Assembly: GCA_003168375.1 (NCBI GenBank)
Contig: PMSI01000003.1
Span: forward strand, 1,116,001 to 1,180,000
Direction: 5' to 3'
DNA: 64,000 nt
From: Vulcanimicrobiota bacterium
Lineage (GTDB): Bacteria > Vulcanimicrobiota > Vulcanimicrobiia > Vulcanimicrobiales > Vulcanimicrobiaceae
Shown: one piece after another, positions 1-64,000 of the stretch
How the letters are laid out: every line of letters begins with the position of its first letter
Position numbering within the stretch: position 1 is the stretch's first letter
Position numbers and translations under genes: made by a program
Notes under the pieces: generated by a model
The model's database searches: none
What the model saw: only the letters and a program-made list of their open reading frames with translations
What the model was told of the DNA's origin: nothing

Positions 1-436
1 TGTCGGCGAGGTAGCCCTGCACCGCCATCCCGTTCGATCCGTCGTAGAGCAGACCGTTGGAGTTGAGCGAGAAGTCGCCGTTGCGCGTGTAGAGCGGCGT
101 ACCGTTGCCGTTCGGCTTGCGCAGGATGAAGAACCCGTCGCCGTTCAAGGCGAGGTTCGTGTTCACACCCGTCGTCGTGAGGCCGCCCTGCGAGAAGTTC
201 GTGTCGATCGAACCGATCTTCACGCCCAGACCCGAATCCTGGCCGTTGACCCCGCCCGTCGTCTGCGTCGGGGCGGTTGCGAAGCTCTGCGCCTGATAGA
301 TCAGGTCTTGGAAGTTGACCGACTGGCCTTTGAAGCCGGTCGTACCAACGTTTGCGATGTTGTTCGAGATGGTGTCGATCTGGTTCTGGTAGGCTTCCAG
401 ACCGGTCACACCGATGAACATCGAATCGAAAGCCAT
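1..436 (-). CDS. flgE: Flagellar hook protein FlgE (N-terminal part, cut by window edge)
   Basis: Structural subunit of the flagellar hook, exported by the flagellar type III system. About 145 N-terminal residues are visible. They contain the rod/hook N-terminal motif (DTISNNIANVGTTGFK near residues 21-36) followed by a region with the FlgE/F/G signature LALNGDGFFIL. The ATG lies at 434-436 with AAGG eight bases upstream. It is the last visible gene of the fliF-to-flgE operon. The family includes the hook protein FlgE and the distal rod protein FlgG. The position next to flgD and fliK argues for the hook protein. The C-terminus lies outside the window. Confidence 0.9.
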   Translation of the reverse strand, partial: MAFDSMFIGVTGLEAYQNQIDTISNNIANVGTTGFKGQSVNFQDLIYQAQSFATAPTQTTGGVNGQDSGLGVKIGSIDTNFSQGGLTTTGVNTNLALNGDGFFILRKPNGNGTPLYTRNGDFSLNSNGLLYDGSNGMAVQGYLAD

Positions 437-543
437 CTAGGTGACCTTTCGTGTCATCGAACCGCGAGGCGTCATTCGATCGGCCTCACGCGAGAGCCCC
501 ACGAGTGGTCCGCTCTCTGTAGTGATATGTGGCTTGCGCACGA

Positions 544-945
544 TCAATCCAAGATCGCGGCGCTGTCTATGTTGGTGAAGACGTTCTCCTTCATGCTGTT
601 CTGGTCGACGGCGGTGATGACGGTGCGATTTTGAATCGACACGACCATCGCGACGTCGCGCATCATGAAGAGCGACTGTTTCGCGCCTTTGGCCGCCGCC
701 TTGTCCGCCATCGCGTTCATTTTCGCGACGTCGTCTGAGGTGAGGCGGATGTTGCGCGACTCCAGGCGCTGCTGCGCGTGAGCCGAGAACTTGAGCGGCT
801 GCTGGACCGACGGCGCCTGCGCCGTGCGCAGAACGTCGCGGAACGCACCGCCGGCCGGCGGGATCTGGACCGGAACGCCCTTCGGGCGCGCGGCCGGATC
901 GATCGCCGGCGGGATGTTGATTCCGTTGATCTTCGGGTCGGCCAT
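544..945 (-). CDS. Flagellar operon protein of the TIGR02530 (flg_new) family
   Basis: A 133-residue protein of the small family found between flgD and flgE in many Gram-positive-like flagellar operons. The family features are visible: a Pro-rich N-terminus, the FSAHAQQRLESRNI segment near residues 53-66, and a C-terminal half ending in an MVVSIQNRTVITAVD-type segment, where family members resemble a short regulatory or hook-assembly factor. Its molecular role is not settled. It sits four bases downstream of flgD, so it is very probably co-translated. The ATG at 943-945 is the only reasonable start. Confidence 0.85.
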   Translation of the reverse strand: MADPKINGINIPPAIDPAARPKGVPVQIPPAGGAFRDVLRTAQAPSVQQPLKFSAHAQQRLESRNIRLTSDDVAKMNAMADKAAAKGAKQSLFMMRDVAMVVSIQNRTVITAVDQNSMKENVFTNIDSAAILD

Positions 946-949
946 TCGT

Positions 950-1435
950 TCAGCCGATGGACAGGATCGCGGAAGTGGGCAGCTGCAGCGGGCTACCGTT
1001 GCTGTCGACCAAGAGCTTTCCGCTCTGGTCGGCGAGCGTGAACTCGGGCTGACCGTTGATGACCGAGATGGTCTTGACGGTGCCCTGGACGGTGGTGACG
1101 GCTCCGGACGCGTCGGTCGACTGCGCCGAGACCGTCTTGCCGAGGAGCCCGGCCGACTGCATCACGGAGAAGTTCGACGAAAACGTCGAGAACGCGTTCT
1201 TCAGATCGGTCGTCGCTTGCAGCGCAGAGAACTGCGCCAGTTGTGCGATCGACTGAGTCTGATCCACGGGGTTGAGGGGGTCTTGGTTCTGCAGCTGCGT
1301 CGTGAGCAGCTTGAGGAAGGCATCTTCCCCGAGCTGCGAGCCCAGCGACGACGACGCTTGCGCGGCGGCGCTCTGGGGCTGGCTGATCAACTGGTCGATC
1401 GGCAGACCGCCGGTCGATCCGGTGACGCTGGACAT
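950..1435 (-). CDS. flgD: Flagellar hook capping protein FlgD
   Basis: Scaffold that caps the growing hook and allows FlgE subunits to polymerise. The 161-residue protein is short for the family but has the conserved N-terminal core: LGEDAFLKLLTTQLQNQDPL near residues 34-53, and the DQTQSIAQLAQFSALQ segment just after it. The C-terminal part retains the first half of the tudor-like region (GKTVSA, VQGTVKTI). The short form is the one usual in Bacillus-like operons. The ATG at 1433-1435 has GGAAAG upstream. It lies between fliK and the TIGR02530 gene in the hook cluster. Confidence 0.93.
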   Translation of the reverse strand: MSSVTGSTGGLPIDQLISQPQSAAAQASSSLGSQLGEDAFLKLLTTQLQNQDPLNPVDQTQSIAQLAQFSALQATTDLKNAFSTFSSNFSVMQSAGLLGKTVSAQSTDASGAVTTVQGTVKTISVINGQPEFTLADQSGKLLVDSNGSPLQLPTSAILSIG

Positions 1436-1451
1436 GGTGTGCTTTCCTTCG

Positions 1452-3038
1452 TTACGCTAGGATGTTGAAGTTGCCGGGCAGCGAGCGCGCCGAATAGATC
1501 GGCGGGCCGAAGCTCGAGCTTGCGAGCAGCGAGGCGTCGTCGGACGCGTCGACCTCGACCGACGACACACCGCCGAAGCGGCGCGAGCCGGACCGAGTCC
1601 ACGAATCGTTCGAACGTGACTCGTCGCGGGCGTCCGCGAATCCGCCGCCGGCGAGACCGACGGTGAAGCTCTGCAGCTTCAGGCCGGCATCGGCGAGCGT
1701 TTTCGCCAGCTGGGATTGGCCGCCGGCGAGCGCGTTCTGCGCGTCGGCGGTGTGCGCGATGATCGACGCGTCGACCGAACCGCCGGAGACGATCAGCTTC
1801 ACGCTGACGTCGCCGAGCTGCTCGGGGACGAGCCGGAGCCGCACTTCCGACTGACCGTCGGTGGTGCGGATCGCCATCGCGCGCAGGATTTGGTCGACCA
1901 CCGCGTTCGCGTCGACGTGCTGCGGCTGCGGCATCGTCGGAGCGGGCGTCGGGGGCGCGACCGGGACCGCATCGTGCACGAACGGAATCGCGAACGAGAG
2001 CGCGGACTGGGTGCCGGACGGTGCTGAGACCGAGACGGCGTTGGTGGTGTCCGAGGACGTCGTGTCACCGCTGCGGCTGTTGCTCGCGGACGGCGCGTCC
2101 GTGCGTGCGAGCGCGCTCGCGAACGCTTGGACGAACGCGTCGAGCACCGCCGGGTTTACCGGCGCTACTGCTGCGGGGTCCGCCGGCGCCGTCTGGACGA
2201 CGTTCGGCGGCAGGGTCCCGAGATGGGAGTTGCCCGGACCTGCGATCGGAACCGCGACCGGAGTCGGCGGCTCATCGCCGGCCAGCACCGCGCGCGTGAG
2301 GATTCGGCCGAGCGGCGTGTCGCCGCCGGTCGCAATCGCCTGCACCGGTGCGGAGAGTGCGACGGTTCGGCCGTCGCTCGCCGTCGCGGGCGCGACGGGA
2401 ACGGACGGCGCGACGGTCGTCGCGTCGAGGGCGGGAGACGCGGGCGCCGCGAGCGCTGCGAGCGCGTCGCGGAGGATGCTGTCCGGTTGGGGGGCTGGCG
2501 TCGCTTTCGCCTCTACGGCGTCCGAGCGTTGTCCTGCGATCAGTCTGATCGGTTGCCCCGTATCTCCGTTCGTCACCCTCGTCGCGAGCTCGGCGATCTG
2601 CCGAAACCGTGCTACGAGGGATGACGCCCTCTCTGCGTTCGTCAGAGGCGGTCCCGTGTCGTTGGGTTGGAGCGCCTGCGTAAACGCCTGGGTCAATTGC
2701 TCCAGCGCCGCTTGCGGCGAGATGCCGAGCTGCGCCGCGACGGAGGTCGCGAGCGAGCTCGCCAACCGCGTTATGAGGTCGCGGAGCGAGGTTCCCCGGT
2801 CGAGCTGGTCCTTGACCGCGCGCTCGAGCTCGGCATCGACGGTGGTCGTCGCGCCGGCGGTCGACGACGCGGCGGGCTTCCCGGCGAACAACGCGGCGAC
2901 CGAATCGCCGAGCTGAGCTTGGAAGAGCGCGCCTCCGGTTGAGCTCGAGAGCGGCGTCTTGCTCGCGCTCGCGGTCACCGTGGCCGTCGATCCTGGGGTG
3001 ATGAGGATGATGGGATTCAGAATGTCACCTCCTTCCAT
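1452..3038 (-). CDS. fliK: Flagellar hook-length control protein FliK
   Basis: Exported ruler that measures hook length and switches export specificity. The protein is about 528 residues: a long low-complexity Ala/Pro/Ser/Thr/Val region, then a conserved C-terminal hook-length domain (VRLRLVPEQLGDVSVKLIVS and the QLAKTLADAGLKLQSFTV segment). The start is doubtful. The ATG at 3036-3038 has no Shine-Dalgarno in front, but a perfect GGAGGTGA lies just inside it and points to an in-frame CTG at 3018-3020, seven bases past GGAGG. The true protein may therefore begin LNPIILITPGS. The low-complexity middle is normal for FliK. Confidence 0.85.
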   Translation of the reverse strand: MEGGDILNPIILITPGSTATVTASASKTPLSSSTGGALFQAQLGDSVAALFAGKPAASSTAGATTTVDAELERAVKDQLDRGTSLRDLITRLASSLATSVAAQLGISPQAALEQLTQAFTQALQPNDTGPPLTNAERASSLVARFRQIAELATRVTNGDTGQPIRLIAGQRSDAVEAKATPAPQPDSILRDALAALAAPASPALDATTVAPSVPVAPATASDGRTVALSAPVQAIATGGDTPLGRILTRAVLAGDEPPTPVAVPIAGPGNSHLGTLPPNVVQTAPADPAAVAPVNPAVLDAFVQAFASALARTDAPSASNSRSGDTTSSDTTNAVSVSAPSGTQSALSFAIPFVHDAVPVAPPTPAPTMPQPQHVDANAVVDQILRAMAIRTTDGQSEVRLRLVPEQLGDVSVKLIVSGGSVDASIIAHTADAQNALAGGQSQLAKTLADAGLKLQSFTVGLAGGGFADARDESRSNDSWTRSGSRRFGGVSSVEVDASDDASLLASSSFGPPIYSARSLPGNFNILA

Positions 3039-3105
3039 TTTCGAATTTCTTCGGCGGGGTCGGCAAAGACGCCGCCGGACTCGCGTTCGGCGAGCCTTGA
3101 TCGGT

Positions 3106-3738
3106 CTATCGGCTGGAGGCGGGCTGGACCTGAGCGACGGCCCGGCTGATGCGGGCGGCGACGCTCGCCGGCAGCGCGTTCATGATCGCGCCGGCGCTGT
3201 CGGGATCCATCGCGGCCAGCACGCGGACGACCTCGTCGTCGGGCAGCCGCTGGACGACCGCGGCAGCCTTCTCGGGCTCCATCGCCGACCAGGTCGCCGC
3301 GAGCCGCTTCTCCTCGCCGCTCGGCGCCCCGGCGGACGCCGGCACGCTGCCGAAGCCCGGCGTCGCGACCGCCCGTGGCAGCACGACCGGCGCCGCGTGG
3401 GGCTGGTTCGCGAGGGACGTGACCTGCTGCTGGAGCTGCTGGGCTCGCGTGTCGGCGTCGGCCTTGGCCTGCCGCTGCCGTTCGAGGCGATCGTTCAGCT
3501 CGCGGATCTGGCGGTTGCGGTCGCTGATCGTCTGCTGTTGGCCCGCGAATGAAAGCGGCCGCGCGACGATCGCGCCGGCGTTCGCACCGGCGTTCCAGAC
3601 CGGCTTGAGCGGACCGTTCGCGATGACGCGCTGCGAGGGCGGCCAGCCCAGCAAGAACCCCAGCACCGCCAGCACGGCGAGCGGAATCAGATAGCGGCCG
3701 GGGTGAGACTGCGGTTTGCGGCGGCGAGTCACGATCAC
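3106..3738 (-). CDS. MotE-like flagellar protein (YlxF type, MgtE-N domain)
   Basis: Membrane-anchored protein of about 210 residues in the ylxF position between fliJ and fliK. It has one N-terminal membrane segment (YLIPLAVLAVLGFLLGW), a coiled coil of Arg/Gln/Asp-rich heptads (RNRQIRELNDRLERQRQ), then a C-terminal MgtE-N-like domain (WSAMEPEKAAAVVQRLPDDE). MotE of rhizobia, a chaperone of the MotC motor protein, has the same plan. The function here is inferred. The GTG start at 3736-3738 overlaps the fliJ stop (GTGA) and has AAGGA eight bases upstream; a second GTG at 3732 is possible. Confidence 0.75.
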   Translation of the reverse strand: MIVTRRRKPQSHPGRYLIPLAVLAVLGFLLGWPPSQRVIANGPLKPVWNAGANAGAIVARPLSFAGQQQTISDRNRQIRELNDRLERQRQAKADADTRAQQLQQQVTSLANQPHAAPVVLPRAVATPGFGSVPASAGAPSGEEKRLAATWSAMEPEKAAAVVQRLPDDEVVRVLAAMDPDSAGAIMNALPASVAARISRAVAQVQPASSR

Positions 3739-4193
3739 GACGGAAGTCCTTCGAAGGGATGTGCGCGGTCGAACAGGCGCGCGTTCTGATCGTCGAGCTC
3801 GCGCTGATCGGCCAGCGAACTCTCGAGTTCGAACGCTTCCCGGCGGCGCTCTTTGAGCGTGTCGAGCACCTTGCGGTCCTTCGCGGCGTCGACCAGCCGC
3901 GCGCGGGCCCGCTCCGTCGCCGCCGCGCACGCATCGACACGCTGCCCCGCGGCGACGATCGCGCGATCGAGGTAATCGAGGTGCGTGTAGGTCGCGCGCA
4001 GCGTTTCGGCGTCGAACGCCGCGTGCTCGCGCACCAGCCGCTCCCGCAGCTCGTCCCGATTCGAGAGCAGACGATCGCGCAGCTGTTCCGCCGTGAGTTG
4101 ATCGGCAAGCGCGCGCCCATGCTCCGCCGCCCGCTCGTGCTCGACACGCTCGCGGTGCATCAGCACCGGATCCAGCCGAAATCTGAATTTCAC
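3735..4193 (-). CDS. fliJ: Flagellar export chaperone FliJ
   Basis: Small coiled-coil component of the flagellar export ATPase complex, expected to bind FliI and FlhA. The 152 residues begin KFRFRLDPVLMHRERVEHE, the classic FliJ N-terminus, and are charged and almost wholly helical, with many Arg, Glu and Ala. The start is GTG at 4191-4193, overlapping the fliI stop as GTGA, which implies translational coupling. It lies directly between fliI and the MotE-like gene, the usual order. Confidence 0.88.
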   Translation of the reverse strand: MKFRFRLDPVLMHRERVEHERAAEHGRALADQLTAEQLRDRLLSNRDELRERLVREHAAFDAETLRATYTHLDYLDRAIVAAGQRVDACAAATERARARLVDAAKDRKVLDTLKERRREAFELESSLADQRELDDQNARLFDRAHPFEGLPS

Positions 4194-5500
4194 GCGAGAC
4201 CCATGACCGCGCGCTGGGCGTCGGCGAAGGTGGAGCGCTCGTAGATGCCCTGGCGCTGGAAGAGGCGTACCTGGTCGATGCGCGCGAGCGCATGGTCGAC
4301 GCGCGGGTTCGAACCCGCAACGTAGGCGCCGATGTTGACGAGGTCTTCGGCCTCGCGGTAGGTCGCGAGAATGTCGCGCACCGCCGACGCCGAGCTGAGC
4401 TGCGAGGGCGGCACGACGTCGGGCATGACGCGGCTGACCGACCCGAGGACGTCGATCGCGGGATAGTGGTTCGCCGCCGCGAGCTTGCGCGCGAGGACGA
4501 TGTGCCCGTCGAGGATCGAGCGCACCGCGTCGGCGACCGGCTCGTTCATGTCGTCGCCGTCGACCAGGACCGTGTAGAGGGCGGTAATCGTGCCGTGCTC
4601 CGACGTCCCCGTGCGCTCGAGCAGCTTCGGCAGCAGCGCGAAGACCGAGGGCGTGTAGCCGCGCGTCGTGGTCGGCTCGCCGATCGCGAGGCCGACCTCG
4701 CGCTGCGCCATCGCGAACCGCGTGATGCTGTCCATCATGAGCAGCACGTCGAGGCCCTTGTCGCGGAAGAACTCGGCGATGCGCGTCGCGACGAACGCCG
4801 CCTTGATGCGCACCAGCGCGGGCTGGTCAGAGGTCGCGACGACGACGACGGAGCGCTTCAGCCCCGCTTCGCCGAGATCGCGCTCGAGGAAGTCGCGCAC
4901 TTCTTTGCCGCGCTCGCCGACCAGCGCGATCACGTTGACGTCGGCGGCGGTGTTGCGCGCGATCATCCCCAGCACCGTCGACTTGCCGACGCCCGAGCCC
5001 GCGAAGATCCCGACGCGCTGACCCTTTCCGACGGTCAGCAGCCCGTCGATCGCGCGCACGCCGACGCCGAGCGGCTCGGTGACGCGGCGGCGGTGCAGCG
5101 CGCTCGGCGGGGTTCCGCCAACCTCCGCGCGCCGGGCCTCGCGGATGGGGCCGAGCCCGTCGAGCGGGCGGCCCAGCCCGTCGAGCACGCGGCCGAGCAG
5201 TCCGTCGGAGAGGCCGATCTGCAGCGGCTTGCCGAGCGCGACGACACCGGAGCCGGCGGCGATCCCGCCCAGCTCGCCGAGCGGCATCAAGAGCACCTTC
5301 GCATCGCGAAAGCCGACCGCTTCGGCGAGTACCGGGTGCGCGTTGCGGCGGTATGCGATCGAGGCGGTCTCGCCGATCGCCATCGGCGGGCCGTTCGACT
5401 CGATCACGGTGCCGATCACCTGGCTGACCTTCCCGTTGGTGCGGATCAGGTCGGCCTCGTTCAGCTCGTCGACGTAGCGCGTCGCTGAGAAGCTCTTCAC
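4190..5500 (-). CDS. fliI: Flagellum-specific ATP synthase FliI
   Basis: Cytoplasmic hexameric ATPase that powers flagellar protein export. It has 436 residues, the usual length. Visible features are the Walker A motif GIFAGSGVGKST near residues 164-175, the segment ALVGERGKEVRDFLERDLGE, the Walker B region VLLMMDSITRFAMAQREVGL and a GEPTTTRGYTPSVFALLPKLLERTG segment typical of FliI and type III secretion ATPases. The start is GTG at 5498-5500, overlapping the stop of fliH. Synteny with fliH and fliJ separates it from virulence secretion homologues. Confidence 0.96.
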   Translation of the reverse strand: MKSFSATRYVDELNEADLIRTNGKVSQVIGTVIESNGPPMAIGETASIAYRRNAHPVLAEAVGFRDAKVLLMPLGELGGIAAGSGVVALGKPLQIGLSDGLLGRVLDGLGRPLDGLGPIREARRAEVGGTPPSALHRRRVTEPLGVGVRAIDGLLTVGKGQRVGIFAGSGVGKSTVLGMIARNTAADVNVIALVGERGKEVRDFLERDLGEAGLKRSVVVVATSDQPALVRIKAAFVATRIAEFFRDKGLDVLLMMDSITRFAMAQREVGLAIGEPTTTRGYTPSVFALLPKLLERTGTSEHGTITALYTVLVDGDDMNEPVADAVRSILDGHIVLARKLAAANHYPAIDVLGSVSRVMPDVVPPSQLSSASAVRDILATYREAEDLVNIGAYVAGSNPRVDHALARIDQVRLFQRQGIYERSTFADAQRAVMGLA

Positions 5501-6375
5501 GACGCCTTGCTGGTCGGAACGTCGCCCGTGAGGGGCAGTTCGGCGGGGGCCGGTTCGACGATGACGTCGTCCTCGATGTGGAGGATCTTGCGCGCCTCGT
5601 CGAGCTGCGTCGCGATCCGTGCGTCGATCGTGCCGGCGTCGGTGTCGACGACGACCCCGCCGCGGTCGACGCGCTGGTCCTCGACGACGCGCAGGTTGCG
5701 AATGTCGCCGATTGCGATCAGCTCGTCACGGTGCTCGCGCATCCGTTCGAGGTCGGCGGGATTCACCCGCACCGTCACGGTATCGCGTTCGATCAGCCGC
5801 GCGATCGCCGTCTTCGCCATCTCGATCACCACACCGCGGTCGAGCGCGACCTGCTGGTGCAGCACGCGTTCCGCGATCCCGAGCGCTAGGCGCACCAGTT
5901 CGGGCTCCGCATCCTCCATCAGCTTGTGCCGCTCGGCGCGCCCCATCTCGAGCAGGCCGCGCATCGTGACGAGCATGTCGTTCATCTCGCGGTCGGCGGC
6001 GTCGCGTCCGGCTTGAAATCCCTCATCGTGACCGCGCTTGCGCGCCTCCTGCGCGATCGTGTCGGCACGCGCGGCGGCGTCTTCGACCAGCGCCCGGGCG
6101 CGCGAGTGCGCGTCGGCGAGCAGCTGCTCGGCGTTGCGCGCAGCGTCCTCGACCAGCGCCTCGGCCTGCGCGCGGATCGCCTCGACGTCGACCGCCGGCA
6201 CGGCGGAGACGCCTCCGAGCGGTCCGTCGAGCAGCAGCGCCTCGTCGCCGAAGCCGAAAACGTCCGGGGACTCGAAGTCCCCGGACGGCGGCTCGGCGTC
6301 CGGCGCTGCGATCTCCGGAGCCACGAGCTGATAGCGTTCGACCCGAAGCCGGACACCTTTTACTACACGGCCCAT
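5497..6375 (-). CDS. fliH: Flagellar assembly protein FliH
   Basis: Stator-like regulator of FliI in the export apparatus. The 292-residue protein has a variable N-terminus with acidic and Pro-rich stretches, a long Ala/Arg/Glu-rich coiled coil (residues about 70-130, EALVEDAARNAEQLLADAHS) and a C-terminal FliH domain: LVRLALGIAERVLHQQVALDRG and VRVNPADLERMREHRDEL, ending with the DRGGVVVDTDAGTIDARI signature. The ATG at 6373-6375 immediately follows the fliG stop, and the 3' end overlaps the fliI start. Confidence 0.92.
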   Translation of the reverse strand: MGRVVKGVRLRVERYQLVAPEIAAPDAEPPSGDFESPDVFGFGDEALLLDGPLGGVSAVPAVDVEAIRAQAEALVEDAARNAEQLLADAHSRARALVEDAAARADTIAQEARKRGHDEGFQAGRDAADREMNDMLVTMRGLLEMGRAERHKLMEDAEPELVRLALGIAERVLHQQVALDRGVVIEMAKTAIARLIERDTVTVRVNPADLERMREHRDELIAIGDIRNLRVVEDQRVDRGGVVVDTDAGTIDARIATQLDEARKILHIEDDVIVEPAPAELPLTGDVPTSKAS

Positions 6376-7458
6376 CTAGACGATGCGGTCTTCCTTGCCG
6401 CCGCGCGCGATGACGATTTGGCCGTTCTCTTCGAGGGTGCGGATGACGTCGACGATGTTCTGCTGCGCCTTGCCGACCTCGCGCACGCGAACCGGCCCGA
6501 GGACCTCGATGTCCTCGCGGAGCGTCGTCGCCGCCCGCGTCGACATGTTCTTGAAGATCCGCAGGAGCAGCTCGTCGTTCGCGGTCTTGAGCGCGAGCGC
6601 GAGGTCTTTCCCGTCGACCTCCTTGAGCACGCGCTGGATCGCGCGGTCGTCGAGGTTGATGATGTCCTCGAAGACGAACAGCAGCTTCTTGACTTCCTCC
6701 GCGACCGCGGGGTCGCGTTTGGTGAGGCCGTCGAGGATGTTCTTCTCGGTCTCGCGGTCGACGAAGCCCATGACCGTCGCAAGCGTTCCGACGCCGCCGC
6801 CCTTGGTGAAGTCGGAGCCGCTGACCATGAGCCGGCGTCCGAGCAGCTCGTCGAGCTGTTCCAGGATCTCCGGCGCGGTCTTCTGCAGGATCGCGATCCG
6901 CATCGCGACCTCGCCCTGCAGTTCGGGTTCGAGCTGCGAGAGCACGCCGCCGGCTTGATCGGGCGACATGTAGACGAGGATCAGCGCGATCGTCTGCGGA
7001 TGCTCTTCCTTGATGAACTCGAGCAGTTGCGCGGGATCGGTCTTCTTCACCAGCTCGAGCGGGTTGCCGTGCTTGAGCGCCGCGAAGAGCCGGTTCGTCA
7101 TGTCGTCGGCTTGGCCGGCGCCGAACGAGCGCTCCAGGATCTCCTTGGCGTACTCGATCCCGCCTTCGTTGATGTACCTGAGCGCGATCGCGCGCTGGTA
7201 GGCTTCCTGAACGACCGCATCGCGCTTCTCGATCGGAACCGTCGAGATCTTCGCGATCTCGAGCACGACCCGCTCGACTTCGTCCTGCCGCAGAAACTTG
7301 AAGATCGACGCGGCCAGCTCGAGCCCGATCGTGATCATCAGGATCGCGGCCTTCTCCGGCCCGGTCATGTCGGGGACCGCGGGCGGCGCGTAGCTGTCCA
7401 TGTACGACGACCCCATCGGATCGTCGCCAAGCGTCAGAATCGGCTTATCGTGGATCAT
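6376..7458 (-). CDS. fliG: Flagellar motor switch protein FliG
   Basis: C-ring protein that couples torque from the stators to the rotor and mounts on FliF. The 360 residues carry the expected order: N-terminal domain (MTGPEKAAILMITIGLELA), middle domain with the EHPQTIALILVYMSPDQAG motif (family EHPQ), and C-terminal torque domain (FEDIINLDDRAIQRVLKEVD, MSTRAATTLREDIE). The first 30 residues (IHDKPILTLGDDPMGSSYMD) are an extension; internal ATG codons at residues 15 and 20 are alternative starts. The gene directly precedes fliH and follows fliF by one base. Confidence 0.96.
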   Translation of the reverse strand: MIHDKPILTLGDDPMGSSYMDSYAPPAVPDMTGPEKAAILMITIGLELAASIFKFLRQDEVERVVLEIAKISTVPIEKRDAVVQEAYQRAIALRYINEGGIEYAKEILERSFGAGQADDMTNRLFAALKHGNPLELVKKTDPAQLLEFIKEEHPQTIALILVYMSPDQAGGVLSQLEPELQGEVAMRIAILQKTAPEILEQLDELLGRRLMVSGSDFTKGGGVGTLATVMGFVDRETEKNILDGLTKRDPAVAEEVKKLLFVFEDIINLDDRAIQRVLKEVDGKDLALALKTANDELLLRIFKNMSTRAATTLREDIEVLGPVRVREVGKAQQNIVDVIRTLEENGQIVIARGGKEDRIV

Positions 7459-7459
7459 G

Positions 7460-9118
7460 CTATTCAGCCAACCAAAGTTTCACGAGCTTGGCGATGTTGT
7501 CTGGGTTTTCTTGAGCGACGGCGGTGACGTACTCGATCATCTGTTCGCGGGTGAGATCGGCGGCGGAGCGAATCGGCGCGGCGATCGCCGGGGTCCCGTC
7601 GAGCATCGGATGCTCTTCGAACGAGGGCAGCTCTTCGGCGAGCGTCGAGTCGAAGGTCGGCAGCTCCGAGCTGGGCCTGAACGTCCGGCGGCGGATCATT
7701 CCGAGTCCGAAGCCCGCGCCGACAACGGCCAGGATCACGATCAGCGCGACGAACGGCACCGTCGGGAGCCCGAACACGGTCGTCGTCGTCGCCGCGCCGC
7801 GGCCGCCGAGCGCGAGCGCTTCAGGCGCGAACGGGATCGCTTCGACCGAGATCTGATCGCCGCGCGCGGGATCGATCCCGGCGGCAGCCGAGATCGCGTT
7901 GCGAATCTTCTGCACGTCGGCGGCGGCGACGACGTACGCGGGTGCCGCGGAGCCGGGCGCCGCCACGGATGCCGCGGCCGGCACGTTCACCAGCACGGCG
8001 ACGGAGAGGCGCGTCACCTTGCCCGGCGCGTTGATGTGCTTCGAGATCTGCTCGCCGACCTGGTAGTTGCGGGTCGCCTCGCTGCCGGTGTAGCGGGTAT
8101 TGCCCTGCTGATTCTGGGTTCCCTGATACGTCGGAATGACGTTCGTCGTCGTCCCTGGGACGCCGATGGCACCGCGCGGTACCGCCCCGTTGCCGGTCAG
8201 CGACTCGCGCTTCGTCTTCTCCGAGAGGACCGCCCCTTGCGGCGCGTAGCTCTTCGTCTCGGTCGAGGTGGCGTCAAAATCCATCAGACTCGCGACGCGC
8301 ACGGCCGAACGGTGCGAGCCGATCGTCGTGTCGAGCAGACCCTGGAGCGACTGCTGCAGGTCGGACTCGAACTTCTCTTTGGCGAGCATCTGATCTTGGG
8401 TGAGCTTCAGCGCGCTCGACGCATCGCCGAGGGCGCCGGCGTCCTCGCGCGCCGACGGGCGCAGCACGGTGCCGTTCTGGTCGACCATCGTCACGTTCTC
8501 GGGCTTGAGCCCCTCGACGGCGCCGGCGACGAGCTGCGTGATCCCGCGAACCTCTTGCGCGGAGAGCTGCATCCCGGACTTCGTCTGGATCGCGACGGAG
8601 GCGGTCGTCGGCTGCTGGGTGCTCGAGTAGAGCGACGCCTGCGGCGAGGCGATGTGGACGCGCGCCGACTGGACCGGGGTGAGCCCGGAGATCGTCCGCT
8701 GCAGCTCGCCCTCGTTGGCGCGCGTCTTCGCGATCTTCTCCTGGAAGTCGGTCATCCCGAGGCTGGTGCGGTCGAACAGCTCGTAGCCGGTCCCACCGCC
8801 CGCTTTGACGATCCCTTGGCCGGCGAGCTGGACGCGCTGCTCGTAGACGCTCTCGTGCGGGATGAGGATCGTCGCGCCGCCGTCGGTGAGCCGGTGCGGG
8901 ATCTTCTCGGCGTCGAGCTTCTGGATGACCGCGTTGGCTTCGTCGGGCTGCAAGTTGGAGAACAGCACCGCGTAGTCGGGTCCGCGGAAGCGGAAAGCGG
9001 CGAAGAAGACCAGCGCCAGGACCAACGTCAAACCGATCGCGCCGTACACGATGCGATTCGTTCCGGTCTGCGCGCTCCACCAGTCCCGGACTCGGACCGG
9101 GTACGCCGCGACAGACAT
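7460..9118 (-). CDS. fliF: Flagellar MS-ring protein FliF
   Basis: Forms the membrane-supramembrane ring, the base on which the motor and export gate assemble. About 552 residues: an N-terminal membrane helix (YGAIGLTLVLALVFFAAF), YscJ/FliF ring domains (NLQPDEANAVIQKLDAEKIP; the ARVHIASPQASLY segment), a Ser/Thr/Gly/Gln-rich insert, then a second helix (VPFVALIVILAVVGAGFGLGM) and a cytoplasmic FliG-binding tail. The ATG at 9116-9118 was chosen over an upstream TTG at 9131-9133 because a GGAG lies nine bases before the ATG. It is the first visible gene of the operon. fliE, flgB and flgC, often upstream, are absent here. Confidence 0.94.
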   Translation of the reverse strand: MSVAAYPVRVRDWWSAQTGTNRIVYGAIGLTLVLALVFFAAFRFRGPDYAVLFSNLQPDEANAVIQKLDAEKIPHRLTDGGATILIPHESVYEQRVQLAGQGIVKAGGGTGYELFDRTSLGMTDFQEKIAKTRANEGELQRTISGLTPVQSARVHIASPQASLYSSTQQPTTASVAIQTKSGMQLSAQEVRGITQLVAGAVEGLKPENVTMVDQNGTVLRPSAREDAGALGDASSALKLTQDQMLAKEKFESDLQQSLQGLLDTTIGSHRSAVRVASLMDFDATSTETKSYAPQGAVLSEKTKRESLTGNGAVPRGAIGVPGTTTNVIPTYQGTQNQQGNTRYTGSEATRNYQVGEQISKHINAPGKVTRLSVAVLVNVPAAASVAAPGSAAPAYVVAAADVQKIRNAISAAAGIDPARGDQISVEAIPFAPEALALGGRGAATTTTVFGLPTVPFVALIVILAVVGAGFGLGMIRRRTFRPSSELPTFDSTLAEELPSFEEHPMLDGTPAIAAPIRSAADLTREQMIEYVTAVAQENPDNIAKLVKLWLAE

Positions 9119-9286
9119 GGTCAGACGCTCCAATTGCCACCTTCGGGGAACGAAGAGATCGCTCCGTGGATAAGCCGACCATGGCCTGTGCCCACCAAGC
9201 CATCCATGCCCGGTGCTGTGGATACTATCGGCCGAGCATCGCTCGTTTTTTATGACCGCGCGTCAACCAGGCAAGCCTTCGACACC

Positions 9287-9308
9287 CCTTCGACAGGCTC
9301 AGGATGAC
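9287..9308. repeat. Dispersed TCGACA-R-GCTCAGG repeat, copy 1
   Basis: CCTTCGACAGGCTCAGGATG occupies most of this site in the fliF-purA intergenic gap. The same core recurs at 12471, 26131, 32575 and 50887 in either orientation. The gap (9119-9327) otherwise holds nothing recognisable. Confidence 0.7.
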
Positions 9309-9327
9309 TTTGCGGTCCCGATCACGC

Positions 9328-10617
9328 TCAAACGGCGAGCGCGGAACGCTCCGGGCCGACCGACACGGCGAGCACCGGAACGCCGGTCACCTGGGCGAGG
9401 CGGTCGAGAAACGCGCGCGCCGCTGCGGGGAGGTCGGCGATGCGGCGGACGTCGCGGATCTCGACGTCCCAGCCGGGATGTTCCTCGACCTCAACCTGCA
9501 GGCCAGGGTCGGCGAGGCCTTCGACGCCGCACGGCGTGCCGTCGGCACGACGGTATCCGGTCACGATCCCAAGGCGCCCGAACCCGGAGAGGACGTCGAG
9601 TTTGGTGATCGCCAGGCCGTCCAGGCCGTTCAACTGCGCCGCATAGCGCGCGGCGACGGCGTCATACCAGCCGCAGCGCCGCGGACGCCCTGTGGTCACA
9701 CCGAACTCGCGGCCTTGCGCCCGCAGCCGTTCGCCGCGCTCGTCCGAGAGCTCGGAGGGAAACGGTCCGCTCCCGACGCGCGTGCAGTACGCCTTCGCAA
9801 CGCCGAGCACGCGGCCGACGGTGGTGGGTCCGATCCCCAGGCCGATGCAGGCGCCGCCGGCGACGGTATGCGAGCTGGTCACGAACGGATAGGTCCCGTA
9901 GGTGACGTCGAGCATCGTGCCCTGCGCGCCCTCGGCCAGAATCCGTTCGCCGCGCGCGATCGCGTCGTGCAGCAGCGCGACGTCGTCGACGACGTGCGGG
10001 ACGATCCGCTCCGCGAGCGTGAGCGTCTCGCCGACGATGTCCTCTTCGCGCGGGACGCCTTCGGCGCCGGCGAACAGCGGCGCCCGCGCAAGCAGCGCCT
10101 GTCGGATCTTGGTCGCGAGCACCTCGGGTTTGGCGAGATCGCCGAAGGTGATCCCGAGCCGTCCGACGCGGTCGACGTACGCCGGCCCGATCCCGCGGCC
10201 GGTCGTGCCGATCGCCGCGCCGCCGCGCTGCTTCTCCAGCAACCGGTCGAGCGCAGCATGGTACGGGAAGACGATGTGCGCGCGCGCCGAGACGACCACA
10301 CGGGAGGTGTCGACGCCGAGCTTCACAAGCGTGTCGAGCTCGTCGACGAGACCGCGCAGCGAAACGACCGTGCCTGCGCCGATCAGCAGCTTCGTCCGCT
10401 CGACCAGCACGCCCGACGGGACGATGTGGAGCGCGAGCTTCGTCTCGCCGACCTCGATCGAGTGGCCGGCGTTGTCGCCGCCGCCGAACCGCGCGACGAT
10501 CGCGTAGTCGCGGGCGAGCAGGTCGACGATGCGCCCCTTCCCTTCGTCGCCCCACTGGATCCCCACCGCGATGTCGACCGGGCGGCGAGGGTCCGGAGGC
10601 GCCGGGAAGATGCTCAC
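9328..10617 (-). CDS. purA: Adenylosuccinate synthetase
   Basis: Joins IMP and aspartate with GTP hydrolysis, the first committed step from IMP to AMP. The 429 residues match family length. Motifs include the P-loop-like IQWGDEGKGRIVDLLA near residues 19-34, GGDNAGHSIEVG, the IGTTGRGIGPAY segment, EGAQGTMLDVTYGTYPFVTSS and TTGRPRRCGWYDAVA. Start is GTG at 10615-10617, four bases after the stop of the upstream mannosidase gene. That closeness suggests shared transcription, although the functions are unrelated. Confidence 0.96.
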   Translation of the reverse strand: MSIFPAPPDPRRPVDIAVGIQWGDEGKGRIVDLLARDYAIVARFGGGDNAGHSIEVGETKLALHIVPSGVLVERTKLLIGAGTVVSLRGLVDELDTLVKLGVDTSRVVVSARAHIVFPYHAALDRLLEKQRGGAAIGTTGRGIGPAYVDRVGRLGITFGDLAKPEVLATKIRQALLARAPLFAGAEGVPREEDIVGETLTLAERIVPHVVDDVALLHDAIARGERILAEGAQGTMLDVTYGTYPFVTSSHTVAGGACIGLGIGPTTVGRVLGVAKAYCTRVGSGPFPSELSDERGERLRAQGREFGVTTGRPRRCGWYDAVAARYAAQLNGLDGLAITKLDVLSGFGRLGIVTGYRRADGTPCGVEGLADPGLQVEVEEHPGWDVEIRDVRRIADLPAAARAFLDRLAQVTGVPVLAVSVGPERSALAV

Positions 10618-10620
10618 GAC

Positions 10621-11937
10621 TCAGTCTCCGCGGAAGTCGAGGTCCGTCGTGCTTCCGACCGGCAGCGGCGGCACACCTTCGAACGACGTCATCACGAACT
10701 CGCTGAAGAGCGCGTTCGGCCAGCCGAAGTCACTCCGCGTGAACTTCGTCGGGTCGTCCGGGTTGAACGACTCGTGCAGCAGATGGTCGCCGGGGTCCGA
10801 GGCGAGCAGCTGGCCGAGCACATCCTTCCGCTCGGCGTCGTTGGACGCCGTGAAGCCCTGCATCAGCATCGCGATCGGCCAGACCATGTTGTCGCTCGTG
10901 TGCGGCGAACCGATGCCGCGCGCGTACTTGCCGACGTAATACGTCGGATTGTCCTTGGAGAGCAAGAACTTGCGCGTGTTCCGGTACACGAACGAGCTCA
11001 CTTTCGTGTATCCGATGTACGGCGCCGAGAGGAGCGAGGGAACGTTGGCGTCGTCCATCAGGTTCGCGTTGCCCAGGCCGTCGACTTCGTAGGCGTAGAT
11101 GTAGCCGTAGTTCGGCGTGAAGATCACCCCGTACGTCTGGATGCCGTTCTGCACTTCGTTGCGCAGCGACTTCGCGCGCTGCGCCTTGATCACGTTGTGG
11201 TAGACGTCGCGCTCGATCTCTTCCAGCTGGCCGAGCGCGACGACCGTCATCATCTCGGACGGGATCGGGAAATTGAAGCCGCAGGCATCGTCGGAGGGGC
11301 GGAACCCGCTCCAGATCATCCCTGTGTACGCGACCGGCTTGCCCTTCCCGCCGAGCGCCATCTCTTTGTGCGTGTACTGCGAGTTGCGGGGATGGTCTTG
11401 TTCCTTCTCCATCGTCGCCAGCGCGCTGTCGAAGCCGAGCGACAGATCGCCGGTGAAGATCGACGCATCGCCGGTTTGCTTCCAGTACGTCCAGGCGAGC
11501 GAGATGGGGTAGTCCAGCGAGTCGAGTTCGAACTTGCGCTCCCACACCCGGTAGTCGAGTGTGAACGCGTTCGCGTACGGGTCGGCCTGCAGGTACTTGC
11601 CCATGCGCGCGATCGTGCCGCGCAGCAAGCTCGCGATCTGGGGATCGGTCTTTGCAAAGAAGAGGTATGGCCGCACCTGGACGCTGGCGTCGCGCAGCCA
11701 CTCGGCCGGGATGTCGCCGGTCTTGACGTAGGTCGTCCCGTCGGAGGCCAGCGTGATCTGCTGACCGTTGTGCAGCAAGGCGGCCCGGTACATCGACTGC
11801 AGCTTCGGATCGCCGACGGTGTACCCCGCGGCGGCTTTGGAGACGGAATCCAGCTCGAGCGCCGCAGCCGGAAGCGGCGCGAGCAACGCGAGAGCCGCGA
11901 GCGTGCATAACAGAGCACGAACGGTCGTGAGTCGCAT
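10621..11937 (-). CDS. Secreted GH125-family exo-alpha-1,6-mannosidase
   Basis: Glycoside hydrolase family 125 enzymes are metal-independent exo-acting alpha-1,6-mannosidases of the (alpha/alpha)6 barrel fold. Visible family segments are TGDIPAEWLRDASVQVRPYL, DYRVWERKFELDSLDYPISL, GMIWSGFRPSDDACGFNFPI, NLMDDANVPSLL and RGIGSPHTSDNMVWPIAMLM. The ATG at 11935-11937 gives a clean signal peptide (RLTTVRALLCTLAALALLAPLPAAA, cut into parts here) and about 438 residues. A more upstream start would overlap recX. Known homologues act on N-glycans or fungal and plant mannans. Whether this one uses external glycans or the cell's own polymers cannot be told. Confidence 0.88.
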   Translation of the reverse strand: MRLTTVRALLCTLAALALLAPLPAAALELDSVSKAAAGYTVGDPKLQSMYRAALLHNGQQITLASDGTTYVKTGDIPAEWLRDASVQVRPYLFFAKTDPQIASLLRGTIARMGKYLQADPYANAFTLDYRVWERKFELDSLDYPISLAWTYWKQTGDASIFTGDLSLGFDSALATMEKEQDHPRNSQYTHKEMALGGKGKPVAYTGMIWSGFRPSDDACGFNFPIPSEMMTVVALGQLEEIERDVYHNVIKAQRAKSLRNEVQNGIQTYGVIFTPNYGYIYAYEVDGLGNANLMDDANVPSLLSAPYIGYTKVSSFVYRNTRKFLLSKDNPTYYVGKYARGIGSPHTSDNMVWPIAMLMQGFTASNDAERKDVLGQLLASDPGDHLLHESFNPDDPTKFTRSDFGWPNALFSEFVMTSFEGVPPLPVGSTTDLDFRGD

Positions 11938-11996
11938 CGTCAGGGCGACCATACCATGCCGGGCTGGGGCTTTCCTAGACCTTCCCTGACAGGGAA

Positions 11997-12461
11997 TCAT
12001 TGCAAATCGGCGAGCACGTCGCCGAGGTCGGAACCGGCACGCTCCCTGAGAAGCCGGTAGATCAGCGACGCGGGGAACCCCAGGCGCTCGAGCTTCCGCG
12101 CGGCGGACTGATAGGAGACGTCGGGCTTGGCGCGACGGATCCGGTCGTACGCCGCGCCCGCCCGCTCGGACTCGCGGACGTCCGCCGAAGCGACGCTCTC
12201 GCGGGCGGCGTCGCGGTCGATCCCACGCTTTACGAGCTCCGCGACGAGCCGGGCGTCACCAACGGCGGCGCGTTTCGTCTCGACGTAGAGCGTCGCGAAC
12301 AGGTCGTCGTCGAGCAGGCCGTCCCGTTTGCACGACGCGACCGCCGCTGCGACGGTCTCGTCGTCGAAGCCCTTGCGTTCGAGCTTCGCGAACAGCTGCG
12401 CCTCGGTGAGACGGCGCGCCGCGAGCATGCGAAGCGCCGTCACCCGAGCTGATGATGGCAT
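11997..12461 (-). CDS. recX: RecA regulator RecX
   Basis: Regulatory protein that binds RecA filaments and limits their activity. The 154-residue protein has the RecX tandem three-helix repeats: ALRMLAARRLTEAQLFAKLERKGF, then DGLLDDDLFATLYVETK, and a C-terminal repeat RKLERLGFPASLIYRLLRE. It lies directly downstream of recA on the same strand, the common arrangement, separated only by a copy of the dispersed repeat. ATG at 12459-12461. Confidence 0.9.
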   Translation of the reverse strand: MPSSARVTALRMLAARRLTEAQLFAKLERKGFDDETVAAAVASCKRDGLLDDDLFATLYVETKRAAVGDARLVAELVKRGIDRDAARESVASADVRESERAGAAYDRIRRAKPDVSYQSAARKLERLGFPASLIYRLLRERAGSDLGDVLADLQ

Positions 12462-12470
12462 CCTGATCCC

Positions 12471-12489
12471 TCGACAAGCTCAGGACGAA
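12471..12489. repeat. Dispersed repeat, copy 2, covering the recA stop codon
   Basis: TCGACAAGCTCAGGACGAA on the plus strand. Read on the minus strand it supplies the last two Ser codons and the TGA stop of recA (12480-12482), so the repeat forms the recA 3' end and the recA-recX spacer. Confidence 0.7.
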
Positions 12490-13535
12490 GGGTCGTCGTC
12501 CTTTGGTGCGACGCCGACGGGCTTCGCGAGCCCGTTCGGCGCGACGGTCGCCTTGAGCGCCTCGCGGATCTTGGTCGCGATGTCGTCGGCGACGTCGGTG
12601 TGCTCTTCGAGGAACGACTTCGCGTTCTCGCGGCCTTGACCGATGCGCTGCTCGCCGTAGGTGTACCACGAGCCCGACTTGCCGACGATGTTCCGCTCGA
12701 GCGCGACGTCGATGATCGAGCCCATCTTCGAGATCCCCTTGCCGTAGGTGATGTCGAACTCGGCCATGCGGAACGGCGGCGCGACCTTGTTCTTCACCAC
12801 CTTCACGCGGGTGCGCGAACCGACGACGTCCTGCCCGATCTTGATCTGTTCGAGCTTGCGCACGTCGAGCCGGACCGAGGCGTAGAACTTCAGCGCGCGG
12901 CCGCCCGAGGTCGTCTCGGGGCTGCCGAACATGACGCCGACCTTCTCGCGCAGCTGGTTGATGAAGATCATCACGCACTTCGAGCGCGAGATCGCCGACG
13001 TCAGCTTGCGCAGCGCCTGCGACATCAGCCGCGCCTGCAGGCCGACGTGGGTGTCGCCCATGTCGCCTTCGAGCTCGGCCTTGGTGACGAGCGCGGCGAC
13101 CGAGTCGACGACGACGACGTCGACCGCGTTCGAGCGGACGAGCATCTCGGCGATGTCGAGCGCCTGTTCGCCGGCGTCGGGCTGCGAGACCAATAGGTTG
13201 TCGAGATCGATCCCGAGCGCTTGCGCGTAGGTCGGGTCGAGCGCGTGCTCGACGTCGATGAACGCCGCGGTGCCGCCGGCCTTTTGCGCCTCGGCGATGA
13301 CGTGCAGTGCGAGCGTCGTCTTCCCGCTCGACTCCGGACCGTAGATCTCGACGACGCGTCCGCGCGGCAGTCCGCCGACGCCGAGCGCGAGGTCGAGGGC
13401 GATCGATCCCGTCGAGATGACGTCGTACGCCATTCTGTCGGTGAACTCGCCCATCTTCATGATGGAGCCCTTGCCGAACTGACGCTCGATCTGTGCGAGC
13501 GCGTTCGAGAGGGCTAGTGCTTTTTCGTCGGCCAT
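12480..13535 (-). CDS. recA: Recombinase A
   Basis: ATP-dependent strand-exchange protein and SOS co-protease. It has 351 residues with the Walker A motif GPESSGKTT at 66-73, the MAW-type loop region (EALDIAEML-like [10 protein letters not shown]), [20 protein letters not shown], and the L2-region signature [20 protein letters not shown]. The ATG at 13533-13535 starts [21 protein letters not shown] longer in-frame extension lacks any RecA similarity. A LexA-type box lies about 160 bases upstream at 13696-13709. The C-terminal tail ends inside a dispersed repeat. recX follows. Confidence 0.98.
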
Positions 13536-13695
13536 GATGCTCCGTGCGGCAGAATGCTGTCGGTGTTTTTCCGACGGTACCGCGCCTGAGTGCCAGATGC
13601 GTGGCAGAGTGCGAAGCCGTCGCCGGTCATTCCCACGCTGCTCCCGCGCCGGCAAGGGCGCGTCGTTAGCACCCCACTTCGAAGCAGGCGGCCAT

Positions 13696-13709
13696 CGAAC
13701 CTCTGTTCG
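13696..13709. promoter_or_regulatory. Bacillus/actinobacterial-type LexA (SOS) box upstream of recA
   Basis: CGAAC-CTCT-GTTCG is an exact match to the CGAAC-N4-GTTCG box bound by LexA/DinR of Firmicutes and Actinobacteria, within a longer perfect palindrome ATCGAAC-N4-GTTCGAT (13694-13711). It lies directly downstream of a minus-strand TAATAT hexamer (13716-13721), where a repressor would block recA transcription. Confidence 0.75.
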
Positions 13710-13712
13710 ATT

Positions 13713-13761
13713 GCCATATTATTTCGGTCTTTACTTATTTAAGTGAATAGCATAATATGGC
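13713..13761. promoter_or_regulatory. Divergent recA/arsR control region with mirrored -10 elements
   Basis: The arms GCCATATTAT (13713-13722) and ATAATATGGC (13752-13761) are perfect inverted copies 29 bases apart. On the plus strand TTTACT (13730-13735) and TAATAT (13753-13758) are spaced 17 bases and would start transcription at or near the arsR ATG (13765), giving a leaderless message. The other arm supplies TAATAT (13721-13716) for recA. An inner palindrome ACTT-ATTT-AAGT (13733-13744) is a candidate ArsR-type operator. The remaining gap (13536-13693) shows nothing I recognise. Confidence 0.6.
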
Positions 13762-13764
13762 CGC

Positions 13765-14085
13765 ATGCACGGCTTCGCGGCGCTCGGCGACCCGACTCGG
13801 CGGCGGATCGTCGAGATGCTCGCCACGCGCGAGCTACCGGCCGGCGAGATCGCCCGCCGCTTCGACATGACCGCCCCGGCCGTCTCGCAGCATCTGCGGC
13901 TGCTGCGCGACGCCGGACTCGTCCAGGTGCGCCGCGACGCGCAGCGCCGGATCTACGCGCTCGATCCGAGCGGCCTCGCCGAACTCGACGCGTGGCTCGC
14001 GCGCTTCCGGCGCTTCTGGAGCGGCCGGCTCGACGCGCTGGAGCGCGAGCTCGATGCGCACGACACGAAAAGGAATCCGCGATGA
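13765..14085 (+). CDS. ArsR-family winged-helix transcriptional regulator
   Basis: A 106-residue DNA-binding protein: FAALGDPTRRRIVEMLATRE, then the recognition helix region GEIARRFDMTAPAVSQHLRLL and the wing GLVQVRRDAQRRIYALDP. It has no cysteine pair of the ELCVCDL kind, so metal sensing is not indicated. Members of this subgroup are usually followed by an SRPBCC/AHSA1 gene, but none is present here. The promoter hexamers place the transcription start on the ATG, so a leaderless mRNA is likely. The target is inferred to be its own promoter region, shared with recA. Confidence 0.85.
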   Translation: MHGFAALGDPTRRRIVEMLATRELPAGEIARRFDMTAPAVSQHLRLLRDAGLVQVRRDAQRRIYALDPSGLAELDAWLARFRRFWSGRLDALERELDAHDTKRNPR

Positions 14086-14109
14086 ACGACGCGCGCGGGC
14101 GCGTCGTTC
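14084..14109 (+). terminator. Hairpin at the arsR stop codon
   Basis: GAACGACGCGC and GCGCGTCGTTC form a perfect 11-bp stem around a GCGG loop. The stem begins in the arsR TGA. No T-run follows, so it is a terminator-like or mRNA-stabilising hairpin, not a classical intrinsic terminator. Confidence 0.45.
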
Positions 14110-14219
14110 GTGCTAGAAGTCGACGCGGAGGTGCAGCCTGCGCGCCCCATCGAACAGTGAGGGTGTGGCTCCTTTTTCGTCGGGTGGACGCCAAACTCGC
14201 TGTGTTCGGGGTATTCCGG

Positions 14220-15326
14220 ATGACGCGAACCTTCGCTCTCCTCGCGCTCGTAGCGCTGGTCGGCTGTAACAGCGGCTCGGCGTCGCCGCCGCCGCTCTTC
14301 ACCGGGGTCGCCGCACCGACGCCGTCGCCGACGCCTTCTCCGCGAGCGCTGTCGGGCACGATCACCGAGTTCTCCAGCGGTATCACCGCCCCGAACCAGT
14401 TCAGCAACCAGCTGACTGGGATCGCTGCCGGGCCGGACGGCAACCTCTGGTTCACCGAGAACTGCGGCGATCAAATTGGCCGCATCACACCGGCCGGCGC
14501 GGTGACCGAGTTCGCGAACGGCATCACGGGGGGAAGGGCGTGTGTCGGCTCCATCGCGGCAGGTCCGGACGGTAACCTCTGGTTCACCGAGGCCAATGCG
14601 AGCCGGATCGGACGCATCACGCCTGCCGGCGTGATCACCGAGTTCTCCAGCGGTATCACCCCGGGCTCCGGTCCGTCCGGCATCGCCAAGGGGCCGGACG
14701 GCAACATGTGGTTCACCGAGATCGGCGGCGGCGGGAAAATCGCTCGCATCGGGCGCATCACGCCGGCCGGCGTCGTCACCGAGTTCGCAAGCGGTATAAC
14801 ATTGGGCGCCTTCGCGACGAGCATCACGGCGGGACCGGACGGAAACATGTGGTTCACCGAGCGCGGCCAAGCAGGTGACCCGTTCATCGTCGAACCGTTT
14901 CCCGGCGTCGGTCGTATCGGTCGTATCACTCCGGCCGGTGTGGTGACGGAGTTTGCCGCCGGCATCTCGCCGTTCGCGCTGCCCGTCAGTATCGCGGCGG
15001 GGCCGGACGGCAACCTCTGGTTTACCGAAGAGAACGGCGGTCGGATCGGACGCATTACGCCGGCCGGCGTGGTCACCGAGTTCGGCGCCCTCACCGGCGA
15101 GCCCGAAGGGATCACCGCCGGACCGGACCGTAACCTTTGGTTCGCGGAGATCAGCGGGGGTCGCATCGGCGGGAATAGCCTCGGCCGCATCACCCCGGCA
15201 GGCGTCATCACCGAGTTCTCCAGCGGGATCAGTGCCGATGCCGCCCCGACCGGGATCACCACCGGTCCGGACGGCAACATCTGGTTCACCGAGTACAACC
15301 TCAATCGCATCGGGCGCCTTCAGTGA
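14220..15326 (+). CDS. Vgb-like seven-repeat beta-propeller lipoprotein
   Basis: Exported lipoprotein of 368 residues: signal sequence TRTFALLALVALVGC with lipobox LVGC, a Pro/Ser/Thr linker (PTPSPTPSP), then seven repeats built on AGPDGNLWFTE...IGRITPAGVVTEF, each about 45 residues, which would make a seven-bladed propeller. Annotation pipelines tend to call this virginiamycin B lyase. The mature protein contains no histidine at all, whereas the Staphylococcus Vgb mechanism depends on a histidine, so a streptogramin lyase function is unlikely. A ligand-binding or structural role at the cell surface is more probable. ATG at 14220-14222. Confidence 0.8.
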   Translation: MTRTFALLALVALVGCNSGSASPPPLFTGVAAPTPSPTPSPRALSGTITEFSSGITAPNQFSNQLTGIAAGPDGNLWFTENCGDQIGRITPAGAVTEFANGITGGRACVGSIAAGPDGNLWFTEANASRIGRITPAGVITEFSSGITPGSGPSGIAKGPDGNMWFTEIGGGGKIARIGRITPAGVVTEFASGITLGAFATSITAGPDGNMWFTERGQAGDPFIVEPFPGVGRIGRITPAGVVTEFAAGISPFALPVSIAAGPDGNLWFTEENGGRIGRITPAGVVTEFGALTGEPEGITAGPDRNLWFAEISGGRIGGNSLGRITPAGVITEFSSGISADAAPTGITTGPDGNIWFTEYNLNRIGRLQ

Positions 15327-15341
15327 CGCGAATCGCAGCGA

Positions 15342-16262
15342 TTATGCTGCCGCCGTTTCGAACAGCGCTTTCGTGAAATCCGCGGGATCGAAGGGAGCGA
15401 GGGCGTCCTGGCTCTCGCCGATGCCGATGTACTTCACGGGCACCACTAGCTGATCGACGATCCCGACCAGGACGCCGCCCTTCGACGATGAGTCGAGCTT
15501 GGTGACGACGACGCCCGTCAGCTGCGTCGCTTCGTTGAAGAGCTTCGCTTGCGAAAGCGCGTTCTGGCCGGTCGTACCGTCGACGACGAGCAGCGTCTCG
15601 GACGGCGGCGCGCCGGTCTCGCGCTCGATGATGCGGCGCATCTTCTTCAACTCTTCCATCAGGTTCGTCTTCGTTTGCAGCCGCCCGGCGGTATCGACCA
15701 GCACGACGTCGACGCCGCGCGCCTTCGCCGCGGTTATCCCGTCGAACACGACCGACGACGGATCCGAACCTTCCGCGCCGCGGATGAACTCCGCGCCCGC
15801 GCGCTTCGCCCAAATCTCCAACTGCTCGGCGGCGGCGGCGCGGAACGTGTCGGCGGCGACGACCATCACCCGTTTGCGCTGCGTGCGCAGCAGCGCCGCG
15901 AGCTTGCCGATCGTCGTCGTCTTCCCGCTGCCGTTGACGCCGACGACGAGCACGACTGCCGGCTTGCGCTCCAGGTCGAGACCCATCGCGGGGAGGGTGA
16001 GAAAGTTTTGCACGTCGCGGCGAAAGCGCGCGACGACCTGGTCGCTCGTCTCGTAGCGGTCCTGCTTCGCGACGGCCTTGAGCGCGTCGACGATCTTGGC
16101 CGTCGTCGGTACGCCGAAGTCGGCCTTCAGCAGGATCTCGTCGAGATCGTCCCAGAGTTCGTCGTCGACCGGCCGCCGCGCCAGGGCCATCGTCTCCAGC
16201 TCGCCGCCGAACGCCTCGCGCGTGCGTGCAAGCGCCGTCTTGATCTTCCCGAACCAGCTCAC
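15342..16262 (-). CDS. ftsY: Signal recognition particle receptor FtsY
   Basis: SRP receptor GTPase that delivers ribosome-nascent chains to the membrane translocon. The 306 residues contain the N domain (WFGKIKTALARTREAFGG) and the NG GTPase domain: P-loop VVGVNGSGKTTTIGKLA, ADTFRAAAAEQLEIWAKR, DTAGRLQTKTNLMEELKK, VTKLDSSSKGG and the closing IGIGESQDALAPFDPADF. The acidic A domain of E. coli FtsY is missing, as in many phyla. The GTG at 16260-16262 has AGGA eight bases upstream; the longer reading frame further 5' runs into the divergent neighbour and was rejected. Confidence 0.95.
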   Translation of the reverse strand: MSWFGKIKTALARTREAFGGELETMALARRPVDDELWDDLDEILLKADFGVPTTAKIVDALKAVAKQDRYETSDQVVARFRRDVQNFLTLPAMGLDLERKPAVVLVVGVNGSGKTTTIGKLAALLRTQRKRVMVVAADTFRAAAAEQLEIWAKRAGAEFIRGAEGSDPSSVVFDGITAAKARGVDVVLVDTAGRLQTKTNLMEELKKMRRIIERETGAPPSETLLVVDGTTGQNALSQAKLFNEATQLTGVVVTKLDSSSKGGVLVGIVDQLVVPVKYIGIGESQDALAPFDPADFTKALFETAAA

Positions 16263-16331
16263 CGGGCACGTCCTTCCGCGGGCGGGGTTGCGGCACCCAT
16301 TGAGCGGGCGCCCGGGCGGGTAGAGAACGGC

Positions 16332-17252
16332 ATGATCACGACACGCGAGATCGCGCCGGGCGTCGCCGTTTCGGCGATCGGCTTCGGCGGCTACCACCTC
16401 GGCTTGATGAAGGACGAGCCGGAAGCGATCCGGCTGCTGCACGCGGCGATCGACGCCGGGATCACGTTCCTCGACAACGCCTGGGAGTACAACGAGCACG
16501 TCAGCGAGGAGCGCATGGGGAAGGCGCTGGCCGACGGCGGACGGCGCGACCGCATCTTCCTCATGACCAAGGTCTGCACGCACGGTCGCGGGGCGGACGT
16601 CGCGATGCGGCAGCTCGAGGAGTCGCTGCGGCGGCTGCGCACCGACTATCTCGACCTGTGGCAGATCCACGAATGCGTGTACGACGACGATCCCGCGCGG
16701 CATTACGCGAAGGGCGGTGTGATCGAAGCGCTCGACAAGGCGAAGCGCGACGGCAAGGTGCGTTTCGTCGGCTTCACCGGTCACAAGCTTCCCTCGATCC
16801 ACCGCGAGATGATCGAGCGCGGTTACCCGTTCGACACGGTGCAGCTACCGCTCAACGTGCTCGACGCGAACTACCGCAGCTTCGAGAGGAACGTCCTGCC
16901 GTTGGCGCGCGAACGCGCCATCCACGCGATCGGGATGAAAGCCTTCGCCGAAGGCCGCATGATCGAGGCCGGCAAGGTCGACCCGGACGACGCGCTGCGT
17001 TATGCGATGTCGCTGCCGGGCGTGCTCACGACCGTCACCGGGATCGACTCTCGCGCCGTGCTCGACCACCACGTCCGGATCGCGAACGACTTCGCCCCGC
17101 TCGACGAGGTCGCGCTGCAGGCCCTGCGCGACAAATACTGCGACCGCGCCGGCGACGGACACCTCGAGCTCTACAAGTCGACCGCGAAGAACGACGCCGA
17201 CGAAGGCCGCGCGAAGCACGGCTTCCCGCCGATGTCGCAGGTCGCGATGTAG
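16332..17252 (+). CDS. Aldo/keto reductase
   Basis: NAD(P)H-dependent oxidoreductase of the AKR superfamily, 306 residues. Visible are the N-terminal strand IGFGGYHLG, the catalytic-region GITFLDNAWEYNEHVSEERMG, the Lys segment IFLMTKVCTHGR, the RLRTDYLDLWQIHECVYDDD segment carrying the His, and the GKVRFVGFTGH motif. The C-terminal tail (KYCDRAGDGHLELYKSTAKN) matches a subgroup often annotated as AKR of unknown substrate. It is divergent from ftsY with 69 bases between start codons. Substrate unknown. Confidence 0.88.
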   Translation: MITTREIAPGVAVSAIGFGGYHLGLMKDEPEAIRLLHAAIDAGITFLDNAWEYNEHVSEERMGKALADGGRRDRIFLMTKVCTHGRGADVAMRQLEESLRRLRTDYLDLWQIHECVYDDDPARHYAKGGVIEALDKAKRDGKVRFVGFTGHKLPSIHREMIERGYPFDTVQLPLNVLDANYRSFERNVLPLARERAIHAIGMKAFAEGRMIEAGKVDPDDALRYAMSLPGVLTTVTGIDSRAVLDHHVRIANDFAPLDEVALQALRDKYCDRAGDGHLELYKSTAKNDADEGRAKHGFPPMSQVAM

Positions 17253-17325
17253 CCCCGCGAGAAGGCGCGGCGACGCTCCATCTGTAGGGGAGCCCTACGA
17301 CGGAGGCGCGTGGGGGGTGTCCGGA

Positions 17326-20300
17326 ATGTCCGCACGTTGGCTGATCGTCGCGGCCCTTTTATCACTCTGCGGGGCGACGTCCCTGAAAATGCTGGCGCTC
17401 GCGCCGAACATCGCCGTCGCCGTGCCGGACGACTGGACCGCGGCGCACGACACGCGCACGACGTACCTGCTGCAGCACGAGGCGAAGCCCGGCGTCGTCG
17501 ACGCGACGACGATCGTGCAGGTCGAGAAGCGTCCGAGCCACGACGACGCGCTGCGCCGTTTGGCCGTCGTTCGCGCCGCCGAGCCGGCGACGGCGAAGTA
17601 CCTCCTCATCGCCGGCTGGCCGGCGGTCGAGCGCGAAGCGCTCGTCCCGTTCCAGCATCCGGGCGAGGGTGAAGATCCGAGCTCGTTCCGGGGGTCGGCG
17701 GAAAAGACGCTCCGGACCGAGACCGCCGTCGCAATCGGTATCTACGTGATCCGCTTCCAGACGCTGCTGCAGCCGGGCGCGAACTCACGGCTCGCCGCCG
17801 AAGCCCTGGCGATCGTGCGGCGTCTGCGGGCGCCGGCGGCGAACGAGGCGCAATCGGCGGCGGACATGCGCGCCCTGTCGAACGCGCCGCAGGCGATGGC
17901 TCCCGCGAGCGGGCACGCCTCGTCGACGATCGCGAAGCGCGGCGCCGGCAGCGGAACGCGTCCCGGAGCCGGAGGCTCGACACTGGTGCGGGGCGCCGGC
18001 GAGGTGGAAGCCGCGGCTTCGATAGACGGGACCAGCTTCGTGACGGACGGCGGCTGCGGCATCGCGTATTCGAACAACGGCGGCCAGATGTTCACGAACA
18101 GTGCGGTGAACTGGACCGGCATTCCGCCCGGATTGGACGGCGATTGCACCGTGACATGGGGCCCGAGCGGAAACTTCTACCTCGGCCAGCTCGCGAGCAA
18201 CGGCGCGAATCAGTACGTCGCGTTCGGACAGTCGACCGACGGCGGCGCACATTTCAACTATCTCGCGCTGGCGGTGAACCGCAGCGTCGGCCAGCCGCTG
18301 AACACCAACGTCGACCAGCCGCACATTGCCGCCGACCGATGGAACACCTCGGCGAGCGGGCACGACCTGCTTTACGTGGTGTGGCACGAGACCGGCAACT
18401 TCGTCTCACGGGTCGCCTGTTCGTCGGACTCCGGCGCGACGTGGGGCGCTCCCGTCAACGCGAGCAGCGGAAACTTCGGGTTTCCGCGCGTCGCGGTCGG
18501 CCGCGACGGCCGGGTGTACGTGACGTCGCGCAGCTGGCCGAACACGATCGACATCGACGCGTTCAGCGGGTGCGACGCCGGCCTGGTCGAGCAGCTCGGC
18601 TTTCCCCAGTCGATCGCGTTTCCCGACCTCTTCGGCGCGACGTGCTCGGGCGGTGCGGTCACCGGGCTCGACCGCTGCAACGACGGCAACACGCTGGCCA
18701 GCCCCACGATCGCCGTCGACGACACCGACGCGAACCATGTGTACTTCGCCTGGGCGCAGGCGAACGCCGCCAACAACGGACAGGTCGTCATGGTCAACGA
18801 CTTCCGCGACGACGGTGCCGGAAACATCACGTTCGGGACTCCCGTCGCCGCGAACGGCGGGGGCAACGCCATCCGGTTCATGCCATGGCTGAGCGCATGG
18901 GGCGGCGTCGCGTACACCGGATGGTACGACCGCAGAACCGCCGGGACGACGCTCGCACATCCGAACGACGCGACCCGCTACTTCTTGGGTAGCGTGTCGC
19001 TACGCCACGGACAGCTGGTCGCCGGCCCGGAGTCCGATCTGATGGGGACGGACGATGCGCAATGTGCGAGCGGCTGGGGCGGCGGCACGCGCGAGCTGCA
19101 GGATGCGACGCAATGCACCGTTCAGCCGCAGAACGCGGTCCAGGGCGGCGGGATACCGAAATACGGCGACTACGACGGGTCCGCGATCGGCGGCGGGAGG
19201 CTGCTGAACATCTGGACGTCGGGAACCGCACCGAGCGATCTCCCGCCCGCGGCCAACCACGCGCTGCACGACTATGTCGTCGTGACCGATCTGCCGTCGT
19301 CGTTCTTCGTCCGCGATTGGACGAGCAGCGCTGCGCAGCATGACGGCGGCACGGAACCCTCCATCCACGCGGATTTCTACGACACGAGCGACGTCTGGAA
19401 TCAGGTCGCCGCCGCGCCCGAACCGTTGGTCAACGACTGGGTCGTCGGCGATCTCCCCGTACGCGGCGCTCAGAGTTACGCGCTTGCGCGCGTCTCTCGG
19501 CGCGCGCCGGCGGCACCGACCGTCGCGCCCGTGACGATCTCCGCCGACTTCCTGATGGCCGATTTCGGCATGGGCCTTCCGTTCAAAGATCTCGGAACCC
19601 AGATGGTGACCCTGAACGCGACCGATGCGACGGTGGTCACGCCCGGCTTGGCGTGGACGTTGTCCGCAACCGCGTCATCACACGTCTGTCTGGCGGTTCA
19701 GATCAGCGCGCCCGGCGATCCCTACCAGCCGCCGGGGCTCGTCAACAGATCGCCGGGACCCGGGGGAACCGATCCGGACGTGATCGGCGATAACAAGAAG
19801 GCGCAGCGCAACCTTCTCTTGGGCGCCGGGGCCGGGGGAGCGGGCGGCGAGTTCCATGCGATCGTGCACAACATCGAGCGCGTGCGCCGGGACATCGTCC
19901 TGCAGTATTCCGTCGATCCGAAAGCTGCCCGCTACGTCTCCGGCGGGACGATCGCTGTCGTCGGCGGCAAGGATGCGACCGACGCGAAGGCGGGGCGCTT
20001 CGTACTCTCCGCGATGGCACCTGGCGAGGAACGCTGGATCCGCGTCCGCTTCGGTGCGGTCTCCGCGCCGAACGGGTCGGTGTCGGTGTTGCGTTTCGGT
20101 GAGCGCGGCCCCCGCGGCGTCTCCAACGGATTCGCGATCGGCTACCGCCGGCTGCCGCTTCCGCTCGTTCTGCGCGAGCGTCTGCGTACCGGACAGGACG
20201 TGATCGGCCGGCTCGCAGCGATTGCACGCGACACGCGACTGGCCCAGGCATCGGCCGAGGCGCGGCGTCTCGCCGCGGCTTCGACGAAAGGCGTCGGCGC

Positions 20301-20532
20301 GGCGCCGTACCGCGCGCTCCTGAAGGGTCGGGGCGCCTACGTTCGCGCGGTCGTCGCCAAGCAGCTCGCGGCGCAGGGCTCCGATCCGTTCGGCGTCGAC
20401 GCCGCGTTCGCGGCGTTGACCGCGGCGTTGTCCGCGGGCAGCGACGAGGCCGTCGCGATCGCGGACGACGTCGCGCTGCAGCGCCTCGACGCGGACCTCA
20501 CGTGGATGCAGCGGAGGGCCGCCGGTCGGTAG
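17326..20532 (+). CDS. Large exported protein with BNR/sialidase-like propeller
   Basis: About 1068 residues with an N-terminal signal sequence (MSARWLIVAALLSLCGATSL). Residues roughly 30-170 form a small domain of unknown type. Roughly 230-700 holds Asp-box-like repeats (SNNGGQMF, STDGGAHF, SSDSGATW) as in sialidases and other BNR propellers. Beyond 750 comes a beta-rich region and a helical Ala/Arg-rich tail. The catalytic Arg triad of true sialidases is not evident, so no enzyme activity is claimed. The ATG at 17326 follows CCGGA. It stands alone between the reductase and the convergent S10 peptidase genes. Confidence 0.7.
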   Translation: MSARWLIVAALLSLCGATSLKMLALAPNIAVAVPDDWTAAHDTRTTYLLQHEAKPGVVDATTIVQVEKRPSHDDALRRLAVVRAAEPATAKYLLIAGWPAVEREALVPFQHPGEGEDPSSFRGSAEKTLRTETAVAIGIYVIRFQTLLQPGANSRLAAEALAIVRRLRAPAANEAQSAADMRALSNAPQAMAPASGHASSTIAKRGAGSGTRPGAGGSTLVRGAGEVEAAASIDGTSFVTDGGCGIAYSNNGGQMFTNSAVNWTGIPPGLDGDCTVTWGPSGNFYLGQLASNGANQYVAFGQSTDGGAHFNYLALAVNRSVGQPLNTNVDQPHIAADRWNTSASGHDLLYVVWHETGNFVSRVACSSDSGATWGAPVNASSGNFGFPRVAVGRDGRVYVTSRSWPNTIDIDAFSGCDAGLVEQLGFPQSIAFPDLFGATCSGGAVTGLDRCNDGNTLASPTIAVDDTDANHVYFAWAQANAANNGQVVMVNDFRDDGAGNITFGTPVAANGGGNAIRFMPWLSAWGGVAYTGWYDRRTAGTTLAHPNDATRYFLGSVSLRHGQLVAGPESDLMGTDDAQCASGWGGGTRELQDATQCTVQPQNAVQGGGIPKYGDYDGSAIGGGRLLNIWTSGTAPSDLPPAANHALHDYVVVTDLPSSFFVRDWTSSAAQHDGGTEPSIHADFYDTSDVWNQVAAAPEPLVNDWVVGDLPVRGAQSYALARVSRRAPAAPTVAPVTISADFLMADFGMGLPFKDLGTQMVTLNATDATVVTPGLAWTLSATASSHVCLAVQISAPGDPYQPPGLVNRSPGPGGTDPDVIGDNKKAQRNLLLGAGAGGAGGEFHAIVHNIERVRRDIVLQYSVDPKAARYVSGGTIAVVGGKDATDAKAGRFVLSAMAPGEERWIRVRFGAVSAPNGSVSVLRFGERGPRGVSNGFAIGYRRLPLPLVLRERLRTGQDVIGRLAAIARDTRLAQASAEARRLAAASTKGVGAAPYRALLKGRGAYVRAVVAKQLAAQGSDPFGVDAAFAALTAALSAGSDEAVAIADDVALQRLDADLTWMQRRAAGR

Positions 20533-20544
20533 TCCTTCGCCCGG

Positions 20545-22068
20545 TTATCGGGCTCCGGCTTCGCGGTAAAACTGCAGCAGGTCGGCTTTGAACTGCACGA
20601 GGGAGTCGTGGTTCAGGTAGACTTCGTGGCCTGAGGCGTAGTAGGAGTAGTGCAGGCGTTTGCGCTGCTCCGCGTTCAGCCCCATGTGGTTGAGCAGGTA
20701 CTCGGTGCCGTAGAAGCCGGTCGCGAGATCGAAGTAGCCGTTCGCCGAGAGGACGTGCAGCGAGGGGTTCTGCGTGATCGCCGCTTTCAGGTCGGGGACG
20801 GTGCTCACCGCGCTCGCGTCCTCGCCGCGCATGTATTTCCACGCGCCGTTGACGCGGAAATCAAGCACGTCGTACGGGCGTTCGTCCCGGTACTTGAGCA
20901 CGTCGTGGGCGTAGTGGTTGAACGCCGTGACGAACGCCGCCGCGGTCATCGTGTCGGACGGATCGTAGCTCGGGAACGTCCCGTTCGGATCGCTCTCGTC
21001 GCCGCTATAGCGCCCGTCGTACCGCCCGACGTTCCGGCCCTCCGCACGCAGCAGTTCTTCCTGGAAGCGGTTGGGGTTGACGCGCAGGTTGGCGGCCTCG
21101 ATGTACTTCTCGCTCAGCCCGGTGTAGGCGTGCAGCTTCGCGACGGTCTGCGCGCGCGTCGCGGCGTCGAGGTTGTCGCCCTTGAGCAGCGCTGCGGCGT
21201 ACGGCCCGCCCGCGAACGCGCGCACCTCCGCCAGGAAGCGCGCGAGATCCGGCGGGTTGCCGGCCGCCTTGTGGTGGTACCACGCGACCGCGGCCTCGGT
21301 CGGGAGATAGCCGATGAACGCCAGGTCTTCACCCGGGCCGTTGCGGATCGGCAAGAAGTTGTAGTCGAGGGCCGACGAGAGAAGCACGACACCGTTCACC
21401 GCCATCCCGTCGGTCTGCAGCAGGTTCACCACGTTCGCGGCGCGCGTCGTGCCGTACGACTCGCCGAACAGGAACTTCGGCGACTGCCAGCGCCCGTTGC
21501 GCGTCGCCCAGCGCTCGATGAACTGGGTGAACGCCTTCGCGTCCTCGTCGACGCCGTAATAGTCGGTCGCCTTCCCGCGCGCGACCAGCGTGCTCCAACC
21601 GGTGCCGACCGCGTCGACGAAGACCAAATCGCTGGCGTCCAGCAGCGACGACTCGTTGTCGACCAGCGGCGGGTTCAGACCGGGCTGGGTCGCGTTCTTC
21701 GGCACCTGCACGCGGACCGGCGCGAACGAACCCATGTGCAGCCAGATCGTCGACGAACCCGGGCCGCCGTTCCACAAGAACGTCACCGGCCGCTTGCGCG
21801 CGTCGGTGTTGTCGGCCGTGTACGCGACGTAGAACATGCTCGCGGTCGGCTCGTGCTCGGCGTCGCGCAGCAGGATCGTCCCGGCGCGCGCGGTGTAGGC
21901 GATGCGCCGCCCCCCGATCGCGATCGTGTGGTGGGTGACCGCGTCTTTGACGCCCGGGACCGGGCGGAACGACGGCGCGGGGGCCGGCGACACTTGCGCG
22001 TTTGCGGGCGCGACTTGGCCGCAGGCGAATGCGAGCACGGCGAAGGCGGAGATGATGAGCGAACGCAT
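20545..22068 (-). CDS. Exported S10-family serine carboxypeptidase (copy 1)
   Basis: Secreted alpha/beta-hydrolase peptidase of 507 residues. Signal peptide RSLIISAFAVLAFACGQVAP; oxyanion segment FLWNGGPGSSTIWLHMGS; nucleophile FGESYGTTRA with Ser near residue 204; late Asp in NGYFDLATGFYG (about 447) and His in SGHEVYLNH (about 481). All three members of the catalytic triad are therefore present. S10 carboxypeptidases work at acidic pH and are rare in bacteria outside a few groups. The ATG starts two bases after the stop of the upstream paralogue, so the two are one transcription unit. Confidence 0.93.
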   Translation of the reverse strand: MRSLIISAFAVLAFACGQVAPANAQVSPAPAPSFRPVPGVKDAVTHHTIAIGGRRIAYTARAGTILLRDAEHEPTASMFYVAYTADNTDARKRPVTFLWNGGPGSSTIWLHMGSFAPVRVQVPKNATQPGLNPPLVDNESSLLDASDLVFVDAVGTGWSTLVARGKATDYYGVDEDAKAFTQFIERWATRNGRWQSPKFLFGESYGTTRAANVVNLLQTDGMAVNGVVLLSSALDYNFLPIRNGPGEDLAFIGYLPTEAAVAWYHHKAAGNPPDLARFLAEVRAFAGGPYAAALLKGDNLDAATRAQTVAKLHAYTGLSEKYIEAANLRVNPNRFQEELLRAEGRNVGRYDGRYSGDESDPNGTFPSYDPSDTMTAAAFVTAFNHYAHDVLKYRDERPYDVLDFRVNGAWKYMRGEDASAVSTVPDLKAAITQNPSLHVLSANGYFDLATGFYGTEYLLNHMGLNAEQRKRLHYSYYASGHEVYLNHDSLVQFKADLLQFYREAGAR

Positions 22069-22070
22069 TT

Positions 22071-23567
22071 TCAGCGCCCCGCCGCTTCGCCGTAGAAACG
22101 GACGAGGTCGGCTTTGAGCGCGCGCCGCGACTCGTCGTGGAGATAGATCATGTGTCCCGACGGATAGAAGCCGTACTCGACGTGCGAGCGCAGCGAGGGA
22201 TCGAGGCCGAGGTGCCCGAGCGTGTACTCGGTGCCGAAGAACGGCGTCGCGAGATCGTAGTAGCCGTTCGCGGCGAAGACGCGCAGGTACGGATTCTTCG
22301 TCATCGCCTCGCGCAGGTCGGCGGCGCCGCTCGGCGCGACGATCGAGCGCGTGCGGCGGAAGTTCCAGTCGCGGCCGACGACCGGGTAGTTCGTGCCGAG
22401 ATACGGACGGTCGACCTTGAAGCCCAACTCGTCGCGCACGTAGCGGCTGAACGCGCCGACGAACGCGTCGGTCAGCAGGTCGTCGCTGGTCGCGTCGTAC
22501 GTCGTCGAGTCGTTGGTGCGGTCGAGGGTCGGGCCGCGATAGCGCCCGTCGAGCCGGCCGGTCACGACCCCGGCGTCGCCGAGCAGCACCTGCTCGAAAC
22601 GGCTCGGATCGATGCGCATGTTCGCACGCTCGATGTACGCTTCGTCGAGTCCGGTGTAGGCGTGGAGCTTGGCGACGACGCCGCGCCGCGTCGCGGAGTC
22701 GATCGTGTCCCCGCGCGTCAGCGCGTCGGCGTACGGACCGATCGCGTACGCCCGCACCTCCTCGACGAAGCGGGCGAGATCGGGCGGGTTCCCGGGGACC
22801 TTGTGGTGGTACCAGGCGACCGCGGCTTCGGTCGGCAGAAAGCCGATGTAGCCGTAGTCCTCGCCCGGCGCCTGGCCGTTGTCGAACACGTTGTAGTCGA
22901 GCGCGGACGAGACGAGCACGACGCCGTTGATCGCCATCCCGTCGCGCTGCAGCCGGTCGACGACGACCGCGGCGCGCATCGTGCCGTACGACTCGCCGAA
23001 CAGGAACTTCGGTGAGGCCCAGCGGCCGTTCTGCGTCGTCCAGTCGCGGATGATCGTGTCGTAGGCTTTCGCGTCCTCGTCGATCCCGAAGAACGTCTTC
23101 GGCGTCCCCTTGCCGGTGATCTGGCTGTAGCCGGTGCCGATCGCGTCGATGAAGACCAGGTCGGAGACGTCGATCAGCGACTCGGGATTCGGCACGAGCG
23201 GCGTCCCCGGCGCCGGTGCGGTCGCGTTCGACGGCACGGCGACGTGCACGGGCGCGTACGAGCCCATGTGCAGCCACATCGTCGACGAACCCGGACCGCC
23301 GTTCCACAGGAACGTCACCGGCCGCGTGCGCGGATCCGCGCCGTCGGCGCTGTACGAGACGGTGAAGACGCGCGCGATCTCGTCGCCCGCGTCGTCGCGC
23401 ACCACGCTCGTCCCGGCCCGCGCCGTGTACGCGATCGCGCGCCCGCCGAGCGTCATCGAATGATGCGTCACCGCGGGCGGCGGATCGGCCGCGCCGGCCG
23501 GCCGCGCGACAGATAGAGCCGAACACACGAACAGCGATGCCGCGCCAAAGGCCGCAAATCTCCGCAT
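22071..23567 (-). CDS. Exported S10-family serine carboxypeptidase (copy 2)
   Basis: Paralogue of the adjacent gene, 498 residues, with the same plan: signal peptide (RRFAAFGAASLFVCSALSV), FLWNGGPGSSTMWLHMGS, nucleophile FGESYGTMRA (Ser about 193), Asp in NGYYDLATPFFG, His in YPSGHMIYLHD. Long stretches such as GFLPTEAAVAWYHHK are almost identical in both copies, so the pair arose by tandem duplication and then diverged, most in the N- and C-terminal thirds. The ATG at 23565-23567 was chosen for the signal peptide; a GTG six bases upstream is possible. Confidence 0.93.
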   Translation of the reverse strand: MRRFAAFGAASLFVCSALSVARPAGAADPPPAVTHHSMTLGGRAIAYTARAGTSVVRDDAGDEIARVFTVSYSADGADPRTRPVTFLWNGGPGSSTMWLHMGSYAPVHVAVPSNATAPAPGTPLVPNPESLIDVSDLVFIDAIGTGYSQITGKGTPKTFFGIDEDAKAYDTIIRDWTTQNGRWASPKFLFGESYGTMRAAVVVDRLQRDGMAINGVVLVSSALDYNVFDNGQAPGEDYGYIGFLPTEAAVAWYHHKVPGNPPDLARFVEEVRAYAIGPYADALTRGDTIDSATRRGVVAKLHAYTGLDEAYIERANMRIDPSRFEQVLLGDAGVVTGRLDGRYRGPTLDRTNDSTTYDATSDDLLTDAFVGAFSRYVRDELGFKVDRPYLGTNYPVVGRDWNFRRTRSIVAPSGAADLREAMTKNPYLRVFAANGYYDLATPFFGTEYTLGHLGLDPSLRSHVEYGFYPSGHMIYLHDESRRALKADLVRFYGEAAGR

Positions 23568-23595
23568 TTTCACGGAGTCCGTCGTTCGTCGCGAG

Positions 23596-23895
23596 CTAGC
23601 GCGCCGCCTCGGCATCGACCGCGTAGACGAACGCCAGCACCTCGGCGACGACCGCGTACAGCTCGCGCGGCAGCGTCCGGCCGACCTCGAGTTTGGCGAG
23701 CGCTTCGACCAGCCCGGCGTCCTGGTGGATCGGCACGTCGTGCTCGCGCGCGAGGCGGACGATCTCTTCCGCGGTAAGGCCGCGGCCGATCGCCACGATC
23801 TCCGGCGGCTCGGGGCCGAGCGGGTCGTAGCGGAGCGCCGCGGCGGCGGGACGCGCCGGCGCGTTCCGGCGCGCATCGTAGTAACGCGTGTTCAT
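23596..23895 (-). CDS. FlhB C-terminal domain homologue (YlqH type)
   Basis: A 99-residue free-standing relative of the cytoplasmic domain of the export gate protein FlhB. Recognisable are YDARRNAPARPAAAALRYDPL, the segment PPEIVAIGRGLTAEEIVRLARE and HDVPIHQDAGLVEALAKLEVG, equivalent to the part of FlhB after the NPTH cleavage site. Such proteins accompany a FliK-like gene in Bacillus (ylqG-ylqH) and can replace the FlhB C-terminal fragment. The ATG overlaps the stop of the upstream FliK-like gene (ATGA). Confidence 0.85.
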   Translation of the reverse strand: MNTRYYDARRNAPARPAAAALRYDPLGPEPPEIVAIGRGLTAEEIVRLAREHDVPIHQDAGLVEALAKLEVGRTLPRELYAVVAEVLAFVYAVDAEAAR

Positions 23896-25748
23896 GCCGA
23901 CCGGTCCACGACGGCGGTGGGATCGAACGGCTGCGACGGCGGCGCTTCGACGGCGACCGTCGAGGTGGTTCCGACCGACGCGCCGGCCGACGCGACGCGA
24001 TAGCGCAGCGACTCGAGCCGCGCGGTCAGACCGCCGAGGGCATCCCGGAACGCGCGCATCGCCGGCGCCGCCTCCGTGCGCACGTCGACGGTCACCTCGC
24101 GGCCGACGGTGACGAGGTCGATGGCGACGGTGCCGTAGTGCGCGGTCTCGAGGACGAAGGCGATGCGGAAGTTCTCGGGGTCGACCGACCCGGTGCCGCG
24201 TCCCTCCGGCGCGTCGCGCTTCACCGTGATGTGCGCGTTCGCGACGCCCTGCGGCGTCGTGAGCGGGATCGTGAACGCGAGCCCGTCAGGCTGGGCGGCG
24301 AGCGTCTGGGCCGCGCCGACCTGCATCGCGGTCAGCGCCGTGAGCGCGCCGGCCAGCGCGGGCGCGAGCGCATGCGGCGTGCCGGGGGCCGCAGCGACGG
24401 CGAGGATCGTCTGCTTCAAATCGGCGCCGACGGCAGCGGCGCGCTCGGCGGCGACCGCGGCCGCGATCGGCGGCGGCGGTTCCGAAGGCGCGGTGTTCTG
24501 CGCGGGCGCCGTCGCCGTCGCCGGCGGATCGGCAGGCGGCGCCGCGGCGCGGCTCGCGGCGAGCAGCGTCGCCAGCTTCGGCTCCGCGCCGTCGACGACG
24601 TGGTCGACGTAGGCCGCGATCTGCGCCGCCAGCGCCGGCGAACGCGGTTCGATGCGGCCGACGAAACTCAGCAGCGTGCGCAGCGTCGCGACGTTGGGGT
24701 CACCGCTCGCCCGCGGCAGCGCGCGCTCGAGTGCGGCGAGCGCATCGGGCAGCCGCTCCGGCCGCTGCAGCGCGAGCGTCGCCGACGCGACGTTGCTCGG
24801 CGTGACCGGGAGCCGCAGCGCGCGCAGAAGCGCGACGGGTTCAGCGTAGGCGGTGAGCGCGGGCACGCGCACCCCGGGCGACGGCTGCGCACGAAGAGGG
24901 CTCGGCGTCGCGATCGGAATCGCGATCGGAGGCGGCGGCTTGGGCGCGATCGGCGGCGGCGCGGTAGAGCCGCGCAACCCATCGCCGAGCACGCGCTGCG
25001 CGACCGCGGCGCGCGTGGCGGCGAGCCGAGCCTCGATCGACGTGGCCTCGCGCGGCGTGAGGACGACTGTTCGGTGGGGCGCCGGCGGGGCGGCCGGGGC
25101 CGCCGGCGGCGCACCCGCGGAGTCGGCGGCCGCGACCGGCGAGGGAGCGACGGACGCACGCGAGACGACCGAGCTGAGCGTCGCGCCGAGGCCCGGCCTC
25201 GCGGGCGGCGCGGCCGGCGGCATCTGCTCGAGCGCGACCGGCTGCCCGCGCACGGGCACGACCGGCGTCAAGGCGGGAGGCGCGACGCGCAGGCCGATCG
25301 GCGTTGCGACGGCCGTCGCGGCCGGCGCCGGGGCGGGCGCGGCGGGTGGCGGCGACTGCGGGGCGGCGAGCTGCGGCGAGGCCGCGCCCGGCGCGGGCGG
25401 CGGCGGTGCGGCCGGTGCGTTCGGCGTGAGCGGTTCGACCGCGGCGTCCGCGCCGGTCCCGACGACCTGCAGCAAGATCCGCTCGCCGTCGAAACCGGCG
25501 ACCCGCACCTGCAGTACGTCGCCCGGGCGGACGGTCGGTGGGAGCGAGGCGGCGACGCGACGACCGGCGATCTCCAGCAGGTCGGTGAGCCCGTTCGAGG
25601 GCAGCACGCGCGCGGTGACGACCGCATCCTCGACCAACAGACCGCGGAGTGCCTGTGCGTCCGCCGCGAGCTGGGCCAGTTCGGCATCGATCAGCGCGGT
25701 CAGATCCGCTTGTGACGTTGCGGCGACCGCGACCGGATCGACGGCCAT
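23892..25748 (-). CDS. Second FliK-like (hook-length control domain) protein
   Basis: A 618-residue protein with a conserved N-terminal region (LLVEDAVVTARVLPSNGLTD, RPGDVLQVRVAGFDGERILL), a very long Ala/Pro-rich middle and a C-terminal Flg_hook-like domain (FTIPLTTPQGVANAHITVK, IAFVLETAHYGTVAIDL, MRAFRDALGGLTARLESLRY). It resembles YlqG-type proteins paired with an FlhB C-terminal homologue. The cell thus has two FliK-like proteins; the classical one is in the fliF operon. Its own function is not known. It ends overlapping the YlqH-type gene. Confidence 0.75.
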   Translation of the reverse strand: MAVDPVAVAATSQADLTALIDAELAQLAADAQALRGLLVEDAVVTARVLPSNGLTDLLEIAGRRVAASLPPTVRPGDVLQVRVAGFDGERILLQVVGTGADAAVEPLTPNAPAAPPPPAPGAASPQLAAPQSPPPAAPAPAPAATAVATPIGLRVAPPALTPVVPVRGQPVALEQMPPAAPPARPGLGATLSSVVSRASVAPSPVAAADSAGAPPAAPAAPPAPHRTVVLTPREATSIEARLAATRAAVAQRVLGDGLRGSTAPPPIAPKPPPPIAIPIATPSPLRAQPSPGVRVPALTAYAEPVALLRALRLPVTPSNVASATLALQRPERLPDALAALERALPRASGDPNVATLRTLLSFVGRIEPRSPALAAQIAAYVDHVVDGAEPKLATLLAASRAAAPPADPPATATAPAQNTAPSEPPPPIAAAVAAERAAAVGADLKQTILAVAAAPGTPHALAPALAGALTALTAMQVGAAQTLAAQPDGLAFTIPLTTPQGVANAHITVKRDAPEGRGTGSVDPENFRIAFVLETAHYGTVAIDLVTVGREVTVDVRTEAAPAMRAFRDALGGLTARLESLRYRVASAGASVGTTSTVAVEAPPSQPFDPTAVVDRSA

Positions 25749-25749
25749 C

Positions 25750-26073
25750 TCAGGCCGTAAAGTCGATCAGATGCGTGGGCTCGTCGAGCCCGGCCGCCTC
25801 GTCGACGACCTGTTCAAACGCGGCGCGCGCGTCGCCGTCGTGCGGTTCGTAGGTGTCACCACGGGAGTCGCGCTCCGCGTTGGGGTCGATGCGGGTGCCC
25901 AGCCCCTCGCCGGTCTCGTTCACGCGCTCTTCGCGCTCTTGGACGTGGGCGGCGAAGCTCGCCTGCGCGGCCTGCTGGGCGGCGCGCGGCGCGTCTTCGG
26001 CGCGCTGCGTCAGCGGCGCTGTCTGCGAGGCCTGCCAGATCGATCCTTGGATGTCGGTGGGGCGAATCGCCAT
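25750..26073 (-). CDS. Small acidic protein of the fliA-ylqG interval
   Basis: A 107-residue hydrophilic protein (MAIRPTDIQGSIWQASQTAP...), rich in Ala, Gln, Glu and Arg, with a predicted helix QRAEDAPRAAQQAAQASFAA. Similar small proteins lie next to FliA/FliK-like genes in other flagellar clusters, but I know no function. The ATG at 26071-26073 has GGA seven bases upstream; a TTG four codons earlier is possible. It is one base from the FliK-like gene and 39 bases from fliA. Confidence 0.65.
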   Translation of the reverse strand: MAIRPTDIQGSIWQASQTAPLTQRAEDAPRAAQQAAQASFAAHVQEREERVNETGEGLGTRIDPNAERDSRGDTYEPHDGDARAAFEQVVDEAAGLDEPTHLIDFTA

Positions 26074-26112
26074 GCTATCGTCCAAGTGAGAGGCCGTAAC
26101 CGGCCTCCGGGT

Positions 26113-26979
26113 TCATCCGAAGCTAGCCTGTCCTGAGCTTGTCGAAGGGTCTCCGGCAGCAGGCGTTTGGGCGGCGTTCCTGCGGGTGTACTTTTGCTTC
26201 ACCGTCGGGTCGCCCTCACGATATCCGAGATCGGCTTTCAACGAGCGCAGTTTAGTCCGGAGATGGATCACGGCTTGCGCGTGGATCTGCGAGACCCGGG
26301 ATTCCGAGACGTTGAGCGCTCCCTTGATCTCCTTGAGCGTGAGCCCCTCGAAGTAGTAGAGGGAGATGACGGTCCGCTCTTGCGGCGGCAAGTCGTCGAC
26401 CGCGCGAATGAGCGCCGCCTTGATTTCCCGCGCCTCGACGGCGCTGGTGACCTCCGTGCCATCGTCGCGCAGCGTGTCGAGCAGCGGGATCTCGTAGCCG
26501 CGTTCGTTCGGCAGAAACTCCTCGAGCGAGAGGACCGACGTGCCGCGGATCTTTTGCATCAGCACGTCGAGCTCTTTGAGCGTGAGCCCCATCTTGTCGG
26601 CGACTTCCTCTTCGGTCGCCGCGCGGCCGAGCTCGATCTCGAGCTGCTGGTAGACGCGCTCCAGCTCGCGGGCACGCTGACGGACCGCTCGCGGAACCCA
26701 GTCGAGCGCTCGCAGCGCGTCGAGGATCGCTCCGTTGATGCGAGTGATCGCGTAGGTTTCGAATTTGACGCCGCGTGCGTCGTCGTATTTTTCGATCGCG
26801 TCGATCAGCCCGAGAATCCCGTCGTTGATCAAGTCGTTGATCTCGACGTTCGGGGGCAGGTTGATCGAAATTCGCCCGGCCACATACTTCACCAGGTGAA
26901 GATACTTGTGGACGATCTCCTCACGACTGAGCTCTACTCCGCCGATGATATAACGGGGAGTATCGCGGAGTGCTTTCAC
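26113..26979 (-). CDS. fliA: Flagellar RNA polymerase sigma factor FliA/WhiG
   Basis: Sigma-28-type factor for late flagellar and chemotaxis genes. The 288 residues show region 2 (HLVKYVAGRISINLPPNVEI, NDGILGLIDAIEKYDDARGV, FETYAITRINGAILDALRAL), region 3 (ELGRAATEEEVADKMGLTLK) and region 4 (LPPQERTVISLYYFEGLTLK, ESRVSQIHAQAVIHLRTKL). The GTG start has GGGAG six bases upstream. The last dozen residues (PSTSSGQASFG) are encoded by a dispersed repeat and are not part of the conserved protein. Confidence 0.95.
   Translation of the reverse strand: MKALRDTPRYIIGGVELSREEIVHKYLHLVKYVAGRISINLPPNVEINDLINDGILGLIDAIEKYDDARGVKFETYAITRINGAILDALRALDWVPRAVRQRARELERVYQQLEIELGRAATEEEVADKMGLTLKELDVLMQKIRGTSVLSLEEFLPNERGYEIPLLDTLRDDGTEVTSAVEAREIKAALIRAVDDLPPQERTVISLYYFEGLTLKEIKGALNVSESRVSQIHAQAVIHLRTKLRSLKADLGYREGDPTVKQKYTRRNAAQTPAAGDPSTSSGQASFG
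26131..26149. repeat. Dispersed repeat, copy 3, inside the fliA 3' end
   Basis: TCCTGAGCTTGTCGAAGGG on the plus strand, encoding PSTSSGQ in frame on the minus strand at the very end of FliA. Confidence 0.7.
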
Positions 26980-27081
26980 GGCATGCTCCCATGACGGGAC
27001 ACCCGCCCCGGTTTTCCGGTTGGTTCACGCTCGGCAGGCCGTCCTCCCCTCGGCGGGCGGATCAATTGTGCCGGCAGCCGG

Positions 27082-28155
27082 TCAGTCGGGGGCATACGGG
27101 GCGCCGGTGAGCTCGCAGAGCGCCCGGCCAACGGCCTGCAACGGGACGACGCGGTCGACCAATCCGGCCAATGCGGCGGCGCGCGGCATCCCGTAGACCA
27201 CGCTCGTGGCCTCGTCTTGACCGAGGACGTAGCCGCCGCGTTCCTTGATCACTCGGAGTCCTTGCACTCCGTCGTGCCCCATCCCGGTGAGGATCACGCC
27301 GAGCGAACCCGCGCCGTACGTCTCGCCGACCGACGCCGCCATCGCGTCGACGCTCGGTACGTGGAGCGATCGCTGCTCGTCGTCGCCGAGCGCGATGCGG
27401 ACGGTTCCGAGCGAGCGGTGCAGCCGCAGTTGGCGACCGGCCGGCGCGATGATCGCCGTCCCCGCCTCGAGCGGCATGCCGTCGACGCCTTCGACGACGT
27501 CGATGCTGCTTGACGCGTCGAGGCGCTCGGCGAGCGGGCGCGTGAAGCCGGGCGGCATGTGCTGCACGACGACGATCGGGATCGGGAAGCCCGCCGGCAG
27601 GTGCGAAAGGATCTGGGAAAGCGCCACCGGTCCCCCGGTCGACGTGCCGATCGCAACGCACGCGAAAACGCCGGCGCCCGCCGCAACCGGCCCGCGCACG
27701 ACGGGCGGCGGTGGGACGGACGTTCGCTCGCGCACCGCGCGCAGGTAGGCACGGCGCGAGCCGAAGTGCTTGACCTTTTCGACCAGCTCGCGCTGCACGT
27801 TGACGATGTCGATCAGCGCCGAGTCCGGTTTCGGGATGAAGTCGACCGCGCCGACCTCCAGCGCGCGCAGGGTCGTCTCGGCGCCGTCGCGCGTGAGCGC
27901 GCTCACCATGATGATCGGCGGACCGTGCCGCTCGACGATCGTGCGCGCCGCTTCGAGCCCGCCGATCCCAGGCATCTCGACGTCCATCGTGACGACGTCG
28001 GGGCGGAGGCGCTCGACCATCGCGATCGCCTCCTCGCCGGATGCGGCCGTGCCGACGACGCGGATCTCCGGCTCCTTCTCCAGCATCTTCTGGATCGCGC
28101 GGCGCATGAACGCGGAATCGTCGGTGACCACGACGGTTATCACGCGCGGGGTCAT
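27082..28155 (-). CDS. cheB: Chemotaxis response regulator methylesterase CheB
   Basis: Removes methyl groups from chemoreceptors. The 357 residues comprise a receiver domain (VVVTDDSAFMRRAIQKML, phosphorylatable Asp about 58 in VVTMDVEMPG, Lys in DFIPKPD), a Pro-rich linker (PPPPVVRG) and the CheB esterase domain with Ser in AIGTSTGGPVAL, His in VVVQHMPPGF and Asp in LTGMGHDGVQGL. The ATG at 28153-28155 overlaps the cheR stop (ATGA). With CheR it forms the adaptation pair; CheA and CheW are not in this window. Confidence 0.95.
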   Translation of the reverse strand: MTPRVITVVVTDDSAFMRRAIQKMLEKEPEIRVVGTAASGEEAIAMVERLRPDVVTMDVEMPGIGGLEAARTIVERHGPPIIMVSALTRDGAETTLRALEVGAVDFIPKPDSALIDIVNVQRELVEKVKHFGSRRAYLRAVRERTSVPPPPVVRGPVAAGAGVFACVAIGTSTGGPVALSQILSHLPAGFPIPIVVVQHMPPGFTRPLAERLDASSSIDVVEGVDGMPLEAGTAIIAPAGRQLRLHRSLGTVRIALGDDEQRSLHVPSVDAMAASVGETYGAGSLGVILTGMGHDGVQGLRVIKERGGYVLGQDEATSVVYGMPRAAALAGLVDRVVPLQAVGRALCELTGAPYAPD

Positions 28156-28982
28156 GCCGGCACCGGCGCCTTCAATCGGTACACGATCGCGTCGGCGCCG
28201 ACGATCGGCTCGTACAGATCGGTCAGGTGGAACAGCGACTCGGCGTGGCCCAAGAACAGGTAGCCTCCCGGACGGAGGGCCTTCGCGAACGACTCGACGA
28301 CTCGCTTCTGCGTCGGCTTGTCGAAATAGATCAGCACGTTGCGGCAGAAGATCGCGTCGAACGGCCCCTCCGCCGCGACCCGCGGCGAGTCGAGCAGGTT
28401 GAGGCGCCCGAACGAGACGAGGCGCTTCACCCGCTGGTCGATCGAGAAGCCCTCGCCCTCCGCACGGAACCAGCGCTGGATCATCGCGGGCTCGGTCGCG
28501 CGAAACGAGAGCGCGCGGTAGAACCCCTTGTCGGCGAGTTCGAGGACGCGCGGCGAGATGTCGGTCGCGCGGATCGAGAGGAGCGGATCGGCGATCTTCT
28601 GTGTCTCGAGCAGCGTCATCGCGAGCGAGTACGGTTCCTCGCCCGAGGAGCAAGCCGCCGACCAGAGCCGCACGCGCGAGGAGCGCTTCAGGAACTCGTC
28701 GAGGATGTGGGCGGCGAGCGCCTTGAGCTGCGCGCGCTCGCGGAAAAAGTACGTCTCGTTGTTCGAAAGGGCCGAGGCCAAGTCGGTCCACTCCTCCTCA
28801 CGCCGCGCGTCGTAGGTCAGGAAGCGCACGTACGCACCGTACGTCTCGATGCCGCGCTTCGCCAGGCGCGTCGAGAGGCGGCTGAGCAGCAGGAAGCGCT
28901 TCTGGTCGTCGTACCAGATACCGAAACGGTCGCGGATCAGATCGCGCAGCGAGACGAACTCGGCGTCGGAGATGTCGAGCAA
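28152..28982 (-). CDS. cheR: Chemoreceptor methyltransferase CheR
   Basis: SAM-dependent glutamate methyltransferase acting on chemoreceptors. The 276 residues show the N-terminal helical domain (LRDLIRDRFGIWYDDQKRFL) and the catalytic domain: ALSNNETYFFRERAQLKAL, SAACSSGEEPYSLAMTLLET, RATDISPRVLELADKG, FDAIFCRNVLIYFDKPTQKR and GGYLFLGHAESL. The start is TTG at 28980-28982 without an obvious Shine-Dalgarno. It lies six bases from the permease gene upstream and overlaps cheB downstream. Confidence 0.95.
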   Translation of the reverse strand: MLDISDAEFVSLRDLIRDRFGIWYDDQKRFLLLSRLSTRLAKRGIETYGAYVRFLTYDARREEEWTDLASALSNNETYFFRERAQLKALAAHILDEFLKRSSRVRLWSAACSSGEEPYSLAMTLLETQKIADPLLSIRATDISPRVLELADKGFYRALSFRATEPAMIQRWFRAEGEGFSIDQRVKRLVSFGRLNLLDSPRVAAEGPFDAIFCRNVLIYFDKPTQKRVVESFAKALRPGGYLFLGHAESLFHLTDLYEPIVGADAIVYRLKAPVPA

Positions 28983-28987
28983 AGCGG

Positions 28988-30007
28988 CTAGCTATATCTT
29001 ATGCGGGGATTGGCGACGGCGTACAGCAGGTCGACGGCAGCGTTGACCACCACGAAGACCGTCGCGAAGAGCAAGATGCAGCCGTTGATCAGCGGCATGT
29101 CGCGGTTCGAGATCGCCTGAAACGCGAGCCGTCCGACGCCGGGCCATGCGAAGACGGATTCCGTCAGCACGGCGCCGCCGAGCAACAGCCCGGTCTGCAG
29201 GCCGAGCACGGTGATGATCGGGATCAGCGCGTTGCGCAGGGCGTGCTTGAGCACGACCGCGCGCTGGCCGAGCCCCTTCGCGCGTGCGGTGCGAACGTAA
29301 TCCGACGAGAGCACGTCGAGCATCCCGCTGCGGGTGATCTTCGCGACGATTGCGAGCGGGATCGTGCCGAGCGTCACCGCCGGCAGCACGAGGTGCCACA
29401 GCGCGTCGAGCGCGGCGCGAACGTTTCCGGCGAGCAGCGCGTCGACCACGACCAGATGCGTGCGCGCGGGGATGAAGTACGTCACCGCGATGCGCCCCGA
29501 GATCGGGAACAGGTTCAACCCGTGCTGCGAGGGCAGCACCGCGAGCAGGTAGACCAGGATCCAGCCGAGCCAGAAGACCGGGATCGAGACGCCGAGCAGC
29601 GCGGCGGACATCGTCAGCGCGTCGACCGCGCTGCCATGCCGTACCGCCGCGATCACCCCAGCCGGGATGCCGATAAGCATTGCGAACAGCATCGCGCTGA
29701 GCGCCAGTTCCATCGTCGCCGGGAAGTACTGGCCGAGCTTCTGCGCGACGGGCTGCGCGTCGAACAGCGACTGGCCGAGATCACCGCGTGCGACGGCGCC
29801 GAGGTACAGCGCGAGCTGCACGAACCACGGGCGGTCGAGCCCCAGGCTGGAACGCAAGTGCGCCACCTCGACCGGGGTCGCGTGCTCGCCCAGCCGGAGC
29901 GCGATCGGATCGCCCGGAATCGCGTGCATGAACAGGAAGCTGACGACGGTGATCGCGACCAGCACGAGGACCAACCGCACGAGACGATCGACGAGGAAAC
30001 GAAGCAT
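28988..30007 (-). CDS. ABC transporter permease, DppB/OppB family (orphan)
   Basis: Inner-membrane subunit of a peptide/nickel/glycoside-type ABC importer. The 339 residues show the DppB pattern: N-terminal helix (LVLVLVAITVVSFLFMHAIP), the GDPIALRLG segment, six membrane helices, and the coupling loop region DYVRTARAKGLGQRAVVLKHALRNA followed by GAVLTESVFAWPGVGRLA. No partner permease, ATPases or binding protein lies nearby. The gene sits between hppA and the che genes, nearly touching cheR. Partners must be encoded elsewhere if it is functional. Confidence 0.9.
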   Translation of the reverse strand: MLRFLVDRLVRLVLVLVAITVVSFLFMHAIPGDPIALRLGEHATPVEVAHLRSSLGLDRPWFVQLALYLGAVARGDLGQSLFDAQPVAQKLGQYFPATMELALSAMLFAMLIGIPAGVIAAVRHGSAVDALTMSAALLGVSIPVFWLGWILVYLLAVLPSQHGLNLFPISGRIAVTYFIPARTHLVVVDALLAGNVRAALDALWHLVLPAVTLGTIPLAIVAKITRSGMLDVLSSDYVRTARAKGLGQRAVVLKHALRNALIPIITVLGLQTGLLLGGAVLTESVFAWPGVGRLAFQAISNRDMPLINGCILLFATVFVVVNAAVDLLYAVANPRIRYS

Positions 30008-30245
30008 CCGCGCTCAGACCGCGACCCCTCGCCGGGCCGCCTCGCGGGCGGCCGCTCCCCTGGCCGGGCCGCAGCCTATGGCGGGGAACTCGGTCGACTC
30101 CATGCCGGGCGCCCCTTCGAGGCCGACGCGGTGATGCCCGTTGCCCGGCGGAGGACCGCACCGCGACCGCGCTAAACGCAGGACCGTTCGAGGCGCACGA
30201 CCGTCGGTCGGGCTCCTCCTTTATGTGTAGAAAAGGAACATCCGT

Positions 30246-32387
<2,142 letters not shown>

Positions 32388-32401
32388 CGGGGTGGCGCGT
32401 A

Positions 32402-32544
32402 GTCGCGGCAGCGGCTTCGTCACGGTGACGGGCACGCGGCCCCGGACTTCCTGTCCGGGGCCGCTCTGTCTTCGCATCGCTTCCGCGCATCCTGCGCACG
32501 CTCGCTCACACGGCCCGACACCGTGACGAAGCCGCTGCCGCGAC
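32402..32544. repeat. 143-bp element bounded by 26-bp perfect inverted repeats
   Basis: The left arm (32402-32427, beginning GTCGCGGCAGCGGCTTCGTC) and the right arm (32519-32544) are exact reverse complements. The 91 bases between them contain a further 12-bp hairpin. No coding content and no flanking duplication is visible. It follows hppA directly. Confidence 0.7.
32436..32464 (+). terminator. Strong GC hairpin downstream of hppA
   Basis: GCGGCCCCGGAC (32436-32447) pairs with GTCCGGGGCCGC (32453-32464) around a TTCCT loop, followed by TCTGTCTTCG. It is a probable terminator of hppA, although the tail is only moderately T-rich. Confidence 0.6.
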
Positions 32545-32574
32545 ATGGTCGGGATACAGGCTACCAACAGTTGT

Positions 32575-32595
32575 CACCCTGAGCTTGTCGAAGGG
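32575..32595. repeat. Dispersed repeat, copy 4
   Basis: The core CCTGAGCTTGTCGAAGGG lies just before the GNAT gene. The purine-rich end (GAAGGGCGGGGG) supplies its ribosome-binding region. Confidence 0.7.
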
Positions 32596-32603
32596 CGGGG
32601 GTC

Positions 32604-33368
32604 GTGACTGGTTCGGAGATTCTTGCGCTGTACGATGCGGAGATGCGCGCTGATCCGCCGCCGGCTGTGGGCGTGCGGCACGAGCGGAACGGTTCGGTGG
32701 TTCGTTCGGTGGGGCTGTGGAACGTCGTGCTGTCTTGGCGGTTGTCGGAATCCGAGGTGGAGGCGGCGATCGCGGAGCAGGCGGCACTGGCGCGGTCGGC
32801 GGGGACGACGCTCGAGTGGAAGGTGTACGAGCATGACGGGCCGGCCGGGATCGGCGCGGCGTTGGAGCGAGCGGGGTTCGTGGCGGATCCGCGGGAGACG
32901 TTCATGGTTTTCGATCTCGGGCGGGACGTGCCGGACGAGCCCGGTCGGGAGGAGTTGGAGATTCGGCAGATCGTCGATGCTGCTGGGGTCGATGATTTCA
33001 TCGCGGTCGCCGATGCGGCGTTTGGCAACGACAACCGCGCGAAGGCTGAGGTCTACGTTCGTTCGCTCGGAGATTCAGCGCTGACGCTGTTCGTCGTGTA
33101 TCGCGACGGGACGCCGGTCTCCAGCGGGCGGCTGCAGATGCCGCCGGGGCGTTCGTTCGCGAGTATGTGGGGCGGGGGGACGGTGCCCGGGCAGCGCGGG
33201 CGTGGAATGTATCGTGCGCTCGTTGCTCACCGTGCGCGCGAAGCGCGGCGGCGCGGGTATCGGTATCTCACGGTCGATGCCGCCGAGACGAGCCGGCCGA
33301 TCTTGGAGCGCTTGGGGTTCGCGCCGCTGACGGGGATTACGGGATACGTGCTGCGCCAAGGCGCGTAG
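32604..33368 (+). CDS. GNAT-family N-acetyltransferase
   Basis: Acyl-CoA-dependent N-acetyltransferase of 254 residues. The C-terminal half carries the GNAT fold: FVVYRDGTPVSSGRLQM, the acetyl-CoA-binding loop GTVPGQRGRGMYRALVAHRA, YLTVDAAETSRPILERLGF. The N-terminal half resembles a second, degenerate GNAT-like domain (WKVYEHDGPAGIGAALERAG). Substrate unknown. The GTG at 32604 is placed behind a purine-rich stretch from the dispersed repeat; an ATG 13 codons in is possible. Confidence 0.82.
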   Translation: MTGSEILALYDAEMRADPPPAVGVRHERNGSVVRSVGLWNVVLSWRLSESEVEAAIAEQAALARSAGTTLEWKVYEHDGPAGIGAALERAGFVADPRETFMVFDLGRDVPDEPGREELEIRQIVDAAGVDDFIAVADAAFGNDNRAKAEVYVRSLGDSALTLFVVYRDGTPVSSGRLQMPPGRSFASMWGGGTVPGQRGRGMYRALVAHRAREARRRGYRYLTVDAAETSRPILERLGFAPLTGITGYVLRQGA

Positions 33369-33409
33369 CAATGCCGCGCAGCTTGTCGGGATTTCGCGTG
33401 CCGTCGAGG

Positions 33410-35326
33410 CTAGCTGGCGGCGACCGCGATCGTGGAGTCGAGCAGCGCAACGACGGCGTCGGCGCCCATCGGACGGTAGAAGTGGAAGCCTTGGGCGTAC
33501 TCGCAGTCGAGCGCGATCAGCTCTTCGGCTTGGCGCGGCGTCTCGACGCCCTCGGCGACGACGTCGATCCCGTACGAGCGTGCGAGTTGGATCAGCATCC
33601 GCACGATCGGTGCGCTGCCCAGACCGCCGTCTTTGCTCTCGACGAACGAACGGTCGATCTTCATCGCGTCGAACGGGAGCTGATGGAGATAGCGCAGCGA
33701 GGAGTAGCCGGTTCCGAAGTCGTCGATGCACAGGTGCACGCCGGTCGCGCGCAGGCGCGCGAGTGAGCCGAGCGAGAGGGTGTTCGAGCGGATCACCGCG
33801 CTCTCGGTGATCTCGAGGACGATGTCGTCGGACGAGAGCCCGAAGCGGCGCAGGTTGCGCGCCACGAACGCGTCGAGGTCGGGTTCGAGAACTTCCTGGA
33901 CCGAAAGGTTGACGTGCATGCGCAGGTCGAGCGCCGGCGCTCGGCGGCGCCATTCGGCGAGGCGGCGGCAGGCGTCGACGAAGACGAAGCGGCCGATCGG
34001 GACGATCAGCCCGACTTCCTCGGCCAGCGGGATGAATTCTCCGGGAAGAACTTGGCCGGTCGCGTTATGCCAGCGGACCAATGCCTCGAAGCCCATCAAG
34101 CGCTGATCGGTGAGCCGCACGATCGGCTGGTACTCGACGTAGAACTCTTCGTTCTCGATCGCCTTCCGGAGATCGCTCGTCAGCGCGAGACGGCGCGCCG
34201 CCGCGAAGTGCATGTGGTGGTCGAAGAACGCGTGACGACCGCGGCCCAGCGATTTCGCGTGGTACATCGCCGTGTCGGCGTTGCGCAGCACCTCTTCGAT
34301 ACGCTCTTCGGTCGCTTCGATGACGGCGATCCCGATCGAGGCGGTGTTGTAGACCGCACGCCCCTCGATCAGCATCGGCGCGACGAGGGCGTCCTGGATC
34401 GCCTCGACGGCGTCCTGGACCTGCCCGAGGTCGTGACGATGCGCGAGCAGCAGCGCGAACTCGTCCCCGCCGATGCGCGCGATGAAATCCTCAGGGGCAA
34501 CGGTTGCGCGCATGCGGTCGGCGACCGCGATCAGCATCGCGTCGCCGGCCATGTGCCCGAGCGAATCGTTGATCGACTTGAACTCGTCGAGGTCGACGAA
34601 CAGCACCGCGAACACGCGCTCGGGACGCGAGCGTGCGTGCTCGAGCGTCGCGGCGAGCCGCTCCTGGAAGAACGTGCGATTCGGCAGCCCGGTCAACGCG
34701 TCGTGCGTCGCCTCGTGGCGCAGCCGGGTCTGGTTCGCTTCGAGCAGCCGCCGGCGCTCGACCTCAGCCCGGTGCGCCTGCGCGTTCGCCAGCGCGAGTC
34801 CCATCAGGTTGACGAAGAGCTGCAGCCCGCGCAGCGTCTCCCGGGTCGGGATCTTGCCGTCGGCCGGACCGTCCGGGCTCAAATAGCCGATCATCTCGCC
34901 GTCAGAGTCGCGCAGCACCAAGCAGATCGCGTCGCGTTCGTGCCAAGCCTCGGGGGTCTCGCGCGGCGAGTCGCGCTCGGCCTCGCTGGCGTAGATCGCC
35001 CGCTCCCAGTGGAACTCGCGCTCCGCCGGGATGTAGTACGCGTTCTCGAAGACCTCGTAGTGCGGCGCCAGGACGGCCAGGATGTCGGCCTTGGCGACGC
35101 GTTCGTTCTTCCGCTCGACGAGGATGGGCTCGGGATAGCCGAGGAGCACCCGCCGGGTCATCTCGCCGGTCTGGTTCCCGTCGGCGAGGACGATCGTGAC
35201 GTAATGAAATCCGAACAGGTCGGCCACCCCGCGGGCGATCGACTCCAGGGCGAGGTCGAGCTCACGCAGGCGTAAGATATCCCGCGTGATCTCGAGAACT
35301 CGCTCGAAACGCCGCTCAACCGACAC
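33410..35326 (-). CDS. GAF-like/GGDEF/EAL cyclic-di-GMP signalling protein
   Basis: About 638 residues with a GAF-like sensory region (residues about 20-180), a diguanylate cyclase domain with intact RIGGDEFALL, and an EAL phosphodiesterase domain with EALVRWHN, LEITES, IDDFGTGYSSLRYL, KIDRSFV and VVAEGVET. Both active sites look complete, so the output could be synthesis, hydrolysis or a balance. No RxxD inhibitory site precedes GGDEF. The GTG at 35324-35326 follows GAAAGAG. It stands opposite the GNAT gene (convergent). Confidence 0.92.
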   Translation of the reverse strand: MSVERRFERVLEITRDILRLRELDLALESIARGVADLFGFHYVTIVLADGNQTGEMTRRVLLGYPEPILVERKNERVAKADILAVLAPHYEVFENAYYIPAEREFHWERAIYASEAERDSPRETPEAWHERDAICLVLRDSDGEMIGYLSPDGPADGKIPTRETLRGLQLFVNLMGLALANAQAHRAEVERRRLLEANQTRLRHEATHDALTGLPNRTFFQERLAATLEHARSRPERVFAVLFVDLDEFKSINDSLGHMAGDAMLIAVADRMRATVAPEDFIARIGGDEFALLLAHRHDLGQVQDAVEAIQDALVAPMLIEGRAVYNTASIGIAVIEATEERIEEVLRNADTAMYHAKSLGRGRHAFFDHHMHFAAARRLALTSDLRKAIENEEFYVEYQPIVRLTDQRLMGFEALVRWHNATGQVLPGEFIPLAEEVGLIVPIGRFVFVDACRRLAEWRRRAPALDLRMHVNLSVQEVLEPDLDAFVARNLRRFGLSSDDIVLEITESAVIRSNTLSLGSLARLRATGVHLCIDDFGTGYSSLRYLHQLPFDAMKIDRSFVESKDGGLGSAPIVRMLIQLARSYGIDVVAEGVETPRQAEELIALDCEYAQGFHFYRPMGADAVVALLDSTIAVAAS

Positions 35327-35425
35327 TCTTTCAAGGTATCGGCGCTTCGAAGTCCGGTCCCTAGCCCCTGACCGGCCGTCCCACAATGCCACCCAGTGGG
35401 CACTTGCCCCGCCTACCGTCGGGAC

Positions 35426-35581
35426 ATGGAGACCTCATATCGCTGCCCCGACTGCAGTGCCGAGCACGACGAACCCGGCGAGGCGACGCTCGGACACCAA
35501 GTCCGTTGCCTCGACTGCCAGATCGAGATCGACCTCGCCCTCGAGCTGAAGTTCATGCCCATCCCGCAAATCGCGGCCTAG
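35426..35581 (+). CDS. Small zinc-ribbon protein
   Basis: A 51-residue protein with two CxxC knuckles (YRCPDC and VRCLDC), ending [13 protein letters not shown]. The spacing suits one zinc ion. The ATG at 35426 follows CGGGAC; a GTG ten codons upstream would add GTCPAYRRD. The stop codon overlaps the stop of the convergent ligase gene. Function unknown. Confidence 0.55.
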   Translation: METSYRCPDCSAEHDEPGEATLGHQVRCLDCQIEIDLALELKFMPIPQIAA

Positions 35582-36600
35582 TCGAGCAGCGCGAGTGCGC
35601 GATCGGGCGTGGCGAGCTGCTCTGCCGTGCACTGCCGCGGCGCCTTGTCGCGCCGCCAGCGAACCGGACGCGTTCCGTGACGGATCCGTCCCGAGGTGAC
35701 CTGATCGAAGGCGACCTCGAGCACCAGCTCGTGCTTCAACTTCACGTAGCTGCGGTCGCGGTCGGGATCGCGGCTCCAGCGGCTCGGCGACGCATCCGGG
35801 GCCGCGCCGTCGAAACCCGGCTCGCCGGCGTGCGGGCGCAGCCGCTCGATGAGCGCGCGCTTTTCGTCGGCCGCGAACGCGCTGCAGAATCCGATGTAAT
35901 CGAGTAGCCCTTCCTCATCGTACAGGCCCAGGAGGAGCGACCCGACCTGGGCCGTCGAACCCTTCGCGTACCGGAACCCCCCGACGACGCAGTCCGCGGT
36001 GCGCACGCGTTTCACTTTCACGGCGGCGTCGCGGCTGCCGCTGGCGTACTTCGCATCGACTCGCTTCGCGATCACGCCGTCGAGCGCACCGCCGACGCGC
36101 GCGAACCAGTCGTCGACCACGCTGCGGTCGCGCGTCGCCGGTGAGAGGCGCAGCGTCTGCCCGTCGAGCTGGCTCGCGAATCGCTCCAGCCGCGCGCGGC
36201 GCTCGGCGAGTGGCAGTTCGACCAGGTCGCGGCCGTCCTCGGCGAGCAGGTCGAAGATCAGATACCAGGCCGGTGTGGCCTTGGCCAGCATTGCGACGCG
36301 GGAGGCCGCCGGATGGATCCGCTGTTGCAGCGCGTCGAACGAGAGCGCGCCGGCGAGCGGTACCACGAGCTCGCCATCGAGCACGTATCGCGCCGTGCCC
36401 AATCGCCCGAGCGCGTCGACGATCTCCGGAAAGTACCGGCCCAGCGGCTGACCCGCCTTCGACTGCAGCGCGACGTCGCCGCCCTCGCGGAACGCCAGAC
36501 AGCGGAAGCCGTCCCACTTGGGCTCGTACTGCCACAGCGGCCCGTCGGGGACGTCCGCGACGGCGCGCATCTCCATGGGCGGATAGCCGAACGGGATCAC
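35578..36600 (-). CDS. ATP-dependent DNA ligase (LigD-type ligase domain, stand-alone)
   Basis: Seals DNA breaks using ATP. The 340 residues contain the adenylation motif [20 protein letters not shown] (Lys nucleophile), [61 protein letters not shown] and the OB-fold region ending [18 protein letters not shown]. It is similar to the ligase module of LigD and to mycobacterial LigC. The polymerase module is a separate gene at 38638-39678. The GTG start has GGA seven bases upstream. No ku gene is visible. Confidence 0.92.
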
Positions 36601-36662
36601 GGAGAGGTCCTACCCTTCAAAAGCGGTGCCGTTCCGGCCGAACGAAGGAAGGGAGGTACCTC

Positions 36663-38738
36663 TTGGGCAGCTTTGAGTGGTGGCAGCGGTCGCGCGCGGC
36701 GCGGATCCTCGTCGTGACGGCGGCGGTGTTCCTTGCGTTCGCCGCGGTGCTGCTGTACGTGGTCCGCCGCGATGTGGCACAGACCGTCGAAGGCGAGATG
36801 CGCGCCCGGGTCGCGACCGCGGCCGAGGTCATGCGCGGGTTTCTGGCGGCGAACGGTGAGGCGCAGCTCACGCCGGGCGGGAAGCTCGCCTTCGGAGACG
36901 TCGTCGCCGACGGTGACAACGCGCTGGTCGACCGGGTCAAGGAGGTCACCGGCGCCGACGCCATCGTGTACCACATCAAAGGCGGGAAGCCCATTGCGGT
37001 CGCCTCGACGTTGATGCGCAACGGCAAGCGGGTGTTGGGCGAAGACCTCACCGGGCCCGCGCGCGAGGTCGTCAAGAACGATCGCGACTTCGACGGCACT
37101 GGTCGTATCGAAGGCCGCCCCTATGCCAACCACTACGCCGTCGTCCGCAACAACTTGGGCGAGCCGATCGCGATTCTCTACGACGGCATCGCACTGGACA
37201 GCATGAACGACGCCGTCTCGCGCGCGTTCTCGTGGATCTTCGTGACCGCGGTCAGCGCCATCGTGGTCGTCCTGCTGCTGCTGTGGATGATCGTCCGGCC
37301 GCTCTCGGCCAATGCAAAGGCACTCGCCCGCGACGCGGAGGCACTCGCCGAGGGCCGCATCGACGATGTCATCTCGAAGCCCGGCCCCGACGAACTCGGC
37401 CGGGTCGCAGCGTCGTTCGCGCGGATCGTCGCATACCAGCGCGGGCTGGCCGAGCACACCGAGGCGATCGCCGACGGCGACCTCTCCCGGAACATCGTCG
37501 AGGCGGGCACAGCGGACCGGCTCGGTCACGCGATCGCACGCATGACCGGCACGCTGCGCGAGGTCGTTCTCGCACTCCAAGACTCGTCGGCCGAGCTGGC
37601 GGAACACGCGCAGGCACTCGATCTAGCCGCCTCGCGCTCCGCGGAGGTCGTCGGCGGCGTCGGCGTCGCCGTCCGCGAGCTCGCCTCCGGATCGTCCGAC
37701 CTCTCGACCGCCGCCGAGACCTCCAACGTGATCGTGCGGCAATTCGAAGCCGCGATCGACGGAATCGCACGCGGCGCGGTCGACCAGGCGATGCAAGTGC
37801 GCACCGCTTCGGGCGACGCACAGCGCATGGCCGGCGACGTCGAGCGCGTCGCGCAGATCACCGCGGATCTGGCCGCAGCCGGTCACGGCACGCGCACGAC
37901 CGCGCAGAGCGGCGCGAAGGCGGTGAGCGAGACGATCGACGACATGCGCGCGATCCAGCGCGGCGTCGCCGACGCGGCCGCGAAGATTCGCGAGCTCGGC
38001 GTGATCTCGGCGCAGATCGGGGTGGTCGTCGAAACGATCGACACGCTGACCGATCAGACGAACCTGCTGGCGCTGAACGCCGCGATCGAAGCCGCGCGCG
38101 CAGGCGAGCACGGGCGCGGGTTCGCCGTCGTTGCGGACGAGGTGCGCAAGCTGGCCGAGTCCGCGTCGCTGCAGACAAAGGAGATCGGCGGGCTGATCGT
38201 CGAGGTGCAGCGCCGCACTCGCGAGGCCGTGGGTGCGGCCGAGGCGGGCGCCGCGATCGCCGACGGCGGTACGGCGAAGGTCGGTGCGGCCAGCGCGGCG
38301 CTCGACGACATCATCGCCGCCGTCGATCGCACGGTCGAACGCGTCGGCGACATCGCGGAAGCGATGCGCGAGATGGCCGAGGGCGCGCGCAACGTCGGAT
38401 CCTCGATGGACTCGATCAACGCCGTCGTCGAGCAGAACTCCACCGCGACCGAGGAGATGGCCTCACAGACCGGCGTGCTCGCGCAGGCGATCGGAGCGAT
38501 CGCCGCGACCGCCGACGAGAACGCCCGCAACACCACCGAAGTCTCCTCGTCCGCGGCGCGCATGGAAGACGACGTGACGCGCGTGCGAGCCGAGGCGTTC
38601 ACGCTCGACGCGACGGCGCGCCGGATGCAGGAGCTGGTCAGCCGGTTCCGGCTGGCGCGGGCCCCGCATCCGCAGCCCCCCGCCGTCGAGGTGCCCGAGG
38701 CCCCGGACCCGGCGCCGCGAGAAACCGCTCGAGTTTGA
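36663..38738 (+). CDS. Methyl-accepting chemotaxis protein
   Basis: Transmembrane chemoreceptor of about 691 residues: first helix [20 protein letters not shown], a periplasmic single-Cache-like domain ([40 protein letters not shown]), second helix [24 protein letters not shown]-like segments and the signalling domain with the hairpin tip [20 protein letters not shown] and [15 protein letters not shown]. The TTG start is preceded by GGGAGGT. Its last 101 bases overlap the convergent LigD-type polymerase gene. Confidence 0.94.
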
Positions 38739-39678
38739 GCCGCCCGGTCGGCTTCTTCATCGGCGCCCACAGGTCGCCGAGCCGGACGAACCGCTCGCGC
38801 ACGTTGTCGAGCCGGAAATCCCCGATCTCGCAGCCGGCCTCGATCTCGTCCCACGTCACCGGCGTCGAGACCGTCGCATCGGGCTTGGCGCGCACGGAGT
38901 AGACCGAGGCCAGCGTCTTGCCCCACGCGTTCTGGTTGTAGTCGACCAGGACGCGGCCCGACGGACGCTTCGCGATGCGATACTCGGCGGTGATAACGTC
39001 GGGGTGCAGCCGCTCCATCGTTTGCGCGAAGGCCTTGGCAAAGGTCCAGACCTCCTTTTGGCGCGGACCGCGCTCGATCGGCACGTAGACGTGGATCCCC
39101 GACGAGCCCGACGTCTTCGCGTACGCGGGGATGCCCAACTCGTCGAGCGCCTCGTGCACGTAGAGCGCGACCTTGCGCACGACGGCGAACGACGTGCTTC
39201 CGTCCTTGACGGGGTCGAGGTCGAAGTGAAGGTAGTCCGGCCGGTCGGTGTCGTCGCAGCGCGAATACCACTCGTTGAGATCGATGCAGCCCAGGTTGAC
39301 GAGCCACAGCAGGCTCGCCATGTCGTCCACGATCGGGAACGCGATGACGCTGCCGGAGCCGTGCTCGATCGAGCACGTGCGCAGCCACGGCGGCGCGTTG
39401 GACGGCGTGCGCTTCATGTAGAAGAAATCGCCGCTCGCGCCGTTCGGGTAGCGCTTCATGACCTGCGCTCGGTCCTGCATGTAGGGGACCAAGAACGGCG
39501 CGACATCGGCATAGTACTGGAGCAGGTCGCCCTTGGTCGTGCCGGTTTGCGGAAAGAACACCTTGCGCAGATTGGTGAGCGCGACGTCCTTTCCGTCCGG
39601 CTGCGCGACGATCGCCTCCCGGTCGCGGGGGATCGCGAACCGTCCGGGCTCAATCTTCGAACTTGTGTTTCGCGTCAT
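38638..39678 (-). CDS. LigD-type primase-polymerase (stand-alone)
   Basis: DNA/RNA polymerase of the archaeo-eukaryotic primase superfamily used in non-homologous end joining. About 346 residues: [40 protein letters not shown], the phosphate-binding region RTPSNAPPW, the catalytic HFDLDPV motif, [36 protein letters not shown] and the closing [11 protein letters not shown]. The last 25 residues are a Gly/Pro/Arg tail encoded opposite the MCP 3' end. The ATG at 39676-39678 overlaps the divergent exonuclease start. Confidence 0.92.
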
Positions 39679-40435
39679 CACGTGTAATCTCAACGGCATT
39701 CGGGCTGCGGCACGCAAGGGCTTCTTTGCTTGGATGGACGCCCAAGACGCTGATCTGGTCTGCCTGCAAGAGACGAAGGCGCAGGAGCATCAGCTGCCGC
39801 CTGAGGCGCTCGACCTCACCCGCTATAACTCCGCCTTCGTCGACGCGGAGAAAAAAGGCTACAGCGGGGTCGCGATCTATGCCAAACGCCCGCCCCAGCG
39901 CATCGTGCGCGGCCTCGGCATGGAAGACATGGACGCCGAGGGCCGCTTCGTTCGCATGGATTTCGAAGGGCTTTCGATCGCGTCGCTCTACGTGCCGTCG
40001 GGGACGAGCGGGCCCGCCCGGCAAGCCGTCAAGGAGAATTTCCTCGACCGCTTCATCGCCAACCTCGTCCAGATGAAGAACGAAGGCCGGCCGTTCATTA
40101 TCTGCGGCGACTACAACATCGCGCGCTTGGATATCGACGTCTTCAGCGTCAAGTCGTGTACCGGCGTCACCGGCTTCCTCCCGCAAGAGCGAGCGTGGAT
40201 GAACGACGTGGTCGACCGCGTCGGCTGGGTCGACGCGTTTCGCGTCGTCAACAAGGAGCCGAAGCAATTCACCTGGTGGTCGGGCTGGAAAGGCGCGTGG
40301 GAGAAAAACCTCGGCTGGCGCATCGACTACCAGCTGATCACGCCGGACCTGGCACCACGCGTACGCGCGGCGTCGATCTATCGTGACGAGCGCTTCTCCG
40401 ATCACGCGCCCGTCACGATAGACTACGACCTGTGA
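39665..40435 (+). CDS. xth: Exodeoxyribonuclease III / AP endonuclease
   Basis: Cuts DNA at abasic sites and trims 3' ends in base-excision repair. The 256 residues show [36 protein letters not shown], the GYSGVAIYAK segment, ICGDYNIARLDIDV, GWVDAFRVVNKEPKQFTWWS, RIDYQLITPDL and the terminal SDHAPVTIDYDL, so all catalytic motifs of the EEP family are intact. The start is GTG at 39665. The first 14 bases overlap the divergent polymerase gene. Confidence 0.94.
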   Translation: MFRVITCNLNGIRAAARKGFFAWMDAQDADLVCLQETKAQEHQLPPEALDLTRYNSAFVDAEKKGYSGVAIYAKRPPQRIVRGLGMEDMDAEGRFVRMDFEGLSIASLYVPSGTSGPARQAVKENFLDRFIANLVQMKNEGRPFIICGDYNIARLDIDVFSVKSCTGVTGFLPQERAWMNDVVDRVGWVDAFRVVNKEPKQFTWWSGWKGAWEKNLGWRIDYQLITPDLAPRVRAASIYRDERFSDHAPVTIDYDL

Positions 40436-40442
40436 GTACGCC

Positions 40443-40724
40443 TTAGGACTTCTTCTTCGGAACCTTCTTGCCGGCCCGGCGCGCTTCGGAGAGGCCGATC
40501 GCAATCGCCTGTTTGCGGCTCTTGACCTTCCCGCCCTTACCGCCGGGACCGCTGCGCGCTTTCCCGAGCTTGAACTCGTGCATCTCCTCGCGCACGCTCT
40601 CGGCCGCCGCCGGGCTGTACTTGCGCTCCGACGCGCTCTTCTTGCGGGCGCCGGCGGTCTTCTTGCGGGTCGAGGTCTTCTTTGCCGAGCTCTTGCGGCG
40701 GGTCGGGGTCGAACGGGTCGCCAT
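40443..40724 (-). CDS. Lys/Arg-rich DUF6496 protein
   Basis: A 93-residue very basic protein: an H1-like N-terminus (TRRKSSAKKTSTRKKTAGAR) followed by the DUF6496 motif YSPAAAESVREEMHEFKLGK and KSRKQAIAIGLSEARRAGKK. The composition suggests nucleic-acid binding; the function is unknown. The ATG at 40722-40724 is preceded by a strong AAAAGGAGG, which fixes the start. It converges with xth. Confidence 0.85.
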   Translation of the reverse strand: MATRSTPTRRKSSAKKTSTRKKTAGARKKSASERKYSPAAAESVREEMHEFKLGKARSGPGGKGGKVKSRKQAIAIGLSEARRAGKKVPKKKS

Positions 40725-40807
40725 CGGCAATCCTCCTTTTGCACACGGGATACCCGCGTTCGGCCTCCGTCGAACCGGGGCCGACCCCGTGCGTCCGAGA
40801 GCGAGCC

Positions 40808-41233
40808 TTAGGCGCCGCCGCACATGTGCTGGCTGTTCGTGGCGGACCATGCCGCGTGCAGGCGATAGTCGTAGACGCGGTACAACCGGCCGCGATCGTC
40901 CGTGGCGGGGTTACACGTGTGCACGCCTTCTATGTGGCCGAGAAAGCAGAGCTGCACGCGATCGCCCGCTCGCTCGCGCAATACGACCGTGCTCACCGTG
41001 TACGCGACCAGCGAGACGTGGTTCGCGAACACGACGTCCATGCCGTTCGCGTCGGGGCCCTGGACGGCCGAGCCGAAGCGGTCGGTAGCTTTCACGAAGG
41101 TGGTGTCGACGCACCGGACCGGTAGGACGAACGCCGGGCCCTGCATTTCATCCCGGGTTTCGGCATTTTGGGCAGCGGCCGGAACGGCGGCCGCGCACAC
41201 CAAGGCGGCAAAGAGAGCAGCCAGAAAACGCAT
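40808..41233 (-). CDS. Secreted hypothetical protein with conserved Cys pairs
   Basis: A 141-residue protein with a clear signal peptide (RFLAALFAALVCAAAVPAAAQ) and a small beta-rich domain (VVFANHVSLVAYTVSTVVLR) with four cysteines (PVRCVDT, QLCFLGH, HTCNPAT, HMCGG) that could form two disulfides. No family is recognised. It lies upstream of the DUF6496 gene and downstream of cysNC on the same strand. Confidence 0.65.
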   Translation of the reverse strand: MRFLAALFAALVCAAAVPAAAQNAETRDEMQGPAFVLPVRCVDTTFVKATDRFGSAVQGPDANGMDVVFANHVSLVAYTVSTVVLRERAGDRVQLCFLGHIEGVHTCNPATDDRGRLYRVYDYRLHAAWSATNSQHMCGGA

Positions 41234-41269
41234 CCCCTGGAATACGCCTTCCGGCCGAAGGAACCCGTC

Positions 41270-43102
41270 TTAGCCGGAACGGCCGATCCAGGCCGGTGAA
41301 CCCGTCATGCGTACCGCGTCGACGACGTACTCGGCGGCGGCGGCGACGCACGAGTCGACGTCCCGGCGCTCGGTGTCGAGCACGATGTGGGGTTCGGTCG
41401 GGACGTCGTATGGTGCGTCGACCCCGGTGAATCCGGTGATCTCGCCGGCCCGCGCCCGCTTGTAGAGGTTCTTCGGATCGCGCGCTTCGCACGTCGCGAC
41501 CGACGCCGAGACATACGCCTCGCGGAACGCGACGCCGACGATCGAGCGCGCGCGGGCACGCTCCGCGGCCGAAGGCGAGACGAGCGATATCAGTGCGATC
41601 GTCCCGGCGTCGGCGAGGAGCTTTCCGACCTCGGCGACGCGACGGACGTTCTCGCGCCGTCCTTCGTCGGAAAAGTCGAGGTCGCCGTTGAGCCCCGAGC
41701 GGAGCGTGTCGCCGTCGAGTGCGTACACGTTGTAGCCGCGCCGGAAGAGTTCGCGCTCGACCCGCATCGCGATCGTGGTCTTGCCGGACGCGGGGAGCCC
41801 CGTGAGCCAGAAGACCAGTCCACGGTGGCCGTTGCGCTGCGCACGCGCCGTCGCGTTCACCAGGTGCGAAGCCGCGAAGACGTTCGCCCCGTGCGGCTGC
41901 AGCTTCGCCGCGTGCGCGGCGGCGACCGGAATCCCGCCCCGCACGATCGCGCAGCGCTCGTCCTGGTCGAGAGCGAGCGGTACCGTGGTCTGCAGCGCCA
42001 GCGTGTACACCATCCCGCGCGAGGCGACGCCGTGCTCGGCCGGCCGCAGCGTGCGCGGATCGACGGCGTCGAGCACGGCGACGATCCGCGCGGAGACGTC
42101 GGCGCTCCCTGCGCGCAGTCGTACGGACTCCTCGAGGTGCGGCGGGTCGCGGTCGAACCAGCAGGCGCGCACCGTGAGCGCACGCACCGTGACGGGGGCG
42201 TCGTCGTCGTGCGAGAGGAGGTCGCCACGGTCGACGTAGACCGCTTCGTCGAAGACGATGCCGACGGAAGCGCCGGGACCCGCGGCGTCGAGGTCGTGGG
42301 GCCAGGCGCGCAACGCGGCGACGCGCGCGGTCTTCTTGGACGGCGAGACACGCAGCAGATCGCCGACGGCGATGCGGCCGCTACGGACGGCGCCCGCAAC
42401 GATGCGCTCTTCCCCGCGGCGATAGACATCCTGGACCCAGATCCGGAGCGGCTGTCGCTCCGCATCCTCGGCTCTCGGCAGGACGGACGACAGCAGCTCG
42501 GTCAGCACCGGACCGTCGTACCAGGGCGTGCGCTCGGAGCGCGCTGCGACGTTGTCGCCGTCGCGCGCGGAAACCGGCACGATCGCGTCGACGGTCACCC
42601 CGACCGCTTCGAGCGCCGCGCGCGCGGCCTCGCCGGCGGCGAAGACGCGCTCGGGGCCGGCACCCGCGTCGATCTTGTTCACCGCGACGATCACGCGCCG
42701 GATGCTCAGCAGTCCCAGCAAGTAGACGTGGCGGAGCGTCTGGTCTTCGACACCGCGCTCGGCGTCGACGACGAGGATCGCCGCGTCCGCTTCGCTCGCG
42801 CCGGTCATCGCGTTGGCGAGGAACTCCTCGTGCCCGGGCGCGTCGATGATCGCGAAACGGCGGTCGCCGAGCCTGAACCAGACGCGCGTCGTGTCGATCG
42901 TGACGGCTTGGTCGCGCTCGTCCTGCAAAGCGTCGAGCGCGAACGACCATTCGGTTTGCAGCCCACGGCGCCGGCTGCTCGCGACGATCTCGTCGATCCG
43001 CTCCGCGGGCAGCGAGCCGGTATCGTGCAGCAGCCTGCCGATCAGCGTCGACTTACCGTGGTCGACGTGGCCGAGGACGACGACACGCGCGTCGCGGCTC
43101 AC
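41270..43102 (-). CDS. cysNC: Bifunctional sulfate adenylyltransferase subunit 1 / APS kinase
   Basis: Fused CysN GTPase and CysC kinase that convert sulfate to APS and then PAPS. The N-terminal EF-Tu-like part has VVLGHVDHGKSTLIGRLLHD, DAPGHEEFLANAMTGASEAD, AVNKIDAGAGP and domain II/III elements. The C-terminal CysC part (from about residue 435) has FWLTGLPASGKTTIAMRVER, ALDGDTLRSGLNGDLDFSDE and KNLYKRARAGEITGFTGVDA. About 610 residues. The GTG at 43100-43102 overlaps the cysD stop, so the two subunits are translationally coupled. Confidence 0.94.
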   Translation of the reverse strand: MSRDARVVVLGHVDHGKSTLIGRLLHDTGSLPAERIDEIVASSRRRGLQTEWSFALDALQDERDQAVTIDTTRVWFRLGDRRFAIIDAPGHEEFLANAMTGASEADAAILVVDAERGVEDQTLRHVYLLGLLSIRRVIVAVNKIDAGAGPERVFAAGEAARAALEAVGVTVDAIVPVSARDGDNVAARSERTPWYDGPVLTELLSSVLPRAEDAERQPLRIWVQDVYRRGEERIVAGAVRSGRIAVGDLLRVSPSKKTARVAALRAWPHDLDAAGPGASVGIVFDEAVYVDRGDLLSHDDDAPVTVRALTVRACWFDRDPPHLEESVRLRAGSADVSARIVAVLDAVDPRTLRPAEHGVASRGMVYTLALQTTVPLALDQDERCAIVRGGIPVAAAHAAKLQPHGANVFAASHLVNATARAQRNGHRGLVFWLTGLPASGKTTIAMRVERELFRRGYNVYALDGDTLRSGLNGDLDFSDEGRRENVRRVAEVGKLLADAGTIALISLVSPSAAERARARSIVGVAFREAYVSASVATCEARDPKNLYKRARAGEITGFTGVDAPYDVPTEPHIVLDTERRDVDSCVAAAAEYVVDAVRMTGSPAWIGRSG

Positions 43103-43941
43103 ATGTACCCCCCGGCACGCAGACGCTCGAACGAGGCCTCGGTCTCGTGGTCCATCGTCCGGCCGGCGCGCTCGGGCTCGAGCGTCGTCGCGAGCTCTTC
43201 GATGATCTCGTCGATCGTCGACGCGCAGCTCGCGATCGGCAGGGTGATGTTCTTCTCGCCGAGCGAGCGGTACCGCATCCCGTCGCGCGCGAGATAGAGC
43301 GAAACGATCGGGATCCCTTCGCGCTTCGTGTAGCGCCAGACATCGAGCTCGGTCCAGGCGAGCAGCGGGTGCACGCGGACATGCCCGCCGTGCCGGATCT
43401 CCGTCAACGTGTAACCCCAGAACTCCGGCGGCTGCTCGCGCACGTTCCAGCCGCCGTCGAACGAGCGCGGGCTGACGACGCGCTCTTTCGCGCGCGTCGC
43501 CTGCTCGTCGCGGCGGATGCCGACGAATACCGCGCGATCTCCCTGACGCGCGAGCAGCGCTCGCAGACCCTCGGTCTTGCGAGCCGCGGCGCGCGCCTGC
43601 GGCGGGAGGCTCTGATCGCACGATTCTTCAGGCGGACACGCCTCGACGCGCAGGTCGAGGTTCCACTCGCGCGCGATGCGGTCGCGGAAGGCGTAGACTT
43701 CGGGCAGTTCCATCCCGGTGTCGAGCAGGACGACCGGCATCGGGACGACGCCAAGGAACGCCTTGCGCATGAGCCACAAGAGCGCGGTGCTGTCCTTGCC
43801 CATCGACCACAGCACGCTGCACGGCGCAAAGAGCCGGTATGCGTCCCGAACGATCGAGATCGCCTCGCCCTCGAGCCTGTCCAAGTCTTCCGTAGCGTCC
43901 CCTCCGGTGAGCCGTCTCTTCGTCGCACGAGCGGGATGCAT
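43099..43941 (-). CDS. cysD: Sulfate adenylyltransferase subunit 2
   Basis: PP-loop ATP pyrophosphatase subunit that forms APS together with CysN. The 280 residues contain the PP-loop LWSMGKDSTALLWLMRKAF, VVLLDTGMELPEVYAFRDRI, FVGIRRDEQATRAKERVVSP, the WTELDVWRYTKREGIPIVSL segment and RYRSLGEKNITLPI. The ATG at 43939-43941 follows a TATAAT hexamer by only eleven bases, so the transcript may carry almost no leader. Confidence 0.95.
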   Translation of the reverse strand: MHPARATKRRLTGGDATEDLDRLEGEAISIVRDAYRLFAPCSVLWSMGKDSTALLWLMRKAFLGVVPMPVVLLDTGMELPEVYAFRDRIAREWNLDLRVEACPPEESCDQSLPPQARAAARKTEGLRALLARQGDRAVFVGIRRDEQATRAKERVVSPRSFDGGWNVREQPPEFWGYTLTEIRHGGHVRVHPLLAWTELDVWRYTKREGIPIVSLYLARDGMRYRSLGEKNITLPIASCASTIDEIIEELATTLEPERAGRTMDHETEASFERLRAGGYM

Positions 43942-43952
43942 TGCTCGCCCGG

Positions 43953-43980
43953 ATTATACGTTGATTAAGTTCGGCCGAAC
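43953..43980 (-). promoter_or_regulatory. Promoter and palindromic site in front of cysD
   Basis: On the minus strand TATAAT lies at 43958-43953. The perfect 12-bp palindrome GTTCGGCCGAAC (43969-43980) covers the -35 area. Transcription would begin about five bases before the ATG. A repressor or activator site at the palindrome is an inference. Confidence 0.5.
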
Positions 43981-44000
43981 GGCACGGGAGGATAAGGCGG

Positions 44001-44030
44001 CGCCCCGGGCACCTGAAAGGGGCCGGGGCG
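44001..44030. other. GC-rich hairpin in the cysD / secreted-protein intergenic region
   Basis: CGCCCCGG pairs with CCGGGGCG (44023-44030). It lies within a 230-base GC-rich region (43959-44188) with further short inverted repeats (GGACA/TGTCC). It could be part of the 5' leader of the gene at 44189. No known riboswitch class is recognisable. Confidence 0.35.
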
Positions 44031-44188
44031 ACGTAGGACAGTGGGCTGGTGTCCCGGCAAGGGTTGTCCCCCGGCGGGCGGGGTGTTCACACGTCCCAGG
44101 CGACTATTTCGACAGGACCGCCCGGTAGGGCAGGCCGCCCACACGAGCGCGGGGAAGCGCTGCGGCCCCTCGCCAGTGAGGTCCAGTC

Positions 44189-44602
44189 ATGAGAAGAATG
44201 CTCTTGTCCGTCGCGATCGCCGTGGCGTTCCTGCTCGGCTCGGTGGCTCCGGCCTCGGCCGGAATGCTCGTGGTCAAGCTCAACGCGGTCGGCGGCTCCG
44301 GGCAAAACGGCCGCGCCATCCTGCGGGATCTGCCGCCCATCGGCGCCGTGCCGCGGGTCAGCGTCTCGATGACCGTCGGGAACGAGCCGCCGGCGGCGGT
44401 CGAGCCCTCGCACATCCACCGCGGCGTCTGCGGCTCGAACGGCCCGATCCTGCGGCCCCTGCACAGTGTTATCAACGGCCAGTCGGGGACGACGATCGTC
44501 GCCGGCTTCACGGTCGGGCAGCTGCACGCGATGCATACCTACATCAACATCCACAAATCACTGGCGGCGCTGGGGATCATCGTCTCCTGCGGCAACATCT
44601 AG
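44189..44602 (+). CDS. Secreted CHRD-like small protein
   Basis: A 137-residue exported protein: signal peptide RRMLLSVAIAVAFLLGSVAP ending ASA, then a beta-sandwich-like domain with HIHRGVCGSNGPILRPL and a C-terminal YINIHKSLAALGIIVSCGNI. The pattern of a HxHxG...C segment and a closing I-V-S-C-G resembles the CHRD/superoxide-dismutase-like secreted proteins common in soil bacteria. The two cysteines may bond. Function unknown. Confidence 0.6.
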   Translation: MRRMLLSVAIAVAFLLGSVAPASAGMLVVKLNAVGGSGQNGRAILRDLPPIGAVPRVSVSMTVGNEPPAAVEPSHIHRGVCGSNGPILRPLHSVINGQSGTTIVAGFTVGQLHAMHTYINIHKSLAALGIIVSCGNI

Positions 44603-44610
44603 GCTCGCAG

Positions 44611-44817
44611 ATGGACGAAGAAACGCTCAACTTGACGGTCCGCAAGTTCCTCAAAGAGGTCGGCGTCACATCGCAGCGCGAGATCGAGAAAGCCGTTCGG
44701 GAGGCGCTGAGCGCCGGCCGACTCCGCGGCGACGAGACGCTCGACGCGAAGATGACGCTCACGATCGGCGCGCTCGGCCTCTCGCACGAAATCGACGGCC
44801 AGATCAGCCTCGGCTGA
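44611..44817 (+). CDS. DUF6494 family protein
   Basis: A 68-residue cytoplasmic protein, MDEETLNLTVRKFLKEVGVT followed by SQREIEKAVREALSAGRL and a beta-rich C-terminus (KMTLTIGALGLSHEIDG), which is the DUF6494 pattern. It follows the secreted protein by eight bases and is probably co-transcribed. Function unknown. Confidence 0.8.
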   Translation: MDEETLNLTVRKFLKEVGVTSQREIEKAVREALSAGRLRGDETLDAKMTLTIGALGLSHEIDGQISLG

Positions 44818-44916
44818 CCGGTCCGCCAAGCTGGTGCCTCGCAGAATCGAATTGACGATACAGGGTTCAGACGCGCCACGGTGCAGGCATGATTCTTCTT
44901 GGCCATCGTACCGTGT

Positions 44917-45119
44917 CTACGTTCTACGCGTGTGTTGCCGCAGATAATCTACGGCGTTTTCGAACCGTTCCAGTCTCTCTTCAAAGAGCCCTATCGCGGT
45001 ATTGCACGCGTTGCAGAGAAGACCCCGGACCAGAACCACACGTCGCGCAGTTCGATGTGCGCTGCCTCGCCAAAGATTCTACCTCCGGCATTATGACAAC
45101 ACCATTGAGTGCCATACGC
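44917..45119 (-). pseudogene. Frameshifted remnant of an HNH / recombination endonuclease VII-type gene
   Basis: In one minus-strand frame (45060 down to the TAG at 44917) the translation reads VRGLLCNACNTAIGLFEERL then ERFENAVDYLRQHTRRT, the C-terminal zinc and helix part of phage endonuclease VII-type HNH nucleases. The upstream half (YGTQWCCHNAGG, IFGEAAHIE) is in another frame, and no start is visible. The first frame contains stops before 45060. The fragment faces the 3' end of tRNA-Phe, typical of a decayed integrated element. The rest of 44818-45130 holds nothing else recognisable. Confidence 0.45.
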
Positions 45120-45140
45120 TCGGCACTCTTTGAAAATGAA

Positions 45141-45171
45141 AACCCCGCTATGACGTTGCCGCAGCGGGGTT
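45141..45171 (-). terminator. Intrinsic terminator after tRNA-Phe
   Basis: On the minus strand AACCCCGCT and AGCGGGGTT pair across a 13-base loop, followed by a TTCATTTTC tail. It begins nine bases beyond the tRNA 3' end. Confidence 0.75.
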
Positions 45172-45179
45172 TCCATCGA

Positions 45180-45255
45180 TGGTGCCGAGACGGAGAGTCG
45201 AACTCCGGACACCTGGTTTTTCAGACCAGTGCTCTACCAACTGAGCTATCTCGGC
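45180..45255 (-). tRNA. tRNA-Phe (GAA)
   Basis: A 76-base cloverleaf: acceptor GCCGAGA paired with TCTCGGC, D-arm AGCTCAGTTGGTAGAGC, anticodon stem-loop with CTGAAAA giving anticodon GAA, T-arm GTTCGACTC, encoded CCA. Its first ten bases overlap the end of the upstream GGDEF-EAL gene. Confidence 0.97.
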
Positions 45256-47009
45256 GCGACCAACCCCGATTCGGCGGGTTGGCCGCCGACCCTCCCTATG
45301 GGGTTGATCGCGCCGAGCAGCGGCGTACACGCCGCGACCGGGAGCGGATGGCAGAATAGGAAGCCCTGCACGACGTCACAATCGAGCGCGCGCAGGCGGT
45401 CGAACTGCGCTTCCAACTCGACGCCTTCGGCGACCGTGCGCACGCCCAGCCCGCGCGCAAGCGTAGTGACCGCGCGGACAACGGCGCCGTCGAATGCTCC
45501 GTTGGCGACATCGGCGACAAAACTGCGGTCGATCTTGAGCACGTCGACCGGGAAGCGTTTCAAGAATGCCAGCGAGGTGTAGCCGGTCCCGAAGTCGTCG
45601 ATCGAGACGCGCACGCCGAGCGCGCGCAGCGCGTGCAGCAGCCGCAGCGCGGCCGGCACGTCGCGCATGATCGACGACTCGGTGATCTCGATCTCGAGAC
45701 ACGACGCCGCGACTTCGTACTTCGCCAGCAGCCGCCCGACGAGCGCCGGCAGCGCATCGCCGTCGAGCTGACGGGCCGAGACGTTCACGCTCACCCTGAT
45801 CGCCGGGATCCCGATGTCGGACCATTCGCGCACTTGCGCGATCGCGCGATCCATCGCCCACGCGCCGATCTCTTCGATCAGCCCGAACTCCTCGGCGACC
45901 GGGATGAAGCGGTCCGGGAGCATCAGCCCGTGCACCGGATGGCGCCAGCGCAGCAGCGCCTCGACGCCGGCGATCGCGCGCGTCTCGACGTCGTACATCG
46001 GCTGGTAGTAGAGCTCGAACTCCCGGCGGTCGATCGCGCCGTGCAGGTCGCGGCGGGTGAGCACGCGCTCGAGCGACGAGGTCGAGCCGGGAGACCGGTA
46101 CCAGCGGACCATGTTGCGACCCAACCGCTTCGCCTCGAAAACCGCCGCTTCGGCGGTGCCGATCAACGCGCCGACGTCCGACGCGTCCTCCGGGGCGCTC
46201 GCGACGCCGACGCTCGCGGTGAGGTAAACGGGCTTCCCGGAGACCCAAAACGGTGCTGCGAACACGGCAACGGCGGCAGCGGCCGCGGCGCGCGCTGATC
46301 CGGGCTCGTACTCCTTCTGCAACAGAACGAACTCGTCGCCGCCGAAGCGCGCGACGTACGCGGCGGGTAACGCGTCGTGCAGCCGCGCGGCGACCTCCCG
46401 CAGCACCGTGTCGCCGGCGCTGTGATCGCCGAGCTCGTTCACGACACGGAAGCGATCGACGTCGAGGAAGAGGACCGCCAGCGTGCAGCCGTCTTGCTCG
46501 CACGCCGCCAGCGCCGTTTGTGCGTACCGCTCGAATGCGGTCCGTTGCGGGAGGCCGGTGACGGGATCGCGCTCGTCGATTGCAGCGTCCCGTTTGCGGC
46601 GCAGCATGGTGGCCAGGACGCCGTCGCGCAGCGCGCGGACGATCGCCGGACCCAGCCGACCGAGATCGCCCGGCGCCACGACGTCGGTCGCGCCCAGCGC
46701 GAAGGCCTCGCGCAGCGCATGCCGGTCCAGCGAGGCGACGACCACCACCGGCAGCTCTTCGCGCGCCAGCTGCAGCGCGCGCAGCAGATCGCGGTACGAG
46801 CCGTCGCCGACCGCGCCGCCGATGAGAGCGACGTCGAGTTCGCACGTCTCGACCAGCCGCAGCGCGCCGGCGATCGTATCGGCGGAGCGGACCTCGAGGG
46901 AGACGTCCTCGCGCGCAGCCTCAGCCCAACGCATTACGTCGTCCGGCTCGCCGGCCACCACGAGAGAGCGCACGTGCTTTCGCGCGATCCCTGCGCCGTC
47001 CGCATCCAT
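45246..47009 (-). CDS. GGDEF-EAL cyclic-di-GMP signalling protein with receiver-like N-terminus
   Basis: A 587-residue protein. The N-terminal 120 residues resemble a receiver fold (SLVVAGEPDDVMRWAEAARE, ALIGGAVGDGSYRDLLRALQ) without an obvious acidic pocket. Then a GGDEF domain (LFLDVDRFRVVNELGDHSAG, VARFGGDEFVLL) and an EAL domain (AGVEALLRWRHPVHG, LEIEITESSIMRD, IDDFGTGYTSLAFL, KIDRSFV, VAEGVE). Both catalytic signatures are intact. The stop codon TAG lies inside tRNA-Phe (45246-45248), so the last codons and the tRNA 5' end share ten bases. Confidence 0.92.
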   Translation of the reverse strand: MDADGAGIARKHVRSLVVAGEPDDVMRWAEAAREDVSLEVRSADTIAGALRLVETCELDVALIGGAVGDGSYRDLLRALQLAREELPVVVVASLDRHALREAFALGATDVVAPGDLGRLGPAIVRALRDGVLATMLRRKRDAAIDERDPVTGLPQRTAFERYAQTALAACEQDGCTLAVLFLDVDRFRVVNELGDHSAGDTVLREVAARLHDALPAAYVARFGGDEFVLLQKEYEPGSARAAAAAAVAVFAAPFWVSGKPVYLTASVGVASAPEDASDVGALIGTAEAAVFEAKRLGRNMVRWYRSPGSTSSLERVLTRRDLHGAIDRREFELYYQPMYDVETRAIAGVEALLRWRHPVHGLMLPDRFIPVAEEFGLIEEIGAWAMDRAIAQVREWSDIGIPAIRVSVNVSARQLDGDALPALVGRLLAKYEVAASCLEIEITESSIMRDVPAALRLLHALRALGVRVSIDDFGTGYTSLAFLKRFPVDVLKIDRSFVADVANGAFDGAVVRAVTTLARGLGVRTVAEGVELEAQFDRLRALDCDVVQGFLFCHPLPVAACTPLLGAINPIGRVGGQPAESGLVAPR

Positions 47010-47083
47010 GTGGCAGCTTTCTTCCCAGACAGGCGAGCTAGCGCACCTGCATCAGGCCCTCAACCGGCGGAACGTGTCGCACG

Positions 47084-47842
47084 TCACGCGCGGCGATGCG
47101 CTCGCCACGGCAGCGCGACGTCCTCGACCCAGTCGACGATCGTGGCCAGCGCGAACCCGAGCAGCGAGACCGCGACCAGCGCTGCGTACAGCCGTTCCAC
47201 GTCCAGCAGCTGCTGCGCGTTGAAGATCGCGAAGCCGAGGCCGACCCGCGTGAGCTGATATTCGGCCGCCACGGCGAGCACGATCGCGATCCCGATGCTG
47301 AGCTTCACGCCCGCGTAAATGTTCGGCAGCGCGCCCGGCAGCAGCACGCGAAAGAAGAACGACATCGGCCGGATACGGTACGCGCGGGCGACGTCGAGGT
47401 AGATCGTCTCGATCTGCCGCACGCCGGCCTCCGTGTTGATCGCCATCAGGAAGAACACGCCGACCGCGACCGCGGCCCACTTCGCCGCCTCGCCGGTTCC
47501 GAAAATGAAGTAGAACAGCGGCAGGATCGCGATCTTCGGGATCGGGTAGAGCAACGCGATCACCGGCCCGAAGTACGCTCGCACCCATTTGTTCATCCCC
47601 ATCGCGAGCCCGACCGCCGTCCCGGGGATCCCGCCGATCAGCAGGCCGACCAGCAGCCGCGAGAGCGTCCAGGACGCGTTGGTCGCCAGCTCGCCGCTCG
47701 CGGCGTACGCGATGAAGTTCGCCAGGATCGCACTCGGCGGCGGGAAGAGCCCCGGATTGAGGAACTTCGTCCACACCGCGACCTGCCACAGCAGCACCAG
47801 CGAGAGTGGCGCCGCGATCTTCAACAGTCGCGTCACCGTCAT
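47084..47842 (-). CDS. ABC transporter permease (SsuC/TauC/NrtB type)
   Basis: Inner-membrane subunit of a nitrate/sulfonate/taurine-type importer. The 252 residues have six membrane helices and the coupling segment IETIYLDVARAYRIRPMSFF followed by RVLLPGALPNIYAGVKLSIG, the family hallmark, with LLWQVAVWTKFLNPGLFPPP at the N-terminus. The ATG overlaps the stop of the ATPase gene. No substrate-binding protein lies beside the pair. The substrate is unknown; the proximity of the cys genes hints at a sulfur compound, which is inference only. Confidence 0.92.
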   Translation of the reverse strand: MTVTRLLKIAAPLSLVLLWQVAVWTKFLNPGLFPPPSAILANFIAYAASGELATNASWTLSRLLVGLLIGGIPGTAVGLAMGMNKWVRAYFGPVIALLYPIPKIAILPLFYFIFGTGEAAKWAAVAVGVFFLMAINTEAGVRQIETIYLDVARAYRIRPMSFFFRVLLPGALPNIYAGVKLSIGIAIVLAVAAEYQLTRVGLGFAIFNAQQLLDVERLYAALVAVSLLGFALATIVDWVEDVALPWRAHRRA

Positions 47843-48582
47843 CGCAACAGCTCCCAGATCCGCACGACGAGAGCGCCGAACGCGGGATCACCGCGCAGCG
47901 TCACCGCGTCGCGCGGTCGCGGAAAAGCGATCGGGATGATCTCCTTCACGCGTCCCGGCCGCGCGCTCAGGACGACGACGCGGTCGGCCAGCGTGACCGC
48001 CTCTTCGATCCCGTGCGTGACGAACACGATCGTCTTGGGCGAGCGCTCCCACAGCCGCATCAGCTCGTCGGCGAGGCCGACACGCGTTTGCTCGTCGAGT
48101 GCGCCGAACGGCTCGTCCATGAAGAGCACCGGCGGATCGGTGACGAATGCGCGCGCCACCGCGGCGCGCTGCTTCATCCCGCCCGAGAGCTCGTGCGGCC
48201 ACGCGCGCTCGAACTCGCTCAGCCCGACCAGATCGAGGACGTCGGAAACACGGCGCTTCACCTCCGCGGGCGAGACGGTCAGCGAGTCGAACGCGAAACT
48301 GACGTTCTCGCCGACCCGCATCCACGGGAAGAGCGACGCCTCCTGAAACACCGTCGCGCTCGGCAGCTCGTCGCCGCGCCCACCGGCGCCGGCGATCGCA
48401 ATCCGTCCCGAGGTGGCGACGTCGAGCCCGGCGAGGATGCGCAGCAGCGTGCTCTTGCCGCATCCGCTCGGTCCGACGACCACGACGAACTCGCCGTCGG
48501 CTATCTCGACGTTCACGTCGTCGAGCGCCACCGTTCCCCCCGGATAGCGCTTCGTCAAGTGCTCGACGGAGATCGACGCCAC
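47839..48582 (-). CDS. ABC transporter ATPase (SsuB/TauB/NrtD type)
   Basis: Energises the adjacent permease. About 247 residues: VEHLTKRYPGGTVALDDVNV, Walker A VVGPSGCGKSTLLRILAGLD, Q-loop VFQEASLFPWM, signature ELSGGMKQRAAVARAF, Walker B PPVLFMDEPFGALDEQTRVG and the His loop IVFVTHGIEEAVTLADRV. The start is uncertain: GTG at 48580-48582 gives a normal N-terminus but has no clear ribosome-binding site. A farther upstream start would run into tRNA-Asp and was rejected. Confidence 0.92.
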   Translation of the reverse strand: MASISVEHLTKRYPGGTVALDDVNVEIADGEFVVVVGPSGCGKSTLLRILAGLDVATSGRIAIAGAGGRGDELPSATVFQEASLFPWMRVGENVSFAFDSLTVSPAEVKRRVSDVLDLVGLSEFERAWPHELSGGMKQRAAVARAFVTDPPVLFMDEPFGALDEQTRVGLADELMRLWERSPKTIVFVTHGIEEAVTLADRVVVLSARPGRVKEIIPIAFPRPRDAVTLRGDPAFGALVVRIWELLR

Positions 48583-48641
48583 GGGCGCGGTGTTCGCAGC
48601 GACGAACGCCGAACCTCGTTCGAGATCCGGCGTTCGGGGAC

Positions 48642-48718
48642 TGGCGACGTTGATGGGGCTCGAACCCACGACCTCCGCCGTGACAGGGCGGCGCTCTAAC
48701 CAACTGAGCTACAACGCC
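48642..48718 (-). tRNA. tRNA-Asp (GTC)
   Basis: A 77-base cloverleaf with acceptor GGCGTTG and CAACGTC (one G-U pair), D-arm AGCTCAGTTGGTTAGAGC, anticodon loop CTGTCAC giving GTC, T-arm GTGGGTTCGAGCCCC... and encoded CCA. It lies eight bases beyond tRNA-Val(CAC), probably one transcript. Confidence 0.97.
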
Positions 48719-48726
48719 AGGCGAGA

Positions 48727-48801
48727 TGGTGGGCACGGTTGGGATTGAACCAACGACCCCCCGCGTGTGAAGCGGATGCTCTCCCACTGAGCTACGCGCC
48801 C
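48727..48801 (-). tRNA. tRNA-Val (CAC)
   Basis: A 75-base cloverleaf: acceptor GGGCGCG with CGTGCCC, D-arm AGCTCAGTGGGAGAGC, anticodon loop TTCACAC giving CAC, T-loop GTTCAATCC, encoded CCA. First of a two-tRNA cluster with tRNA-Asp. Confidence 0.97.
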
Positions 48802-48902
48802 ACAACCACTCGTTTTTGGCGAACCGGCGTATTCTCTCCGACCCAGGCGCCCCCTGTCAACCGCCTCTACGACAGGCCCCTCAGCGGGTAGAAGCGTGGC
48901 TG

Positions 48903-50039
48903 ATGCTGCCAACCGAGGGTCCGGAGGCCGCGAAGGCTGCTGGTCTGCGCTACACCACCGACGCGATCCCCGGGATCCGCCGGGTGAAGCGGCGCGGCGG
49001 CTTCTCGTTCATCGCCGCCGACGGCAAGCCGATCACCGACAAGAACGAGGTCGCTCGAATCAAGTCGCTCGCCGTTCCGCCCGCCTATACCGACGTCTGG
49101 ATCTGCCCGCTGGCCAACGGCCACCTCCAGGCGACCGGCCGCGATGCCCGGGGCCGCAAGCAGTACCGCTACCACAAGCGCTGGCGCGCGGTGCGCGACG
49201 AGAACAAGTTCGATCGGATGATCGAGTTCGCGAAGGCGCTGCCGAACATCCGCGAAGCCGTCGCGCGGGACATCGCGCTGCCTGGGATGCCGCGCGAGAA
49301 GGTGCTGGGGACAATCGTCTCGCTGACGGCAAGCACCGCGATCCGCATCGGCAACGAGGAGTACGCGCGCGAGAACGACTCCTACGGGCTCACCACGATG
49401 CGCGAGGAGCACGTCGACGTGAAAGGCTCGACGGTGCGCTTCCGTTTCCGCGGCAAGAGCGGGAAGGAACACGAGGTCAAGATCCGCGACAAGCGGATCG
49501 CGCGGATCATCAAGCGCAGCCAGGACCTGCCCGGCCAGCAGCTCTTCGAGTACCTCGACGACGACGGGACGCAGCATCCGGTGCGCTCGGAGGACGTCAA
49601 CGAATACCTCAAAGCGATCAGCGACGGTGACTTCACCGCGAAAGACTTCCGCACGTGGGAGGCGACCGTGATGTGCGCGCTCGAGCTGGCGGCGCTCGAC
49701 GCCGAAGAACAAAACCAGACCGAGCGCAAGAGGCTCGTCACCGACGTCATCACGAAGGTCGCCGCGCACCTCGGCAACACGATCGCGGTATGCAAGAAGT
49801 CGTACATCTATCCGGGCGTGGTCGACGAGTTCGTGAACAACGGTGCGCTCAAGCTGGTCGAGAAGGCCGTGGCGAAGGCGCCGCCGCACGCGCTCGACCG
49901 CCACGAACGGGCGGTCGTCGCGCTGATCGAGCGGATCGTCAGGCGCGAGAGCCGGCCGCTGGCCGAGACGCTCGCGAAGTCGGTACGAGCGGAACGAGCC
50001 AAGCGCAAGAAAGCGCCCGGCGACAAGAAGGCGGCCTAA
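48903..50039 (+). CDS. DNA topoisomerase IB
   Basis: Eukaryote-like type IB topoisomerase that relaxes DNA through a 3'-phosphotyrosine. The 378 residues show GLRYTTDAIPGIRRVKRRGG, the DVWICPLANGHLQATGRDAR GRKQYRYHKRWR region, the catalytic core TASTAIRIGNEEYARENDSY, HEVKIRDKRIARIIKRSQDL, AKDFRTWEATV and the active-site Tyr in VCKKSYIYPGVVDEF. The tail is Lys/Arg/Ala-rich. The ATG at 48903 is the first start giving a family-like N-terminus. Confidence 0.94.
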   Translation: MLPTEGPEAAKAAGLRYTTDAIPGIRRVKRRGGFSFIAADGKPITDKNEVARIKSLAVPPAYTDVWICPLANGHLQATGRDARGRKQYRYHKRWRAVRDENKFDRMIEFAKALPNIREAVARDIALPGMPREKVLGTIVSLTASTAIRIGNEEYARENDSYGLTTMREEHVDVKGSTVRFRFRGKSGKEHEVKIRDKRIARIIKRSQDLPGQQLFEYLDDDGTQHPVRSEDVNEYLKAISDGDFTAKDFRTWEATVMCALELAALDAEEQNQTERKRLVTDVITKVAAHLGNTIAVCKKSYIYPGVVDEFVNNGALKLVEKAVAKAPPHALDRHERAVVALIERIVRRESRPLAETLAKSVRAERAKRKKAPGDKKAA

Positions 50040-50056
50040 CGGGTAAACGGGCAGGC

Positions 50057-50425
50057 ATGCGTACTCTTCTCGTCGCCGCGACGCTCGCGGCGCTCATCCC
50101 CGTGACCACCATGCTCGTGACCGTCACGCCCGCCCAGGCCGTACCCGTCGGTTCCTCGTGGGTCGAGGGCACGCTCGTCCACATCTCGTCGGCCAACATC
50201 AAAGTCAAAGACGACAAGACCGGCAAGGAGCTGAGCTTCCTGCTCGTCCCGCATTTCGATCAGATCTTCTCCGAGGACGGCAAGACCACGTATCAAATGA
50301 AGGCCTTGCACTCCGGGCAACTGGTCAAAGTGTTCTACGACCAGAAGATGCTCGGCCAACGCCACGCCGACAGAATCCTCGTGCTGAACCGTATGGAAAA
50401 GAAGGTCAAAACGCAGAAAGGCTAG
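50057..50425 (+). CDS. Small secreted protein
   Basis: A 122-residue protein with a signal peptide (RTLLVAATLAALIPVTTMLV, ending AQA) and a small beta-rich domain (VEGTLVHISSANIKVKDDKT, LHSGQLVKVFYDQKMLGQRH) that looks like an OB- or SH3-like barrel. Lys-rich C-terminus. It follows the topoisomerase gene by 17 bases. Its stop overlaps the stop of the convergent VOC gene. Function unknown. Confidence 0.7.
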   Translation: MRTLLVAATLAALIPVTTMLVTVTPAQAVPVGSSWVEGTLVHISSANIKVKDDKTGKELSFLLVPHFDQIFSEDGKTTYQMKALHSGQLVKVFYDQKMLGQRHADRILVLNRMEKKVKTQKG

Positions 50426-50859
50426 CCCTGCGTCACGGCGGTCGGGAGCTCCGAGGCGAACGTCACGCTGTGACCGCCCGGCTCCCGCACCGTGATCTCG
50501 TGCATCCCGTAGAACGTCTTGCGCAGCGGGACGATCACGTCAGCGTCGGCGACCGCCGGGACCACGAGATCGACGTCGCTCACCTTCACGTAAAGACCGA
50601 CCGCGCCGCGGCCTGAGATCGTCTCGTTGACGGCGCGCGCCGCGTCGGGCCCGACGTCCTCGATCACGCTCGCGTGGGACTGGATCATCACCACGACGCC
50701 GTCCTTCTCGAGCATTGCGAAGCCGAGCTCGTCGCCGTCGGCGATCACCGCCGTCTGTAAAAAACCAAGCCGGTCCCGAAAGAAGTCGCGCGTCGGGGCG
50801 ACGCGCTCCACGATCAGGACCGGCGTGATCGATTCGTAGCGAAGATGTTCGTGCGGCAT
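50422..50859 (-). CDS. VOC/glyoxalase superfamily protein
   Basis: A 145-residue protein of the vicinal-oxygen-chelate fold: ITPVLIVERVAPTRDFFRDR LGFLQTAVIADGDEL in the first module, GLYVKVSDVDLVVPAVADAD and GMHEITVREPGGHSVTFASE in the second. Members include glyoxalases, dioxygenases and drug-binding resistance proteins; the substrate cannot be read. ATG at 50857-50859 chosen; GTG codons at 50889 and 50883 would add up to ten residues. Confidence 0.82.
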   Translation of the reverse strand: MPHEHLRYESITPVLIVERVAPTRDFFRDRLGFLQTAVIADGDELGFAMLEKDGVVVMIQSHASVIEDVGPDAARAVNETISGRGAVGLYVKVSDVDLVVPAVADADVIVPLRKTFYGMHEITVREPGGHSVTFASELPTAVTQG

Positions 50860-50886
50860 GACGGCCGCAGGCTTCTGCTCCACCGT

Positions 50887-50916
50887 CACCCGGAGCCTGT
50901 CGACAGGCTCAGGGTG
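50887..50916. repeat. Dispersed repeat, copy 5 (full palindrome)
   Basis: CACCCGGAGCCTGTCGACAG joins a mirrored half to make a nearly perfect 30-base palindrome, with GAGCCTGTCGACAGGCTC (50893-50910) exact. This copy shows both arms of the repeat seen singly elsewhere. Confidence 0.75.
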
Positions 50917-50928
50917 AGATGGGTGAGA

Positions 50929-51537
50929 TCAGCAGCGCCCGGGGCAGGGCGTCGGCGTCGCCGAGGGCGCGTCGACGGTCACCGGGATGGCGATCGAGTC
51001 GCCGGAGTCCTGGTGCTCGCCGTCGTTGTCGTGCCGGTCGCCGTCGTGATGGTCCTTGTCACCGTCGCCGGCCGAACTCACCGTGATCGTGCAGGTCGCC
51101 GGGCCGGCGCCGTTCGGCGTGACCGTGATGACGCCGGCTCGCGGATCGTGGCGATCGCTATCCTTGTCGCCGTCCTCGTCCATCGGCTTCGCCTTCAGCT
51201 TCGATGGCGAGACGGCCGGGCAATTGCCCGTGCCCGCGATCGAGACGTCGAACCGGCTATCCGACTTCGCGGTGATCGTGACGGTCTGCGGCGTCCCGGC
51301 TGCGGCCTGACCCGCGGTGAACTCGAGGCTCGCCGGGTTCGCAGCGATCTCCGGGGCGGGCGTCTTATGGCTCGCGGTCGAGCGCGCGGCCGACTGCGCC
51401 GACTGCGCGGCGGACTGCGTCGCGGTACCGCCTTGCGCCGGGGGCGCCGGCGGGCTCGCGGCCCCGCCTTGGCACGCAGCGAGCATCGAAGCGGCGGCGA
51501 GCGCCGTCAGGACGCGAAAAGATGAACGATGAAACAC
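50929..51537 (-). CDS. Acidic/His-rich lipoprotein
   Basis: A 202-residue exported lipoprotein: signal FRVLTALAAASMLAAC with lipobox, an Ala/Gln/Ser-rich linker, then an Ig-like beta domain (NPASLEFTAGQAAAGTPQTV, ITVTPNGAGPATCTITVSSA) with inserted Asp/His/Lys runs (DEDGDKDSDRHD, GDKDHHDGDRHDNDGEHQD) that look able to bind divalent metal. Three Cys remain in the mature part besides the lipid anchor. The GTG start has AAGGAGG six bases upstream. Function unknown. Confidence 0.7.
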   Translation of the reverse strand: MFHRSSFRVLTALAAASMLAACQGGAASPPAPPAQGGTATQSAAQSAQSAARSTASHKTPAPEIAANPASLEFTAGQAAAGTPQTVTITAKSDSRFDVSIAGTGNCPAVSPSKLKAKPMDEDGDKDSDRHDPRAGVITVTPNGAGPATCTITVSSAGDGDKDHHDGDRHDNDGEHQDSGDSIAIPVTVDAPSATPTPCPGRC

Positions 51538-51621
51538 GGGAAGCCTCCTTGCTCCCTCTCTTATCGGACGCTCTCCGAACCAAGCTGAGCCGGATCGTCG
51601 CGATCCGGATCACAGTCCGCC

Positions 51622-52821
51622 TTACGCGTTCGCTACGCCGGTCCGCACAAGCGGCCGTTCGTCGATCGGGAACTGGATCAGGAATCCGAACAGGGCGACG
51701 CCCAGCGAGATCACCCACATCAGGTTGTAGCTGCCGGTCCGGTCGACGATCACCCCGCCCAGCCAGGCGCCGAAGAACGCGCCGATCTGGTGGACCAGGA
51801 ACGCGACCCCGAACAGCGTCGAGACCCACTGCATCCCGAACTTCTCGGCGATGACCCCGCTGGTGGGCGCGACCGTCGAAAGCCACAGCAGCCCCATCGC
51901 GGCGGAGAAGGCGATCACCGTGAGCGCGCTGATCGGGAGCAGCACGAAGATCAGGATCGCGACGAAGCGCAGCCCGTAGATCGCCGAGAGCACGTAGCGC
52001 TTCGGAAAGGCATCGGCGAGCCGGCCGCTGGCGTAGCTGCCGATCACGTTGAAGGCGCCGACGATCGCGAGCGCGGCCGCTCCGAGGCTCGGCGAGAGCC
52101 CGGCGCGGGCGACGATCGCCGGCATGTGCGTCTGGAAGAACGCGATGTGGAAGCCGCAGACGAAGAAACCTGCACTGAGCATCCCGTAGCTCGGAACCGT
52201 GAACGCTTCGCGCAGCGCAGCGCCGAGCGAAAGGCTCTGAGCGGCGTGCACCGTCCGCAGGGGCTCGCGCAGCAGCAGCGCCAGCGGAATGATCCCGATC
52301 CCGATCGCAGCCAGCGCGATGAACGTCGGGAACCAGCCTGCGCCGCCAATCGCGATCTGCGCGAACGGCGGATAGAACAGCTGACCGAGCGATCCGCCCG
52401 CCCCCAGCAACCCGAACGCGACGCTGCGCCGCTCCGGCGGGACGAGCGCCGCGACCGGCCCGATCAGCACGCCGAACGAGACGGCGGCGAGAGCGAGGCC
52501 GAGCAGCGTGCCGCCGCCCCACGAAAAGACGACCGGATCGTGCGTCGTCGCCATCAGCCCGAGGCCGAGCGTAAACAGCAGGCCGCCCCCGGCAACGGTG
52601 GCGCGCGCCCCGAACCGGTCGGCGACCGCGCCGGCGAAGGGCTGCGCGATCCCCCACACCAGGTTCTGCAGTGCGAAGGCGAGCGCGAAGACGCCGGCCG
52701 ACCAGCCGCGCACGCCCTCGAGCGGCGCGATGAAGAGCCCGAGCGACTGGCGGACCCCGTAGCCGACAGAGAGCGCGACGCACGCAGCGAGCAGGACGCC
52801 GAGCCCCGGACGGATACGCAT
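51622..52821 (-). CDS. Major facilitator superfamily transporter
   Basis: A 399-residue permease with 12 membrane helices. Family features: GYGVRQSLGLFIAPLEGVRG in helix 1, the loop 2-3 motif GAVADRFGARATVAGGGLLF, and a central loop before helix 7. It resembles the oxalate/formate-antiporter and monocarboxylate branch of MFS. The substrate cannot be deduced. The ATG at 52819-52821 starts MRIRPGLGVLL. It is downstream of the exported hydrolase gene with 16 bases between them and may share its transcript. Confidence 0.9.
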   Translation of the reverse strand: MRIRPGLGVLLAACVALSVGYGVRQSLGLFIAPLEGVRGWSAGVFALAFALQNLVWGIAQPFAGAVADRFGARATVAGGGLLFTLGLGLMATTHDPVVFSWGGGTLLGLALAAVSFGVLIGPVAALVPPERRSVAFGLLGAGGSLGQLFYPPFAQIAIGGAGWFPTFIALAAIGIGIIPLALLLREPLRTVHAAQSLSLGAALREAFTVPSYGMLSAGFFVCGFHIAFFQTHMPAIVARAGLSPSLGAAALAIVGAFNVIGSYASGRLADAFPKRYVLSAIYGLRFVAILIFVLLPISALTVIAFSAAMGLLWLSTVAPTSGVIAEKFGMQWVSTLFGVAFLVHQIGAFFGAWLGGVIVDRTGSYNLMWVISLGVALFGFLIQFPIDERPLVRTGVANA

Positions 52822-52837
52822 ACCGCCCGTAACCCGG

Positions 52838-54340
52838 CTACACGGCGCGGGTCTTCGCGGCGATCTGCGTCGGCTGCGAGACGGTCTGCTGCGTCCCGGC
52901 ACCGGCCGGGGTCGCGCCGTGCTCGACGATGTTCACCAGCTGATTGAACGCGGCCCAGCCGAACATTAATTGCGGCTGCAGCCCGTATCCAAACGCTGGG
53001 CTGGCGAAGGTGTCGACGTGCGTCCCCCCTTGAACGAGGTACTGCCAGTAGATCGAGCCTTTGCCGTTGGCGTTCACGGCCGCGAGGTACGGCGTCGCGT
53101 TGTTCGCGGCGGTGACGAACATGTCGGCGGTGCCGGCGATCGAGACCATCGGCTTGCCGATCTTTCCGGTGTGCGCGAACGAAGCGATCGCGGCGCGAGC
53201 GGCGGCCGACGGCGTGTAGTTCTGGCGCGCGACGGGATCCGCCAGGCCGCTGACGCCGGCCGACGGGGTTCCGGGGAGCCCGGGCGGATTTGCGGGGTTC
53301 GGCGTGAACCCGGCGCTCGAGGGCAGCGTCGAGGCCGCTAGCGGGTCGACCAGCAGCGCGTACGAGAAGACGGTCAGGTCCATGTAGAACGACACCTGGT
53401 TCGCGTAGTACTCGTACCACAGCGAGGGGTGAGCGGCGGCTGCGGTCTTGATGTCGGCCGGGAATCCCGCCGCTTGGATCGCGGCGGCAGCAGCGGCGCT
53501 CGTGAACCCGCTGGCGACGTAGGCCGGCATGTTCTTGAGGAACTTCGGCATGTAGTCGAGGATGCTCAGCGCCGGCGTCCAGTACACGCCTTCCCAGTCG
53601 ACGGCGCCGTCGATCACTTCGGGATGCTGTTCGTTGAGCGAACGAACTTGCGCGCCGCCGTTCGACGTTCCGACCGCATACGTTTTCGTCGGCGCGTGGA
53701 AGTTCGCGGTGAGGTAGCTCTTCGCGAACAGGGTCAGCTGGTAAAAGTCGTCGTTCCACGCGGCGATCGGCTTCTTGGCCGGGTACAGCGAGCCGAGACG
53801 GTACGAGAACTTCAGCGTCTCCAAGCCCGCGAACTCAAAGTCGAACGGGAAGCTGATGTTCGGGTTCGGACTCGCCGCGATCACCTCCGCGATCGCGTTG
53901 TACGGGATTCCTTTGTTGCTGCAGGCGGTCGCGTAACCGCCGGCGAGCAAGAAGTCTTGCCAGATGCCGTCGTTCGCGAACTCGCTGCGAAACGCCGGGG
54001 TTCCGATCACGACGAGCTTGCCGTTCCACGCGTCGGGAATGCGCAGCACGTACCGCTGGTCGGTTGCGTACGAACCGAGAATCTGGACGCCGGGGATCGG
54101 CGCCGTGGCTCCGGTCGGACTACCGGGAAGGATCAGCGCGTTTGCGTCACCGGCGGGATCGTACCCGTTGCCGGTCACTGGGACCGAAACGAACCCGAAG
54201 CGCAGGTCGGGGACATGCCCGGGGGCGATGCCCGATGGCGGAAGGGGCCCCGTCCCCACCTGCCCTGCACCGGTACTGCATCCGGCGAGCCCGAGCGCGG
54301 ACGCGCCCGCGATGAAATGAGAGCGTCTCACGCGTAGCAT
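52838..54340 (-). CDS. Exported alpha/beta-hydrolase lipoprotein
   Basis: A 500-residue lipoprotein (signal SHFIAGASALGLAGC). The fold is alpha/beta hydrolase with nucleophile elbow YAVGTSNGGAQVRSL and a late His in YLVQGGTHVDTF; an Asp in SIAGTADMFVTAAN probably completes the triad. Large insertions lie between. It resembles feruloyl-esterase/tannase and hydroxybutyrate-oligomer hydrolase groups but I cannot place it precisely. The ATG at 54338-54340 follows AGAGGA. Neighbours are an MFS permease downstream and a regulator upstream. Confidence 0.75.
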   Translation of the reverse strand: MLRVRRSHFIAGASALGLAGCSTGAGQVGTGPLPPSGIAPGHVPDLRFGFVSVPVTGNGYDPAGDANALILPGSPTGATAPIPGVQILGSYATDQRYVLRIPDAWNGKLVVIGTPAFRSEFANDGIWQDFLLAGGYATACSNKGIPYNAIAEVIAASPNPNISFPFDFEFAGLETLKFSYRLGSLYPAKKPIAAWNDDFYQLTLFAKSYLTANFHAPTKTYAVGTSNGGAQVRSLNEQHPEVIDGAVDWEGVYWTPALSILDYMPKFLKNMPAYVASGFTSAAAAAAIQAAGFPADIKTAAAAHPSLWYEYYANQVSFYMDLTVFSYALLVDPLAASTLPSSAGFTPNPANPPGLPGTPSAGVSGLADPVARQNYTPSAAARAAIASFAHTGKIGKPMVSIAGTADMFVTAANNATPYLAAVNANGKGSIYWQYLVQGGTHVDTFASPAFGYGLQPQLMFGWAAFNQLVNIVEHGATPAGAGTQQTVSQPTQIAAKTRAV

Positions 54341-54397
54341 TCCTCTCCGATAGCGTGTGCGAAATCTGGAAGATATTTTCCAACGATCCGCACCGCG

Positions 54398-54423
54398 CGC
54401 CTACACCCGAACGGGTGTAGGCG
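54398..54423 (-). terminator. Hairpin downstream of the GAF/LuxR regulator
   Basis: CGCCTACACCC and GGGTGTAGGCG form a perfect 11-bp stem with a four-base loop, eight bases past the regulator's stop. No T-run follows. Confidence 0.5.
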
Positions 54424-54430
54424 GCGGAGA

Positions 54431-55510
54431 TCAGAGCAGGCCGGCTGCGCGCGCTCGGGAGATCGCTTCCACCCGGTTGCGCGCGTCGAGTTTTTGCATC
54501 GCGTTGCGCAGGTACGCCTTGACGGTGTTGGGACTCAGGCTCATCGCGACCGCGATCTCACCGTTCGTCTGGCCGGTCGCGACGCGGCGCAGCACTTCGT
54601 ACTCACGGCGTGCGATCGGCGTCCGCGGCCCGCGCCGGAGTCGCTCCTCGCGCCGGGCGGCGGGCGCGCGCATCGTGCGCAGCGCGTCCCGCAGCGTCTG
54701 CGCAGCCTCACCGGCCTGACGCTCGATCGTCCCGAGCCGCTCGCGCACGGTCGCGTCGGCGGTCTCACCGCTCGCGCGGCGGACCCCGGCGGTGATGGCG
54801 GAGAGCATAGCGCCGACCGTGTCGTGCAGGTCGAGCGCCAGCCGCTGACGTTCTTCGCAGAGCGCCGCCTCCTCCGACCGGCGCGCGCGCTCGGCGGCGA
54901 CCAGCGCCTGAGCGGTCCGTTCGGCGACCGTCTCGACGATCGCGGCTGCCCGGCCGCCGAAGCCGCCGTCCTCGCGCAGGCCGCCAAGGAGCACGCCGGC
55001 CGGCTTCGGGCCGTCCCCGATCGGCGCTGCGATCATGCACTGAATCCGCTCGGCGGCGGTCTCGCCGTCGTAATCGTGTGTGATCTTGGGCGAGCCGAGG
55101 TAGCCGTTGACCCATGCGAGGCGGCCTTCCGCGAATACTTTGCCGCCCAGGCCGCAGCCGGTGCGCAAGGTCAGCCCGTAGAGGCGATCGGTCCGGTTGC
55201 CCGAGGTATGCCCGATGACCACGCCGTCTACATTCGCGCTCTCCGCGATCCAGGCGCAGTGGAAGCCGAAGTCCTCGGTCAGCAAGCGAACGGCACGCGC
55301 CAGCACGAGGTCGCGGTCGAGCAGGGCGATCAGTTGGGAGAGCTCGCGGTTGAGCAGCGCCAACTCGTCGACGGCGACGTGGAACTGGGACAGCGTCCGA
55401 GCGGCTCGTGCCAACCGCGCCCCGTTCGGGTCCCGTGCAAGATAATACCTTCCTTCGGGTGTATCGACGAACGGCGGCTCCCCCGAAGTATTCGGAGGTG
55501 ACGCGCCCAT
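54431..55510 (-). CDS. GAF-domain LuxR-type regulator with histidine-kinase-like dimerisation helix
   Basis: A 359-residue protein in three parts: a GAF sensor domain (residues about 75-215, FHCAWIAESANVDGVVIGHT, IQCMIAAPIGDGPKPAGVLL), a helical segment CEERQRLALDLHDTVGAMLS resembling the HisKA_3 H-box of NarL-partner kinases, and a C-terminal LuxR HTH (REYEVLRRVATGQTNGEIAV, SPNTVKAYLRNAMQKLDARN). The ATP-binding domain of a kinase is missing. The ATG at 55508-55510 has no Shine-Dalgarno and may start a leaderless message. It is divergent from the amino-acid ABC operon with 16 bases between start codons, so it probably controls that operon. Confidence 0.85.
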   Translation of the reverse strand: MGASPPNTSGEPPFVDTPEGRYYLARDPNGARLARAARTLSQFHVAVDELALLNRELSQLIALLDRDLVLARAVRLLTEDFGFHCAWIAESANVDGVVIGHTSGNRTDRLYGLTLRTGCGLGGKVFAEGRLAWVNGYLGSPKITHDYDGETAAERIQCMIAAPIGDGPKPAGVLLGGLREDGGFGGRAAAIVETVAERTAQALVAAERARRSEEAALCEERQRLALDLHDTVGAMLSAITAGVRRASGETADATVRERLGTIERQAGEAAQTLRDALRTMRAPAARREERLRRGPRTPIARREYEVLRRVATGQTNGEIAVAMSLSPNTVKAYLRNAMQKLDARNRVEAISRARAAGLL

Positions 55511-55526
55511 TCTAGGAGAGAGTAAT

Positions 55527-56720
55527 TTGAGGATACGTGAAGTTCTTGCCGCGCTGACCGCGACGGCGCTACTCGCACAGGTCGCGCTCGTCGGAGCGCT
55601 GCCGGCGCAGGCCGCGGGCGCCAAGTCCCCCGTCAACGTGGGACTGGTCTACTCGAAGACCGGCTTTTTAGCGTCGTACGGCGCGCAGTACGCCGAGGGG
55701 TTCGCAATCGGGCTCGACTACGCGACGCACGGCACCGGGATGGCCGGCGGCCACAAGATCGTCGTCACCGAGCGTGACGACGCAGGTGATCCGGCGAAAG
55801 CCGTCGCCACCGCAAAAGAGCTCATCGGCCAGGGCTACAAGATCATCGCCGGATCGACCGCATCCGGCGTTGCGCTCCAGCTCGCTCCGGTTGCGAAAGA
55901 GAACAACGTGCTCTTCATCTCCGGGGCAGCGGCCGCGGACGCCGTCACCGGCAACAACCGCAACACGTTCCGTTCCGGCCGGCAGACCTATCAGGACGTG
56001 CTGACCGCCGGCACGATCGTCGGGAACAACCTGCGCGGCAAGAAGGTCGTGGTCTACGCGCAAGACTCGGCGTTCGGCCAAGCCAACCTCGGCGCGGTCC
56101 GCATCGTGCTCGGCGGAGCGGGAGCCGACGTCACAGGCGTGATGGCGCCGCTCTCCGCCAACGACTTCGCGCCCTTCTCGCAGAAGATCAAGGACGCGAA
56201 ACCCGATCTGCTCTTCCCGGCATGGGCCGGAGCGACGGCGCCCGCCATGTGGAAGGGGCTCGACGACTCCGGCGTCTTTGCATCTACCCGGGTCGTCAGT
56301 GGCCTCGATCAGCGCTCGTCGTACGAGACGCTGGGCACGGCGGCGACGAAAATCTCGTTCCTATCGCATTACTTCTACGAAGCGCCGAAGACCAAAGCCA
56401 ACGACTTCCTGGTCGCCGCGCTCAAGAAGCAGAACAAAGTCCCGGACCTGTTCGATCCCGACGGCTTCGTCGGCGCGGAGATGGTCGTACGCGCGATCGA
56501 AAAAGCCGATGGCGAGGACGTCGGGAAGATGATCTCCGCGCTCGAAGGCTGGACGTTCGAGGCGCCCAAAGGGAAGCAGACGATACGCGCCGCCGATCAT
56601 GCGATGCTGCAGCCGATGTTCGTCGCGAAGCTTCAAGGCTCGGGATCGAACATCGCGCCACAGCTGGTGCGTACCGTTCCGCTCGAAGCGGTCTCGCCGC
56701 CGGTGCATCCATTCAAATAA
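55527..56720 (+). CDS. Branched-chain-amino-acid-type ABC substrate-binding protein
   Basis: Periplasmic or surface binding protein of the LivJ/K family, 397 residues, with a signal peptide (EVLAALTATALLAQVALVGA). Type I periplasmic-binding fold segments: VNVGLVYSKTGFLASYGAQY AEGF, RDDAGDPAKAVATAKELIGQ, FISGAAAADAVTG, VVVYAQDSAFGQANLGAV, and KPDLLFPAWAGATAPAMWKG. The ligand may be an amino acid or another small organic acid or amide. The TTG start has AGGAG eight bases upstream. It is first of a five-gene importer operon. Confidence 0.92.
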   Translation: MRIREVLAALTATALLAQVALVGALPAQAAGAKSPVNVGLVYSKTGFLASYGAQYAEGFAIGLDYATHGTGMAGGHKIVVTERDDAGDPAKAVATAKELIGQGYKIIAGSTASGVALQLAPVAKENNVLFISGAAAADAVTGNNRNTFRSGRQTYQDVLTAGTIVGNNLRGKKVVVYAQDSAFGQANLGAVRIVLGGAGADVTGVMAPLSANDFAPFSQKIKDAKPDLLFPAWAGATAPAMWKGLDDSGVFASTRVVSGLDQRSSYETLGTAATKISFLSHYFYEAPKTKANDFLVAALKKQNKVPDLFDPDGFVGAEMVVRAIEKADGEDVGKMISALEGWTFEAPKGKQTIRAADHAMLQPMFVAKLQGSGSNIAPQLVRTVPLEAVSPPVHPFK

Positions 56721-56724
56721 CGCC

Positions 56725-57492
56725 GTGACCGAACCGGCGCGCCCCGCGGTGATGTCCACCGCGGGGTTGGGCCTGCGCATCCGCGGCGTCACAATCGTCG
56801 ACGACGTCAGCATCGACGTGAACGAGGGCGAGTTCCTCGTGATCATCGGGCCCAACGGCGCCGGCAAGACGACCCTCTTCAACCTCCTCTCCGGCGTGAC
56901 GCGTCCCAGCTCGGGGCGCGTCACGTTCCGCGGCACCGATATCACGACCGCGCCGCCCTACGTCCGGGCGCGGCTCGGGCTCGGCCGCACGTTCCAGACC
57001 TCGACGATCTTCGCCGAGCTCACCACGCTCGAGAACGCGCGCCTCGCCGCGCAAGCGTATCTCGGGGGTTCCGGTCGCCTCTGGGTCCTCGCCGACGATC
57101 AGCAGGACGCGATCGAGCGCGCGCGCGGCGCGCTCGCGTCGGTCGGGCTCGAGGCGCGCGCCGCGACGAAGGCCGCCTCGCTCTCGCACGGCGAGAAGCG
57201 CAAGCTCGACCTTGCGATCCTGCTGTGCGGCGATCCCACCGTCGTGCTGCTGGACGAACCGACGGCCGGGATCGCGGTCGAGGACGTCCCCGAGATGATG
57301 ACGCTCATCCGCAGCATCCATCGCGATCAGCACAAGACGGTGCTGATGGTGGAGCACCGCATGGATCTGATCATGGGGCTCGCCGACCGCATGGCGGTGA
57401 TGCACCACGGCCAACTGCTCGCGATCGACACACCCGAGCGCATCGTCGCCAACGAGATCGTCCAGTCCGCGTATCTCGGTGACCCGCTATGA
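56725..57492 (+). CDS. livG: Branched-chain-amino-acid-type ABC ATPase (LivG)
   Basis: First ATPase of the HAAT importer, 255 residues: Walker A IIGPNGAGKTTLFNLLSGVT, Q-loop LGRTFQTSTIFAELTTLENA, signature ASLSHGEKRKLDLAILL, Walker B VVLLDEPTAGIAVEDVPEMM, His loop TVLMVEHRMDLIMGLADRM. The GTG at 56725 begins TEPARPAVMSTAG; an ATG nine codons later is possible. It starts four bases after the binding-protein stop and its stop overlaps livF. Confidence 0.93.
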   Translation: MTEPARPAVMSTAGLGLRIRGVTIVDDVSIDVNEGEFLVIIGPNGAGKTTLFNLLSGVTRPSSGRVTFRGTDITTAPPYVRARLGLGRTFQTSTIFAELTTLENARLAAQAYLGGSGRLWVLADDQQDAIERARGALASVGLEARAATKAASLSHGEKRKLDLAILLCGDPTVVLLDEPTAGIAVEDVPEMMTLIRSIHRDQHKTVLMVEHRMDLIMGLADRMAVMHHGQLLAIDTPERIVANEIVQSAYLGDPL

Positions 57493-58211
57493 GCGCGCCC
57501 GCAACGCTGCTCGCGGTGCGCGATCTCAACGTCTACCTGGCGGAGTCCCACATTCTCCAAGGCGTCTCGTTCGACGTGCGCGCGGGCGGGATCACCGGGC
57601 TGCTCGGGCGCAACGGCGTCGGCAAGACGACGACGCTGCGCGGGATCCTCGGACTCGTGCCGCGCACGGGGAGCGTCGTGCTCGAGGGCGCCGAAACGAC
57701 GAAGCTCGCCGTGCACGAGATCGTGCGCCGCGGCGTCGCGTACGTCCCCGAAGATCGCGACGTGTTCGCCGGGTTGACCGTCGAGGAAAACCTGCGGCTC
57801 GCCGAGCGCGCCGGGGCGCCGCTGCGGTACGATCTCGTGTACGAATTGTTTCCGGAGCTCGAGCAGCGCGCGGCGCAGAAAGCCGGGACGCTCTCGGGCG
57901 GGCAGCAGCAGATGGTGGCGCTCGCCCGTGCGCTGCTGAACGGCGACAACCGGATCCTGCTCGTCGACGAACCGACCAAAGGACTCGCGCCGCTCGTCGT
58001 GCGGCACGTGGTCGAGGCGCTGCGCCGTGCCGCCGAGGTTGCGACGATCCTGCTCGTCGAGCAGAATCTCAGCGTCGCGCACAGCCTCGTTCGCGACGTG
58101 ATCGTGCTCGACCAAGGACGCGTCTCGTTCATCGGCGACGTCGATCAGCTGATGGGCGACGCGGCGCTCGCGCGCCGGCATCTCGGCCTCGCGGCCGCGG
58201 GGAGCCACTGA
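57489..58211 (+). CDS. livF: Branched-chain-amino-acid-type ABC ATPase (LivF)
   Basis: Second ATPase of the importer, 240 residues: LNVYLAESHILQGVSFDVRA, Walker A LLGRNGVGKTTTLRGILGLV, the LivF-type YVPEDRDVFAGLTVEENLRL, signature TLSGGQQQMVALARALLNG, Walker B RILLVDEPTKGLAPLVVRHV. The ATG overlaps the livG stop (ATGA). Confidence 0.94.
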   Translation: MSAPATLLAVRDLNVYLAESHILQGVSFDVRAGGITGLLGRNGVGKTTTLRGILGLVPRTGSVVLEGAETTKLAVHEIVRRGVAYVPEDRDVFAGLTVEENLRLAERAGAPLRYDLVYELFPELEQRAAQKAGTLSGGQQQMVALARALLNGDNRILLVDEPTKGLAPLVVRHVVEALRRAAEVATILLVEQNLSVAHSLVRDVIVLDQGRVSFIGDVDQLMGDAALARRHLGLAAAGSH

Positions 58212-58214
58212 ACC

Positions 58215-59096
58215 GTGACCACGATCGCGCTGCTGCTGATCACGGGGCTCGGACTCGGCGCCCTGTATTTCCTGATCGCCGCCGGGCTCTCGCTGATCTG
58301 GGGGCTGATGCGCGTGCTGAACTTCGCCCACGGCGCGTTCTTCACGGTCGCGGCCTACGCGGGCTGGTCGGCGAGCGGTTTGGTCGGCGGGGCGTCGCCC
58401 GAGCTGCAGTGGCTGGTCGCGGTCGCGGTCGCGGTCGTCGTCGGCGGCGCGTTCGCCACGCTCACCGAGGTCGTCCTGATCCGGCCGCTCTACGCCCGTC
58501 ACGTCGGACAGGTGCTGGTGACGGTCGGGCTCGCGCTGGCGACGATCTCGCTGGTGCAAGGCGGTTTCGGCAGCGACCCGAAGCGGCTTGCGCTCCCGGC
58601 GTGGATGACCGGCACCACGACGATCGTCGGCGCGAACATCCCGAACACACGGTTGCTGGTGATCGCGTTCGCCCTGGCCGTGTTCGCGCTGCTCATCTTC
58701 TTCTTGCGCCGGACGCGCTTCGGGCTCATCGTGCGGGCCGGCGTCGAGAACCGCGCGATGGTACAGGCGCTGGGGATCGACGTGCAGCGCGCGTTCACGC
58801 TCGTCTTCGCGATCGGCGGGATGGCGGCGGGCCTTGCCGGGATACTGGCAGGCACGTACTACGGCACGATCGATCCGGGCCGCGGTACCTCGATGCTGAT
58901 CTTCGCCTTCATCGTGGTGATCATCGGCGGGCTCGGCTCGGTCACCGGCTCGGCGGTCGCCGCGATCGTGGTCGGCGTCCTGCAGCAGTTCCTCAACTTC
59001 TACGGCGCCGCCGGCGTCGGCGACTTCTCGGTGGTGCTGCTGCTCGCAATCGTGCTGCTCGTGCGCCCCGGCGGATTCTCGGGAGCATCGACATGA
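58215..59096 (+). CDS. livH: Branched-chain-amino-acid-type ABC permease (LivH)
   Basis: First permease, 293 residues with eight predicted membrane helices. Family segments: GLSLIWGLMRVLNFAHGAFF, VLIRPLYARHVGQVLVTVGL, RFGLIVRAGVENRAMVQALG IDVQRAFTLVFAIGG and VIIGGLGSVTGSAVAAIVVG. Start is GTG at 58215, three bases after the livF stop. Confidence 0.94.
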   Translation: MTTIALLLITGLGLGALYFLIAAGLSLIWGLMRVLNFAHGAFFTVAAYAGWSASGLVGGASPELQWLVAVAVAVVVGGAFATLTEVVLIRPLYARHVGQVLVTVGLALATISLVQGGFGSDPKRLALPAWMTGTTTIVGANIPNTRLLVIAFALAVFALLIFFLRRTRFGLIVRAGVENRAMVQALGIDVQRAFTLVFAIGGMAAGLAGILAGTYYGTIDPGRGTSMLIFAFIVVIIGGLGSVTGSAVAAIVVGVLQQFLNFYGAAGVGDFSVVLLLAIVLLVRPGGFSGAST

Positions 59097-60133
59097 CGCC
59101 GCGCGTGCGCCTAACGGTGCTGGTCGTCGGGCTGGTCGTCCTGGCCGCGCTGCCGCTCGCGGGGTTCTCGATCCCAGGGTTGTTCGAAGGCGCGCTCGGC
59201 GGGCCGGGGACGCTGAACCTGCTCGCGCTATGCTTCGTGTTCGGCGCGCTCGCGCTGACCTACGACCTCGTGTTCGGCTACGTCGGCCTGCTCTCGTTCG
59301 GGCACGCGCTGTACTTTGCGACCGGCGTGTACGTCACCGCGATCGCGGTGACGCGCTGGCACTGGTCGCTGCCGGCGGCGCTGCTGCTCACCGCGGTCGT
59401 TTCGCTCGTGCTGCCGTTGATTCTCGGCGCGGTCTGCCTGCGCATGCGCGACATCCCGTTCGCGATGGTCACGCTTGCCTTCGCGCAAGCCGGCTCGATC
59501 CTGGTGGCGCAGAACCCGTTCGGGCTCACCGGCGGCGAGGAAGGGCTCGCGCTCGGCGGCGACACGCTGCCCTCGTTCCTCATCGGCGTCACCAACACGC
59601 GCAACCTCTTCTGGATCGCGCTGGCGTTGCTGATCGTCATCTACCTGGTTGCCTGGCGCGCCGTCAACTCGCCGCCCGGCCGCGTCTGGCAAGCGATTCG
59701 CGAGAACGAGCGCCGCGTCGCGATGCTCGGGCTCAACCCGTATCTCTACAAGCTCGGCGCGTTCGTGCTCTCGGCGTTTCTAGCGTCGGCGTGCGGCGTG
59801 GTGTACCTGTTGCTGCAGGGCGGCGCCAATCCCGAGGTGACGACGTCGGGCTTCACGCTCGCACTGCTGGTGATGGTCGTCCTCGGCGGCGTCGGAACGC
59901 TGTGGGGCGCGGTGCTCGGCGGCGTCGTCTACGAGTATCTCGACTTCCGGCTCGTCGCACTGTCGAACACCTCCGCCGTGCAGGCGCTGCCCGGCATCCT
60001 GCGCGTCCCGCTCTCGGAACCGCTCTTCTTGCTCGGCGTCCTGTTCATCGTGCTCGTGCTCTTCGTCCCGGGCGGCCTCGGCGGCGCCCTCCGCCGTCGC
60101 TTGGTGCTGACCGGCGCCACGAAAGGGGTTTGA
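59093..60133 (+). CDS. livM: Branched-chain-amino-acid-type ABC permease (LivM)
   Basis: Second permease, 346 residues: TYDLVFGYVGLLSFGHALYF, the FAMVTLAFAQAGSILVAQNP region, GLTGGEEGL, RVWQAIRENERRVAMLGLNP, LVMVVLGGVGTLWGAVLGGV and a short C-terminal tail. The ATG overlaps the livH stop (ATGA). The -35 hexamer of tRNA-Val begins within its last codons. Confidence 0.94.
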   Translation: MTPRVRLTVLVVGLVVLAALPLAGFSIPGLFEGALGGPGTLNLLALCFVFGALALTYDLVFGYVGLLSFGHALYFATGVYVTAIAVTRWHWSLPAALLLTAVVSLVLPLILGAVCLRMRDIPFAMVTLAFAQAGSILVAQNPFGLTGGEEGLALGGDTLPSFLIGVTNTRNLFWIALALLIVIYLVAWRAVNSPPGRVWQAIRENERRVAMLGLNPYLYKLGAFVLSAFLASACGVVYLLLQGGANPEVTTSGFTLALLVMVVLGGVGTLWGAVLGGVVYEYLDFRLVALSNTSAVQALPGILRVPLSEPLFLLGVLFIVLVLFVPGGLGGALRRRLVLTGATKGV

Positions 60134-60159
60134 CTCCGAGTCGCAATATCGGGTAGACT
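60130..60159 (+). promoter_or_regulatory. Promoter of tRNA-Val (GAC)
   Basis: TTGACT (60130-60135) and TAGACT (60154-60159) are spaced 18 bases and lie 12 bases before the tRNA. The -35 box covers the livM stop codon. Confidence 0.65.
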
Positions 60160-60171
60160 CACCCCTTGGAC

Positions 60172-60246
60172 GGGCGGCTAGCTCAGTGGGAGAGCGCTAC
60201 ATTGACACTGTAGAGGTCAGAAGTTCAATCCTTCTGCCGCCCACCA
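60172..60246 (+). tRNA. tRNA-Val (GAC)
   Basis: A 75-base cloverleaf: acceptor GGGCGGC with GCCGCCC, D-arm AGCTCAGTGGGAGAGC, anticodon loop TTGACAC giving GAC, T-loop GTTCAATCC, encoded CCA. Its 3' end borders the accessory region to the right. Confidence 0.97.
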
Positions 60247-60273
60247 TTCGGTGGAGGCCCGTAAGCCCCGAAG

Positions 60274-60297
60274 AACCGCGCTACGGCGCGGTTTTTC
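60274..60297 (+). terminator. Intrinsic terminator of tRNA-Val
   Basis: AACCGCGC-TACG-GCGCGGTT stem-loop followed by TTT and a T-rich tail. The next 360 bases (60298-60660) hold no convincing gene. A short frame there ends QAENQPQTPRPVN but has no start codon and matches nothing I know. Confidence 0.8.
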
Positions 60298-60623
60298 CTA
60301 TTTTGAGCGTGACCAGCGAGTACGAGCATGCCTTGGGTCGAAACCCCTGGAAACCCGTCCCTACACCTCCGTACACGTCGGCTAAGGTGTATGACGAGGT
60401 GTAGAAGACGCCCCGCACAGGTGGCGCGCCGACGGCTCGACCACCGCCGACCTCTACCCCGAGCACAGTCAGATCATCGGGTTCAACGCCAACTCCCGAT
60501 GTCGCGAACCGCAAAGTGGATGCCACGCTGCGCGTCCAGTCGCAGGCCGAGAATCAACCGCAGACGCCCCGCCCAGTCAACTGACTGTACTATCATCAAG
60601 GCGTCTCAAGGAACAGCGAAAAC

Positions 60624-60651
60624 GCCCCGGAGTAATGCCCGGGGCCTTTTT
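60624..60651. terminator. Bidirectional intrinsic terminator
   Basis: GCCCCGG (60624-60630) pairs with CCGGGGC (60639-60645). A T5 run follows on the plus strand and TTTTC on the minus strand. It closes the short minus-strand operon that ends at 60665. Confidence 0.7.
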
Positions 60652-60664
60652 GTTGCTTCGCCTG

Positions 60665-61090
60665 CTACTTGGTATAAGCGTCGAGTTGGCGTTGTGCGGA
60701 CGCGCGGACCTTGGCAGGGTAAGCCCGTTCGGCGACGATCTCGCGCCAGACTTTCAGTGCGAGTTGTGCGAAACGGTCAGCGGCGGCGTGATCGCCAAGC
60801 CGGTCTTGTGCAACTGCGGCAATCGCCAGGTTCTGTCCGGTTGACAGATACAAGTTGCCAATCTCGTTCACGTTGTTTGATGCCTTGATGCATGCCGCAT
60901 TCATATCGACGGCTAGGCCAGCGAAGCGGGTTGCCTTCTTAGCGTTGTCGTGGCTCGGCGGATCAGCGTTGATGAAATTGTTCGCAAGGGAGATATAGAG
61001 GAGCGCCTTTTGCATATCGCAGGTTGTCGCCGATGCTACACCGCCGAGGAGTCCGAAGAGGACTGACAGGAGCGCGAAGAAGCGTATCAT
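60665..61090 (-). CDS. Small secreted helical protein (TPR-like)
   Basis: A 141-residue exported protein: signal MIRFFALLSVLFGLLGGVAS ending ASA, then a helical domain ALLYISLANNFINADPPSHD, IGNLYLSTGQNLAIAAVAQD, RFAQLALKVWREIVAERAYP whose helix spacing is TPR-like. Two cysteines. The ATG at 61088-61090 overlaps the TGA of a 17-codon frame upstream. Base composition is lower in GC than the main chromosome, consistent with an acquired region. Function unknown. Confidence 0.6.
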   Translation of the reverse strand: MIRFFALLSVLFGLLGGVASATTCDMQKALLYISLANNFINADPPSHDNAKKATRFAGLAVDMNAACIKASNNVNEIGNLYLSTGQNLAIAAVAQDRLGDHAAADRFAQLALKVWREIVAERAYPAKVRASAQRQLDAYTK

Positions 61091-61140
61091 TGCGGACGCT
61101 GGCCCAGCGGCAAGTTGAAGTTGCGCATGTTCTGATTCAT
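61087..61140 (-). CDS. 17-residue overlapping mini-ORF
   Basis: Encodes MNQNMRNFNLPLGQRPQ. It is preceded by AAAGGAAG, overlaps the stop of the upstream frame and the start of the secreted protein gene (ATGA at both ends). It may be a translational coupler, or a real very small protein. Confidence 0.35.
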   Translation of the reverse strand: MNQNMRNFNLPLGQRPQ

Positions 61141-61319
61141 CTTCCTTTCTTCGCTTCTGGTAGGTTGTTCGGATAGCCCGCTTCTTGAAAGAGCGCCAAG
61201 ACGATCTCCAAGTCTTTGCCGATTTGAAGCATGGTGTCATTGTTCTCGTCAGGGCGCGGCCATTGTCCCGGCATCTGAAGCGAGGCGATACCTTGCAGAT
61301 CGCGGCGGCTGGCTCCCAA
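61137..61319 (-). CDS. Small hypothetical protein
   Basis: A 60-residue frame with TTG start at 61317-61319, including LQMPGQWPRPDENNDTMLQI and LEIVLALFQEAGYPNNLPEA. It ends in an ATGA overlap with the mini-ORF, the usual sign of a genuine operon. No family is recognised. Confidence 0.4.
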   Translation of the reverse strand: MGASRRDLQGIASLQMPGQWPRPDENNDTMLQIGKDLEIVLALFQEAGYPNNLPEAKKGR

Positions 61320-61400
61320 GTCATCCGAAGCACCTAGAACGCGCCCTACGGCCTCTCTAGGGGTCAGAATAATTGCCTCAGACCGGACGACCTGCCGAAC

Positions 61401-61581
61401 TCATTTGGCGGGTACCAATCCGGCCGGTAATGGCGGGCCGCACTGCGGAACACGGCCGCGCAGGTCGTCTGGCAGGTCGGCACATGGGACAACGCGCGGC
61501 TTCTGCGTCTCGCGGCTCTTTATTAAAGCGTCTACCGCGCTAGTCCGAGTCGGCTTCGGTATTGCATCCAAGGCATGTGTC
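61401..61581 (-). pseudogene. Small frame truncated by the IS3 element
   Basis: The reading frame runs out of the left end of the IS and continues IPKPTRTSAVDALIKSRETQ, KPRVVPCADLPDDLRGRVPQ, CGPPLPAGLVPAK to a stop at 61401. The Pro/Cys-rich end is reminiscent of small phage lysis proteins, but this is weak. A TTG at 61569-61571 could also start it de novo. Confidence 0.3.
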
Positions 61582-61653
61582 TGACGTTGCCCCGGTAATC
61601 CGGGCCGGATGATACCGTGGGTTTCCAGGCCGAAGGGCCGAAAGGAAGCCCGC

Positions 61654-61947
61654 ATGCGGAAGTCCCGCTTCACCGAGACGCAGATCGTCTCGATTCTCAG
61701 AGAGCACGACGCCGGCGCGTCGTTCGTCGAGCTTGGCCGACGACACGGCGTGCACCCCAACACGATCTCGGCCTGGAAGTCCAAATACGGCGGCATGGAG
61801 AGCAGCGAAATTGCTCGCGGCCGCGCGATCGAGGACGAGAACGCGCGAATGAAACGGATTATCGCGAATCTCGCGCTCGAGAACGACGCGATGAAAGAGC
61901 TGATCGCAAAAAACTCCTGGGGCCCTCGCAGCGAAAAGCCGCGGTGA
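61654..61947 (+). CDS. IS3-family transposase OrfA
   Basis: A 97-residue HTH protein: KSRFTETQIVSILREHDAGA, ELGRRHGVHPNTISAWKSKY and a leucine-zipper-like segment RAIEDENARMKRIIANLALE. A slippery GCAAAAAAC (61906-61914) lies near the 3' end where IS3 elements make the OrfAB fusion by -1 frameshifting. ATG at 61654 follows AAAGGAAG. Confidence 0.9.
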   Translation: MRKSRFTETQIVSILREHDAGASFVELGRRHGVHPNTISAWKSKYGGMESSEIARGRAIEDENARMKRIIANLALENDAMKELIAKNSWGPRSEKPR

Positions 61948-61966
61948 GGCCCTCCAGGAACTCGGC

Positions 61967-62761
61967 GTGAGTCAACGTGCAGCGTGTCGGATCGCGCGCT
62001 GCCCGCGATCGGTCGCGCAGTACCGTATCCGGCGCATCGACGATCCGCTGCTGCTCGAACGGTTTAAAGCTCTCGCTGCTGAGCGTCGGCGATTCGGGTA
62101 TCGTCGTCTGACGATGATGCTGCGGCGCGAGGGGTTCGCGGTCAACCACAAGCGGATCCACCGGATTTATCGCGTTGAAGGGCTGCAACTGCGCGCGCGG
62201 CGCAAGCGTGGCGTTCGGTACGTCCGCGGCAATGTCGTGCCGACGGTCTGCCGGCCGAACGAACGCTGGTCGCTCGACTTTGTGCACGACGCGCTGAGCA
62301 ACGGGCGCAAGTTCCGCTCGCTCACGATCGTCGACGATTTCACGCGCGAGTCGATCGGCATTGAAGTCGATTTCTCGCTCACCGGCGACCGCGTCGTACG
62401 CGTACTCTCGCGCCTCGCTGCCACGCGCAGCCTACCGCCGACCCTGAAGTTCGACAATGGCACCGAGTTTACGAGTAATGCAATGCTCGGCTGGGCTGCG
62501 CAAGCCAATGTCGAGTTGCACTTCATCGAACCAGGCCGACCGATGCAGAACGGGAGCGTCGAGAGCTTCAATGGACGCTTTCGCCACGAGCCGCTCAACG
62601 AGCACGCATTCCCGACCATCTTCCATGCCCGCTCCGCGATCGAAGCCTGGCGCATCGATTACAACGAGCTCCGCCCTCACACCGCACTCGACGGCTTGAC
62701 GCCGGCCGAGTTCATCGAGCATTATCGCACTAGCTCAAACTCACGGTCAGCCGCGGCCTGA
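61967..62761 (+). CDS. IS3-family transposase OrfB (5' part frameshifted)
   Basis: Catalytic part of the transposase. The 264 residues include HTH_21-like RFGYRRLTMMLRREGFAVNH and the rve core with Asp about 104 (WSLDFVHDAL), Asp about 163 (KFDNGTEFTS) and Glu about 199 (NGSVESFNGRF), spaced DX35E. The expected N-terminus KKLLGPSQRKAAVR lies in a different frame from the rest; one base is missing near 61944-61950. The programmed OrfAB fusion would therefore stop at 61970, and only the internal GTG at 61967 could start OrfB. Confidence 0.85.
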   Translation: MSQRAACRIARCPRSVAQYRIRRIDDPLLLERFKALAAERRRFGYRRLTMMLRREGFAVNHKRIHRIYRVEGLQLRARRKRGVRYVRGNVVPTVCRPNERWSLDFVHDALSNGRKFRSLTIVDDFTRESIGIEVDFSLTGDRVVRVLSRLAATRSLPPTLKFDNGTEFTSNAMLGWAAQANVELHFIEPGRPMQNGSVESFNGRFRHEPLNEHAFPTIFHARSAIEAWRIDYNELRPHTALDGLTPAEFIEHYRTSSNSRSAAA

Positions 62762-62775
62762 TGTCTGGGGCAACG

Positions 62776-62883
62776 TCACAGCATCCACGGACGAAGCATA
62801 GCCCGATCTGCACGGTCAAGCCGATCTATCATGGCCTTGACTTCATCTAGCGTTGGACGCCGCGCGTTACTTGAATCAGGCAT
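62776..62883 (-). pseudogene. N-terminal fragment of a gene cut by the IS right end
   Basis: Begins MPDSSNARRPTLDEVKAMID and RLDRADRAMLRPWML, then stops at a TGA made by the first three bases of the IS end (62778-62776). The start overlaps the stop of the TIGR02391-like gene, so the two formed an operon. The N-terminus looks like a small regulatory or antitoxin-like protein; the rest is lost. Confidence 0.5.
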
Positions 62884-63634
62884 GCGTCGAACCTGGGGGA
62901 CGTTGAACACCAACGGAGAGGCCCACGGCCCGCTCAGTTGCAATCTGGAGCAGTTCATCTGCAATCAGTATCTGATGCGCCGCGTGTTCTGCGTTGTAGA
63001 TTGTCGGTTGCCGGTGACTTGCCGCATTCTTGAACAGACCGATTGCTCCAGCAAACAGATGCGCCATTGCCTCACGCTCCCCTTTGGGAAGAGACGGATC
63101 GCACAACGGACCGTTGTCGGAATCAAATGCCTTTCGCATAAGCGTGACTCCGATATCTTCTGGTGCGTACTTCCCTTCGTCTCGAACCTTGATTTCAACC
63201 TGGCGGTATGCCTCTAGCACGGCGGTTTCGTACTTGCCCTGAAGAAACAGGGGCTTCACCTCGCGCCTCGTCGTCATGTGGAGCATTGAATCCGGGAGTA
63301 GCGCACCGCGCGTATACGATGTGAAATCTTCCCGTGATTTGACAGACTCGCCCAGGCGGGTGATAAACTGGCTCTCGTGCCCTCCACCTGGATGGGTTGC
63401 AAGAAGGCCCTGATGTTCAAGGTACGCCCATGCTTCACACCAGATGCGGATGCCGGCCTCTCTGTGACCGCGATGGTAGCCTTCCACCAATACCGTCAGA
63501 TTGTTCTGGCGGTGTAGGTTGTCAAATTCATGGTTTGTACGCAGGTGGAAGAATAGAATCTCCGCCAGGAGCGGCACCGGCATGGCTTGCAGGGCGTCAA
63601 AGTCGGCAACGTACTTCTGAACCTCGAACCGCAT
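62876..63634 (-). CDS. TIGR02391-like hypothetical protein
   Basis: A 252-residue soluble protein. The C-terminal half has the TIGR02391 pattern: LQGKYETAVLEAYRQVEIKV, EDIGVTLMRKAFDSDNGPLC, and REAMAHLFAGAIGLFKNAAS HRQPTIYNAEHAAHQILIADEL. The family is found sporadically in mobile and defence-associated DNA and its function is unknown. The N-terminal part (LLAEILFFHLRTNHEFDNLH) is helical. The ATG is next to a 16-codon frame upstream. Confidence 0.75.
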   Translation of the reverse strand: MRFEVQKYVADFDALQAMPVPLLAEILFFHLRTNHEFDNLHRQNNLTVLVEGYHRGHREAGIRIWCEAWAYLEHQGLLATHPGGGHESQFITRLGESVKSREDFTSYTRGALLPDSMLHMTTRREVKPLFLQGKYETAVLEAYRQVEIKVRDEGKYAPEDIGVTLMRKAFDSDNGPLCDPSLPKGEREAMAHLFAGAIGLFKNAASHRQPTIYNAEHAAHQILIADELLQIATERAVGLSVGVQRPPGSTHA

Positions 63635-63685
63635 CTATGCCACGTCGCCGAATTGGACTACGTACAGCGCCTCTTCAAGAGCCAC
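63635..63685 (-). CDS. 16-residue leader-like mini-ORF
   Basis: Encodes MALEEALYVVQFGDVA from a GTG with GGAAAGGG upstream. Its TAG directly touches the ATG of the TIGR02391-like gene. It may be a leader for translational coupling. Confidence 0.3.
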   Translation of the reverse strand: MALEEALYVVQFGDVA

Positions 63686-63744
63686 GGGCCACCCTTTCCA
63701 TCATCGGAGCGTAGGCCGTAAAGCATTCGCCCCAGGGCGGGCAG

Positions 63745-63777
63745 AAGCCGCCTCCTAGCGGCCGGGCTTCTTCTCTA
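63745..63777. terminator. Hairpin between two minus-strand genes
   Basis: AGAAGCC and GGCTTCT pair across a GC-rich interior with a second short stem (approximate bounds). It lies between the gene ending at 63845 and the mini-ORF and may end transcription from the right. Confidence 0.35.
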
Positions 63778-63844
63778 GGAGCGTAAGCCGGGATTCAATG
63801 CTGGCCCAGCAAGATCACCAATCATGCGTTGAACCTGCCGTACC

Positions 63845-64000
63845 CTACGTCGTAGCGACTGGGCGCGTGGCCGTAAGATGGTCTAGTACGTCATCATGAG
63901 CATACTTATCAAGGTACGCTTCCATCTTGGTCCGCACAGGATAGAGATTGTTCGGACGCAACCAAAGCGTTTCGGCTTCCTCAAGAACGTCTTGGGAAAT
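63845..64000 (-). CDS. C-terminal part of a hypothetical protein, cut by window edge
   Basis: The last 51 residues are visible (DVLEEAETLWLRPNNLYPVR, TKMEAYLDKYAHDDVLDHLT) and end at TAG 63845-63847. Codon choice and amino-acid composition look like real coding sequence. No family recognised. Confidence 0.55.
   Translation of the reverse strand: MSQDVLEEAETLWLRPNNLYPVRTKMEAYLDKYAHDDVLDHLTATRPVATT

Follow-up and report, generated by a model that had tools for sequence, protein, structure and literature searches.

The window analysed here, 64 kb in length, is C6:1116001-1180000 of a 4.43-Mb genome (G000) from the Vulcanimicrobiota, a name that we take to be equivalent to Eremiobacterota/WPS-2. 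Within it, recA (12480..13535, minus strand; TIGR02012, E 8.9e-166), whose ATG at 13535 is the start conserved across the genus, and an arsR gene (13765..14085, plus strand) diverge from a common upstream region. Next downstream of recA lies recX (11997..12461, minus strand), recognised by the Pfam domains RecX_HTH1 and RecX_HTH2, and arsR encodes an ArsR-family protein of 106 aa (HTH_5, E 5.5e-16; NF033788 above cut-off) that is predicted to be made from a leaderless transcript. An initial annotation of 13694-13768 had described a perfect LexA box, mirrored -10 hexamers within inverted arms, an arsR promoter and a central palindrome, all of which we found in place, and had proposed that ArsR is wired into the SOS promoter of recA; our results partly support this interpretation. 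The elements described below, their conservation and the two regulons (LexA and P1, the latter named for a proximal recA promoter) are read from sequence and genome comparison, with genome-wide sites located by pattern searches and fetched stretches.

A LexA box at the predicted distal recA promoter

The box CGAACCTCTGTTCG (13696..13709) is an exact CGAAC-N4-GTTCG, the sole perfect one within the window. By prediction it spans roughly +1 to +14 of a distal promoter of recA, P2. G000 carries lexA (TIGR00498, E 9.1e-68, over the cut-off) and 29 perfect boxes, against 6 matches to a reversed-pattern control. About half of the 29 sit within predicted genes and are probably chance matches (genes around the boxes were called with a simple codon score of our own). 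Others stand where a promoter would be expected, 189-192 bp before lexA itself, 31 bp before an imuA-like gene, 7 bp before a gene for a dnaE2-type polymerase (PHP and DNA_pol3_alpha domains), 69 bp before one for a class II ribonucleotide reductase (nrdJ-like), 21 bp before one for an AlkB-like 2OG oxygenase, and before an HTH gene. The genome lacks neither lexA nor further boxes, the two absences that the initial annotation had named as fatal to its reading.

Comparison with relatives points the same way. Boxes of the CRAAC-N4-GTTYG type stand upstream of lexA in all 30 lexA loci examined (G000 and 29 relatives), and a perfect box lies 130-180 bp before recA in each of the eight genus genomes with a usable recA locus, as well as at recA in a genome of the sister genus (G028). 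Across seven arsR-bearing genus members and G028, the box arms and their flanking T and AT are invariant, and recA shares this conserved type of boxed promoter with lexA and other SOS genes. With lexA in the genome, the box kept throughout the genus and further boxes before other SOS genes, we conclude from comparison that the recA box is, as initially annotated, a genuine LexA box and that it belongs to recA. It matches the Gram-positive/actinobacterial LexA box exactly before recA, lexA and the imuA-like and dnaE2-like genes. The host phylum here, however, is Vulcanimicrobiota (Eremiobacterota), for which our literature search found no paper on LexA, and of the 35 recA genes compared within the order only 13 are boxed. 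By that count the LexA box is not the main conserved signal of recA.

Two further observations came from these searches. A perfect LexA box lies about 70 bp before mraZ (G000:C4:1256953, L011), which suggests SOS control at the head of a possible cell-division cluster. In G028, recA is split over two reading frames (C48:93759-94725, L089) and a stop codon interrupts the arsR match, reflecting either an assembly error or decay.

Conserved and variable parts of the shared region

The most conspicuous feature of the intergenic sequence is a pair of perfect inverted 10-nt arms, GCCATATTAT (13713..13722) and ATAATATGGC (13752..13761), that lie 29 nt apart and together span 13713..13761. An inverted repeat that long arose in 11 of 5,000 dinucleotide shuffles of the stretch, and the arms are thus above chance in this single sequence. 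They place a TAATAT at 13716..13721 on the minus strand, the putative -10 of P2, for which we saw no good -35. Within the genus, however, the columns at -13..-7 are poorly conserved and read TAATAT, TAAAGA (in the sister genome G004), TAATGT, TAAAAT and others. The mirrored TAATAT hexamers of the initial annotation are therefore real in this sequence but do not appear to be a designed feature, and the lack of conservation of the arms rules them out as one regulatory unit.

What the seven arsR-bearing genus members and G028 do share is two islands, CTTANNTAAG-NNAAG on the recA strand and TCGAAC-N4-GTTCGAT. The first contains the central palindrome, which we predict below to be an ArsR operator, and the second the LexA box. 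Operator and box keep a spacing of exactly 24 bp in every one of the eight genomes with both elements, even though identity in the intervening sequence is only about 54% and the flanking distances vary.

The arsR promoter and its predicted operator

The arsR promoter, TTTACT-17-TAATAT (13730..13758, plus strand), ends 6 nt before the ATG at 13765, and the transcript probably starts at or near the ATG, as the initial annotation predicted. Between its -35 and -10 lies the palindrome ACTTATTTAAGT (core CTTANNTAAG; 13733..13744), the core of which is near-invariant in the eight genomes. The -35 (TTKACT) and the palindrome are conserved both in the genus and at distant loci where ArsR is paired with an AHSA1 protein. 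Of 83 loci that hold the closest ArsR relatives in other phyla, 77 have AHSA1 downstream, and the whole layout recurs at many, with the palindrome between -35 and -10 and the start codon only a few bases beyond.

Among the ArsR loci compared, recA adjoins only the Eremiobacterota ones. The operator core is present at ArsR loci without recA in Bradyrhizobiaceae, Chloroflexi and Ferrovibrio, and in a MAG labelled Bradyrhizobiaceae, with recA not nearby, the operator region reads TTGACTTAATTAAGT. Because the same promoter and operator occur at ArsR-AHSA1 loci in other phyla far from recA, they would not have been built for SOS. One genus member, G007, has lost arsR together with the palindrome and retained the LexA box, which assigns the palindrome to arsR and the box to recA. 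We conclude from these comparisons that the central palindrome is arsR's own, autoregulatory operator. A genome-wide search for TTKACTTANNTAAG gave one site in G000 (control, 0) and none in G007; in a few genus members the site is missing or occurs twice.

The same comparison argues against the idea that arsR is itself an SOS gene under control of the LexA box. The box does lie in the shared region, about 20 bp upstream of the arsR -35, but at about -56 to -69 from the arsR start it is outside the core promoter. It is also missing at distant arsR loci and has persisted after arsR loss. On distance and on the evidence of G007, we regard LexA action on arsR as highly improbable.

An arsR gene that has lost its partner

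The gene has the marks of an autoregulated ArsR-AHSA1 pair in its ArsR-family winged helix-turn-helix (HTH_5, NF033788) and, as judged by comparison, in the palindromic operator within its own promoter. The overlapping downstream AHSA1/SRPBCC gene is missing from the window genome, as it is from G004, G006 and G010. Such a gene follows arsR in G002, G008 and G005, overlapping the arsR stop codon in the first two, and at the same place the window holds a possible remnant start with an ATGA overlap (14082..14130, plus strand). This possible remnant reads in frame into a gene for a virginiamycin B lyase-like lipoprotein (14082-15326, plus strand; own start at about 14220), a run-on that is likely a deletion junction.

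Two other assignments were considered and rejected. The protein has no cysteine and hence none of the cysteine metal ligands of ArsR/SmtB sensors, which rules out a metal-sensing ArsR/SmtB protein; against the SdpR autorepressor family (NF033789) it scores 82.3 bits, below the cut-off of 100. The nearest studied case that we found is Rv2034-Rv2035 of Mycobacterium tuberculosis, an auto-repressing ArsR that has a polyketide_cyc2/SRPBCC partner and does not answer to the metals tested (PMC3338718). The likeness lies in the overlapping SRPBCC-type gene downstream and in the palindromic operator within the regulator's own promoter (PMC3338718). The mycobacterial operator, however, is CCGTAAGT-N4-ACTTACGG rather than CTTANNTAAG, and no recA neighbour is reported for that pair (PMC3338718), whereas the window arsR adjoins recA, has lost its partner gene and encodes no cysteine.

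Does ArsR act on recA?

With the recA start placed at about 13709, the predicted operator falls at about -24 to -35 of the predicted P2, and ArsR bound there would therefore block P2. An effect of ArsR on recA is thus possible, and this geometry, together with the 24-bp spacing in eight genomes, is the part of the initial proposal that stands. In its full form the proposal would have ArsR at 13733-13744 repress P2 physiologically, with a ligand tuning the SOS level of RecA and the solo arsR kept for this purpose after AHSA1 was lost. The fixed spacing in 8/8 genomes, despite the divergence of the sequence between, speaks for it. So does the window operator being the only strong site in the genome, which makes recA the only other gene that it could control, and together the two favour some constraint. 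The gene is also under purifying selection (dN/dS 0.07-0.34 across the genus, and 0.10 between G000 and G004, both solo genomes), although this selection may predate the AHSA1 losses, which may be too recent for dN/dS to prove a role for solo ArsR. Constant spacing, for its part, may be explained by the intolerance of overlapping promoters to indels. Identical operators and promoters away from recA, and the absence of arsR and operator from G007, where the LexA box and the proximal promoter P1 persist, both argue that ArsR is not essential to SOS control; P1 would moreover bypass ArsR. We therefore consider physiological ArsR-SOS wiring unlikely and prefer the plainer reading of an autoregulated neighbour with an overlapping promoter.

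A predicted proximal recA promoter conserved across the order

Alignment of the recA leaders exposed a second predicted promoter, P1, about 90 bp further downstream than the elements of the initial annotation, which did not mention it. It consists of the dyad TGCCA-N6-TGGCA, an 11-nt spacer and the -10 TACCGT (13574..13606, minus strand), with the start codon 38 nt beyond the motif. The dyad (with at most one mismatch) and a TAnnnT-like -10 at the same spacing precede recA in 32 of 35 genomes of the order (28/31 in the family and 4/4 in the sister family), at 55-105 nt from the start codon; none of 17 genomes outside the order has them there. From this distribution we take P1 to be the recA promoter conserved through most of the order.

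The order, with 41 genomes searched, holds 142 exact matches to TGCCA-N6-TGGCA-N11-TAnnnT, where the reversed control yields 5, and none occurs in 19 further genomes of the phylum; by genome, presence in the order versus the rest gives a Fisher p of 7.5e-13, a figure that ignores the kinship between genomes. G000 has five (reversed control, 0): the window site and those at C4:1277639, C6:106258, C6:234973 and C6:560534. The genes that follow them are recA, a Ymh-domain gene, a zinc-finger nuclease-like gene, a membrane protein gene and an HNH-like gene. Order-wide, the motif precedes recA, ssb (3 genomes), UvrD-like helicases (3), an RNase_T/DnaQ-like exonuclease and HNH-type nucleases, along with TnpB, a Ymh-domain protein and hypothetical genes; some of these names were assigned by eye, and a Pfam scan of one of two related genes that we took for RecB-like nucleases gave no match. 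From the -10 to the start codon is often just 6-9 nt. The dyad, at about -39 to -24, keeps a fixed distance from a weak -10, an arrangement common to these DNA-repair genes.

In G018 and G036 (L236, L242), genes for TnpB/IS605 OrfB-like proteins carry a P1-type motif 6 nt from the start codon, as though DNA damage had come to control these transposon nucleases.

The conserved sequence could instead belong to a structured regulatory RNA in the recA 5' leader, downstream of the LexA box, a reading that we examined by folding, alignment, RNAalifold, Rfam and model building. The GC-rich leader (13536-13693, minus strand) is strongly foldable in the genus (-84 kcal/mol), weakly resembles Proteo-phage-1 in Rfam (E 0.042, below the gathering score) and shows a few compensatory changes. 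The covariation term is unfavourable (+3.19), however, and outside the genus the long stems are gone whereas the dyad, the N11 spacing and TAnnnT persist. The motif also stands before ssb and nuclease genes, often 6-9 nt from the start codon and so too close for a leader. We dropped the leader RNA, which now seems very remote, since its stems are confined to the genus while the promoter-like dyad and spacing extend further.

A candidate WYL-type activator of P1

The candidate activator of P1 is a 325-aa protein with WYL and WCX domains (G000:C6:69512-70483; L195:1063-2037), the only WYL protein detected in G000. A close orthologue (E<1e-60) is present in 39 of 41 genomes of the order, and in the 19 genomes outside it no WYL match is better than E 4e-25, so that regulator and motif co-occur at this level of similarity. 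G031, the only nearly complete family genome devoid of any WYL protein, also lacks the motif both genome-wide and at recA, where it has a LexA box instead. Conversely, G022 has two motif matches and no close WYL orthologue that we could find. The tentative assignment of the WYL protein is based on phyletic co-occurrence, which is largely one clade contrast plus G031.

For mycobacteria, Gamulin reportedly gave in 2004 the consensus tTGTCRgtg-N8-TAnnnT. Mycobacterial recA has a PafBC-dependent P1 and a LexA-dependent P2 (PMC5656591, PMC11804915), and the window resembles it in having two predicted promoters, one with a LexA box and one of a LexA-independent damage type, the latter with an element near the -10 that is set a short, constant distance from TAnnnT. 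This is not a PafBC regulon proper, however: the PafBC motif is non-palindromic (PMC6789036), whereas P1 has a perfect TGCCA-N6-TGGCA dyad, and the predicted regulator is a single WYL-WCX protein, the only one of its kind in the genome, rather than a PafB/PafC pair. The LexA promoter here is also shared with arsR, unlike that of mycobacterial recA. DriD of Caulobacter, a homodimeric WYL activator, has a palindromic site that overlaps the -35 and keeps a constant spacing to a weak -10 (PMC12340889). The site geometry and a single WYL protein are common to both, as is, on our prediction, an SOS-independent DNA-damage regulon; the DriD consensus, ATACGAC-N7-GTCGTAT, is a different sequence, and the targets that we found named for it are didA, bapE, recJ and dnaG, with recA not among them (PMC12340889).

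By analogy with PafBC and DriD, P1 would most likely be activated by a WYL-WCX homodimer upon ssDNA accumulation. Another order-specific regulator, such as an XRE or other HTH protein, might drive P1 in its place; co-occurrence is what supports the WYL protein, and G022 has motif sites without a detected close orthologue. That alternative is tentative and somewhat less probable than not, given that both the WYL protein and the motif are missing from G031 and that the regulon content, the dyad over the -35 and the fixed -10 distance match DriD and PafBC (PMC12340889, PMC11804915).

Discussion

Taken together, these comparisons make it probable, in our judgement, that 13694-13768 is the junction of two promoters of independent evolutionary origin, a LexA-controlled P2 and an autoregulated arsR promoter, with a WYL-driven P1 nearer to recA. 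LexA would repress P2 through the box at its predicted start site, and damage-activated RecA would relieve this repression. ArsR, which would derive from the widespread ArsR-AHSA1 pair whose second member was lost here, is predicted to repress its own leaderless promoter by binding ACTTATTTAAGT between the -35 and the -10. The arsR promoter and P2 overlap, and polymerase on one would exclude polymerase from the other; operator-bound ArsR could also dampen P2. P1 would enter as a third element, activated by the WYL-WCX homodimer. From sequence we infer the transcription starts, the identities of the binding proteins and the responses in this scheme.

A broader proposal follows for the order, on which we are evenly divided. 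It would run a LexA-independent DNA-damage regulon of recA, ssb, UvrD-like helicases, DnaQ-like and HNH nucleases and sometimes TnpB, switched on by a homodimeric WYL-WCX protein at TGCCA-N6-TGGCA-N11-TAnnnT. LexA control of recA would then be secondary, present in some genera and, in this one, placed back-to-back with an overlapping arsR promoter.

The striking palindrome beside recA would thus be mostly the autoregulatory operator of a neighbour, and the residue of the initial idea is whether ArsR dampens the SOS promoter that it overlaps. The stronger biology appears to lie just outside 13694-13768, with recA under LexA and a predicted WYL-type damage promoter and with a small, order-specific DNA-repair regulon in a lineage of little-studied soil bacteria. 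For this regulon there are a precise motif and a single candidate regulator, and nature supplies controls in G031, without regulator or motif, and in G007, without arsR. Damage control of the WYL type has so far been worked out for PafBC in mycobacteria and actinobacteria and for DriD in Caulobacter. If the proposal is true, the order would hold a third, independent-looking version, with recA and ssb among its members, in a phylum whose genetics has hardly been studied by experiment, and dual control by LexA and a WYL protein would be suggested as a general solution.
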